In this document: positions 1-64,000 of the stretch, piece after piece
Layout of the letters: every line of letters starts with the position of its first letter
Numbering within the stretch: the first letter of the stretch is position 1
The notes under the pieces: model-generated
Database searches by the model: none
Seen by the model: only the letters and a program-made list of their open reading frames with translations
Told to the model about the DNA's origin: nothing
NCBI GenBank assembly: GCA_016642085.1
Contig: VOQV01000004.1
Coordinates: 18,622-82,621, forward strand
DNA from: Pantoea sp. Brub
GTDB taxonomy: Bacteria > Pseudomonadota > Gammaproteobacteria > Enterobacterales > Enterobacteriaceae
Direction: 5' to 3'
Length of the DNA: 64,000 nucleotides
Translations under genes and position numbers: made by a program

Positions 1-2
1 TA

Positions 3-422
3 AGACGTTTTGGTATAGAACCTCGCATAGCTTTGCTATCACATTCCAGTTTTGGTACTTCACATTCTATTGGAGCAAAAAAGATGCGTAAAGTATTAAA
101 AATTGTTCAAAAAAGAGCATCTTTTTTAGAAATTGATGGTGAAATGCATGGCGATGCAGCTCTTTCTGAAAGCATACGTTATAAATTAATGCCTGATAGT
201 CCACTGAAAGGTAGTGCAAATTTATTAATTATGCCTAATGTTGAAGCTGCTCGTATTAGTTATAATTTATTGCGCATTTCATGTTCTGAAGGTATCACAG
301 TAGGTCCTGTTTTAATGGGTATTAAAAAACCTGCACATATACTTACAACTGTTTCTTCTGTAAGAAGCATTGTTAATATGGTAGCATTAGCAGTTGTGGA
401 AGCTCAAACAAATCTTTTTTAA
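3..422 (+). CDS. maeB: NADP-dependent malic enzyme, C-terminal (phosphate acetyltransferase-like) part, truncated by window start
   Basis: Open frame from base 3 (RRFGIEPRIALLSHSSFGTSHS...) ending VGPVLMGIKKPAHILTTVSSVRSIVNMVALAVVEAQ, typical MaeB C-terminus. Confidence 0.9.
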   Translation, partial: RRFGIEPRIALLSHSSFGTSHSIGAKKMRKVLKIVQKRASFLEIDGEMHGDAALSESIRYKLMPDSPLKGSANLLIMPNVEAARISYNLLRISCSEGITVGPVLMGIKKPAHILTTVSSVRSIVNMVALAVVEAQTNLF

Positions 423-572
423 TTGCTAATTCAATTAATGTTAATAATAATTACTATATTATTCTATTTTTAATAAATGGCAATTTTTCATACAAGAAAA
501 TTTTATTTTCTTGATGAAATGTTGTATATTTTATTTAAATTGACTAATGAAATATATGTTATCATATGATGC

Positions 573-600
573 GATAACGGTATACAACCGTTATCTTTTT
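573..600 (+). terminator. Intrinsic terminator-like hairpin between convergent maeB and crr
   Basis: gataacgg-tatacaa-ccgttatc followed by ttttt. Confidence 0.75.
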
Positions 601-608
601 ATAGGAAT

Positions 609-1115
609 TTATTTTAGATTGATTTTAATTATAGGTGTTTTTCCTATTGTGACATTGCCAGATAATTTTATTATTTCTTTTATTGCATCCATGTTAGAAA
701 TTACTATTGGAGTTAAAATAGATTTTGCTTTTTTTTCTAAAAGTGCTAAATCAAATTCAATTATAGTATCACCTATATTAACTTTTTGACCTTCTTTAGC
801 TATTCTTTTAAACCCTTCACCTTTTAATTCTACAGTATCAATTCCAAAATGAACAAATAATTCAATACCATTTTTAGATTTCATTGAAAAAGCATGATTA
901 GTTTTAAAAATTTTTCCAATAGTTCCTTCAATAGGAGCAACTATTTGATGTCCAATAGGATCTATTGCTATTCCATCACCTACAATTTTTTCAGCAAAGA
1001 CTGCATCTGGTACATCCTCTATGTTAATAATTTTACCAGATAAAGGAGCAATAATTTCAATCATTTTATCTATTGGTTTTTCACCATTACCAAAAAGTTT
1101 AGAAAACAAACCCAT
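609..1115 (-). CDS. crr: PTS glucose-specific IIA component (IIA-Glc)
   Basis: 168 aa, [14 protein letters not shown] phosphorylation-site motif; adjacent to ptsI/ptsH. Confidence 0.96.
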
Positions 1116-1150
1116 AATTTTTCTCCTAATCTGTAGTATGAATTAAATAT

Positions 1151-2929
1151 TTAATGGTTTTCATAAAGAGTTTTTTCTTTAATAAATTTATTAACTAAAT
1201 TTATTAAATCTTCTGTTGTAGGTTGATCTAAAGCTAATTTTGCTAATAATTTAACATCTGAAAAATTGGTATTACGAATAATTTTTTTGATTTTGGGAAT
1301 GAAAGTAGCACTCATACTAAATTCATCTAATCCCATTCCTAATAATAATAATGTAGCTCTTTCATCACTTGCAAGTTCACCACACATACTAGTTAATTTA
1401 CCTTCTGCATGAGATGCATCTATTACTTTTTTTATCAAATTTAGCACTGAAGGTGACATAGGATTATAAAGATGTGCTATTAAATCATTGCCTCTATCAA
1501 CTGCTAAAGTATATTGGGTTAAATCATTTGTTCCAATGCTAAAAAAATCTACTTCTTTTGCTAAATGATTTGCAATTACTGTAGATGCTGGTGTTTCAAT
1601 CATAATACCAATTTCAATTTTTTCATTAAAATTTTTACCTTCCATACGTAATTGTGATTTTAAAAAATTCATTTCTAATTTTAAGTTACGTATTTCTTCA
1701 ACAGAAATAATCATGGGAAACATAATTTTTAATTTACCAAAAACAGAAGCACGTAACATTGCACGTAATTGTGTATGTAAAATTTCTTTTTTATCTATTA
1801 AAATACGTATTGCCCGCCAACCGAGAAATGGATTGTCTTCTTTAGGTAAATTCATATAAGGTAATTGTTTATCACCACCTATATCCATAGTTCTGACTAT
1901 AACTGTTTTATTTTTCATAGTTTCTATTATAGATTTATATTCCTGAAATTGTTCCTCTTCACTTGGTGGTGTATTACGATTCATAAATAAAAATTCAGTG
2001 CGATAGAGTCCAATACCTGTTGCTCCATTGTTTTTTGCAATCATTACATCATTTAAATTACTGATATTAGCCCATATTTTAACCTGATGTCCATCTAAAG
2101 TTATTGCTGGTAATGTTTTTAATGTAATTAATTCCTTTTTCTCACTTAAATATTTTAGCTGAGATATTTTTAATTTTTCATAAATATTTTTTGTAGGATT
2201 TATATAAATAACATTATTTATAGCATCAAGAATGATAAAATCATGATTTTTAATATACACAGTAGAATTTCCTGTGCCTACAATAGATGGAATTTCAAGA
2301 GAACGTGTCATAATAGCAGTATGAGAAGTCATACCACCTAAATCAGTAATTAAACCTAATACTGTATTCAAATTTAATTGCAATATTTCAGATGGAGTTA
2401 AATCTTTAGCTATTAAAATAGACTTATTTGGTATTTTATTTAAATTTAAAACACTTAGATTTAAAATGTTTTTTAATAGACGAGTATTAATATCTTTTAT
2501 ATCTAAAATACGTTCTTTGAGGTATTCATCTTCTATGTGCTCTAAAGACTGTATTTGATGTTTCATTACTGAATCTACAGCTGCATCTGCAGTAAAATAT
2601 TTTACTTTAATCAGGTTAATAATTTCTTTTTCTAATTCTTCATCTTCTAATAATACAATATGTCCTTCAAAAATATCTGATTCAGATTTTCCTATAGATT
2701 TATTTGCTTTAATTTTGATTTCTTCTAGCTGTTTTATCGTTTTATTACGTCCATGGAAAAATGATTTTATTTCTTTTTCAATTTGATCTTCATGAATTTT
2801 ATTATTATTAATAACAATATTATTTTCTTTAATTAATAATGCATTACCAAAAGCAATTCCTGGTGATACTATTATACCGGAAATTTTGTTTATACCTTCA
2901 CAATCACGATTTTGAATATTTTTTTTCAT
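1151..2929 (-). CDS. ptsI: PTS Enzyme I (with short N-terminal extension)
   Basis: 592 aa, [13 protein letters not shown] active-site region, PEP-utilising C-terminal domain. Confidence 0.96.
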
Positions 2930-3045
2930 ATTTTACACTTTATTTTCATGATATCTCTTCTAATAAAAAACATATAGATTAATTATAATTTCGGTTATTT
3001 ATAATGAATTACTGATATCAATAATCATAAAAATAATATTGATTA

Positions 3046-3303
3046 TTATTTCTTTTCAGATATGAATTTAGTTAAAGATTCAATTGCTTCTTTTTCATCT
3101 ATTCCATCTGCAGAAAGAATGATATTAGTCCCATATGTTAATCCTAAAGTTTGAATCTTAAATAGGCTTTTTGCATTTACTGATTTACCTTCAGAAGTAA
3201 TAGTTATTTCAGATTGAAAAGTTTTTGCTTTTTTAACAAATTGTGCAGCTGGTCTTGTATGTAAACCATGTAATAAGTTAATAGTCATTTCCTGTTGGAA
3301 CAT
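3046..3303 (-). CDS. ptsH: PTS phosphocarrier protein HPr
   Basis: 85 aa, [13 protein letters not shown] with His15. Confidence 0.97.
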
Positions 3304-3600
3304 TTTATTTCCTTAACGTTATTAATTTCTTACTATCAATAAATAAATATAAAGTATTATCATAATTTTAACTAATTTAGATATATTTATATGTAAGTTT
3401 ATCTAAATTTTTAAACAAGAATTTTTTTGATTTTATAAAATATTCTTCAGATATGTTAATATTATTTTGGTATTAAAACTATGATTAAATAATACTAAAA
3501 AAATTACCTAACTAAATGTAATTAACAGCTAAAATATTTTAACAAAAACATTAAAGTAAATAATAAAATATCATTTTATATAATTCATTCAATATGGTAA

Positions 3601-4572
3601 TTATTGCCTGAGTTCTTTTTCAGTAAACATGCCAGAAAATAATATAGTACTTAAATAACGCTCCCCTGAAGATGGTAAAATAACAACAATATTTTTATTA
3701 TAATAATTATTGTTATTCTGTAATTTTAATGCAGCTGCTACAGCAGCTCCTGAAGAAATACCGGCTAAAATACCTTCGTTTGCCATTAATTTACGTGCTA
3801 TTTTTATAGACTCATCATGAGAAACTGTAATAACTTTATCAATCATACTTAAATCAAGGTTATTTGGAATAAATCCAGCACCTATTCCTTGAATTTTATG
3901 TGGACCTGGTTTTATCTTTTTACCAGCCAAAGTTTGTGTAATAACTTGTGAATCACTTGGTTCAACTGCAACAGAAATTAAATTCTTATTTCCTTGAATA
4001 TTTTTAATATACCTACTAACTCCTGTTATAGTACCACCAGTTCCAACTCCTGCTACGAATATATCTATATTACCATTCATATCGTTCCAAATTTCTGGAC
4101 CAGTAGTTTTTTCATGGATTTCTGGATTTGCTGGATTACTAAATTGTTGCAGTAATATATGTTCATTTGGACTGCTTGCAATGATTTCTTCTGCTCTTAA
4201 AATGGCTCCTTTCATGCCTAGTGCTCCCTCTGTTAATTCAAGTTTAGCACCTAAAGCTTTTAATAATTTACGACGCTCAATAGACATAGTTTTTGGCATA
4301 GTTAGAATTAACCTATACCCTCTAGCTGCGGCAACATATGCTAATGCGATACCTGTATTACCGCTAGTTGGTTCTACTAATGTAACATTAGAATTTAGTA
4401 TACCACGTTTTTCTGCATCCCAAATCATATTAGCACCTATGCGACATTTAACACTAAAACTAGGATTTCTGGATTCTATCTTTACAAAAATACGATTGTA
4501 TCCCATTGTATTTAATTGTACTAATGGCGTATTTCCAATTGTAAAAGAATTATCTCTATAAAAATTTTTCAT
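3601..4572 (-). CDS. cysK: Cysteine synthase A
   Basis: 323 aa, [22 protein letters not shown] fold; cysK-ptsHI-crr synteny. Confidence 0.96.
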
Positions 4573-5147
4573 ATTTTATGATTGTGATTTTATTAAAATT
4601 ATTCAGCTATAACGACATTTTAATATATCTTTTATATTTATATACTGAAGTAAAGAAATTGCATATATATATTCTTTTGTATATATAAAGCAAATTAATT
4701 ATTTGTATGGTGTATATAAAAACATTCTGAAAATATATACTTATATAATATACATGTATATAATTTTATGTATATAAATCTTATATTTAATTCATTAGTT
4801 ATATGTTAAAATTTAAATAATAGATAATATATGCTATATTAGTATTTGACAAAATGTATTATTTTAAATTTTATTGTTTATAATTCTACATCAAGCACAA
4901 TTAAAACATACAAATTTACTATTATGAATAATATATTTCACATTATTATCGATGCTATTTTAAAAAAATTTGTACATATTTGAAATATATTGTCATTAAT
5001 ATGCATGTGTTTTCACTAAATTGTTTTAACATATTATATGTCTATTAAAAGTTAAATTGTCATCTAATAAAACATTAAGCAATGCTATATCTTTGCATAC
5101 GTTTAAAATAGCCAATATAAATAGAAATGTTACATTAAAATATATAA

Positions 5148-7199
<2,052 letters not shown>

Positions 7200-7248
7200 T
7201 AATTTATTTTAATGATGATATGAATATTTATAATAGTTTATAATTATA

Positions 7249-8181
7249 TTATTGATTTTTATAATATCTAGCAATATGAGAACATACGATTATTTGAAGT
7301 TGGTGAAATATCATTAAAGGTAAAATAATCATGCCTACTGAATTACTAGGAAATAGAATACTGGCCATTGGTATGCCATTTATTAAACTTTTTTTAGATC
7401 CGCAAAATAGTACTACTATTCTATCAGCTTTGTTTAATTTTAATATGTACGTAAATAAGTAATTAATACACAACACAGAAATTAAAAGAACAGTGCAACT
7501 TAATAAAATCCATAACAAAGTTATTATCCCTGCACTACTCCACATGCCATCAACTACTGCTTTACTAAAAGAAGAATATATTATTAATAAAATTGATATT
7601 TGATCTACTTTATTAAGTAAACTATTATTTTTTTTTATCCAATTTAATATATAAGGACGAAATATATGTCCCAATAAAAATGGTATTAATAATTGTGCTA
7701 TAATTTTACTAATTTGATTAAGTACTGTAAATGATATATTACTTTTAATATTAAATAATATATAGACAAGCAAAGGAGAAATAAAGACACCTAATATGCT
7801 TGAAGTAGATGCACTACATATAGCAGCTGCAACATTACCTCCTGATACAGAAGTAAACGCAATTGCCGACTGTACTGTAGCTGGCATAATACACAAATAA
7901 AGAAATCCAGCATAAAGTTCTTTGCTAATATTTATTGGTTGAAAACTTAATATAATTATTCCTAAAATAGGGAACAGTATAAATGTACTACATAAAATCC
8001 ATAAATGAAGTTTCCAATCTTTAGCACCTAAAATAATTTTTTTACGTGATAATTTAGCACCATATAAAAAAAATAAAATAGAAATAAATATTGTAGACAA
8101 AGCTTCAAATATATTAGCAAAATTACCTTTTATAGGTATAACAAAAGCTAATAAAATAGTTAAGATAAATTTAATGATCAT
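7249..8181 (-). CDS. yfeH: YfeH-like putative bile acid:sodium symporter family transporter
   Basis: 310 aa polytopic protein, next to ligA as in E. coli. Confidence 0.85.
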   Translation of the reverse strand: MIIKFILTILLAFVIPIKGNFANIFEALSTIFISILFFLYGAKLSRKKIILGAKDWKLHLWILCSTFILFPILGIIILSFQPINISKELYAGFLYLCIMPATVQSAIAFTSVSGGNVAAAICSASTSSILGVFISPLLVYILFNIKSNISFTVLNQISKIIAQLLIPFLLGHIFRPYILNWIKKNNSLLNKVDQISILLIIYSSFSKAVVDGMWSSAGIITLLWILLSCTVLLISVLCINYLFTYILKLNKADRIVVLFCGSKKSLINGIPMASILFPSNSVGMIILPLMIFHQLQIIVCSHIARYYKNQ

Positions 8182-8386
8182 TAGATCAAGTCAATGCGTA
8201 TAAATCCCATTTTGAGAATCCAATCAAAAATATGTTATGACAATTAAAATAAAATAATAATTGGCAATATAAAAATATTTATTTTTGATTCATCTGATTA
8301 ATTTATAATTTTATATTTAAAAATAACATGAGTTTATATATTATCTAATTTCGATTGAAATACACTTCATTATTTAATGATAATGA

Positions 8387-8410
8387 AAATCTTATCTTAT
8401 GATAAGATTT
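8387..8410 (-). terminator. Terminator-like hairpin downstream of tRNA-Val/tRNA-Lys unit
   Basis: aaatcttatc-ttat-gataagattt perfect 10-bp arms; T-run on minus strand. Confidence 0.65.
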
Positions 8411-8416
8411 ATTGTA

Positions 8417-8489
8417 TGAGTCGTGCAGGATTCGAACCTGCGACCAATTGATTAAAAGTCAACTGCTCTACCAACTGAGCTAACGACCC
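8417..8489 (-). tRNA. tRNA-Lys (anticodon TTT)
   Basis: GGGTCGTTAGCTCAGTTGGTAGAGCAGTTGACTTTTAATCAATTGGTCGCAGGTTCGAATCCTGCACGACTCA; no encoded CCA. Confidence 0.97.
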
Positions 8490-8547
8490 AATATTAATGC
8501 TCTTAATGTCAATATTACAAACAAAATCAATATAAAATTTAAGAGTG

Positions 8548-8620
8548 TGGGTGATGACGGACTCGAACCGCCGACCCCCTCCTTGTAAGGGAGATGCTCT
8601 ACCAACTGAGCTAATCACCC
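8548..8620 (-). tRNA. tRNA-Val (anticodon TAC)
   Basis: GGGTGATTAGCTCAGTTGGTAGAGCATCTCCCTTACAAGGAGGGGGTCGGCGGTTCGAGTCCGTCATCACCCA; no encoded CCA. Confidence 0.97.
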
Positions 8621-8804
8621 TCTTAGTTAATATATATTATAAGTATAGTTAGCTATGAGTCAATAAGTAAGTTTTTGTCTGTTAATAAATAAAACAATAA
8701 TTAAATATAAATTATTGTTTTATATAAAAAAAAATATATATATTTTTTTTATTTTTATTAAATATATATCATATATATTATCTATTTATTATAGGATCAT
8801 ATCA

Positions 8805-10220
8805 ATGAAGATAAAAACTCGTTTTGCACCTAGTCCAACTGGTCATTTACATATAGGAAGTGTAAGAACTGCTCTTTATTCTTGGCTTTTTGCACGTCAT
8901 AATGAAGGTGATTTTATATTAAGAATAGAAGATAGTGATATTAAACGTTCTAGCAATGAATTTATAACATCTATTATAAATGACATGAAATGGTTAGGTT
9001 TAGATTGGAATGAAGGTCCATATTATCAAACAAAACGTTTTCAACGTTATAATGAAATAATTAATTACATGTTATCTTTAGGTGTTGCATATAAATGTTA
9101 TTGTTCTAAAGAACGAATTGAAAATTTACGTTGCATGCAAATGATGAATAAACAAAAACCTAGGTATGATAGTTATTGTCTTCAAAATAATAAAACATAC
9201 CATAACAAACCATATGTAGTAAGATTTCGCAATCCTAAAACTGGTTTTGTGACATTTCATGATCAAATTAGAGGAGATATTCAGTTTAGTAATGAAGAAT
9301 TAGATGATTTAATTATTTGTCGTACTAATGGTTTGCCTACATATAATTTTTGTGTAGCAATAGATGATTGGGATATGGGTATTACTCACGTTATTCGCGG
9401 AGAAGATCATATCAATAATACTCCTAGACAAATTAATATTTTGAAATCCATTAATGCTAAAATACCAATGTATTCCCATATTTCTATGATTCTTGATGAA
9501 AATGGTAGAAAATTTTCTAAGCGTCAAGGCATTGGCAGTGTAATGGATTATAGAAATGAGGGTTATTTACCAGAAGCCTTGTTAAATTATTTAGTTAGAC
9601 TAGGTTGGAGTCACGGTAATAAAGAGATATTTAGTATTAATGAAATGATTAAATTATTTACGCTAAAAGCTGTAAATAAATCAGCTAGTATTTTTAATAT
9701 AAAAAAACTTAATTGGATAAATAATAAATACATTAATACATTATCTTCTGACAATGTAATAAAACATTTATATTTATGCCTGCAAAACCAGAAAATTAAT
9801 ACTGATCATGGTCCTAATTTACATAGCATTATTCATATATTAGGTCAAAAATGTAACACATTAAAAGAAATAGCTATTTGTTGTAAATATTTTTATGAAG
9901 ATTCTTTTGAATTTGATCCCAATCTAACTGAAAAGTATTTGACTCATGTTACATATAAAGCTTTAAAATTGATGAGTGATAAATTAATAAATATAAATAA
10001 TTGGGATAGTAATAATATACTTATATCAATTAAAAATACTGCTAATGAATTATATTTAGATATTGGCATTGTGTATATGTCCCTACGTTTAGCTATTACA
10101 GGAACCAATCAATCACCAAGTATTAATAGTATTATGCAGATTATTGGTCGTGATAGTACTATAAAACGTATTAAAAAAACATTAGAATACATAGAAGATA
10201 ATATTTTAATGAAAAAATAA
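8805..10220 (+). CDS. gltX: Glutamyl-tRNA synthetase
   Basis: MKIKTRFAPSPTGHLHIGSVRTALYSW; KFSKR KMSKS-like motif; ORF opens upstream at 8715 but homology starts at 8805. Confidence 0.97.
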   Translation: MKIKTRFAPSPTGHLHIGSVRTALYSWLFARHNEGDFILRIEDSDIKRSSNEFITSIINDMKWLGLDWNEGPYYQTKRFQRYNEIINYMLSLGVAYKCYCSKERIENLRCMQMMNKQKPRYDSYCLQNNKTYHNKPYVVRFRNPKTGFVTFHDQIRGDIQFSNEELDDLIICRTNGLPTYNFCVAIDDWDMGITHVIRGEDHINNTPRQINILKSINAKIPMYSHISMILDENGRKFSKRQGIGSVMDYRNEGYLPEALLNYLVRLGWSHGNKEIFSINEMIKLFTLKAVNKSASIFNIKKLNWINNKYINTLSSDNVIKHLYLCLQNQKINTDHGPNLHSIIHILGQKCNTLKEIAICCKYFYEDSFEFDPNLTEKYLTHVTYKALKLMSDKLININNWDSNNILISIKNTANELYLDIGIVYMSLRLAITGTNQSPSINSIMQIIGRDSTIKRIKKTLEYIEDNILMKK

Positions 10221-10404
10221 TTTGTTTTTATTTAATATTCGCAATTAATATTTAATTTTAATAAAATACAAAGAATATTTTTAAAAATAATTGAAGTATA
10301 ATAATTGAAACGTACAATAAGTATTTAATATTTTTAATATTGATATCACATATATTTATATATCAATATATCTTTATGTATAGGTATTATTAATAATAGT
10401 CTAT

Positions 10405-10477
10405 GGGGCTATAGCTCAATTGGAAGAGCTTTTGCATGGCATGCAAAAAGATAGTGGTTCAAGTCCACTTAGCTCCA
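10405..10477 (+). tRNA. tRNA-Ala (anticodon GGC)
   Basis: GGGGCTATAGCTCAATTGGAAGAGCTTTTGCATGGCATGCAAAAAG...TTCAAGTCCACTTAGCTCCA; G3:U70 pair present. Confidence 0.96.
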
Positions 10478-10516
10478 TATTTTGTGCATATATTTCATAA
10501 ATATGAAACATATTTC

Positions 10517-10574
10517 AAATTATTTGTTTCATATGCAGTAAATTTGAATTTACTGCATATGAAACAAATAATTT
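10517..10574. repeat. Perfect 28-bp inverted repeat with 2-nt loop
   Basis: aaattatttgtttcatatgcagtaaatt-tg-aatttactgcatatgaaacaaataattt, followed by further T residues. Confidence 0.95.
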
Positions 10575-10819
10575 TTTATATATATTAAATATTTTAGTAA
10601 AGTTTAAATATTTAAATATACAATATATTCGTAATATTATATTGATAGTATGCAATATATTTATTGTAAATTAAATATTAATACTTACAATCTCATTTAT
10701 TAAATATTCAAAAAAATATGTAATATTTATTATTTAGTTAATAAATAAATATTTTTTATTAATTACATTATTTAGCTAATTAATTTTACATGAATGCTAG
10801 ATATAAAACAGGAAATTTC

Positions 10820-12064
10820 ATGAAGATTGAAAATTATACTAATAATATCTTTCATAAGTTTAAAAACATAAAATTAACTTTATTAGGACCAGCTTTTATA
10901 GCTGCTATAGGTTATATAGATCCAGGAAATTTCGTTACTAATATTCAAGCTGGTACACATTATGGATATAAATTATTATGGGTAGTAGTTTGGGCAAATG
11001 TTATGGCTATGTTAATTCAATTAATGTCTGCTAAATTAGGAATTGCTACCAACAAAAATCTAGCAGAACATATTAGAGATAGATTTCCACGCCCTATAGT
11101 TTGGTTTTATTGGATCCAGGCTGAAGTTATTGCAATGGCAACTGATTTAGCAGAATTCGTTGGTGCATCTCTTGGATTTAAATTGTTATTCAATATTTCT
11201 CTTATTCAAGGAGCCATTATTACTGGAATAATTACTTTTTTAATTCTATTGCTACAAAATCGTGGACAAAAACCACTTGAAATTTTAATTGGTAGCTTAT
11301 TAATGCTTGTAGCTCTTGCTTATGTTATTGAATTATTTTTATCTCAACCTAAAATGAATGATGTCATTTCTGGATTAGTTATTCCTTTTTTACCAAATTA
11401 TGATACAGTGTTTTTTGCAGCTGGTATACTAGGAGCAACTATTATGCCACATGTGATATACTTACATTCAGCATTAAGTCAATTTGGTAATAAAGGCAAT
11501 ATCAAAGAACTTTATGCTTCTGCTAAATTAGATGTTATACTTGCCATGACAATTGCTGGTTTTGTAAATTTATCTATGATGGCAACAGCATCATCTGTAT
11601 TTTTTTCTCATAAACATCATTTAACCAATTTAGATGAAACTTATTTACAATTACAACCAATGTTAGGGCATACAGCTGCTGTTATTTTTGGTTTAACATT
11701 AATAATTGCTGGACTATCATCAACAGTAGTAGGTACATTAGCAGGTCAAGTTGTAATGCAGGGATTTGTGCATTTTTATATACCATTGTGGCTTAGAAGA
11801 ATTATTACTATGCTACCTTCTTTCACTGTTATTTGGATTGGTTTAGATCCTACGAATATTTTAGTTGTAAGTCAAGTATTTTTAAGTTTTGGTATTGCTT
11901 TAGCAATTATTCCATTATTATCGTTTACAGGTAATGTCAAAATTATGGGTAATACAATGGTTAATTCTTCTTTAACCCAAAATATAGGTAGATTAATTGT
12001 GTTAATAGTAATTGTATTAAATATATACTTATTGATATACGAATTCAAACATTTACATATTTGA
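10820..12064 (+). CDS. mntH: NRAMP family Mn2+/divalent metal:H+ symporter
   Basis: [28 protein letters not shown] signature; MPHVIYLHS motif. Confidence 0.96.
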
Positions 12065-12105
12065 AAATATATAAATGATTTTTTTGTACCAAAATAATAT
12101 TATAA

Positions 12106-12177
12106 TGTCTCCTACAGGATTCGAACCTGTAATTAACCCTTAGGAGAGGTTTGTTATGTCCTTTTAACTAAGGAGAC
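12106..12177 (-). tRNA. argW: tRNA-Arg (anticodon CCT)
   Basis: GTCTCCTTAGTTAAAAGGACATAACAAACCTCTCCTAAGGGTTAATTACAGGTTCGAATCCTGTAGGAGACA; no encoded CCA. Confidence 0.95.
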
Positions 12178-12208
12178 CAATTTATAATAAGATAAATATA
12201 GATGCTAA

Positions 12209-12246
12209 AATATTATATATACTGCTATAATAGTATATATAATATT
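12209..12246. repeat. Perfect 15-bp inverted repeat upstream of tRNA-Arg
   Basis: aatattatatatact-gctataat-agtatatataatatt. Confidence 0.9.
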
Positions 12247-12961
12247 GGTGTTTGCAGAAATAGTTGTAATTTATTTTAAATAAACAGTTTATAGTTTATT
12301 TATAACATCTATAATAGTAGATATTATTGTTAATTTAAATAAAAGTTAATTATTAATATAAAATTATTATACGTGATTAGTAATACTAATTTAAAATAGC
12401 AAATATTTTTTTTAGGTTTTAAATCTATTTAAAGAATTTATCAATCATGTAAAAAATATCAGTTTTTTTAATAAAGTAATAAATGTAATAAAAATATTTA
12501 AATATGAATTATTATATGATAAGTACAATAAATTTATTTTTCAATAAAAGAATTTTTATTGATATTCAACTATTCTAAACAACCATCTCAAAATTTAAAT
12601 TTTATCACAATTTAATCTATATGGTTGCAAAAAATTAATTTTCTTTTGTATAATTAATGTAGCAAAAAATAAAATCAGTATCAATTATTTCACATTTACC
12701 ATTGTTCAGTTATCTAATTTAAAATCATTAGTTTAAAAATACAAAAATGATTGTGTATATGCAACAATTTTATTAAGATTTTTATCTATTTAGTACTTAA
12801 GGTAAACTGTTGTAATAATTGAATCCTGATAGTTGATAAAAATCATTAATAATTTTTATTATGTTAATAAGTACTTTTTATTTAATTTTGATGGAATAGT
12901 TTCGTTTATTAATAAATTTATGTATTAAACTATAATATATTATTTTCAGGTTGATTATTAC

Positions 12962-13894
12962 ATGGATAAATTGTTTATTAATGAAGTAGTAAATGAGTTA
13001 CATACGATTCAAGATATGTTACGTTGGTCTACGAGCCGTTTTTTTAATGCTAAAATTTGTTATGGTCATGGTGTAGATAATCCTTGGGATGAAGCAGTAC
13101 GACTTGTATTACCATCCATTTCACTACCTCTTGATATTCCAGATAGTATGCAAAATGCTCGACTAACTAGTACCGAGCGTAATTGTATTATTCAACGTGT
13201 TATTAGACGAGTAAATGAATGTATTCCAACTTCTTATTTAACTAATACAGCCTGGTTTTGTGGTTATCAATTGTATGTTGATAAACGTGTAATCATACCT
13301 CGTTCACCAATTAGTGAAATTATAGACAATCATTTTAACGGATTAATTGATAATAATCCAGATTCTATTCTTGATATGTGCACTGGAAGTGGTTGCATTG
13401 CAATAGCTTGCGCTTATACTTTTCCAAAAGCTAAAATAGACGCAGTAGATATTTCACATGATGCATTAGATGTAGCAGAAACAAATATTAAAAATCATGA
13501 TTTAACTAAAAATATTTCTTTAATTCAAGCAAATTTATTTAGCAAGTTACCTCAAATGAAATACGAGTTAATTATCACTAATCCACCATATGTAGGGGCT
13601 GAGGAGATATCTAATTTACCAGATGAATACCGTTATGAACCAGAAATTGGTTTAGCAGCAGGAAGTGATGGTTTAAAAATAATAAGACGTATTTTAGCTT
13701 CGGCATCAGATTATCTTAAAGAAGATGGAGTACTTGTTTGTGAAGTAGGTAACAATATGATAAAAATGATTGAACAATATGCAGATATACCGTTTAATTG
13801 GTTAAAATTATATAATGGCGGTGACGGCATATTTACATTAACACGTCAACAAATTATCAATGCAAAACATCATTTTTCTTTATATAAAGATTAA
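12962..13894 (+). CDS. prmB: Ribosomal protein uL3 glutamine N5-methyltransferase
   Basis: 310 aa, [15 protein letters not shown] motif, ITNPPYV motif; next to aroC. Confidence 0.95.
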
Positions 13895-13943
13895 ATTAAA
13901 TAATTAATTCAATAATCAATTTTACATAAGGAAAGAAAACATA

Positions 13944-15029
13944 ATGGCTGGGAATAGTATCGGTGAGTTGTTTCGCGTAACTACATTTGGTGAATCACAT
14001 GGAACTGCATTAGGTTGTATAGTTGATGGTATGCCACCTGGTATGTCATTAAATATATTGGATATTCAACATGATTTAGATCGTCGTTGTCCTGGCAAAT
14101 CATATTATACTACTCAACGTCGTGAGTTAGATCAAATAAAAATATTATCAGGTATATTCCAAGGGATTACTACCGGCACTTCTATTGGTTTATTAATTGA
14201 AAATATAGATCATAGATCTCAAGATTATGAATTCATTAAACATAAATTCCGTCCAGGACATGCTGATTATACCTATCAAAAAAAATACGGTATACGTGAT
14301 TATAGAGGAGGTGGACGTTCTTCAGCACGTGAAACCGTAATGCGTGTAGCAGCAGGTGCAATTGCAAAAAAATATCTTAAAATAAAATTTGGGCTGTTAA
14401 TTAGAGGGTATTTATCACAAATAGGTAACATTAAATGTAACTTTGATGATTGGAATTTAGTTGAACAAAATCCATTTTTTTGTCCAAATTTAAATAATTT
14501 AAAAGATATAGATCAGTTAATTCGTTCTTTAAAAAAAGAAGGAGATTCTATTGGAGCTAAATTAACTGTTGTAGCAGAAAATGTTCCAGCTGGTTTAGGT
14601 GAACCAGTCTTTGATAAATTAGATGCAGATTTAGCACATGCTTTTATGAGTATCAATGCCGTTAAAGGTGTAGAAATCGGTGATGGTTTTGCAGTTATTA
14701 ACCAAAGAGGAACTCAACATCGTGATGAAATTAGAATAAATGGTTTTCAAAGTAATCATGCTGGAGGTATATTAGGTGGTATTAGTAGTGGACAAATAAT
14801 TAATGTAAATTTAGCAATAAAACCTACATCTAGTATTGCTTTATCTGGAAAAACTATTAATGAAAATAAAGAAGAATTGAATATAGAAACTAAAGGACGT
14901 CATGACCCATGTGTTGGAATTCGTGCTATTCCTATTGTTGAAGCTATGATGGCTATAATATTAATGGATCATGTGCTAAGAAACAATGCACAATGTATAG
15001 ATGTAAAAAATACTACATTTTTTATTTAA
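13944..15029 (+). CDS. aroC: Chorismate synthase
   Basis: 361 aa, [47 protein letters not shown]. Confidence 0.98.
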
Positions 15030-15130
15030 ATTAATAAACAATATACATTAAAATTCATTAATTAAAAATTATAAATACACATGTATTTTTATGACAATTA
15101 TGTTACATAATTTTTTTAAATCAATTGAAA

Positions 15131-15159
15131 AAATCTCTTATATATTTAATAAGAGATTT
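15131..15159 (+). terminator. Terminator-like hairpin after aroC
   Basis: aaatctctta-tatatttaa-taagagattt. Confidence 0.5.
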
Positions 15160-15401
15160 ATATATTATACAAATCAATAATGATTTAATCATTCAACTTA
15201 ACCAGGTTATCTTTAATAAGATTGTATTTATTTGAATTAAAGTAAACATATTATTTCATTTGAATAAATTATATTAGTATAATGGAATAATGTATTATCT
15301 ATTGAATAATTAAATTATTTACAATATATAAAATATTCATTCTAATATTCAAAATAGATTTTGTATCTCAATTAATATAATAATACAAGGAGATTCATTT
15401 A

Positions 15402-16619
15402 ATGAAACGTGCTGTTATTACTGGATTGGGAATCATTTCTAGTATAGGGAATAATCAAAAAGAAGTATTTTATTCCCTGAAAGAAGGTCGTTCTGGTATT
15501 ACCTTTTCTCAAGAAATGAAACATTCCGGTATGCGCAGTCATGTTTGGGGTAATATAAAACTAGACACTACAGGATTAATTGATAGAAAAATTTTACGTT
15601 TCATGAATGATGCATCTATTTATGCTTACTTATCAATGCAAGAAGCTATAAAAGATTCAGGATTAAATATACAAATATATCAAAATAATCCACGAGTTGG
15701 TATTATTGTAGGATCAGGAGGAGGCTCTCCGCATTTTCAAGTTGTTGGTGCTGATGCAATGCGTAGTCCACGTGGTTTAAAATCTGTAGGTCCATATATA
15801 GTAACTAAGGCTATGGCTTCTGGAGTGTCTGCTTGTCTTGCTACTTATTTTAAAATTCATGGAATAAATTATTCAATTAGTTCAGCTTGTGCTACATCTG
15901 CTCATTGCATTGGCAATGCAGTTGAACAAATTCAATTAGGTAAACAAGATATTGTTTTTGCAGGTGGAGGAGAAGAATTGTCTTGGGAAATGGCCTGTGA
16001 ATTTGATGCTATGGGTGCATTGTCTACTAATTATAATAACACTCCTGAAAAAGCATCTCGTGTTTATGACAGCAATCGTGATGGTTTTGTAATAGCAGGT
16101 GGTGGTGGTATTGTTGTAGTTGAAGAATTAGAGCATGCATTAATGAGAGACGCAAATATTTATGCAGAAGTTGTCGGTTATGGTGCTACATCAGATGGTT
16201 TGAATATGGTTGTTCCATCAGGTGAAGGAGCTATGCGTTGTATGAGTACAGCAATAAAACATATTAACGATCCAATAGATTATTTAAACAGTCATGGAAC
16301 ATCTACATTAATAGGAGATTTAGTAGAATTAAATGCTATTCATAGCGTATTTGGTAATAATATACCATATATCTCTGCTACTAAATCTATGACTGGCCAT
16401 TCCTTAGGTGCATCCGGTGTTCAGGAAATAATTTATTGTTTAATTATGTTAAAATATAATTTTATAGCACCAAGTATTAATATTGATCTATTAGATACAA
16501 ATGCTAAAGGAAGTAATATTATAACTAAACCTACTAATAGTATATTAAATATTGTTATGTCTAATAGTTTCGGTTTTGGTGGAACTAATGCTACATTAGT
16601 AATGCAGAAATATCACTAA
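15402..16619 (+). CDS. fabB: Beta-ketoacyl-ACP synthase I
   Basis: 405 aa, [12 protein letters not shown] active-site Cys region, [21 protein letters not shown]. Confidence 0.98.
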
Positions 16620-16770
16620 TGAAACTCTTAAGATAATAATATACAATATAATATTTGTATAAATTAATTATTTAGTAATACCATTATGATTTATTATTAC
16701 TGTTTTCCCATCTAGGTTTTGTCATTACATTAAAATTATTTTTAAATTCATTGATATACAAGGCATATAT

Positions 16771-17903
16771 ATGAAAATTTTAATTGATGAAAATATTCCT
16801 TACTCTTATGAAATATTTAGGAATACTGGAGATGTAATTAAAATTACTGGTCGTACATTAAAAAAAAAAATTTATTAAATATTGATGCATTAATCATACG
16901 TTCAGTTACAAAAATTAATGAAGATTTATTAAAAGACCAATCAATAAAATTTATAGGTACAACTACATCTGGTATTGATCATGTTGATCAAAAATTTTTA
17001 ATGAAATCAGGAATTGAGTTTGCTTATGCTCCAGGTTGTAATTCTACTGCTGTAGCAGAATATGTTTTTTCTGCTTTGCTTTTTTTAGCAGAACATTATA
17101 ATTTTGAACTGAACAAAAGAATAGTAGGTATAGTAGGATTAGGCCATATCGGGACAAAATTACAAAAAATATTAGAGGCATGGGGAGTAAAAATTTTAAC
17201 GTGTGATCCAATACGTTCTGCTAGAGGTGATGTTGGTACATTTTATTCCTTAAATGATTTAATTAAAAAAGTTGATGTACTAACTTTTCATACTCCTTTA
17301 TTGCATTATGGTTTGTATAACACTTTTCATATGATGAATGAAAAATTATTAATGTCGTTACGTCCAAACACTATTTTAATTAATTCTAGTAGAGGTTCAG
17401 TAATTAATAATAATATTTTACTAAAAGTATTAAAAATAAGAAAAGATCTAAAAGTCGTATTAGATGTATGGGAAAATGAACCAAAAATATCAATTGATTT
17501 AGTTAATAACGTAAACATTGCTACAGCTCATATTGCCGGTTATACTTTAGAAGGAAAAATACGAGGTGCAATTCATATTTTTAAATGCTGGTGTAAGTTT
17601 ATAAATCAACCTCAAAAAATAGATATTAATGATTTTTTACCTAGTAATCAATATAAAGAAATTGTATTGCATGGTATGATTAATCAAAGTATATTATATA
17701 GTTTAGTAAACTTAACATATAATATATATAAAGATAATACATTATTGCGTAATCTTGTAACACAACCAAAAGGTTTTGATAATTTGCGTAAATTTTATAA
17801 AGATCGCAGAGAATGGTTTTCTTTGAAAATTAAATGTGATTTACGAATAACTTGCAAAATTTTAAAACAACTTGGATTTAATAGTTTTTTTATTAAGCGT
17901 TAA
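16771..17903 (+). CDS. pdxB: Erythronate-4-phosphate dehydrogenase, reading frame interrupted at poly(A) tract 16860-16870 (candidate transcriptional slippage or pseudogene)
   Basis: Frame 1: MKILIDENIPYSYEIFRNTGDVIKITGRTLKK; after the A11 run the homology continues in another frame: NLLNIDALIIRSVTKINEDLLKDQSIKFIGTTTSGIDHVDQKFLMKSGIEFAYAPGCNSTAVAEYVF... to 17903. Confidence 0.93.
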
Positions 17904-17946
17904 TTATTATAAACCTAATATATTTATTTAATGTGAACACAGGAAT

Positions 17947-18759
17947 TTGTTTATTATCACCTTTAATAGAGAAGTAAAAAAATTAGCTATGGGTATTGAA
18001 TATGATGGAACTAATTACTTTGGATGGCAACGTCAAAAAGAAGTTGTTAGTATACAAGAAAAATTAGAAGATGCCTTATCTAAAATAGCTAATCATTCAA
18101 TCAATATTTTTTGTGCTGGTAGAACAGATGTAGGAGTACACAGTACTGGTCAAGTTATACATTTTGAAACAAATGTTTATCGTAATAATCATGCTTGGAC
18201 AAGAGGTGTTAATTCTAATTTACCAAATGATATTGCTGTGCTTTGGGTCAAAGAAGTACCGTATGAATTTCATGCAAGATATAGTGCTATAGCTCGTAGA
18301 TATCGTTATATAATATATAATCATACTCTTAGACCAGCTATTTTATATAAAGGTTTAACTTATTGTTATAATCTACTTGATATACAAAAAATGCAACGTT
18401 CTAGTAAATGTTTACTGGGAGAGAATAATTTTTCGTCATTTTGTTCGTCATTATGCCAATTAAAGAAACCATATAGAAATATAAAATATATTGATATAAT
18501 ACGTCATGGTAGATATATAATATTTGATATTATAGCGAATTCTTTTTTATATCATATGGTACGTAATATTGTAGGCAATTTAATTGAAATTGGTTGCGAC
18601 AAAAAACCAGAATCTTGGATTGAATATCTTTTACTATCTGAAAATAAACAATTAGTTACTAAAACAGCTAAAGCAAAAGGTCTTTATTTAGTTAAAGTAT
18701 ATTATCCTCTGAGATTTGGTTTACCTAAAATTCCTATAGGACCTTTATTTCTTAATTGA
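17947..18759 (+). CDS. truA: tRNA pseudouridine(38-40) synthase
   Basis: [31 protein letters not shown]; likely TTG start. Confidence 0.96.
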
Positions 18760-18854
18760 TTTTTTTAAAAAATTAATATCAATTTATAGCAATAAATATT
18801 ATATTAATAATATCTAAATAAAATAAATTAAATTTGATCACGGATCTAAACTCA

Positions 18855-19724
18855 ATGAGTTGGCTTGAACGTATATTTAATAAAAACAATATTAAATCTG
18901 TAAAACGAGCTAATATTCCAAGTGGAATATGGACTAAATGTGATCAATGTAATCAAATTTTATATCGTGCAGAATTAGAACGTAATCTTCAAGTATGTCC
19001 CAAATGTGATTATCATATGCGTATAAATGCTCGTGATCGTCTTGATGCATTTTTAGATAAAAATTTTTTGACAGAAATAGGTAGTAAATTAGAACCAAAA
19101 GATATATTAAAATTCCGTGATTTAAAAAAATATAAAGATCGTTTGATAATTGCTCAAAAAGAAACTAATGAAAAAGATGCTTTAGTTGTTATGAAAGGTA
19201 AATTATATAATATGCCAATTGTAGCAGCAGCATTTGAGTTTGGGTTTATGGGGGGGTCAATGGGTTCAGTTGTTGGAGCACGTTTTATATTAGCAATTGA
19301 ACAAGTTTTAAAAGATAATTGTCCATTAGTTTGTTTTTCTGCTAGTGGTGGAGCACGTATGCAAGAAGCTTTAATATCTTTGATGCAAATGGCTAAAACC
19401 AGTGCAGGATTAGCAAGAATGCAACATGTTGGTTTACCGTATATTTCTGTACTTACAGATCCAACTATGGGAGGAGTATCTGCTAGTTTTGCTATGTTAG
19501 GTGATTTGAATATAGCAGAACCACAAGCATTAATAGGTTTTGCAGGTCCACGTGTTATTGAACAAACTGTAAGGGAAAAATTACCTATAGGTTTCCAACG
19601 CAGTGAATTTTTAATTGAAAAAGGAGCTATAGATATGATAATTAGTCGTCCGCAGATACGTTATAAATTAGCTAATCTTCTAGCAAAGATAATGAATTTC
19701 CCAAAACCTATTAATAATGATTAA
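18855..19724 (+). CDS. accD: Acetyl-CoA carboxylase carboxyltransferase subunit beta
   Basis: CDQC...CPKC zinc finger, [11 protein letters not shown]; start at MSWLERIF. Confidence 0.97.
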
Positions 19725-19763
19725 TTATTATTAAATGTAATCATTACTCATAATATAAAAAAT

Positions 19764-21014
19764 ATGCATAATATTTTTAACTTTCAAGACAATGATTCTT
19801 TAAAATCATGGATTAATTATTTAGAAAATTTACATACTAAAACTATTAATTTAAATCTAGATAATGTCTACTTAGTTGCAAACAGATTACAGTTATTAAA
19901 TCCTGCAAAATTTGTTTTTATAGTTACTGGTACAAATGGCAAAGGAACTACTTGTTATGTTTTAGAAAAATTATTAATAAATGCTGGATATAGTGTCGGT
20001 GTTTATAATTCTCCACATCTTATAAATTATACTGAAAGAGTACGAATTCAAGGACAAGAACTTAGTGATGCACAACATGTTAATAGTTTTTTGAACATTG
20101 AATTAAATCGTAAAAATACTTTATTAACTTATTTTGAATTTAGTACTTTATCAGCATTGCATTTGTTTAAAATAATAAAACTTGATGTAGTAATATTAGA
20201 AGTAGGACTAGGTGGCAGATTAGATGCTACTAATATTATTGATGCAGATATTGCAATTATTACTAATATCGATTTAGATCACACGAATTTTTTAGGTAAC
20301 ACTCGTGAAAGTATTGGCCGTGAAAAAGCAGGAGTTTTTCGTACAAATAAATTAGCAATAGTTGCGGAACAAAATATGCCAAATAGTATTTCAACAATTG
20401 CCAAACAAAAAAATACAAAATTATTAAAAATTCATCAAGAATGGAATTATAAAACAACAAATCTAAACTGGTCACTATATGATAGTTATGGAAAACTGGA
20501 AAATTTGCCTTTACTAAATATTCCATTAGTAAATGCAGCTAGTGCTTTAGTAGCATTACGCTCTGCAAAATTTAAAATAAGTGAACTAAATATTCGTCAG
20601 AATTTACCATGTATATCTATTCCTGGACGATTTCAAATTATTAATCAACATCCTAAAATTATTTTAGATGTAGCACATAATCCACATGCTGCGAATTATT
20701 TAGCTGCACGTTTAATATCTCTTAGAAAAATAGGTAAAATACATGCTATAGTTGGTATGTTGAAAGATAAAGATATTCAAGGGACACTTTGTGCTTTAGA
20801 AATGCAGGTAGATTATTGGTATTGTATAACACTTAATTGTCCACGTGGTGCTAAAGGTGATCAACTATCAACATATCTTGTAAAATCTCAAGTTTTTTCA
20901 GATATTAAAAACGCTTGGCAAACAGCATTGAAGAAACTAAACACACAAGATATATTATTAGTATTTGGTTCTTTTTATACTGTTGCTCAATTTATAAATT
21001 TAGTTAAAAGATAA
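19764..21014 (+). CDS. folC: Bifunctional dihydrofolate/folylpolyglutamate synthase
   Basis: VTGTNGKGTTCYVLEKLL P-loop, LDVAHNPHA. Confidence 0.96.
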   Translation: MHNIFNFQDNDSLKSWINYLENLHTKTINLNLDNVYLVANRLQLLNPAKFVFIVTGTNGKGTTCYVLEKLLINAGYSVGVYNSPHLINYTERVRIQGQELSDAQHVNSFLNIELNRKNTLLTYFEFSTLSALHLFKIIKLDVVILEVGLGGRLDATNIIDADIAIITNIDLDHTNFLGNTRESIGREKAGVFRTNKLAIVAEQNMPNSISTIAKQKNTKLLKIHQEWNYKTTNLNWSLYDSYGKLENLPLLNIPLVNAASALVALRSAKFKISELNIRQNLPCISIPGRFQIINQHPKIILDVAHNPHAANYLAARLISLRKIGKIHAIVGMLKDKDIQGTLCALEMQVDYWYCITLNCPRGAKGDQLSTYLVKSQVFSDIKNAWQTALKKLNTQDILLVFGSFYTVAQFINLVKR

Positions 21015-21220
21015 AATTAAATTTAATGAATTAATTTTATGATATAATATTTATAAATAAAGATTAAATAATTATATTCAATTGTTAAATATTTTTTATA
21101 TCTTTTGACTTATTGATTGCAATATTTAATATGCATTTTATTATAAAAAAATAATATATTAAAAAACTAATTGTCAGTATATTTTGAATATATATATAAA
21201 ATATTTTATTGGATAATTAC

Positions 21221-21703
21221 ATGATTTGGATTGATTATATCATTATTGCTACAATTTTATTATCATCTGTTTTAAGTGCATTAAAAGGATTTACTAGAGA
21301 AATTTTATCTTTAATTACTTTGGGATTTGCATTTTTTATCACCATTCATTATCAATATGATTTTTTATCATGGATAGTTCGTTTATATGATGATAACCTA
21401 ATTAGTCGTTTATCATCTATATGTATACCTTTTATTGCTGTTATTATTATCGGAAAAATGTTAATTTATGTGCTTGATATCTTAGTAACGAAAATCGGTT
21501 TATCTGATATTAATAGAATCTTAGGAGTATTATTTGGAGTATTGAGAGGTATTTTAATCATAACTTTGATTGTTTATGTTCTAAATATATTTACTGATTT
21601 ACCTAATAGTTTAGATTGGAAAAAATCTCAATTAATTCCATTTATCAATGATATAATTAATTGTATTTTAAATTATATTAAAAATACTAGACTATTATTA
21701 TAA
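21221..21703 (+). CDS. cvpA: CvpA family membrane protein
   Basis: MIWIDYIIIATILLSSVLSALKGFTREILSL; immediately upstream of purF. Confidence 0.93.
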   Translation: MIWIDYIIIATILLSSVLSALKGFTREILSLITLGFAFFITIHYQYDFLSWIVRLYDDNLISRLSSICIPFIAVIIIGKMLIYVLDILVTKIGLSDINRILGVLFGVLRGILIITLIVYVLNIFTDLPNSLDWKKSQLIPFINDIINCILNYIKNTRLLL

Positions 21704-21739
21704 TACATTAAAATTACAATTTAATGAGGAAATTAAATA

Positions 21740-23272
21740 GTGTGTGGTATTGTCGGTATTGCTAGTTTTACTTCAGTAAACCAATCAATTTATGATGCAT
21801 TAACAGTACTTCAGCATCGTGGACAAGATGCTGCAGGTATTTGCTCTATAGATAAACTTAATTGTTTTCGTTTACGAAAAGCTAATGGATTAGTTAAAGA
21901 TGTTTTTCAAGCTAAACACATGCAATATTTACAAGGTAATATAGGTATTGGTCATGTAAGATATCCGACTGCAGGTAGTACTAGTGCTGCTGAAGCACAA
22001 CCTTTCTATGTTAACTCTCCATATGGTATTACTCTCGCTCACAATGGTAATTTAACTAATGTAAGTGAATTACGTAAACATTTACTAAGCAAGTGTCGAC
22101 GTCATATTAATACAACTTCAGATTCTGAAATCTTATTAAATATTCTTGCAGAAGAATTAAACCGTTTTCAGTTATGTCATTCACTTAAAGCAGCGAATAT
22201 ATTTAATGCTATTAGAGCAGTTCATAAAAAAATACGTGGAGCATATGCTGTAGTATCTATGATTATTGGTCATGGTATAGTAGCTTTTCGAGATCCTAAT
22301 GGAATAAGACCTCTTGTTTTAGGAAAAAGGGTAATTGTTGATGGGCGTACCGAATATATGGTTGCATCAGAAAGTGTAGCATTAGATGTATTAGGTTTTG
22401 AATGTATTCGAGATGTTTTACCTGGAGAAGCAATTTATATTAACAAACATCATAAACTATCTAGTAAACAATGCGCAATTAATCCAGTAAGTAATCCTTG
22501 CTTATTTGAATATGTATATTTTGCTAGACCAGATTCTTTTCTGGATAAGATTTCTGTTTATAGTGCTAGAGTACGTATGGGTACTAAACTTGGTGATAAA
22601 ATTTCTCGTAAATGGAAATCTATAAATATAGATGTGGTAATTCCAATTCCAGAAACTTCCAATGATATTGCATTGGAAATTGCACGTATTATTAACAAAC
22701 CATATCGTCAAGGTTTTGTAAAAAACAGATATGTTGGTCGTACATTTATTATGCCAAATAATAAATTAAGATATAACGCTGTAAAACGTAAACTTAATGT
22801 CAATAGAGCTGAATTTTTTAATAAAAATGTATTATTAGTAGATGATTCTATCGTGCGTGGTACTACGTCTAAACAAATTATAGAAATGGCACGTAATGCT
22901 GGTGCAAAAAATGTTTATTTAGCTTCTGCTGCACCAGAAATAAGATTTCCAAATGTTTACGGCATTAACATGCCTACTGTTAATGAATTGATTGCTCATG
23001 GGAGAAAAGTAGAAGAAATTTGTAAGCTTATTAAAGCTGATAGACTTATCTTTCAAGATCTTGAAGATTTAGTTGCAGCAGTACGAGTAGATAATCCAAG
23101 AATTACTCAATTTGAATGTTCTGTTTTTAATGGAAATTACGTTACTAAAGATATTAATACGCATTATTTAAAATCTCTTCAAGTATCTAATTTAAATACC
23201 AGTAATAATAAGCAACAGTATCCATATTCATCTGAAACAGAAAATCTTGAACTATATAATGAAGAAAATTAA
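21740..23272 (+). CDS. purF: Amidophosphoribosyltransferase
   Basis: GTG start then CGIVGIAS with catalytic Cys; [17 protein letters not shown] motif. Confidence 0.98.
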
Positions 23273-23366
23273 AATTAATTTTAAATAAAATTTTATACAG
23301 CTATATTTTATATTAATGTTAACATTTTTTATATTATATATAGTGAAGTGCATTAAGGCTTGAATC

Positions 23367-23951
23367 ATGAAAAGACGAATTGTGATTGGAATTTCAGGTG
23401 CAAGTGGTGTAATTTATAGTGTGCGTATGTTAGAAATTTTAAAAAGAATACAAACAATAGAAACTCATCTTGTAATAAGCAAATCTTCTTATAAAACATT
23501 ACAAATAGAAAGTAAACTAAACATAAATAAAATGTCTACATTATGTGATACCGCTTATCATATAAATGATATAGCAGCAAGTATATCATCTGGTTCTTTT
23601 AAAACAATAGGTATGATTATTTTACCTTGTTCAATCAAAACTCTTTCAGGGGTAGTACATAGTTATGCTGATTCATTATTAATAAGAGCTGCTGATGTTA
23701 CATTAAAAGAACAACGTAAGTTGGTATTATGCTTACGTGAAACACCTTTGCATGTTGGACATTTACGTATGATGATTAATGCTGCGAAATTAGGTGCTAT
23801 TATTATGCCTATAATTCCAACATTTTATCATTATCCAAAAAGTATCAATGATATAATTGATCACATGATATATCGCATAATTGATCAATTTGATATAGAA
23901 ATACCTAACAATCTATTTAAACGTTGGCATGGTAAATATACAAAATTATAA
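23367..23951 (+). CDS. ubiX: Flavin prenyltransferase
   Basis: RIVIGISGASGVIYSVRMLEIL, LCLRETPLHVGHLRMM. Confidence 0.96.
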   Translation: MKRRIVIGISGASGVIYSVRMLEILKRIQTIETHLVISKSSYKTLQIESKLNINKMSTLCDTAYHINDIAASISSGSFKTIGMIILPCSIKTLSGVVHSYADSLLIRAADVTLKEQRKLVLCLRETPLHVGHLRMMINAAKLGAIIMPIIPTFYHYPKSINDIIDHMIYRIIDQFDIEIPNNLFKRWHGKYTKL

Positions 23952-23988
23952 ATAATTTAATATTCAATTTATAAAAAAAATATGTTTA

Positions 23989-26148
23989 CTAAAAACGTGT
24001 TTTATTTTTATTTTGCATTTTCTGTGATTGAATTGCAGTCAATGCAATTGTATAAACTATATCATCTACTAAAGCACCTCTTGATAAATCATTAACTGGT
24101 TTGTTTATACCTTGTAACATTGGACCAATAGAAGTTAAATTAGCTGTTCTTTGTACTGCTTTGTATGTAGTATTACCTGTATTTAAATCTGGAAAAATTA
24201 ATACTGTAGCCTTACCAGCAACTTGAGAATGTGGAGCTTTATGTTTTGCTACATCTTCGATTATTGCTGCATCATATTGTAATGGTCCATCTATAATTAA
24301 ATCTGGTCTTTTTTGCTTAGCAATAATTGTTGCTTGACGTACTTTTTCAACATCACTACCTTCACTAGAATTACCTGTTGAATAAGAAATCATAGCTACA
24401 CGAGGTTCAATTCCAAACGCTTTAGCCGAATCAGCTGATTGTATAGCAATTTCTGCTAATTGTACTGATGTTGGATCTGGGTTAATTGCACAATCTCCAT
24501 AAACTAGTACCTCTTCAGGTAGTAACATAAAAAAAATAGAAGAAATTAGTGAATTATTAGGTGCGGTTTTAATTAATTGTAATGATGGACGAATAGTATT
24601 TGCTGTAGTATGAATAGCACCAGATACTAAACCATCTACTTCATTTTGTTCTAACATCATAGTACCAAGAACTACATTATCTTTCAGTTGTTCTTCCGCA
24701 AGCACATGATTCATACCTTTATGTTTTCTTAATTCAATTAATCTTGGTATGTAGTTATTTCTAATCAAAATAGGATTTATCAATTCAATATTTTTTCCTA
24801 ACTTAATACCTTGTAATATAGCTATGCGTTTTATTTCATCTGGATTCCCTAATAAAATACAAGTAGTAATATTTTTACTTGCACAAATTGAAGCAGCTTT
24901 AATAGTGCGAGGTTCTTCTCCTTCTGGCAGTACTATACGTGTTTTTGATTTACGTGCTAGTTGAGTTAATTTATAACGAAATGCTGGAGGAGATAAACGA
25001 ATATTGTTTTTAGAATTTACAGTTAATGATTCAATCCATTTTGAATTGATGAAATTAGCGACATATTCTTGTATGTTTTCAATGCGCTGAACATCATCCA
25101 CTGGAATCTTTAAATCAAATTGCTGTATATTTAGTGAAGTTTGCCAGGTGTTTGTTTTAACCATAAAAACTGGTAATCCAGTTTTAAAAGCACGTTCACA
25201 TAATTTACTAATTTGATTATTTATTTTATGATTACCAGTTAATAATATAGCAGCAATTTCAACGCCATTCATTGTTGCTAGACAAGCTGCAACAAGCACA
25301 TCTGGACGATCAGCTGAAGTAACTAATAAAGATCCTTTATGGAAATATTTTAACATATTTGGCAAACTATAGCTACAAAAAGTTATTGATTTAATACGTC
25401 GAGTTTTAAGTTCACCTTCATTTATAAGAACAGCATTTAAATGATTATACATATCAATAGCTCTTGCAGCTATTAAATCAAAATTCCATGGAATGCTAGC
25501 TATTATGGGTACAGAACTATTATGAAACAATGGTAAATTATTATTAGTATTCAATAATTTTAATGAAGATTTTAATTTATTTGAAAAAAAATAGTGTATA
25601 TTATTTTGAACATCTATAGGTGCATTAATTTTGTTAACAATTACACCAATAATATTTTTATTTTCTTTATTACTAAAGATATTTTGCACTAATTTTAATT
25701 GTTCGTTTATTTCTAATAAAGTATCATTTTTTGGTGTTAAAATTAATATAATTTCTGCATTCAAAACTTTAGCTATTTCATAATTAAGAAAAATAGCAAG
25801 TTGGTTAGTTGGCATTAAACCTTCGATTAATATTACTTCAGCAGTATTTTTACTTGAATGATATTTAGCTATAATTTTTTCCATTAAAATATCATATTTA
25901 TTATTACTTAATAAAAATTTCACATATTTTTTATTTAATGGTTGATTTATAGGAATTGATTGTTTTTTTAAGATAATAGTACTTGTTTGATTTAATGAGT
26001 TAATATCTACATACGATTGTTCAATTGGTTTAAAAAAATTAACTCTAATACCTTTACGTTCCATGGATCGAATTACACCAATGGTGATAGTGGTTAAACC
26101 AACATTATTATTTGTTGGAATCAGTATAATTGTACGTGGCAAACTCAA
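23989..26148 (-). CDS. pta: Phosphate acetyltransferase (long, DRTGG-containing form)
   Basis: 719 aa, C-terminal PTA domain; upstream of it ackA. Confidence 0.97.
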
Positions 26149-26206
26149 TTCCTTTTATATGATAAAATACATTATGAATGAATTGAAACTAATCAAATAT
26201 TTGAAT

Positions 26207-27403
26207 TTATTTTATAAGATATGCAGTTTCTTTAGCTATTATTAATTCTTCATTAGTAGGTATAACTAATGCTAAACGTGTTCCAGTTTTATTGATATAT
26301 CCTAATTGACCAAATCTAGTACATAGATTGAGATCATGATCAATTTCAAAATTTAGCAGTTTTAATTTTTGTACAACTAATTTACGTACCATAGCAGAGT
26401 TTTCACCAATACCACCAGTAAATACTATAGCATCTAAATCATTATCCATTAATGTAATATAACCACCAATATATTTTGCAATACGATGACAAAATACATC
26501 CATAGCACGTTTAGCATTTTTTTGAATTTCATAATTTTCTTCAATATATCGACAATCATTAGTTATTTCTGATAATCCTAATAAACCAGATTCTTTAGTT
26601 AATAATTTATATATATTATTAATGCTCATTCCTAATTCTTTATAAAGAAAAAATATTATAGCAGGATCTATATCACCACTACGAGTGCCCATTACCAAAC
26701 CTTCTAATGGGGTTAATCCCATAGAGGTATCCACACATATACCATTTCGAATAGCGGATATAGAACTTCCATTACCTAAGTGACAAGTTATAATATTTAA
26801 TTTTTCTATAGATTTTTGTAATATAGCTGATGTTTTATGTGTAACATATAAATGACTAATACCATGTGCTCCATAGCGACGAATTCCATGTTTTTTATAA
26901 AATTTATATGGTAAAGCATATAAATAAGAAGATTCTGGAATTGTATTATGGAAAGTAGTATCAAACACTGCCACATTTGGAATATTAGGAAAATGTTTTA
27001 TTATTTGATTTATACCAATTAAATGTGCTGGAATATGTAATGGTGCAAATGGTTTAGCTTTTTTAATTTGTTCAATAATATTATTAGTTATAATTGTGGA
27101 TTTTGTTAAAATTTTACCACCATGAACAATACGGTGACCTATTGCAGTAATTTCATTTACAATAAAAAAATTTTTTTTAATAATTTTATTGATTATAAAA
27201 TTAAGAGCTTGTTGGTAAGAAATACTAGATCTCAAAAAAATCTGTTCTGTTTGATTCTTAAATTTCCATTTAATTTTAGATTCTGGAAGATTAATACATT
27301 CAGCTAAACCAGAGAGATATGTATTATCTTGATAAGGATTTAATATAGTAAACTTAATAGAAGAACTACCACAGTTTAAAACTAATATTAATTCATTAGA
27401 CAT
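26207..27403 (-). CDS. ackA: Acetate kinase
   Basis: [34 protein letters not shown]. Confidence 0.98.
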
Positions 27404-27939
27404 CTAATATATCCTATATTATTAAATATTTTTATAAAAAATCGTAATTAAGAATATATAATAAATTTATTATGTCGTGTATATATTTAAAGTTATTATA
27501 TATTTTATATAAAAAAATCATTATTACATTATTGTATTTAGATAGCTATTTACTATTTTATTAATATATGATTTTGTATAAATTAATTTAGCGTTGATGA
27601 TAATACAGGAAATGATTTTTTATATATTTAGTATATAATATATAATTGTTATTTTAACCAAAAATCTTTTTCGTTCGATTATAAAATTAATAATTTTTTT
27701 GTTGTATTATTTTTAATAATTACTAATATTAACAATATCATGCTTATAACAGTAATATTTGTAATTAAACATTATTTTATTAAAATGAGCATTAGTGATT
27801 TTTTTTGTATTTATAATGATTGTATAAGAAAAAGTATTATACGAATTAAATTTTAACAAAAAAATTATTTAACATATGATATAGTGTTGATATACCATAG
27901 ATTATAATTTTTAACACATTTAATTAGGTTTGATAAATT

Positions 27940-29733
27940 ATGAATTTTATTAGAAGGTTTTTTATAAATTTTTTAATAGTATTTTTAATAGTAGCAGGTG
28001 TAAAAATTTGGTTTAATATTAAAGCACATCGGAATAATTCACCTATTCAAAAACAAGCATTAAAAATAGATATTCAAGGTTCAATATCTGACAATGTTTA
28101 TATAAACGATTTTTCGAAAAACAATGACAAATTATTAATTGAACATGATCTTTTTAATCATAATATAAATAATTCTCTTTTTAGTATAGTGGAAATTATT
28201 AGACAAGCAAAAATTGATAACAATATTTCAGGTATAGTGTTAGATTTAAATAATCTTACAAATATTGATCAACCTTCTATGGAATATATTGGAAAAACAT
28301 TGATTGAATTTCGTAACTCTGGTAAACCTATATATGCAATAGGTTATAATTATAATCAATTGCAATATTTTATTGCTAGTTTTTCTAATAAAATTTTTCT
28401 AGATTCTACTGGTTCAGTGGATATAAAAGGTTTTGCATTTAAGCAAATGTATTGGAAATCTTTACTTGACAAATTAAAAATTACTGTAAATATATTTAAA
28501 GCAGGTATATATAAATCTGCTGTGGAACCGCTTGTGCTTAATACAGAATCACCTATTGTGCGTCATATTAATCAGCATATAATTGATCAATCCTGGACAG
28601 ATTATCTAAAAATTATATCTAATAATCGTAATATCAATCCTGAACAAACATTTCCAAATATATCAGATGCACTTACAGAATTAAAAAGATTTCATGGTAA
28701 GGAATCTAAATATGCATTACAAAGACGGTTAGTAGATATAACTGGTTCAAAACAACAAATAGAGAACAAATTGATATCAATTTTTGGTATGGATCCTAGT
28801 ACTAATAGTTATGCTAATATCAGTGTTTATGATTATGCAAAACAATTAAGTAAATCTAATAATAATAATAATATACATAATATTGCAGTCATTATAATTA
28901 ATAATATTATTACGACTGATAAAATTAGTTTAAATCGCATTCTCAATGATATACGTAACTCTTACTTAAATCCATATATTAAAGCTGTTGTTTTATATAT
29001 AAACAGTCCAGGTGGAAGTGTATTAGCTACAGAATTAATTCATCGAGAATTAGCAAACTTACATGCAAAAAACAAACCTATTGTTGTATATATGGGTAAT
29101 CAAGCAGCTTCTGGTGGTTATTGGGTTGCTACTGCTGGTGATTATATAATAGCTAATAAAAATACAATTACAGGTTCTATTGGAGTTTTCGGTATAATAA
29201 GTACTTTTGAAAAGTCTTTAAATTATCTTGGCATTCATGAAGACGGTGTTGCCTCTTCTCCATTAGCTAATTTTAGTATAAAAAGTAAAATACCATCAGA
29301 AATAAAAAACATGGTACAAATTAAAATTAAAAATAATTATTTTAATTTTGTTAATTTAGTAGCTAAATCTCGTAAAAGATCTTTTAGATATATTAATTTA
29401 ATTGGACAAGGTCACATATGGAATGGTTTAGAAGCTAAAAAAAATGGTTTAATTGATTCTTTAGGTGATTTTGATGATGCAATAAAAAAAGCTTGTGAAT
29501 TAGCAAAAATCAAAACTCCTCATATTCTTTGGTATAAAAGTAATATAAATTTACTTAATGTATTACTAAGCAATGTAAAAGTTGATTTTAATTTAGTATT
29601 TTTAAACACTTTACAAACGTTTTTACCATCTACATTACTTGAATTTATTTTTGGTATGAAAGACCAAACCAATTTGTTTAATGATCCTAAAGATCAATAT
29701 GCTTTATGTTCTAGCTGTGTTAATGTTAAATGA
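27940..29733 (+). CDS. sppA: Signal peptide peptidase A (protease IV)
   Basis: 597 aa, INSPGGSVLATELIHREL, ASGGYWVATAGDYI, TGSIGVFGI. Confidence 0.96.
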   Translation: MNFIRRFFINFLIVFLIVAGVKIWFNIKAHRNNSPIQKQALKIDIQGSISDNVYINDFSKNNDKLLIEHDLFNHNINNSLFSIVEIIRQAKIDNNISGIVLDLNNLTNIDQPSMEYIGKTLIEFRNSGKPIYAIGYNYNQLQYFIASFSNKIFLDSTGSVDIKGFAFKQMYWKSLLDKLKITVNIFKAGIYKSAVEPLVLNTESPIVRHINQHIIDQSWTDYLKIISNNRNINPEQTFPNISDALTELKRFHGKESKYALQRRLVDITGSKQQIENKLISIFGMDPSTNSYANISVYDYAKQLSKSNNNNNIHNIAVIIINNIITTDKISLNRILNDIRNSYLNPYIKAVVLYINSPGGSVLATELIHRELANLHAKNKPIVVYMGNQAASGGYWVATAGDYIIANKNTITGSIGVFGIISTFEKSLNYLGIHEDGVASSPLANFSIKSKIPSEIKNMVQIKIKNNYFNFVNLVAKSRKRSFRYINLIGQGHIWNGLEAKKNGLIDSLGDFDDAIKKACELAKIKTPHILWYKSNINLLNVLLSNVKVDFNLVFLNTLQTFLPSTLLEFIFGMKDQTNLFNDPKDQYALCSSCVNVK

Positions 29734-29881
29734 ATATAAAATAGAGTATATGATCTAATTTTTTTTTAGATATTGCTAATATTAATTAAATAATTAATTG
29801 TTTTAAGAACTTTTTCTTGACTATTATGTTTTTTTTTGTATTGTTATAAACAATACAAATCATAGATAGATAATAGAATAT

Positions 29882-30883
29882 ATGACAATTAAAATAGGTA
29901 TAAATGGTTTTGGTCGTATAGGACGCATGATTTTTCGTGCTTCTTTGCAACGGTCTAATATACAAATTGTTGGGATTAATGATTTATTAGATATAAATTA
30001 TATTGCTTATATGTTAAAATACGACTCTACTCATGGTACTTTCAAAGGTAAAATAAGTGTTGATATTAACAAAAAAATTATTATAGTTAATAATCATATA
30101 ATACGAGTGACTTCTGAAAACAATCTTAATAATTTACACTGGGACACAATTGGAGTAGATGTAGTTATTGAATCAACAGGTATTTTTTTGACAAAAGAAC
30201 ACGCCATTAAACATATTCATGCAGGTGCAACTAAAGTTGTTTTAACTGCTCCACCAAAAGACGAAATTCCTATGTTTGTTCGTGGCGTTAATTTTGGATC
30301 TTATAATGGAGAACAAATAGTTTCTAATGCTTCTTGTACTACTAATTGTTTAGCACCATTAGCAAAAATTATTAATAACAAATTCAATATTATTGAAGGA
30401 TTGATGACTACTATTCATGCTACCACTTCTACACAAAAGACTGTAGATAGTCCATCTAATAAAGATTGGCGTGGTGGTAGAGGTGCTATTCAAAATATTA
30501 TTCCAGCTTCAACTGGAGCAGCAAAAGCAGTTGGAAAAGTTTTACCAGAATTAAATAATAAGTTAACAGGAATAGCATTTCGTGTTCCTACTGCTAATGT
30601 ATCAGTTATCGATTTAACATTAAGATTAAAATGTTCTGTTGATTATAAAGATATATGCTCTGAAATTAAATCTGCATCAGAAAAAGAAATGAAAGATATT
30701 ATCGGTTATACAGAAGAAAATGTTGTTTCTAGTGATTTTAACGGTGAGTCACTTACTTGTATATTTGATGCTAAAGCAGGAATGTCTTTGAATAAAAATT
30801 TTGTAAAATTAGTAGCTTGGTATGATAATGAAACAGGATATTCAAATAAAGTACTTGATTTAATAGAATTGATTTCGACTTAA
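29882..30883 (+). CDS. gapA: Glyceraldehyde-3-phosphate dehydrogenase A
   Basis: [32 protein letters not shown]. Confidence 0.98.
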
Positions 30884-31078
30884 TAAAAAAACTATATTGT
30901 TACAACGATCATATTTTATTAAAAACAATTATGCAAATTAATTATGAATATGTGATATATATTTATCTCTAATGAAACGGATTATTTTAAAATAGAAGCA
31001 ATCTATTTAAGATAATCTTTTTTTTAATGAGGTATTTTTATAGAGTTAATATTTATAATATGTAGGGCATACTAAAAT

Positions 31079-32557
31079 ATGATTACAGATCATAATCGAA
31101 CTATTCAAGAATTTTTTTTAGGACGATCTCCAGTTTGGTATAAATTAATAATTATTATATTTTTATTAGTGAATCCTATCATTTATTTCTTTATAGATCA
31201 ATTTTTTTCCAGTTGGATTTTAATTTTTGAATTTGTTTTTATTTTAGCAATGTCATTAAAATGTTATCCTTTATTTTCAAGTGGATTATTAATATTTGAA
31301 GCTATTTGTATGGGTATGGTTGATACAGAGCAAATTAAAGTTGAAATATATAATAATTTTGAAATAATTTTGTTATTGATTTTTATGGTTACTGGCATTT
31401 TTTTTATAAAAGAACTATTAATATTTATTTTTATTCGTTTAATTTTACATATCAATTCTAAATTAAAATTAGGATTAGTTTTATGTTTGATAACTAGCTT
31501 CCTATCAGCATTTATAGATGCTCTTACTGTTTTGACAGTAATAATAATAGTTTTTATAAGCTTATATAATATTTATAATCAAATAATACATGATGCCAAA
31601 TGTAAAAAATATATTGATAATCGAAAAATATCTTTAAATCAATTTCGTTGTTTTTTGTGTAATTTGATTATGTATGCTTGTATTGGTACTACATTAGGTG
31701 GTGTAATGACTATGGTAGGTGAACCACAGAATATAATAATTGCTCATAATGTTGGTTGGAATTTTAAGAGTTTTTTTTTACATATGTATCCAATTACTAT
31801 TCCTATTGTAATATCTGGCATATGTACTATTATTATACTGGAAAAATTTAAAATATTTGGTTATGGAATAACTATACCAAATGTTGTGTATAAACTAATA
31901 AAGATAGCGTATTACAAGAAATATGTGACAAGTAATCAGCAAAGTATACTTAAATTATTCATTCAAGGAATGATTTTAATTTGGTTAATTTTTGCAATAA
32001 TATTTCGTATCATGGATATTGGATTATTAGGATTATTTGTAATAATATTGTCAACTTCTTTATGTGGTATTGTTGATGAAAATAAAATCGGTCGTGCTTT
32101 TGGTGAGATATTACCTTTTGTTTCCTTACTAGTAATTTTTTTTGCTATTAATGCCATAATTATCAAACAAAATTTATTCTCGCCTATTATTCATTTTATT
32201 CTAAATAGTTCACAAAATAAACAATTTACTTGGTTATATATATTTAATGGTTTATTATCTTCAATAGCAGATAATGTTTTTGCTGGTTCAATGTATATTC
32301 ATGAAATAAAACATGCGTTTGAACAAAAATTGATTAATTATCATACATTTGAATCATTAGCAGTAATTACCAATATTGGTACTAATATTCCTTCTGTTGC
32401 TACACCAAATGGTCAAGCTGCTTTTTTGTTTTTATTAACTTCAAAATTAGCTCCAATGATATCTCTGTCCTACAGACGTATGGTTTGGATGGCATTGCCA
32501 TTTACTATTATATTATCACTAGTTGGATATGTATCTATTATATTTAATATAGATTGA
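31079..32557 (+). CDS. nhaB: Na+/H+ antiporter NhaB
   Basis: 492 aa polytopic; GGVMTMVGEPQNIIIA, ATPNGQAAFLFLLTSKLAPMISLSYRRMVWMALP. Confidence 0.95.
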   Translation: MITDHNRTIQEFFLGRSPVWYKLIIIIFLLVNPIIYFFIDQFFSSWILIFEFVFILAMSLKCYPLFSSGLLIFEAICMGMVDTEQIKVEIYNNFEIILLLIFMVTGIFFIKELLIFIFIRLILHINSKLKLGLVLCLITSFLSAFIDALTVLTVIIIVFISLYNIYNQIIHDAKCKKYIDNRKISLNQFRCFLCNLIMYACIGTTLGGVMTMVGEPQNIIIAHNVGWNFKSFFLHMYPITIPIVISGICTIIILEKFKIFGYGITIPNVVYKLIKIAYYKKYVTSNQQSILKLFIQGMILIWLIFAIIFRIMDIGLLGLFVIILSTSLCGIVDENKIGRAFGEILPFVSLLVIFFAINAIIIKQNLFSPIIHFILNSSQNKQFTWLYIFNGLLSSIADNVFAGSMYIHEIKHAFEQKLINYHTFESLAVITNIGTNIPSVATPNGQAAFLFLLTSKLAPMISLSYRRMVWMALPFTIILSLVGYVSIIFNID

Positions 32558-32774
32558 ATGTTTATTATTTAATAAAATATTTATTAAAACTGTATACATG
32601 TATTATTTAGTAATTAATATTTGTAATATGCTATATTGAATAGTAAAAAATACTTGAATTTTATAAAAAATTTCTTCTATCATATGTAGAATGTGGAATA
32701 TATTAAAAAATAAGTAAAATATTTTGAATATTTATTAACTATTTTTAATAAAAATTTATAGGAACTTACAATCA

Positions 32775-33476
32775 ATGTTACAATCACCTATTGAATTTAA
32801 AGCTGGTGATTTTACTTTATCCGTCATATATTTGTATCATCATGAACCTGAAATAATATGTAAAGCAATTAAGAAAAAAATCAGTCAATTTCCTCTTTTC
32901 TTTGAAAATATACCAGTAGTATTAAATATTGCAGGATTAAATAACAAAGTTAATTGGAAAAATATGCAAGAAGCTATTTTATCTACAGGAATTTACATAG
33001 TAGGAGTCATAGGGTGTAAAGATATTGTTTTAAGAGATATTATATTAAATCTTGGCATACCAATATTAACTGAGAGGAAAAAAAATGAAAATAAATGTAT
33101 TAAATCTATTTCAGATTATCCTGTAGCTTATAATAAAATGTTGTGTAATAAAACTACAGTTATTAATACGCCTGTTCGTTCTGGACAACAAATTTATTCA
33201 CGTAATTCAGATTTAATTGTGATTGCTAATGTGAATACTGGAGCTGAATTAATATCGGATGGCAATATTCATATTTATGGAGTTATGCGTGGTCGTGCAA
33301 TAGCTGGTGCTAGTGGAGATCATAGTTGTTACATATTTTGCAGCTATTTAGTAGCAGAATTAGTTTCAATTGCTGGAAAATATTGGGTTATGGATCAAAT
33401 ACCACAGAAGTTTTTTTATAAATCTACATCCCTTTATCTTAAACAAGATATTCTTACTATGCAAGAACTTAATTGA
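32775..33476 (+). CDS. minC: Septum site-determining protein MinC
   Basis: VRSGQQIYSRNSDLIVIANVNTGAELISDGNIHIYGVMRGRAIAGASGD. Confidence 0.96.
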   Translation: MLQSPIEFKAGDFTLSVIYLYHHEPEIICKAIKKKISQFPLFFENIPVVLNIAGLNNKVNWKNMQEAILSTGIYIVGVIGCKDIVLRDIILNLGIPILTERKKNENKCIKSISDYPVAYNKMLCNKTTVINTPVRSGQQIYSRNSDLIVIANVNTGAELISDGNIHIYGVMRGRAIAGASGDHSCYIFCSYLVAELVSIAGKYWVMDQIPQKFFYKSTSLYLKQDILTMQELN

Positions 33477-33512
33477 TTATTTATAATTTGTTTTTTAAGG
33501 AATTTAATATTT

Positions 33513-34322
33513 ATGGCATGTATTATTGTGATAACATCAGGTAAAGGAGGAGTTGGTAAGACTACATCAAGTGCAGCTATAGCTACTGGTTTGGCATATA
33601 GAGGAAAAAAAACAGTAGTTATTGATTTTGATATTGGATTACGTAATCTTGATTTAATAATGGGATGTGAAAGACGTGTAGTATATGATTTTATTAATGT
33701 TATTCAAGGAGATGTAAAATTAAATCAAGCATTAATTAAAGATAAACTCAATGAAAAATTGTACATTTTACCAGCTTCTCAAACACGCAATAAAGATTCA
33801 TTAACTTATAAAGGTGTAGAACAGGTACTCAACAATCTTGCTGATATGGCATTTGATTTTATCATCTGTGATTCACCAGCTGGAATTGAATTAGGTGCAT
33901 TAATAGCTATTTATTTTGCTGATGAAGCAATTATTACTACTAATCCAGAAGTTTCATCCGTAAGAGATTCTGATCGTATTATTGGCATAATATCTTCAAA
34001 ATCTAGAAAAGCAGAAAATAATCAAAAGCCAGTTAAAGAACATTTATTAATCACGAGATATAATCCAATTCGTGTTAATGCTGGTCATATGCTAAGTATG
34101 ACAGACATTTTAGATATTTTACATATTCCTTTGATAGGAGTCATTCCAGAAGATAACTTAGTATTAAATGCTTCTAATCAAGGAAAACCAATAATTTTAG
34201 ATCAATATTCTAATGCTGGGAAAGCATATGAAGATACTGTATCAAGATTACTTGGTGAAGTAGTACCCTTTCGGTTTATTGCACAAAAGAAGGGATTTTT
34301 TAAACGTTTGTTTGGCAATTAA
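33513..34322 (+). CDS. minD: Septum site-determining ATPase MinD
   Basis: TSGKGGVGKTTSSAAIATGLA deviant Walker A; C-terminal FFKRLFGN amphipathic helix. Confidence 0.98.
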   Translation: MACIIVITSGKGGVGKTTSSAAIATGLAYRGKKTVVIDFDIGLRNLDLIMGCERRVVYDFINVIQGDVKLNQALIKDKLNEKLYILPASQTRNKDSLTYKGVEQVLNNLADMAFDFIICDSPAGIELGALIAIYFADEAIITTNPEVSSVRDSDRIIGIISSKSRKAENNQKPVKEHLLITRYNPIRVNAGHMLSMTDILDILHIPLIGVIPEDNLVLNASNQGKPIILDQYSNAGKAYEDTVSRLLGEVVPFRFIAQKKGFFKRLFGN

Positions 34323-34325
34323 ATT

Positions 34326-34589
34326 ATGATAATATTTAATTTCTTTTTATCTAAAAAGAAAAATACTGCTGCTGTAGCAAAAGAGAGATTACAAATAATT
34401 ACTTCAGAAGAAAATAGACATAGTAGGATTATTCCTTATTATTTTCCACAACTTCAAAAAGATATCATAGACATAATTTGCAAATATATTAAAATTGATC
34501 CAAAACTAGTTAATATTAAATTAGATAAAAATATTGATAATATTTCTACTTTGGAATTAAATATTATACTTTCTAGAATACAAAAATAA
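34326..34589 (+). CDS. minE: Cell division topological specificity factor MinE
   Basis: 87 aa directly after minD; TAAVAKERLQIITSEENR. Confidence 0.96.
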   Translation: MIIFNFFLSKKKNTAAVAKERLQIITSEENRHSRIIPYYFPQLQKDIIDIICKYIKIDPKLVNIKLDKNIDNISTLELNIILSRIQK

Positions 34590-34655
34590 TTTGAAATTAA
34601 ATAAATTATCTTTATTTTGATACATGCAAAATATTTTTTGTTGATTTTATTGAAG

Positions 34656-35342
34656 TTAATTACATAGATATATTGGGTTAGCAGTTTCTACCTGAATTAT
34701 TTTATTTTGTTTTAATGCTCTTTGTGCAAGAGGTAACATATCTTCAGAAAAAGGTAATGATATATCACTTGCATAAAGAGATAACAAATGTCCAGTATAT
34801 AATATAGGATTTATTTTCCAACCATTTCCAGATGTTATCCAACTATTATTAGTATTTCGTTGTTTTTTTATTTGTCTCATTCTTTGAATAGCATCACAAG
34901 GTGTAAGCATACAATCATTTATTTTATTCACCCATACACCTTTCTCATTACGTTGATATTCACCCCAATAAATTTTACCTATTCGAGCATCAAGAGCTGT
35001 TAATACATGTGTTCCTTTATTTATTCTCCAAACTCCTTGTGCTAAAATTTCTAATGTAGAAATACCAACTATTTTTAATGATAATCCAAATGCTAAACTA
35101 TATGCTATACCAGTAGCTATTCGTATACCAGTAAAATTTCCTGGACCATAACTAAAAGCTAATAAATCAATCTCCATTAAATCAATCTTATTTTGTTTCA
35201 ATAAATCATTAATTAATATTAAAATTCTATTAGAATGGTTATTTTTAGTTGTTTCTTGATATGTACTGATTTTGTGCTCTTTAAGCAATGATATAGAACA
35301 TAGTTCAGTTACAGTATTTATAGCTAGTATACATATAGACAT
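34656..35342 (-). CDS. tsaB: tRNA threonylcarbamoyladenosine biosynthesis protein TsaB
   Basis: ILAINTVTELCSISLL, YGPGNFTGIRIATGIAYSLAFG. Confidence 0.94.
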   Translation of the reverse strand: MSICILAINTVTELCSISLLKEHKISTYQETTKNNHSNRILILINDLLKQNKIDLMEIDLLAFSYGPGNFTGIRIATGIAYSLAFGLSLKIVGISTLEILAQGVWRINKGTHVLTALDARIGKIYWGEYQRNEKGVWVNKINDCMLTPCDAIQRMRQIKKQRNTNNSWITSGNGWKINPILYTGHLLSLYASDISLPFSEDMLPLAQRALKQNKIIQVETANPIYLCN

Positions 35343-36027
35343 ATAATATCCGTATTATGATATATTTAACTTATTTGTATAAAAAAAGTATTTGGATCTA
35401 ATTGGGTTAATTGATATTTTTTAGCACATAAATTCAATAACATTTTATACAGGTAATAAATACCAATGTATCAATTTAATATTTTTGAAATGTTTTATTG
35501 CATAATAAATTAATAATTCAAAATTATTTATCTACAGTGACTTATTATTTTATGGATATTATTAAAAGTTTTTTAAATGTATAATTGTCCATTAAACATA
35601 CTATAAATATAACAATATTTTTCTGTTTTGTATATAAAATATTATTTAATCAGTTCATGTATTTAAAAGTCACACAATAAATATAATTTGATTATTAAAG
35701 ATAATAATCAATACAATCAATATTTTATTACATATATTTCAATATCAATGATTAGTCTTAGTTCTTTAAATTACTTTATCCAATTGTGAGATATTATAGT
35801 TGCAGCATGTTTTGTATTTAATGTTTTGATATTTCATTATTTAGTTATTAACATATAATTCATCATATTTTAAAAAAATATATTTTATATTTTTTTAATT
35901 TATAACTAATCTTAATTGAAAGGTATCTTGATATCATCGTTATAATTAATTATTATTTTTACATACATTAATCCGCATCCAATTTAATATATTGTGTTAA
36001 TTGGAGTTATTTATTTTTCAAGTTAAT

Positions 36028-36744
36028 CTAATTTTTAGTCAATATTGCATTTAAAAATCTTTGCAATATTTCTATTAAAATTAAAGAAAAGATTATTATA
36101 TATATATAATCTTTCGAAACATGAAATCCAAAACCGTCTAATATTAGTGACAATCCAGTTAATAATATAAACAATAAACATATATTTAATATTTTAGGAT
36201 TTTTGATAATAAATTTATTTAATATTTTTGAAGAAAATAATGTAATTATTATTCCAAATATAATAGCTACTATAATTATAGTTAAATTATTTATTATACT
36301 GATTGCTGTAATTATTGAATCAATTGAAAAACATATATCTAATATTACTATTTGTATAATAATGTACCAAAAATTACTATAAATTATTTTATGTGATTTT
36401 TTTATTTTCATATGATTACAATTTTTATAAATTTCAATAATAGATTTAAATAATAAAAAAAAACCTCCAATTAAAAATAATAAATTTTTACTAGAAAAAA
36501 CAAAATTGTTAATTTTAAAAAGATATTTGTTAAATGTTATTAACCAAAAAAATAACATAACTAAACATAAACGCATTATTAATGCTAATGATAATCCTAC
36601 AAAACGTGCATAATTTTGTTGTTTAGATGGCAATTTATTAATTAATATAGTTAATACAACAACATTATCTATGCTAAGTATTATTTCTAATGAAATAAGA
36701 GTGATGACTTTAATCCAAATAGATGGATTTAGAAAAATCTCCAT
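36028..36744 (-). CDS. yoaE: TerC family membrane protein, truncated YoaE (TerC domain only)
   Basis: 238 aa: LEIILSIDNVVVLTILINKLP, ILDICFSIDSIITA; divergent from manX as in E. coli, lacking CBS/CorC domains. Confidence 0.88.
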   Translation of the reverse strand: MEIFLNPSIWIKVITLISLEIILSIDNVVVLTILINKLPSKQQNYARFVGLSLALIMRLCLVMLFFWLITFNKYLFKINNFVFSSKNLLFLIGGFFLLFKSIIEIYKNCNHMKIKKSHKIIYSNFWYIIIQIVILDICFSIDSIITAISIINNLTIIIVAIIFGIIITLFSSKILNKFIIKNPKILNICLLFILLTGLSLILDGFGFHVSKDYIYIIIFSLILIEILQRFLNAILTKN

Positions 36745-37127
36745 AGTTTAATATTAAAAATATAATAAGTTAATTAAAATTGTATTTATAATCATATTAA
36801 ATATGTAAAATTAAAATAATATTAATTGATTTTTATATACATATTTAAATAATATTTAAATATTAATTTAGTATAAAAGATAATTTTAATCTATTAATTT
36901 TAAATAAATAATTTAACAAAAAACAAATTTATCTAAAATTAAAAAAAATTAATTTTTTAGAAGTTAATAATAAAGGATAATGATCACATAATTTGTTCTT
37001 TTGGTCACTAAAACCATAGATTAAAATTAATAATTTTAATTAAATTTAATTATATTATACTTTTTAAATATATATTGAGATAATACAATGATTTTTTTTT
37101 GCAATTATATGTTAAATAATATAGGAG

Positions 37128-38105
37128 ATGAAACAAGTGACTATTGCTATTATAATTGGTACTCATGGATGGGTGGCAGAACAGTTACTTAAAGCTGCAG
37201 AAATGTTAATAGGAGATCAACAAAACATTGAATTTGTAGATTTTGTTCCAGGTGAAAATACAGAAACTTTAATCGAAAAATATCAACAAAAAATTCAAAA
37301 ATTGAATACTTCAAAAGGTTTAATTTTTTTAGTTGATACTTGGGGTGGAAGTCCATTTAATGCTGCTAATCATATAGTTTCTAAAAAAGATAATTACGAT
37401 GTCATAGTTGGAATAAATATTCCAATGTTAATAGAAATATTGATGGTAAGAGAAGATAATCCTAATTTTCAAGACCTTGTATCTATTGCAATTAAAACTG
37501 GTCGTAAAGGGATAAAAGCATTAAAAACTCAATTAGATGATTTAAATAATATCTCATTATATACAAATAAACCAATATGTAAAGAAGAAATAAAACCAGG
37601 ATTATTAAATAATATGAAAATTGCTTTAGTTCGTATTGATGATCGTTTAATACATGGCCAAATTACAATGGATTGGGCAAAAAAAACAAATGTCACACGC
37701 ATAATTGTTGTAAATAATGAAGTGTCACAAGATAATGTACGTAAAATGTTATTACAACAATCTACACCACCTGGCATTATGTCTCATGTCATAAATGTAG
37801 ATAAAATGGCACGTATTTGGAATAATCCTAATTATAGTCAAGATATTGTTATGTTATTATTTACTAATCCGACTGATATATTAAATGTTATAACACAAGG
37901 AGTTAATATTCAAAGCGTTAATATAGGTGGAATGTCTTTTAAAAAGGAGAAAATAAGAGTAAGTGATGCAGTATCAGTAGACCAGCAGGATATTTTGGCA
38001 TTTAAAAAATTACATGATCTTAATATTGAATTAGAAATTAGAAAAGTGTCAAGTGATCAGAAAATAAAGATTATGGATTTAATTGATAAATTGAATATTA
38101 TATAA
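37128..38105 (+). CDS. manX: Mannose PTS IIAB component
   Basis: GTHGWVAEQLL (IIA His) and RIDDRLIHGQI (IIB His). Confidence 0.97.
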   Translation: MKQVTIAIIIGTHGWVAEQLLKAAEMLIGDQQNIEFVDFVPGENTETLIEKYQQKIQKLNTSKGLIFLVDTWGGSPFNAANHIVSKKDNYDVIVGINIPMLIEILMVREDNPNFQDLVSIAIKTGRKGIKALKTQLDDLNNISLYTNKPICKEEIKPGLLNNMKIALVRIDDRLIHGQITMDWAKKTNVTRIIVVNNEVSQDNVRKMLLQQSTPPGIMSHVINVDKMARIWNNPNYSQDIVMLLFTNPTDILNVITQGVNIQSVNIGGMSFKKEKIRVSDAVSVDQQDILAFKKLHDLNIELEIRKVSSDQKIKIMDLIDKLNII

Positions 38106-38174
38106 TATTCAATCTTATTCATTTTTATATGATTATAACAAGGTTATTTTTATTGATTTTGATGAGACAAAAAT

Positions 38175-38975
38175 ATGGATATGACTATCTTACAAATTAT
38201 ATTGATATTTATAATTGCTTGTATTTCTGGCATGGGTTCAGTTTTAGATGAATTTCAATTTCATCGTCCACTAGTTGCTTGTACATTAGTTGGAGCAATA
38301 CTAGGAAATATTAAATCAGGTATTGTTATAGGTGGAACATTAGAAATGATTGCTCTTGGATGGATGAATATCGGTGCAGCTCTTGCTCCTGATGCTGCTC
38401 TTGCATCAATGATTTCTACCATTTTAGTGATCGCCGGTGGACAAAGTCAAGGTGCTGGTATTGCGTTAGCTATCCCACTTGCTGCGGCAGGACAAGTTCT
38501 TACTATTATAGTACGTACTATTACTGTTGCTTTTCAACATGCTGCTGATAGAGCTGCAGAAAAAGGTAATTTAAAAGCCATTTCATTTATTCATATTGTA
38601 GCATTGTTATTGCAAGCAATGCGTGTTGCTATACCAGTATTAATTATTGCTGTGTCAGTGAATGTTAGTATTGTTCGTGATTTTTTTAATATCATTCCAC
38701 CAGTAGTTACTCATGGTTTAGATATAGCTGGAGGGATAATAGTAGTGGTCGGCTATGCTATGGTTATTAATATGATGCGTGCAAATTATTTAATGCCTTT
38801 TTTCTATTTAGGTTTCGTTACAGCTGCATTTACTAATTTTAATTTAGTAGCATTTGGTATAATTGGAGCAATAATGTCTTTAATTTATATGCAACTTCAT
38901 CCAAAATATAATCAGTCAGTAAATGTGTCTAAACATAATAAATTAAATAATGAATTTGATAATGAACTTGATTAA
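38175..38975 (+). CDS. manY: Mannose PTS IIC component
   Basis: CISGMGSVLDEFQFHRPLVACTLVG; between manX and manZ. Confidence 0.97.
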   Translation: MDMTILQIILIFIIACISGMGSVLDEFQFHRPLVACTLVGAILGNIKSGIVIGGTLEMIALGWMNIGAALAPDAALASMISTILVIAGGQSQGAGIALAIPLAAAGQVLTIIVRTITVAFQHAADRAAEKGNLKAISFIHIVALLLQAMRVAIPVLIIAVSVNVSIVRDFFNIIPPVVTHGLDIAGGIIVVVGYAMVINMMRANYLMPFFYLGFVTAAFTNFNLVAFGIIGAIMSLIYMQLHPKYNQSVNVSKHNKLNNEFDNELD

Positions 38976-38998
38976 ATAATTATATGAGAATTCAAATC

Positions 38999-39844
38999 AT
39001 GAGCGAACAATTGAAATTAACAAAAAAACTAACATTAAATGATATAAGTGCTGTATTTATAAGATCTAATTTACTCCAGGGTTCATGGAATTTTGAACGT
39101 ATGCAAGCACTTGGATTTTGTTTTTCTATGGTACCTGTTATTCGTCGTCTTTATTCACATAATATTGAAGAACGTAAAAAAGCAATTAAACGTCAATTAG
39201 AATTTTTCAATACACATCCATATGTTGTAGCTCCTATTTTAGGAGTAACTATGGCAATGGAAGAACAAAGAGCAAATGGAGTAAATATTGATGACAGGGC
39301 AATTAATAGTATTAAAGTAGGTTTAATGGGACCATTAGCTGGAGTAGGAGATCCAATTTTTTGGGGTACAATACGCCCAGTATTAGCAGCATTGGGAGCT
39401 GGTATTGCAATGACTGGTAATATCGTAGGTCCATTGTTGTTTTTTATTTTATTTAATGTAATTCGTGTAGTTATTCTTTATTCTGGAATTAATTATGGAT
39501 ACAAAAAGGGTATTAATATAGTTAATGATATGGGTAATAATTTACTACAAAAACTTACAGAAGGATCATCTATTTTAGGTTTATTTGTTATGGGTGCATT
39601 AGTTAATAAGTGGACTCATGTTAATATTCCATTAGTAATTTCAGATATTCAAGATAGTGCTGGTAAACATGTGATTACTACTGTTCAATCTATATTGGAT
39701 CAATTATTACCAGGTATAATTCCTCTTTTATTAACTTTAGTTTGTATGTGGTTATTAAAAAATAAAATAAATGCATTGTGGATTATAATGGGATTTTTCG
39801 TCATAGGTATTTTAGGTGCTTTAACTGGTTTATTAACTTTATAG
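38999..39844 (+). CDS. manZ: Mannose PTS IID component
   Basis: LLQGSWNFERMQALGFCFSMVPVIRRLY; PLAGVGDPIFWGTIRP. Confidence 0.97.
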   Translation: MSEQLKLTKKLTLNDISAVFIRSNLLQGSWNFERMQALGFCFSMVPVIRRLYSHNIEERKKAIKRQLEFFNTHPYVVAPILGVTMAMEEQRANGVNIDDRAINSIKVGLMGPLAGVGDPIFWGTIRPVLAALGAGIAMTGNIVGPLLFFILFNVIRVVILYSGINYGYKKGINIVNDMGNNLLQKLTEGSSILGLFVMGALVNKWTHVNIPLVISDIQDSAGKHVITTVQSILDQLLPGIIPLLLTLVCMWLLKNKINALWIIMGFFVIGILGALTGLLTL

Positions 39845-39888
39845 CCAAATATTTGGGAGCAAAGCTCCCAAATATTTGGCTATAAAGT
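39836..39888 (+). terminator. Perfect 25-bp inverted repeat overlapping manZ stop codon (probable terminator)
   Basis: actttatagccaaatatttgggagc-aaa-gctcccaaatatttggctataaagt. Confidence 0.75.
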
Positions 39889-40958
39889 ATTTATATTTAT
39901 TAAAATAAATGATATATTTTATAATTAATTTTTTATTCATTTAAACATTACATATAATTTTTAAGATTGACTAATTTTAAATATATTAAAATAACTATTA
40001 AATTAATCAGAATATTTTCTATTACATAACTAATTTTTATTATGCTATCATTCACTTAATTTATATATCCTTACAACCATAAAATAACATACAAAAATTT
40101 TTTTAGATTAACCAATCCATTAAAACAAAACAACTAACATAAAAACTGATACTTAAATTGAATATATACAACCATGGCTGCAAATTAACAGTAAATTTTT
40201 AAATACAAGATAATGTACTTTGATGTTATATTAAAATGATTAAAAATTTTAATACATTGTTACTTTAACATATATAATATTATTTTTTTTAGAATATAAT
40301 TGTTTGAATTTAATTTAAATAATTCATCATTGATAAATAATGATATAAATTATTTATCAATCTATTCATCAAAATAAGTATTTTAATTAATTATATACAA
40401 ATAATATAATTAATATTATATATATTCATAAAATTTATTTTTTATAACACTTGACATATTATACAAACCCAAGTGTTTCTAATACTAATCAACATAAATT
40501 AATTTAATATTTAGTATTATTAATAATAAATATTAAACTAATGTTAATTTTTAGATATTATTGTCAGTCAATATATCAATACAATAAATATCGTCGTGTT
40601 ATATATATATTTATAAGTAAATTAATTATATAAGAATATTGTTAATAAAATTATTTATTTTTTATTATAATGTTTTTGGAATTTAAGTTATTAATAATGT
40701 TAATAATTTTAATTGTTTGTAATTATCAAGTAACTAATTGCTTATAATTATTTACACAACATGAAAATAAATAATTAAGTATATAGTGGTTTTTTTAAAT
40801 TAATAATAAAAATATTGTATTCACATACACAAAATCATAAATTGTATATAATAATATCTATAATATTAATGAAATACTAACTAATAATATGTTTAATATA
40901 AACTAACTGTAGTGATACTTAAATACAATAAATATTTACAAATATATGGAATAGTCAA

Positions 40959-42401
40959 ATGTTACATCCTATCAGAAGAACTAAAATTGTTATTACTTTA
41001 GGACCAGCTACTGATTGTGAAGAGACACTAAAAAAAATAATTGTTGCAGGAGCTAATGTAATAAGGCTGAACTTTTCTCATGATACATCAAAAAATCATC
41101 AATTGCGAGCTCATAAAGTACGAAAAATTGCTAATAAACTTGGTTGTCACGTAGCAATTTTAGCTGATTTACAAGGACCTAAAATTCGTATATCTAATTT
41201 CAAAAATAATCAAGTATATCTTAACAGTGGAGATACATTTATATTAGATGCTAATTTAAATAAAGATCAAGGAGATAAAAACTGTGTTGGCATAGATTAT
41301 AAAAACCTAATTTATGATGTTCAACCAGACAATATACTTTTGCTAGACGATGGAAAAATTCAATTAAAAATAATAAAAATAAGTGATATGAAAATTTTTA
41401 CTAAAATTATTGTAGGTGGTTTTATATCTAATAGTAAAGGAATTAACAAATTGAATGGTGGATTATCAGCTCAATCTTTAACTGAAAAAGATAAAAAAGA
41501 TATTATTACTGTTGCTAAAATCAATGCAGAGTATTTAGCAATTTCTTTTCCAAAAAGTGGTCAGGATATCAATTATGTTCGTTCTTTAGCTCGAAATGCA
41601 GGTTGTCAAGCTAAATTAGTAGCGAAAATTGAAAGAGCAGAAGCAGTTATCAAACAAGAAACCATAGATGATATTATTTTAGCATCAGATGCAGTAATGA
41701 TTGCTAGAGGTGATCTAGGAGTGGAAATAGGATATCCAGAACTAGTTGGAATTCAAAAATCTTTAATTAACAGGGCACGTAAATTCAATCGTACAATAAT
41801 TACCGCAACTCAAATGATGGAGTCAATGATTAATAGTCCACTTCCCACTAGAGCAGAAGTTATGGATGTAGCTAATGCTGTTTTAGATGGTACAGATGCT
41901 GTCATGTTATCATCTGAAACTGCAATAGGTAAATATCCTATAGAAACTGTTTCTAGTATGGCTAAAGTGTGTTTAGGTGCAGAGAAAATTTCCAATATTA
42001 ATACATCTAGACATAGATTAAATATTATTTTTGATAATGTAGAAGAAGCAATAGCAATATCTGCTATGTATACTGCTAACCATTTACAAGGTGTAACTGC
42101 AATTATTACAATGACTGAATCTGGACGCATACCCTTAATAACTTCTCGTATTTTATCTAGATTACCAATCTTTGCTATGTCACGTCACCAATATACATTA
42201 AATTTGATAACATTATACCGTGGTGTAACTCCAATATTTTTTAATAGTGATAACAAAGGGGTATCAGCTGCCAATGATGCTATAAATTTATTGAAAGATC
42301 AAGGTTATTTAAACTCTGGCGATTTAGTAATTGTTACACAAGGTGATGTAATGGGAATTACAGGTACAACAAATACAGTTCGTGTGTTATGTGTCTTATA
42401 A
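40959..42401 (+). CDS. pykA: Pyruvate kinase II
   Basis: [37 protein letters not shown]. Confidence 0.97.
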
Positions 42402-42600
42402 ATTTATATTCTTATAAACTTTTCTATAACCGTTTTGCAGTATTTTAAGATTTTTAATAATGTTAATATATATTCTAAAGGATATTAAATAGAAATATTC
42501 TATTTGTTCATTTATTATACTTGTTATTTAATGATAATATATTCTTAACAAATCATCATTTATTTAATTATTTATATATATTTCTAATTTTGAGTAATAT

Positions 42601-43020
42601 TATTGTCTTACAGAGAGAATAGGTATAATATTATTTACATATCTTTATTCAACGTCCTGTACTGGCTAAAGTAGCTTTATAAATTAACAATAATTTAATA
42701 AATTGACTACTTTTCCCATAATTTTGATTTGGTAAATAATAATTCTTAATATATTTATTTTACAGAATTTATACAACATTTAATTTTTAACTGTCATTCT
42801 TTGCATGCATTATGTCTTCCAAAATTACACTTTAAGTAATGCCAATAATAATCTATAAATAGATTACTTTATCATGAAATATTTTTGATATTAATTGCCA
42901 TTTTAGAACTAATAACATAGCAGGAATATTTACAGACAAATAATGAGTAACTATCAGTAAATATTTTTTCTAATTTATCTAAAATAAAATCTGTAATTGT
43001 AATAGGCAATAAAATTATAC
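42601..43020 (-). pseudogene. lpxM: Decayed lipid A myristoyltransferase (lpxM/msbB) remnant
   Basis: One minus-strand frame with several stops: KKYLLIVTHYLSVNIPAMLLVLKWQLISKIFHDKVIYL*...IMHAKNDS*...NYYLPNQNYGKSSQFIKLLLIYKATLASTGR*IKICK, collinear with E. coli LpxM (EKVIFLVPHGWAVDIPAMLMA...MFHN...LHARND...GYYLPDQDHG...YKATLPAIGRLMKVCR); E. coli lpxM lies next to pykA. Confidence 0.9.
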
Positions 43021-43409
43021 TTATTAATATAATAATGAATAATCAATATTTTAATTTTAAAATAAATATTTAACATTTCCGTATATATACAAAATCATTT
43101 TTTATGCATATTTTATATCAACTTATATATTGAATTTAATAAATAAAAAATGTTCATGTAATTTTTGTGTAATTTTAATATTTTAAAATATTGAATAAAT
43201 AATTAAAAAATAAATAACTTTTTAAATATAAAAATTTATTTATTATTTTTTTAAATATTCAATATAATTTAAATATTAAATAGTATATATGCTATGTTAA
43301 ATATAAATACTGTCTTAGATAAAACAGTATTTATAATAATAAAATTATTCCATACCAAACATCAAATGCTATAAAATGAAATTTATTTAAATATATATTT
43401 GATAAAAAA

Positions 43410-44345
43410 TTATTTATCTAAACAATCTTTATATTGATTAGTTAATTGTAATAAAAATTCAATATAACTATTTTTGGATAATTTTATATTCATACCTAAT
43501 GGATCGAGAATTCCTTTATGTACTTTCATTCCTTTAATTATATTATCAATAATACTAGATTTAAATTGTGGTTCTGAAAAAACACAATAAACTTTTTTGT
43601 TAATTAACTGATTTTTGATATGATTTACACTATATATACCAAAATTTATTTCAGGATGATTGGTAAAATATCCAAGAGGAGATAAACCATAATATTGTTC
43701 AAAATATGCATAAGCATCATGAAAAACAAAATATCCTTTATTTTTAATATTATGCAGTCTTTTAGTAATAATATGACTGACATTATTAATAGATTTTATA
43801 AATAGTTTTAAATTATCATCAAGTTTTCTTTTTTTATCTGGCATTATTTTTATTAGTTTATTATGGACTGCAATTGCAATTTTTTTTGCTATTTTAGGAG
43901 ACATCCATAAATGAATATTAAATAATTGTTGATCTATAGGTTTATTTAAAATATTTTTTATCGTATGTTTTTTGATATTGTCATGTTTTGTATTGTCTAT
44001 TTTAATAAGTAAAGAATTGACTCCTTTGATATTTGAAATTATAAGATGTTTTTTAACAGGCACCATCATAGTAGTTTGATTCATAAAAAAATCTAAACCA
44101 GGACCGCTCCAAACTATTAAATCGGCATTTTTAATTTTTTTTATATCTGAAGGTCGTAAAATATAATTATGTTCAGATGCACCATCAGGTACAATGACAT
44201 TGATTTTAGTAACACCATCAGCAATAGCTGATACAATAAAACCTATTGGTTTTAAAGAAACTACTATATCTGCATTTACGGACCATGTCGTTAAGATTAA
44301 AAAACATGTTTGTATAAAAACCAGTATTTTTTTGCTATATATCAT
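43410..44345 (-). CDS. znuA: Zinc ABC transporter substrate-binding protein
   Basis: [59 protein letters not shown]. Confidence 0.95.
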
Positions 44346-44376
44346 AATGAGTTATTTAATTTACATGAAAATTATG

Positions 44377-44399
44377 TAATACTGATAACATCAGTATTA
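44377..44399. promoter_or_regulatory. Palindrome in znuA-znuC divergent region, candidate Zur-type operator or stem-loop
   Basis: taatactgat-aac-atcagtatta, perfect 10-bp arms ending 18 nt before znuC ATG. Confidence 0.4.
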
Positions 44400-44417
44400 T
44401 TCAGTTTTATAACTTAT

Positions 44418-45158
44418 ATGTCTTTTTTAGTTAAGCTTAAAAATATATCATTAAAACATAATAATATTCAAATATTATCTGATATAAATTTTTCATTATA
44501 TGAAGGTCGAATTTTAACATTAATTGGACCTAATGGTGCTGGTAAATCAACTTTAATAAAAATAATTTTAGGTTTATTAAAACCATCTTTTGGCAAAATT
44601 ATTAAAAGACAAAAATTAAGAATCGGTTATGTTCCTCAAAAATTATATATAGATCCAATTTTACCAATTACAGTAAAAAGATTTATGCAGCTATCTATAA
44701 AAAATAAAAAAGATTCTAAAATTTTATTAGAATTAAAACTTGTTCACGCTGATCATTTACTTGATAGACCATTACAACTGTTATCTGGTGGGGAAATTCA
44801 ACGTGTTTTGCTTGCCTTTGCATTAATAAATAAACCACAACTATTAGTTTTAGATGAACCAACACAAGGAATGGATATTCAAGGACAAATTAATTTATAT
44901 AATTTAGTTAATCAACTTAGATATGACTTTAACTGTGGTATACTTATAGTTTCTCATGATTTACATTTAGTAATGGCAAAAACTGATGACGTAATATGTC
45001 TTAATCATCACATTTGTTGTTCTGGTACTTCAGAATCAGTATTGAATAATCCTGAATTTATATCAATGTTTGATATTTATGGTGCTCAACAATTAGCTAT
45101 CTATCGTCATCATCATAATTATTGTCAGGATTTTCATAATGATATAATAAAAAAATAA
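44418..45158 (+). CDS. znuC: Zinc ABC transporter ATP-binding protein
   Basis: [22 protein letters not shown] Walker [16 protein letters not shown] signature; homology starts at MSFLVKLKN. Confidence 0.96.
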
Positions 45159-45166
45159 GGACTATT

Positions 45167-45955
45167 ATGTTTGAATTATTATTACCTAGTTGGTGTGGAG
45201 GTATATTACTAGTTTTGCTAGCTGGTCCATTAGGTTGCTTTATAATTTGGCATAAATTATCTTATTTCGGCGACACTATAGCACATTCTTCTCTTCTTGG
45301 AATTATCTTTGGAATTATTTTAGATATAAATCCTTATTTAGCTTTAATATTATTATCAGCTATGCTTGCTATCAGTTTATTTTGGATAGAAAATAGCTCA
45401 AATTTATCTATTGATACAGTTTTAGGTATTATGTCACATAGTGCTCTTTCTTTAGGACTAGTATTTGCAAGTTTAATTCCAAATATCAGAGTTGATTTAA
45501 TGTTTTATTTATTTGGAGATTTACTTTCTATTACATTAAAAGATTTATTTATAATAGGTATTTTTGTTATTTGTATAATAATAGTACTAATTTTGCAATG
45601 GCGCTCATTGTTATTAATGACTATAAATAACGAAATAGCTAAAACACATGGTATAAATATTCAATATAATCGTTTTATTTTGATGTTGTTAACAGCTTTA
45701 ACTATAGGTATATCAATGAAGTTTGTTGGTGCACTTATCATAACTTCATTATTAATTATACCTGCAGCAACTGCACGTCATTTTACTCGTTCTCCAGAAC
45801 AAATGATCATCTTAGCTATTATAATAGGAGCAATTGCAGTAACTGGTGGATTAACTATATCAGCTTTTTATGATACACCAGCAAGTCCATCTATAGTTTT
45901 ATGTTCTACTTGTATGTTTATAATTAGTATTTTAACGAATAGATCTAATCTATAA
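45167..45955 (+). CDS. znuB: Zinc ABC transporter permease
   Basis: 262 aa, GPLGCFIIWHKLSYFGDTIAHSSLLG. Confidence 0.96.
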   Translation: MFELLLPSWCGGILLVLLAGPLGCFIIWHKLSYFGDTIAHSSLLGIIFGIILDINPYLALILLSAMLAISLFWIENSSNLSIDTVLGIMSHSALSLGLVFASLIPNIRVDLMFYLFGDLLSITLKDLFIIGIFVICIIIVLILQWRSLLLMTINNEIAKTHGINIQYNRFILMLLTALTIGISMKFVGALIITSLLIIPAATARHFTRSPEQMIILAIIIGAIAVTGGLTISAFYDTPASPSIVLCSTCMFIISILTNRSNL

Positions 45956-45958
45956 TTA

Positions 45959-46978
45959 TCAAATATTAGCTTTAATGTCAAAGTGTTTGTAAGCATGTTC
46001 TGTCACTATACGTCCTTTAGGAGTACGTTTAATGAATCCTTTTTGAACTAAAAATGGTTCTATAATATATTCAATAGTTTCACGATTTTCACAAATAGCA
46101 GCTGCAAGATTATCGATACCTACTGGACCACCCATAAAATTATTTATAATAGTTAAAAGTAATTTTCTATCCATATAATCAAATCCTTCTTTATCAACGT
46201 TTAACATATTAAGTGCATTTACAGAAACTTCTCCATTTATATTCCCATTAGAATAGACATCAGAAAAATCACGTACTCTACGCAATAAACGATTTGCAAT
46301 ACGAGGGGTGCCACGTGAACGAAGTGCTATTTCTAAAGCCCCTTCTTCACTTAAAATTAAACCTAAAGCATTTGCATACTTAATAATAATTGTTTTTAAA
46401 TCATTTACTTTATAAAAATCTAAACGTTGTACTATACCAAATCTATCATGCAATGGAGATGTTAAAGCTCCAGCTCTTGTTGTTGCACCTATCAGAGTAA
46501 ATGGATATAAATCTATTTTAATAGATCTTGCAGCTGGGCCTGCACCAATCATGATATCTAATCTATAATCGTCCATAGCTGGATAAAGTATTTCTTCTAA
46601 TATTGGTGACAAACGATGAATTTCATCAATAAAAAGAATATCATTTTGATTTAAATTAGTTAATAACGCTGCTAAATCTCCAGCTTTTGCAACAACTGGA
46701 CCAGAAGTCATAGAAATATTTACATTCATTTCATTTGCAATGATATTTGCCAGAGTTGTTTTGCCTAAACCAGGAGGACCAAAAATCAATAAATGATCAA
46801 GAGCATGACCGCGCAATTTTGCTGCTTTGATAAACATTTCCATTTGTGTACATATTTTTTGTTGACCTATATACTCATTAAATAATTTAGGTCTTATTGT
46901 ACGTTCTAAATATTTATCTCCATTGACAACATTCAATGCAGAAACTAGTCGATTTACTTCCATTATAGATAACCTCAA
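45959..46978 (-). CDS. ruvB: Holliday junction branch migration helicase RuvB
   Basis: [27 protein letters not shown]. Confidence 0.98.
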
Positions 46979-47592
46979 AAAATCTTACGAAGAGCTTCGC
47001 GAATTAATGTTTCAGAAGTTACATTAGGTTTATTAATTTGAGTAATAATTTTATTAGCGTTTTCTAATTTATATCCTAAAGAAACCAATGCTTCAATAGC
47101 TTCAGTTTCTACTTTACTAGTATTAACATTATATTTATCAGTTAAATCTGAGTGAATGTATGATGTATTTTTTAAAAAAAAATATTTCATTTTTTTTAAA
47201 TGATCTTTCATTTCAATAATTAAACGTTCAGCAATTTTTTTACCTACATGCGGTAATTGCATTAAAATACTAATTTTTCCTTGTTCTATTGATGTTATTA
47301 ATGTTTGTACTGACATATTAGACATAATAGCTAAAGCTAGTTTTGTACCTACTCCATTAATTTTAATTAATTCTTTAAAAAAATCTCGTTCCTGTCGATT
47401 ATTAAATCCAAATAATAATTGATTATTTTCTGTAATTACAATATGAGTAAATATTAATGCTATGGTATTTATTTCAGGTAATTTATATAAACAAGTTATC
47501 GGCATATTGATTTCATAACCAACCCCAGAAACTTCTAGTAAAACTATTGGAGGGTATTTTTCTATAATATTACCACGTAAATAACCTATCAC
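46975..47592 (-). CDS. ruvA: Holliday junction branch migration protein RuvA
   Basis: [28 protein letters not shown]. Confidence 0.97.
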
Positions 47593-47685
47593 TTAATTAT
47601 TTCCTTTAATAAAAATATATAAAAATTTTATTGTAAAAATTTTATATACTATATTTAATATCTAAACTGTTATTATTTTAAATAA

Positions 47686-48198
47686 TTATGAATTGTTATT
47701 AAGTAATTTCAATTTAGAATTATTGATATTTTGTATAAAACGACAATGTGTAATAGCAACAGCCAATGCATCAGCAGCATCATTTTTTATCATATTAATA
47801 GGTATATTTAATAAAGCACATACCATGTATTGAATTTGTTTTTTATCCGCTCTTCCAATACCAGTAACTGTTTGTTTAATCTGACTAGCTGCATATTCAA
47901 ATACAGGTAAATTAAGATTAACAGCTGCAACTATTGCTACACCACATGCTTGACTTAATTTTAATGCTGAATTAGCGTTTTTTGCTATAAATACTTGTTC
48001 AATAGCAAAGTGATTAGGTGAAAATTGTTTGATAATATTAGTTACATTATCATAAATTAGTTTTAAACGAAAAGGCAGTTTATTTTTATTAACATTAATA
48101 ATACCGCTTCCCAAATAAGTAATATCATTATTATTTTGATAAACAATACCATAACCAGTAAATCTTGAACCAGGATCTATGCCTAGAGTGATTGACAT
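47686..48198 (-). CDS. ruvC: Crossover junction endodeoxyribonuclease RuvC
   Basis: [39 protein letters not shown]. Confidence 0.97.
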
Positions 48199-48243
48199 TA
48201 TTATATTTCCAATTAAATCAATGACATTGAATGTTAATATAAT

Positions 48244-48267
48244 ATGTTTCGTATTTGTCCATTTACT
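48244..48267 (-). pseudogene. yebC: Possible fossil of yebC N-terminus upstream of ruvC
   Basis: Minus strand AGTAAATGGACAAATACGAAACAT = SKWTNTKH versus YebC SKWANTRH; yebC lies between aspS/nudB and ruvC in E. coli. Confidence 0.5.
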
Positions 48268-48571
48268 GCAGTAATATATATAAAATTATTGTATTAAGCA
48301 ATTTATTATTATCTTTTATAAATATTTGTAGTATACATAAATCAAATTAAACAAGTATCAATACTATAATATTGATATTTTTAGTATGAGCGATTACTTA
48401 TTTTTTTAATAGATATATAACAACAATTTATTTACTATATAGTGTATTATGCATAATAATGTATTTATATATAAATTTATATTAATACTAATTACGTTTA
48501 ATAATTAATTAAATCATTAACAATTGTAATTAATATTTATAATAATATTAATTAATGTTGTATCGTATTAA

Positions 48572-50347
48572 CTACCTAGTATTAGTGTTTTTTATAATTT
48601 GAAGACCTAGTTCAAATAGTAAATTTGAGCTAACTGCTGTCGGTGCATTTGTCATTAAACAACTAGCAGCAGTAGTTTTAGGAAATGCAATTACATCACG
48701 CAGATTATTTGTATTAGTTAATAACATTACTATACGATCTAGTCCAAAAGCAAAACCTGCATGTGGCGGAGCACCAAATTTTAATGCTTCTAACAAAAAG
48801 TTAAATTTGCTATTTTGCTCATCTTCTGTAAGACCAAGAAGATTAAATACAGTTTTTTGTATTTCAAAATCATGTATACGAACTGATCCTCCTCCTATTT
48901 CATAACCGTTTATAACCATATCGTAAGCACTAGATATAATATTAGTTGGATCAGTAATTAATTTTTCTATATTTAAAGATTTTGGTGCTGTAAATGGATG
49001 ATGTATAGCAACAAGATTATTTTGTTCATTCATACCAAACATTGGAAAGTCAGTAATCCATAACGGTTGACAAGTGTTTTTATTGATTATATCCAGTTCT
49101 ATACCCATTTTAGTACGCAACATACCTAGAACATTTTCAACTATGCGATAATGATCTGCAATTAATATGATTATATCTCCATTTTTTGCATTAGTACGTT
49201 TCAAAATTATTTCAATGGTTATTTGGTCAAGCAGATTATTTAATTGACTTTCTATACCATGTAATCCTTTAATACGATTTATAACTTTAATCCAGAATAA
49301 TTTTTTAGCTCCATAATCTCTAGATATTTTATTACATTCATTAATTTTTTTTTGAGTAATTGTTATTCCATCTGGAACACAAATAGCAGCAATACGAAAA
49401 TTACTATTTTCCAGTTTATAGTTATATGTTTGTTGAAATTGTTCTATTTTAAAAATATCTCCAAAATCTATTAATTCTATCGGATTACGTAAATCAGGTT
49501 TATCTGTTCCATATCTATGCATGCATTCTTTAAAAGTTATATGATGAAATTGATTTAGTTCAACTCCTTTAATATTAAACCATAAATATTTAACTAAATT
49601 TTCTATAATTTTGCATATTTGTTTTGCATCTATAAAAGAAGCTTCTATATCAATTTGGGTAAATTCTGGTTGACGATCTGAACGTAAATCTTCATCACGA
49701 AAACACTTGACAATTTGATAATAACGATCTAGTCCAGAGATCATTAAAAGTTGTTTAAAAAGTTGAGGTGATTGAGGTAAAGCATAAAATTTACCTTTAT
49801 GTATACGGCTAGGTACTAAATAATCTCTAGCTCCTTCTGGAGTTGATTTAGTTAAAATTGGAGTTTCAATATTAAGAAAACCTTCTTTATTCATAAAATT
49901 ATGTACTAAATTAGTTATATTAGATCTGATTTTTAATCTTTGAATCATATCTGGATGACGCAAGTAGAGATATCTATATTTTAAATAAGTTTCTTCTTTA
50001 TTTTTTTGATTACAATCTAATGGTAAAGGTTTGGATTGGTTAATAATTTTTAACTGTTCTGCTAAAATTTCTATTTCACCTGTTGCTATTTTAAAATTTT
50101 TATTTTTTTCCTTGCGAGCAGATACTATACCAGTAACTTGAATGCAAAATTCATTTCGTAATGTACAGGCTAATTTAAAAATATCTTGATTTTTAGAATC
50201 AAAAAATATCTGTAAAATACCTTCACGATCTCTGATATCAATAAAAATTATATTTCCAATATTTCGAAAACTATTTACCCAACCGCAAACAGTTACTTTT
50301 TGACCTATATTTAATATATTAATTTGTCCACAATATTCTGTACGCAT
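48572..50347 (-). CDS. aspS: Aspartyl-tRNA synthetase
   Basis: MRTEYCGQINILNIGQKVTVCGWVNSFR; GGAPPHAGFAFGLDRIVML-type motif 3. Confidence 0.98.
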   Translation of the reverse strand: MRTEYCGQINILNIGQKVTVCGWVNSFRNIGNIIFIDIRDREGILQIFFDSKNQDIFKLACTLRNEFCIQVTGIVSARKEKNKNFKIATGEIEILAEQLKIINQSKPLPLDCNQKNKEETYLKYRYLYLRHPDMIQRLKIRSNITNLVHNFMNKEGFLNIETPILTKSTPEGARDYLVPSRIHKGKFYALPQSPQLFKQLLMISGLDRYYQIVKCFRDEDLRSDRQPEFTQIDIEASFIDAKQICKIIENLVKYLWFNIKGVELNQFHHITFKECMHRYGTDKPDLRNPIELIDFGDIFKIEQFQQTYNYKLENSNFRIAAICVPDGITITQKKINECNKISRDYGAKKLFWIKVINRIKGLHGIESQLNNLLDQITIEIILKRTNAKNGDIIILIADHYRIVENVLGMLRTKMGIELDIINKNTCQPLWITDFPMFGMNEQNNLVAIHHPFTAPKSLNIEKLITDPTNIISSAYDMVINGYEIGGGSVRIHDFEIQKTVFNLLGLTEDEQNSKFNFLLEALKFGAPPHAGFAFGLDRIVMLLTNTNNLRDVIAFPKTTAASCLMTNAPTAVSSNLLFELGLQIIKNTNTR

Positions 50348-51447
50348 GCAAACCTGTTATCAATTATATTATTTATTATAGTATTATTGATCATTCATTA
50401 ATTGAATTTTTAAGTAAAATCATACATATATTTACTGTGTTTGTCTAAATTAATTTTTAATTATTTTCTCTACACATTTAAAAAATTTAACTAAAATAAT
50501 TACTAAATTAAAATATATAGTTTTTTGATAACAACTATATAAAATATTTTACAGTATTATTTATACTTTTATATATTATGAATGTAATAGTAATAACAGA
50601 TAAATTACTAATAAGTTAATTATTATTAATTAATTGGTGTCTTAAATTTTTATTATTTAAATAAAACATCTTCAATAAAGATATATTATGTATTAATATT
50701 ATTTAAAAATAAATTATCAAAAATATTCACAAATATCATATCTAATACATTAATTATATTAATGATATAAACAAGTAATTAATAAAGAATTCTTATAGCA
50801 TGTCTTATCAGATATTTTAAATGTTTAGATGTATGCTTTTTTTTAAATACAAAAACATTTAACAAACGATATTGTACTAATCAAAACAATTTTTTGTTTT
50901 TATGCAATATAAAAATTAATTAATTTATTTTTTATTATATAAAAAAATATTATATATTATTTACATAATAGATTATTATATAATAATCCTAATTGAAATA
51001 ATTTTTAATGTATCACTATTTAATCACTTCACTTTCTAAGTTTTTGTTATTTAAATAATTAATTAATCAGAGATTAGTAATGTAATCTTAAATATATAAG
51101 TGATCGATTGATTTTTAATGAAAAAATATTCAATATATATAAATATTTAACAAAAATATTACTTAATATATTACATTTTAAATATTAAATAATGAAGTGA
51201 ATAAATTATTGTAATTTTAATTAATTGTAATAAATATGTTTATTACTAATAATGTTTTTAACGTCACGTTAGTACTATAATATTTTGTTTTATTATGACA
51301 AACATGATTATTTATTCATTAGTAATGTTATTAAAATATAATTAAAAATTGTCACTTTAATTTATTAATTGTAGTTTATAAATATTTAAATTGAGTTGTT
51401 TGATCTTATCATTTTAGGATTTTCCTTTTTATATAGAGAAAACACAT

Positions 51448-52593
51448 ATGTCATTTAATTTTGATCAACATATAGATCGTAGAACAAGTAATAGCTTAAA
51501 ATGGACTAAATATAAAAATAAAGATATAATACCACTATGGATAGCTGATACAGATTTCAAAACACCTGATTGTGTCATTGAAGCAATGAGAAATCGTATA
51601 GATTACGGTATTTTTGGTTACCCTAATAAACCTAATGCATTAATTAATATATTTATTCAATATTTAAAGAAAAAATTTAACTGGGATGTCGATGAAGATT
51701 GGATTATAATATTACCTGGTGTAGTAACAGGATTAAATATATCAGCAAGAGCTTTTACTAATAGTAATGAAAATATTATAACTTATACTCCAATATATCC
51801 TCCTTTTCGCTATACTGCAAAATTATCTCAACGAGATCAACTATGCATTCCGTTAGAATTGATAAATAAAAGGTGGTTGCCTAATTTCAGTTCAGTTATA
51901 AAAAAAATTACTAGTAAAGAAAAATTGATTATGTTATGTAATCCTCAAAATCCTACTGGTACAGTTTATAAACATGCAGAATTACAAGAACAACTGTTAT
52001 TTGCTCAAAAATATGATTTGATAGTTTGTTCTGATGAAATTCATTGTGATTTAATATTAGAACCAGATATACGTCATATTCCTTTTGCGTCTTTAAGTAA
52101 TGATGCTGCACAACGTACTATAACTTTTATGTCGCCATCTAAAACTTTTAATATTGCTGGGCTAAGTGTATCTATGGCAATTATTCCAAATTCAATATTG
52201 CGTGAACGTTTTATTAAAGTTCGTCAGGGTATCGTTCCAGAAGTTAATGTTATTGCTTTAGCAGCTGCAGAAGCAGCATTTCGTGATGGTAGTCAATGGT
52301 TAAAGGAACAAATTATTTATTTACGTAAAAATAGAGATTCTTTAATATCTCTAGTAAATAAATTTTCGTGTTTATCTATTATACCACCAGAAGCTACTTA
52401 TTTAGGATGGATAAATGTAGGGAAACTAGGTAAATCTAATCCATGTTCTTATTTTGAAAGCCATGGTTTGGGATTTTTATCTGGTAAAGATTTTGGTGAT
52501 AATAATTTTATCCGTTTTAATTTTGGTTGTACTTATAATACTTTACAGAAAGCTATGCAACGCTTTGAAAAAGCAGTTAAAGCATCTACCTAA
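51448..52593 (+). CDS. malY: MalY/PatB family PLP-dependent cystathionine beta-lyase (cysteine-S-conjugate beta-lyase)
   Basis: PLWIADTDFKTPDCVIEAM, CNPQNPTGTVY, SDEIHCDL, SPSKTFNIAGL. Confidence 0.85.
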   Translation: MSFNFDQHIDRRTSNSLKWTKYKNKDIIPLWIADTDFKTPDCVIEAMRNRIDYGIFGYPNKPNALINIFIQYLKKKFNWDVDEDWIIILPGVVTGLNISARAFTNSNENIITYTPIYPPFRYTAKLSQRDQLCIPLELINKRWLPNFSSVIKKITSKEKLIMLCNPQNPTGTVYKHAELQEQLLFAQKYDLIVCSDEIHCDLILEPDIRHIPFASLSNDAAQRTITFMSPSKTFNIAGLSVSMAIIPNSILRERFIKVRQGIVPEVNVIALAAAEAAFRDGSQWLKEQIIYLRKNRDSLISLVNKFSCLSIIPPEATYLGWINVGKLGKSNPCSYFESHGLGFLSGKDFGDNNFIRFNFGCTYNTLQKAMQRFEKAVKAST

Positions 52594-52805
52594 TAAATTA
52601 GTTGTATTTAATTAAAAATTAAATAAAAGAATATTCTTAATTATCATTTAAATTATTAATGACAGTTTGTACATAATTATTTTATTATAATTATATATAT
52701 AACAATATTGTTAATAATAATAGATAATTATCTTATTTATTAGTTTCATATAATTAATATTATGAGTTTTTTACAATATCCTAAATGTTTTAATAAGGTA
52801 ATAAT

Positions 52806-54545
52806 TTGAATATTCAATATATTCTTTCAGAGAGAATCAATCAAGCAATGATATTAACAGGTATCCAATTAGATAATTTTAAACCAAAAGTACAACAGAC
52901 ACATTATGCTAAATTTGGTGACTATCAAATAAATGGTATTATATCTATTGCTAAAAAACTAGGACTGTCTCCAAAAAAATTAGCTAAAATAGTTATTCAA
53001 AATCTTGATCTAAAAGATATTGCTAGTCGTGTGGAAATTGCAGGTATAGGTTTCATTAATATTTTTTTAAATCGTACATGGGTAGCTAAAAATATAAAAC
53101 AAATGCTAATTTTACCCAAATTAGGAATTTCTAGAATTAAAACTCAAACAATTGTAATAGATTATTCTGGACCTAATATAGCTAAAGAAATGCATGTTGG
53201 TCACTTAAGATCAACTATTATCGGTGATGCTATGGTTCGCATATTAGAATTTTTTGGCCATAAGGTTATTCGTGCTAATCATATTGGTGATTGGGGTACA
53301 CAATTTGGTATGTTATTAGCTTTTTTTGAAAAACAACAAGACAAAAAATCTTTAAATGATGAAATAATATTAAATGATCTTGAAAATTTTTATTTTGAAG
53401 CTAAAAAAGAATACGAAAAAAATTCTAGTTTTGCAGAACTTGCAAGAAAATATGTAGTTAAACTCCAAAATGGAGACAAATATTGTCTAAATTTATGGAA
53501 CAAATTAGTTACTATAACAATGAATCAAAATCAAAAAATATATAATCGCTTAAATGTAACTCTTACAAATAGAGATGTGATGGGTGAAAGTTTATATAAT
53601 AATATGCTACCTGATATTATATCTGATTTAAAACAAAAAGGATTAGCCTTAGAAAGCCAAGGAGCAACAGTTGTTTTTCTTGATGAATTTAAAAATAAAG
53701 AAGGTCAATCTATGGGGGTTATTGTAAAAAAAAAAGATGGAGGATACCTATATGCCACAACTGATATTGCTTGCATTAAATACAGATATGAAAAATTAAA
53801 AGCAGATCGTATTATTTATTATACTGATTCACGTCAAAATCAACACTTATTACAAATATGGAATATTGTAAGAAAAGCTAATTATATTCCTAAATCATTA
53901 TTGCTTGAACATCATTCTTTTGGCATGATTCTTAATAAAAATGGACAACCATTTAAAACTCGTTCAGGTAAGACTGTGAAACTATCTAATTTATTAGATG
54001 AAGCTGTTAAAAGAGCTTATAAAATAGTCAAACATAAAAATATTAATATAAATGAAGAAGATACACATAAGTTAGCAGAAATTATTGGTATAGGAGCAGT
54101 TAAATATACCGAATTGTCTAAAAATCGCAATACTGATTATATTTTTGATTGGGATAAAATGTTAACTTTTGAAGGAAATACCGCTCCTTATATGCAATAT
54201 GCTTATTCACGTATAATGTCTATATTTCGCAAAATACAAAATAATTTTTATTTTATGGATGCAGATATTGTTATTACCAATGATACAGAATTAGAATTGG
54301 CAATTTCTTTATTAAGATTTGAAGAGACGGCTAATCAAATCATGCAAAATGGTATGCCTCATATTATGTGTAATTATCTATATATATTGGCAAGTAAGTT
54401 TTCTGTTTTTTATGAAACTTGTCCTATTTTAAATGCAACAGAAACATATATTAAAATGAGTCGTTTACAATTATCATTATTAACTGCAAAAATATTACAA
54501 ATAGGTCTTGAAATGTTAGGAATTAAAACTATAGAACATATGTAA
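52806..54545 (+). CDS. argS: Arginyl-tRNA synthetase
   Basis: TTG start [35 protein letters not shown]-type motif. Confidence 0.98.
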
Positions 54546-54836
54546 TAGATTATATTAATATGAATGTTATTTCATGCATAGACATATTTAATATTAATAA
54601 ACAATATTAGCAATAGCATATAACTTATATTAATATATATGATATCTTATCATAAGATAAATTTAATTATAGATAGTTAACTGTTTGCAATAAACGTAAA
54701 TTATTCATGATCCTTTGATAATATTTATTATTAGACAATATTGTGTTAATAAAATAAATATTATATTATTAATAATAAATATTTTTTATACTGTATATTT
54801 TGATCATATACATTTATTAATGAATAAAAAACAGGA

Positions 54837-54922
54837 GGTGAGATGTCTGAGTGGTTCAAAGAGCATGCCTGGAAAGTATGTATGCGGATGACGCATCGAG
54901 GGTTCGAATCCCTCTCTCACCG
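54837..54922 (+). tRNA. tRNA-Ser (anticodon GGA)
   Basis: GGTGAGATGTCTGAGTGGTTCAAAGAGCATGCCTGGAAAGTATGTATGCGGATGACGCATCGAGGGTTCGAATCCCTCTCTCACCG with long variable arm. Confidence 0.96.
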
Positions 54923-55069
54923 TCAATATTTTACGTTAATATATATATTAAAATTTTAAATTAAAAAATAAATTTTAACCCTAATTGTTAGAAAATTAAT
55001 ATTGAATTTAAGTTAATGCATAAACAATATTAAGCATATTATAATTGCTATTAATAATTATAATATGAC

Positions 55070-55106
55070 AAAAATCCGTTCTATTATTATTTGTGAACGG
55101 ATTTTT
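55070..55106. terminator. Bidirectional terminator-like hairpin between tRNA-Ser and putP
   Basis: aaaaatccgttc-tattattatttgt-gaacggattttt, 12-bp perfect arms with A/T flanks. Confidence 0.75.
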
Positions 55107-55124
55107 AATGTATGCAGATTAAAA

Positions 55125-56609
55125 TTATTTGGCATGATATTTAATATTTGCTAAATCAAAACGTTTTCTAATTACATCAGAAGGTTTTTTATCTATCAAA
55201 CTAAATATTATTATGGATAAACTGGCAAATAAAAAACCTGGAATAATTTCATATAAATCAGTCCATCCAAATTGTTTCCAAAATAATACAGTAATTGCAC
55301 CAACTATCATACCTGCTAATGCAGCGTTTTTAGTCATTCTTGGCCAACATACACTAAATATTATAACTGGACCGAATGATGCACCAAAACCTGCCCATGC
55401 ATAACTCACTAAACCTAAAACACGATTATTAGGATTTTCAGCTAATAAGATTGCAATGATAGATATAACTAAAACCATTAAACGTCCAACCCATATTAAT
55501 TCTAGTTGACTAGCATTTTTGCGAAAAAAACCCTTATATAAATCTTCAGTTAAAACACTAGAACATACTAATAGTTGACAACTTAATGTAGACATGATAG
55601 CTGCAAGAATGGCAGATAATAAAATACCAGCAATCCATGGATTAAATAAAATGCGTGCTAATTCAATAAATATTCTTTCATTATTTGCATTGACATTAAT
55701 TGCTTGCTCTGGATGATTTTGAAAATATGCGATGCCAAAAAAACCTACTGATACTGCACCTGCTAAACATATAATCATCCAAATCATGCTTATTATCCTA
55801 GCTTTATTTATTGCATAATGAGAATTAGAAGCCATAAATCTAGCTAAAATATGAGGTTGACCAAAATATCCCAACCCCCAACCTAAAGAAGACAGAATTG
55901 TAATAAAACTTGTTCCCTGTAAAATATTAACTTTTGTTACGTCATTAGATGAAATAGTTAATATTGAGTTAGATATTCCCCCGGTTGTCAAAATAATTAT
56001 AATAGGAGTCAGTATCAATGCAAAAACCATTAAGCTAGCTTGAACAGTATCAGTCCAACTAATTGCTAAGAAACCACCTATTAAAGTATACATAATAGTA
56101 GCAATTGCACTAGCCCACAACGCAGTTTCATAGTTCATACCTAAAGTGTCTTCAAATAATCTTGCACCTGCAACAATACCAGATGAACAATAAACAGTAA
56201 AAAAAATTAAAATGACAATAGCAGAAATTATACGTAAAATTTTGTTTTTATCTTCAAAACGGTTACTAAAAAAATCAGGTAATGTCAAGGCATTACCATG
56301 ATATTCTGTCTGCAATCGTAAACGGCCAGCAACGATTTTCCAATTTAGCCAAGCACCAATTGTTAAACCGATAGCAATCCAACTTGCAGATATTCCAGAT
56401 ATATATACAGCACCAGGTAATCCCATTAATAACCATCCACTCATATCTGAAGCACCAGCTGAAAACGCAGTCACTATACTACCAAGACTTCTACCTCCAA
56501 GAATATAATCATCAAAATTTTTAGTTGAAAAGTAAGCAACAAAACCGATTAGCAACATTGCTACAATATAAATAATACAAGTAACTAACATTGGTATAGT
56601 TAAATTCAT
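55125..56609 (-). CDS. putP: Sodium/proline symporter
   Basis: 494 aa SSS family; DYILGGRSLGSIVTAFSAGASDMSGWLLMGLPGAVY. Confidence 0.97.
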   Translation of the reverse strand: MNLTIPMLVTCIIYIVAMLLIGFVAYFSTKNFDDYILGGRSLGSIVTAFSAGASDMSGWLLMGLPGAVYISGISASWIAIGLTIGAWLNWKIVAGRLRLQTEYHGNALTLPDFFSNRFEDKNKILRIISAIVILIFFTVYCSSGIVAGARLFEDTLGMNYETALWASAIATIMYTLIGGFLAISWTDTVQASLMVFALILTPIIIILTTGGISNSILTISSNDVTKVNILQGTSFITILSSLGWGLGYFGQPHILARFMASNSHYAINKARIISMIWMIICLAGAVSVGFFGIAYFQNHPEQAINVNANNERIFIELARILFNPWIAGILLSAILAAIMSTLSCQLLVCSSVLTEDLYKGFFRKNASQLELIWVGRLMVLVISIIAILLAENPNNRVLGLVSYAWAGFGASFGPVIIFSVCWPRMTKNAALAGMIVGAITVLFWKQFGWTDLYEIIPGFLFASLSIIIFSLIDKKPSDVIRKRFDLANIKYHAK

Positions 56610-57064
56610 ATATACTCTCCAATTTAATTATTATATTTTAATATATAAAAATATATTTTGCATAATTAAAACAATTAAAAATTAATATTTCAGCATTTTT
56701 TGTAACTATTAAAATTAATAATCTGCAAAATAATATATATTAATATGATATATTTTAAATTAGTTTGCTGTATTACTTGTATTAAAATTTATAATAAAAA
56801 TTCTAATAGGTTTCATTTGTTCACATAAATTGATTTATTTTTTTAGAAACTCAATATAAATTGTAGATTTTAATAACGTAATATTGAATATGTAAATATT
56901 AAATTAATTTTGATTAATATTGATTTATATCAAAAATGAATAATTAAACTTTGATATATAAATATTCATAATGTATATCTATAATAAGATAATACACAAT
57001 ATGCAATATCAATAATGTTGTATAATATGTACCGCATCTAACCAATCTTAAGGAGACCAGAATA

Positions 57065-60000
57065 ATGGGTACATCTGCTACTATTGGTTTAAATATAGAT
57101 GATGCTATTCGTAAACGAATCGAAATAGCAGCAAAAGAAACAAATCAAACAATTTCTCAGATAATACAAAAAGCAATATTAAGTTATCTTTATGCATTAG
57201 AAACAAAAACATCATTATCAGAAATGTCATTTAACACTAATATAGTATCTAATAATATGGAGTACAAAGAAAAAAAATATCAACCATTTTTTGAATTGTC
57301 AGAACAAATTTTATATAAATCATCAATACGCTCAATGATCACTGCATCATGGCGTAGTCCAGAAAGAACATTGGTTCCTATTTTATTAAAAGAAGCTAGT
57401 CTATCTGATGATATAAATCGAAAAATTTATCACCTTTCTTACAAACTAACGAATAAAATAAGAAAACATCAAAAAAATATAATAAAAAATACCAGTATAG
57501 TACAAAATTTATTACAAACATTTTCATTATCTTCACATGAAGGCATATCTTTAATGTGTCTTGCAGAAGCCTTATTACGTATCCCTGATCAACAAACTCA
57601 ATATTTATTAATTAAAGATAAAATAATTAATGGTCATTGGATATCTAAAATCAATCGTCATTCTTCTTTAATTACTAAAACGGCTATTTATGGATTAGCA
57701 TTTATAAATCGTATGTTATTAATAAATAACAATAAAAATACATCAAAATCAATTTTTTACATAAAAAAATTAATACATAAAGTTAATGAATCATCAATTC
57801 GTAATATAACTAAATGTGCAATTTATTTTATTGGGAAAGAGTTTGTCATAGGCGAAACTATTAATAAAGCATTAGAAAATTCTCGCAAATTAGAAAAACA
57901 AGGTTTTAGATATTCTTATGATATGTTAGGTGAATCTGCTTTAACTAATAATGATGCTAAAAAATACTTTCTATCTTATCAACAAGCAATTCATGCAATT
58001 GGCAAAAAATCTAAAAATCTTGGAATTTATGAAGGACCAGGTATTTCAATTAAATTATCAGCATTACACCCTCGTTATAATCGATTACAATACACACGAG
58101 TAATGAATGAATTATATCCTAATTTAAAGACATTAGTTTTACTGGCACGTTCTTATGATATAGGTATTAATATAGATGCTGAAGAATCTGAAAGACTTGA
58201 ATTATCTTTAGATTTACTAGAAAAACTATGTTTCGAACCAACCTTACAAGGTTGGAATGGTATTGGATTTGTTATTCAAGCTTATATGAAAAGATGTTTT
58301 TTTGTAATAGATGAATTAATTAATTTAGCTCAAATTAGTAATCACCGATTAATGATTAGACTAGTAAAAGGAGCTTATTGGGATAGTGAAATTAAACATG
58401 CTCAAATAGAAGGATTTCAAGATTATCCAGTATATACTCGTAAAGTATATACAGATATTTCATATATAGCTTGTGCGCGTAAATTACTATCAGTCCCAAA
58501 TTTAATATATCCTCAATTTGCTACACATAATGCTCATACAATGTCAGCAATATATTATTTAGCTGGTAATAATTATTATTCAGGACAATATGAGTTTCAA
58601 TGTTTATATGGTATGGGTGAAATTTTATATACTAATGTGGTAGGATCAATTTCTCGTAAGAAATTAAATCGTCCATGTAGAATATATGCTCCAGTAGGCA
58701 CTTACAAAACTTTATTAGCTTATTTAGTTAGGCGTTTATTAGAAAATGGTGCTAATACTTCATTTGTTAACAAAATTGCTAATATGTCAATACCCATTGA
58801 TGAATTAATTTCTGATCCAATCTCTATCATAAAAAATATTAATTTAAATGAAGGTCAAATAGGATTACCACATCCAAAAATTCAATTACCAAGTGATTTA
58901 TATTTGAAATTTAGAAAAAATTCTTTTGGAATAGATATATTAAGTGAATATTATTTAACTTTACTTACTAGGAATTTACTAATAAATGCACACATAAAAT
59001 ATGTAGCACAACCAATTGTTCATGGTTTAACTTTAAAACATATTAAAAGTAAATCAGTAATTAATCCTGCTATTCCATGTGATATTATAGGAGAAGTTTA
59101 TGAAGCAACTGAAGAACATGTATCTCAAGCATTAGATGCTGCATATAATATGAGCGCTAATTGGTTTGCCGTTTTGCCAAAAGAACGTGCTAAATTTTTA
59201 GAAAATGCTGCTAACATTATTGAAAGTAAAATGTATCAATTTATAAATCTGTTAATACGAGAAGCTGGTAAAACCTATAATAATGCCATTTCAGAAATAC
59301 GAGAAACAATAGATTTTTTATACTATTATGCTAGTATAGTTAAAAATAACTTTCATAATGATACTTATAAACCATTAGGCATAGTAGTATGTATTAGTCC
59401 TTGGAATTTTCCATCATCTATTTTCACAGGACAAATTGCAGCAGCATTAGTAACAGGAAATGTTGTTTTAGCAAAACCATCTGAGCAAACACCATTGATT
59501 GCTGCACAAATAATTAAAATTTTAATAGAAGCTGGTATACCAATTGGTGTATTGCAATTTTTACCAGGTGTAGGTGAAATAGTTGGTACTCAATTAATTA
59601 GCGATCCTAGAATTAGTGGAGTATTATTTACTGGTTCATTGAAAGTTGCTAAATTAATACATAAGAATATATCAAATCGTTTAGATAAAACAGGACATCC
59701 TATATCTTTAATTGCAGAAACAGGAGGGATCAATGCAATGATTGTTGACTCATCTGCACTTACTGAACAAGTAGTAGTTGATGTTATATCATCAGCATTT
59801 GATAGTGCTGGTCAACGTTGTTCTGCACTTAGGGTATTATGTTTACAGGAAGATATTGCTGAATATACCCTTAAAATGTTACGTGGTGCAATGAAAGAAT
59901 GTAAAATAGGTAATCCTGAATTATTGTCCACTGATATTGGTCCAATTATTGATTTCTCATCAGCAGAGAATATTCGACAATATATTCAAAATATGCACAA

Positions 60001-61024
60001 CAAAGGTTTTAAAATATATCAAGCATGTTCTGATAGTTCAGAAAATAATACACAGCATCTAAAAAATAATTTTATCAAACCAACTCTTATTGAAATAGAT
60101 AAAATAACTGACTTAACAGAAGAAATTTTTGGTCCAGTTTTACATATTATTCGTTTTACACATAACAATTTATTATCATTAGTTGAACAAATTAATAAAT
60201 TAAAATATGGATTAACATTGGGTTTGCATACTCGTATAGAAGAAACAGTATCAAAAGTAATATCTCAAGCCAAGATTGGCAACATATATATCAATCGTAA
60301 TATAATTGGGGCTGTAGTTGGAGTTCAACCATTTGGTGGAGAAAATTTATCTGGGACTGGGCCAAAAGCTGGTGGACCATTTTACTTATATAGATTATTA
60401 CGCTATCGTCCTAATGATGCAATATCTTTAACATTTAATAGTCAAAATATAGAATATTTACCTAATAATCAATTTCGTAAACATTTATTAAAACCACTTT
60501 ATGCATTAAATAAATGGATAAAAAATAAACATGATATTGCATCTCTATGTATTCATTATGATACTTTATCTGAAGTAGGAAAAAGTTATAATTTGATTAG
60601 TCCAACAGGTGAAAAAAATATTTTATCAATACTACCTCGTAATAAAATTTTATGTTTATCAGATTATGAAAATGATATACTAATTCAATTAATAGCTGCA
60701 ATGAGTGTAGGTAGTAAAATAATATGGAAAAATGATACTATACATAACAATTTATTTAATAAATTACCGAATTTAGTTAAAGAGCAAATTTTATTGTCTG
60801 AAAATCCTTTTTTAGAATATTTTGATTTAGTTATTTATCATGGTAATACTGAACAATTACATTGGATATGTAAAAAAATTTCTTTAAAGCCAGGCCCTAT
60901 TATTTCAGTACATGGATATTTATCTGGAGATACAAATATATTTCTTGAACGTTTGTTAATTGAGCGATCAGTAAGTATTAATACCACTGCTGTTGGTGGA
61001 AATACTAGTTTAGTGACAATATAA
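57065..61024 (+). CDS. putA: Trifunctional transcriptional regulator/proline dehydrogenase/delta-1-pyrroline-5-carboxylate dehydrogenase
   Basis: 1319 aa; N-terminal ribbon-helix-helix, PRODH barrel, ALDH domain; strong upstream SD aaggag. Confidence 0.97.
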   Translation: MGTSATIGLNIDDAIRKRIEIAAKETNQTISQIIQKAILSYLYALETKTSLSEMSFNTNIVSNNMEYKEKKYQPFFELSEQILYKSSIRSMITASWRSPERTLVPILLKEASLSDDINRKIYHLSYKLTNKIRKHQKNIIKNTSIVQNLLQTFSLSSHEGISLMCLAEALLRIPDQQTQYLLIKDKIINGHWISKINRHSSLITKTAIYGLAFINRMLLINNNKNTSKSIFYIKKLIHKVNESSIRNITKCAIYFIGKEFVIGETINKALENSRKLEKQGFRYSYDMLGESALTNNDAKKYFLSYQQAIHAIGKKSKNLGIYEGPGISIKLSALHPRYNRLQYTRVMNELYPNLKTLVLLARSYDIGINIDAEESERLELSLDLLEKLCFEPTLQGWNGIGFVIQAYMKRCFFVIDELINLAQISNHRLMIRLVKGAYWDSEIKHAQIEGFQDYPVYTRKVYTDISYIACARKLLSVPNLIYPQFATHNAHTMSAIYYLAGNNYYSGQYEFQCLYGMGEILYTNVVGSISRKKLNRPCRIYAPVGTYKTLLAYLVRRLLENGANTSFVNKIANMSIPIDELISDPISIIKNINLNEGQIGLPHPKIQLPSDLYLKFRKNSFGIDILSEYYLTLLTRNLLINAHIKYVAQPIVHGLTLKHIKSKSVINPAIPCDIIGEVYEATEEHVSQALDAAYNMSANWFAVLPKERAKFLENAANIIESKMYQFINLLIREAGKTYNNAISEIRETIDFLYYYASIVKNNFHNDTYKPLGIVVCISPWNFPSSIFTGQIAAALVTGNVVLAKPSEQTPLIAAQIIKILIEAGIPIGVLQFLPGVGEIVGTQLISDPRISGVLFTGSLKVAKLIHKNISNRLDKTGHPISLIAETGGINAMIVDSSALTEQVVVDVISSAFDSAGQRCSALRVLCLQEDIAEYTLKMLRGAMKECKIGNPELLSTDIGPIIDFSSAENIRQYIQNMHNKGFKIYQACSDSSENNTQHLKNNFIKPTLIEIDKITDLTEEIFGPVLHIIRFTHNNLLSLVEQINKLKYGLTLGLHTRIEETVSKVISQAKIGNIYINRNIIGAVVGVQPFGGENLSGTGPKAGGPFYLYRLLRYRPNDAISLTFNSQNIEYLPNNQFRKHLLKPLYALNKWIKNKHDIASLCIHYDTLSEVGKSYNLISPTGEKNILSILPRNKILCLSDYENDILIQLIAAMSVGSKIIWKNDTIHNNLFNKLPNLVKEQILLSENPFLEYFDLVIYHGNTEQLHWICKKISLKPGPIISVHGYLSGDTNIFLERLLIERSVSINTTAVGGNTSLVTI

Positions 61025-61038
61025 CATAGCAATGAAAT

Positions 61039-61068
61039 CCATTAACATATATAGAAATATGTTAATGG
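61039..61068 (+). terminator. Hairpin downstream of putA
   Basis: ccattaacatat-atagaa-atatgttaatgg, 12-bp perfect arms; no clear T-run. Confidence 0.5.
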
Positions 61069-61159
61069 GTTAATATTATAATATAAGTTCAATTATACAT
61101 GTAGTATTGTATATTTTATATTACAATGATATAAAAACTGTTGTGGACTTTTATATTCG

Positions 61160-61336
61160 TTAATACTTTTCAAGTATTATTGAATATTTATGATTAAAAA
61201 ACCAAATTGCTATAGGATAGTCTTTTAATCTTATTAAGAATATTTCTTCATTATCATAGTTTATTTCAATAGCTATAATAGTTCCTGTTCTAATATGTTC
61301 ATTATTATTTATAATAACATGATCTTTGATGTTCAT
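61160..61336 (-). CDS. dsrB: DsrB-like small protein of unknown function
   Basis: 58 aa MNIKDHVIINNNEHIRTGTIIAIEINYDNEEIFLIRLKDYPIAIWFFNHKYSIILEKY; matches remembered E. coli DsrB pattern (R-x-G-V-V-L-A-V-E ... L-V-S-L-E-D-Y-P-L-G-I-W-F-F-N). Confidence 0.82.
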   Translation of the reverse strand: MNIKDHVIINNNEHIRTGTIIAIEINYDNEEIFLIRLKDYPIAIWFFNHKYSIILEKY

Positions 61337-61533
61337 TATTAATATTCCATTAATATTCAAAATATAAATTATTATTAATAAATATATAAATAATATAAAT
61401 TTACAACTAATATAAAATATCATTTTAACACAAATTATATGCGTTTAATATTTCTAATTTTTAAAAAATTATTTTAAAAGTATTTTGACATATTACTATT
61501 ATATCGTTATTATTAATACAATTAATTAATTTT

Positions 61534-61609
61534 TCCTCTGTAGTTCAGTTGGTAGAACGACGGACTGTTAATCCGTATGTCACTGGTTCGAGTCCAGTCG
61601 GAGGAGCCA
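61534..61609 (+). tRNA. tRNA-Asn (anticodon GTT), CCA encoded
   Basis: TCCTCTGTAGTTCAGTTGGTAGAACGACGGACTGTTAATCCGTATGTCACTGGTTCGAGTCCAGTCGGAGGAGCCA. Confidence 0.98.
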
Positions 61610-61829
61610 TTATTATATTAATGTACTTGTATCTATTTTATATAAAATGTTATTATAATTATAATGACAAGATTAATTATTAGTTTATTTTTTATCACAT
61701 AAAATTTTTTAAATTGAACTTATTTAACTTTATTATATTTATAAAATTATAAAAAAAATTATTTTTTTATGTTAGTACTGTGTATATAATTAAATAAGTT
61801 ATAATTGGTTGATTGTCATAAAATAATAG

Positions 61830-63260
61830 GTGAAAATGCATATGCACTTATCTAAATCAACCTTTATTTTTCACGATTATGAAACTTTTGGTACTAGTCC
61901 TTCCTTAGATCGTCCTGCACAATTTGCTAGTGTAAAAACTGATAGTGAATTTAATCCAATTGAAGATCCTCAAATATTTTATTGTCGTATACCAAATGAT
62001 TATTTACCTCAACCAAAAGCTGTGGTAACAACTGGTATTACACCTCAAATAGTGACAAAAAATGGATTCATTGAACCTGAATTTGCTAAACGCATTTATA
62101 ATATATTTACATTTCAAAAAAGTTGCATAGTTGGTTATAATAATATGAAATTTGACGAAGAAGTCACTCGCAATATTTTTTATCGTAATTTTTATGATCC
62201 CTATGATTGGAGTTGGAAAAATGGTAATTCCAAATGGGATATAATAAATGTTATGAGAGCATGTTATGCATTGCGTCCAGATGGTATTTATTGGCCAAAA
62301 AATGAAAAAGGTTTTACTAGTTTTCGTTTAACAGATTTAACTAGAGCTAATAATTTAATACATAATAACGCACATAACGCATTATCTGATGTTTATGCAA
62401 CTATAGCGCTTGCAAAATTAGTTAAGAAACAACAACCTCAGTTATTTTCATTTTTATTTAATAATCGTACTAAAGAACAATTAATATCTATAATTGATAT
62501 TATCAAAATGCAGCCTTTAGTATATATTTCTAATGTATTTGGATCTTCTTGTGGAAACACTAGTTGGATTGTACCATTAGCTTGGCATCCTAATAATTAT
62601 AATTCCTTAATAGTAGTTGATTTATCTAAAAATATATATCCTTTGTTAAAATTTGATGTATGTCAATTAAGTAAACTTTTATATAGAAAAAAAACAGAAT
62701 TAGATCATTTGTCATCAATTCCATTACAATTAATTCAAATTAATAAATGTCCAATATTAACACAGGCTAATATTTTACGTCATGAAGATGCATTAAGATT
62801 AGGCATTGATCGAGAATATTGTTTAAATAATCTATTATTACTACGCAAATTTCCAGAAATCAGAAAAAAAGTCATATTAATCTTTACTAAATTAAAACCA
62901 TTTATAACATCCGATAACGTAGATAATCAACTATACGAAAGTTTTTTTAGTAATGGAGATAAATTGAATATGAATATTATTCGCAAAACCGAACCGTCTA
63001 TTATTGCAAATTTAAATTTAAATTTTGAAAATCATCGCATGGAAAAATTATTATTTCGTTATCGTGCAAGAAATTTTCCACAAACATTAAATTTAATTGA
63101 AAAAAAGAATTGGTTAGAACATCGTCAAAAAGTTTTTAATCATGAAAATATAAAAAAATTTTTTTTAGAATTACAATATTTAAAATGTTTATATAAAACA
63201 GACAGCAATAAATTAAAAATATTAAAAAATTTAAGTACGTATGTTAAAAATATGACGTAA
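61830..63260 (+). CDS. sbcB: Exodeoxyribonuclease I
   Basis: STFIFHDYETFGTSPSLDRPAQFASVKTDSEFN; RNIFYRNFYDPYDWSW. Confidence 0.96.
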   Translation: MKMHMHLSKSTFIFHDYETFGTSPSLDRPAQFASVKTDSEFNPIEDPQIFYCRIPNDYLPQPKAVVTTGITPQIVTKNGFIEPEFAKRIYNIFTFQKSCIVGYNNMKFDEEVTRNIFYRNFYDPYDWSWKNGNSKWDIINVMRACYALRPDGIYWPKNEKGFTSFRLTDLTRANNLIHNNAHNALSDVYATIALAKLVKKQQPQLFSFLFNNRTKEQLISIIDIIKMQPLVYISNVFGSSCGNTSWIVPLAWHPNNYNSLIVVDLSKNIYPLLKFDVCQLSKLLYRKKTELDHLSSIPLQLIQINKCPILTQANILRHEDALRLGIDREYCLNNLLLLRKFPEIRKKVILIFTKLKPFITSDNVDNQLYESFFSNGDKLNMNIIRKTEPSIIANLNLNFENHRMEKLLFRYRARNFPQTLNLIEKKNWLEHRQKVFNHENIKKFFLELQYLKCLYKTDSNKLKILKNLSTYVKNMT

Positions 63261-63786
63261 TTGTACGCTTTATAAATATTAAGTACATTGATTTAATCAT
63301 TAGTTTAATATTTAGATGATGAATAGATTCTTAATATTTAATTTTTATAAATAATTCTATTATTTATAAATTCAATATAACATTATATATATGTTAAAAA
63401 AATAAACAATATCTACAAGTTCTATCATAAACTAGATATTACGTTAAACTAATTACAAATATTAATATATCCTCACCTTGAAAATTTATATAACAAAATT
63501 TCTTAAAATTTTATTAAACAAAAGGTTGATTATTAAACTTGTTTAGATATATTCATGTAACCACTTATTAATTAAATCAATTAATATTAATTTCTAATTT
63601 TTAGAATTTAATAATTAATATTCTATATTATTATCTTTTAAATACAAAATATTAAAAATATTTTTAAGATCTTCAATTAATTAACTATATAGTCCATTCA
63701 TGAAGATTATTATTGTGTAGTTTTTGTTTATTCAAGCAAAATCATGTTATATCAATATAACTATAAGAAGTAAGAGGACAAGAATT

Positions 63787-64000
63787 ATGTTAGATAATAA
63801 TCGTGTACGTATAGCTATACAGAAATCTGGTCGTTTAAGCGACGATTCAAGAAAACTTTTAATACGTTGCGGCTTAAAAATTAATCTTAATACAGAACGA
63901 TTAATTTCTCTTGCAGAAAATATGCCTATTGATATTTTGCGTGTACGTGACGATGATATTCCTGGTTTAGTAATGGATGGAATAGTAGATTTAGGAATTG
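63787..64000 (+). CDS. hisG: ATP phosphoribosyltransferase, N-terminal part (truncated by window end)
   Basis: [71 protein letters not shown]. Confidence 0.97.

Follow-up and report, generated by a model that had tools for sequence, protein, structure and literature searches.

The pdxB gene in the analysed window, a single 64-kb stretch of DNA, is split by a one-base frameshift in a run of eleven A's, and at least nine further genes of this genome carry such a lesion. We consider it likely that the lost base is real and is bypassed by slippage of RNA polymerase, which would produce messages with twelve A's and from these a functional full-length PdxB. For the lesion class as a whole slippage was the best explanation, given the genus-wide census of such frameshifts in essential genes. 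The features of the locus, in window positions, are listed below.

16771..16878, forward strand: pdxB 5' segment, ATG to a premature TAA, 35 amino acids, matching PdxB profile positions 1-31
16860..16870, forward strand: A11 homopolymer and site of the one-base frameshift (direct reading, run length by script)
16871..17903, forward strand: pdxB 3' segment in another frame, open to a TAA, with GLGHIG, SSRG, WENEP, HIAGYT and DUF3410
13944-15029, forward strand: aroC, upstream neighbour
15402-16619, forward strand: fabB, upstream neighbour
17947..21014, forward strand: truA, accD and folC, downstream neighbours

The best NCBIfam matches for the downstream part of the gene were PdxB (E 2.6e-124), with scores under the equivalog cut-offs (415 of 687 and 358 of 434 bits), and the short N-terminal piece aligned with the start of the same profiles. 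The 3' segment contains an NAD motif, GLGHIG, and the C-terminal domain of PdxB, DUF3410, scored above cut-off. SSRG, WENEP and HIAGYT we take to be the catalytic R, E and H positions of the D-2-hydroxyacid dehydrogenase family. The gene therefore has the dehydrogenase core, NAD motif, R/E/H residues and C-terminal domain by which PdxB is recognised, and it lies in a gene order (aroC-fabB-pdxB-truA-accD-folC) common to the sister genomes, with the neighbours arranged in the same way in all congeners.

The PdxB frame restarts immediately 3' of the A11 run and is then open as far as the TAA at 17903. It is rejoined to the upstream frame by one added A or, equally, by the loss of two A's. With one A added the gene reads ...GRTLKKKNLLNIDALIIRSVTK... 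and encodes a full-length protein that aligns to PdxB without gaps; the spacing in this stretch is presumably that of E. coli PdxB. An earlier note on this DNA had described the split at the run, the resumption of the frame behind it and the restoration of the protein by one additional A, and all three were borne out. Within the window this run exceeds every other homopolymer. The 843-kb genome has nine A/T runs of 11 bases, this one included, and a single longer run, of 13 bases. Elsewhere in the window, an argS-like gene has an A10 run (53726-53735) with the frame kept.

Apart from the single frameshift, no extra stops were found in pdxB and the rest of the gene is intact, i.e. a single indel within an A/T homopolymer of 9 or more with the remainder open, as is expected of slippage-type lesions. 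The GC content by codon position in the downstream frame (0.362/0.292/0.117) is near the genome ORF means (0.383/0.313/0.119), which indicated that this frame is still gene-like. The gene is not accelerated either: the distance from the outgroup G018 to the window's genome (G000), divided by the sister mean on a fixed tree, was 0.97, with the neighbouring genes at 0.85-1.17. The absence of other decay claimed in the earlier note was thus confirmed, and no relaxed evolution after the frameshift was seen in rate or codon-position GC, although a recent event would limit the power of this comparison. Rate, GC and residues together speak against a long decay and are equally compatible with a recent loss.

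pdxB is open in four sister genomes (G001, G002, G003 and G005; protein identity 53-58%) and, where read, the sister genes lack a long A run at the corresponding site, a comparison that the earlier note had proposed. A scan for related loci returned no close relative. In G004, fabB and truA are separated by roughly 0.8 kb of AT-rich DNA (C5, L202:10998-11823) in which no gene could be recognised. Given that the sisters lack the run and that this spacer is without a gene, we conclude that the A tract arose in the G000 lineage and that pdxB has been lost once in the genus. Run and lesion are unique to this lineage.

Genes that were broken once and otherwise intact were sought by tblastn of sister-genome ORFs, with a second pass for breaks near gene ends. 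The census covered about half of G003 and parts of G001, G002 and G004. Gene names were taken from reading homologous proteins, except for those searched as families. In addition to pdxB, the following frameshifted genes were found.

murB, G000:C12:3346-3354, A9
murC, G000:C6:12270-12279, A10
era, G000:C27:53442-53451, A10
holA, G000:C23:47624-47634, A11
holB, G000:C28:20796-20805, A10
ispE, G000:C13:82598-83439, A9
cdsA, G000:C4:19440-19449, T10, near-end pass
uvrD, G000:C25:334-344, A11, near-end pass
ybeY, G000, near C23:41222, A9, near-end pass
ispE, G005:C4:241840-242666, A9, same site as in G000
ispE, G002:C4:242556-243382, A10, different site
nadK (A10), accA (A10), rlmB (A9) and rluD (A10), G005

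In G000, nadA (A11) and thiD (A11) are probably also frameshifted, their start codons being uncertain. The earlier note had presented pdxB as a singular case, which did not hold. ispE is split in three of the six species, at an identical A9 site in G000 and G005, while family searches found era, murC and holA split in G000 only and open in the five sisters. Frameshifts outside homopolymers were almost confined to visibly eroded genes with stops, the exception being an lptB-like gene in G005. Many of the split genes, ispE among them and most of those in G000, are essential in E. coli, and some compensation must therefore act on this lesion class.

Two frameshift-like signals were rejected, one in ftsY (a variable N-terminus) and one in pheA (an eroded N-terminal domain); in the pheA-like gene (G000:C29:37694-38584) the chorismate mutase N-terminal part is eroded and the remainder open. 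On the same contig, an in-frame A13 (G000:C29:3357-3369) lies within an ORF of 1178 amino acids whose homologue in G005 is eroded with many stops, and a block of about five genes (G000:C29:12382-17828) is heavily eroded in G000 and intact in G005.

If slippage is the compensation at pdxB, the gene would have lost one base in a lineage-specific poly(A) run, on which RNA polymerase would backtrack, and part of the transcripts would gain one A, occasionally more. The A12 messages would encode full-length 4-phosphoerythronate dehydrogenase, and enzyme output would be sufficient for pdxB to persist without decay. Both Buchnera and Blochmannia have documented poly(A) lesions of this kind together with their rescue (PMC5009743, PMC3017870), the published cases include lineage-specific ones (PMC3017870), and in the symbionts of aphids and ants rescue was at 12-50% of transcripts (PMC5009743). 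In a survey of Buchnera transcript errors by error-proof sequencing, 151 of the 157 insertions by RNA polymerase were in homopolymers, all of them A/T runs, and mostly of one base; their frequency rose exponentially with run length, deletions in runs were few, and no case of slippage restoring a reading frame was reported (PMC5574713). The earlier note had held that pdxB is probably functional through slippage, which is partly supported. The frameshift and its homopolymer context are real, and Buchnera and Blochmannia are a fitting comparison. For pdxB itself function is probable, and a pseudogene of recent origin is a serious competitor.

The direction of the lesions was one-sided. In the first set of cases all 14 needed one added A (two-sided binomial p = 1.2e-4). 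The near-terminus pass disproved the idea that every case does so, since cdsA (T10) needs -1 or +2, as nadA and thiD (both A11) probably do. This left 16 of 19 cases restored by one added A (binomial p about 0.004), a count that may include two ispE cases of common origin. Insertion-biased slippage would explain this direction, and deletion-biased replication may be an alternative source of it. We tentatively suggest, as a possibility somewhat short of even chances, that the clade's tolerance of frameshifts is directional, genes surviving mainly when they are one A short and the polymerase mostly adding one A. If this is true, insertion-biased slippage filters which replication errors become fixed and is a molecular filter on genome decay; the one-sided direction also yields a testable prediction.

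The runs located within ORFs with homologues were 78 A9, 24 A10, 5 A11, 1 A13, 22 T9 and 2 T10. The enrichment of frameshifts in coding-strand A runs (12/205) over T runs (0/38) was not significant (p = 0.22), and cdsA T10 was added after this comparison. In G000 each of the nine 11-base runs falls in a gene and reads as A on its coding strand; between three and five of the nine break the frame. Runs of this length apparently drift almost irrespective of frame, which would be expected of buffered expression.

The strongest alternative is that pdxB is an incipient pseudogene, i.e. that the A11 lesion is recent, the gene is no longer needed and its decay is still invisible. We regard this as rather unlikely, on balance, and yet serious. 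The tract is private to the G000 lineage, pdxB is fully eroded in G004 although pdxA, pdxJ, serC and pdxH remain there, the pdxA gene of G003 is split at an A9 run (C6:84154-85106), and Blochmannia obliquus has lost pdxA, pdxB and pdxJ (PMC4389277). The events in G004 and G003 are the main reasons for our caution about pdxB function, and given these events selection for B6 synthesis in the genus may be weak. Against a pseudogene stand the absence of extra stops and of rate acceleration, the normal codon-position composition, and the fact that lesions of this class also affect genes the cell could not do without (murC, holB, era and cdsA). In G000 itself pdxA, pdxJ, serC and pdxH are present, pdxA and serC being cut by contig ends. 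The B6 pathway has been hit twice in the genus, in pdxB of G000 and in pdxA of a second species, and the set of genes kept in G004 prompts one to ask what supplies the pathway there.

Rescue could also be translational, with ribosomes shifting -1 on A AAA AAA inside the run and transcription unchanged. Each case needing one added A could equally be met by a -1 ribosomal shift, and any stretch of at least 9 A's includes the slippery heptamer A_AAA_AAA. However, a search for programmed -1 stimulators at pdxB found neither an upstream Shine-Dalgarno-like element nor a stable downstream structure (dG -2.7, z +1.2), and run lengths of 9-11 suit the threshold for slippage better than the 7 nt of ribosomes. 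Among the 13 sites tested AGGA was present upstream of 3, and a hint of downstream structure was obtained at one, pdxA of G003 (z -1.98). Given the lack of stimulators at pdxB, transcriptional slippage is preferred over a ribosomal shift, which has little probability and would have the same effect.

An error of assembly or consensus, or polymorphism within the population, with A12 as the true or majority tract, is about as improbable, if not slightly more so. The assembly is a draft (843,259 bases, 30 contigs, GC 25.5%; the sister genomes are 0.8-0.9 Mb) and indel errors usually fall in homopolymers. It matches in size, GC and scaffold number the genome of SoBr, the gut symbiont of the stink bug Brachystethus rubromaculatus (0.843 Mb, GC 25.5%, 30 scaffolds, 430x; Table 1 in PMC8032781), which was obtained from MiSeq 2x300 reads with Unicycler, and we infer that the two are the same. 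Contigs overlap by exactly 127 bp in G000 and in the sister G005, which is typical of SPAdes-type k-mer assembly. With such data and assembly a wrong homopolymer length at A11 is unlikely; in addition, errors would need a preferential single direction, and the 78 A9 and 24 A10 runs sit within open ORFs. A working shorter PdxB made by reinitiation was ruled out, since no ATG, GTG or TTG occurs before 17001 in the downstream frame and the N-terminal region would be removed.

Slippage of RNA polymerase at pdxB and the other split genes would add stink-bug gut symbionts to the aphid and ant endosymbionts in which frameshifts tolerated through slippage are known; the affected genes here serve core replication, cell-wall, lipid and isoprenoid functions. 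Annotators who scored these genes as pseudogenes would then wrongly deny the symbiont B6 synthesis as well as essential functions.

Among known systems, the pdxB run shares a slippery A_AAA_AAx with the -1 ribosomal frameshift of E. coli dnaX, which differs in having stimulatory elements of a kind not found at pdxB. As in the programmed slippage of Thermus dnaX and Shigella mxiE (PMC1088944) there is an A/T run of at least 9 and, as deduced here, a mixture of mRNA frames, but the pdxB tract is neither conserved nor regulatory. Given that it is private to one lineage, it is tolerated damage and not a programmed site. The closest parallel is provided by the poly(A) frameshifts of Buchnera and Blochmannia (Tamas 2008; Wernegreen 2010, as cited in PMC5009743, PMC3017870 and PMC4389277), which likewise are single indels in A runs of otherwise intact genes, without rate acceleration and several per genome (4-8 in Blochmannia), in AT-rich reduced genomes of insect symbionts. 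The present candidate cases differ in clade and lifestyle (a stink-bug gut symbiont), in their number (at least ten genes) and in the strong excess of lesions restored by one added A. They are a new and well-populated case of a known phenomenon and not a new mechanism.
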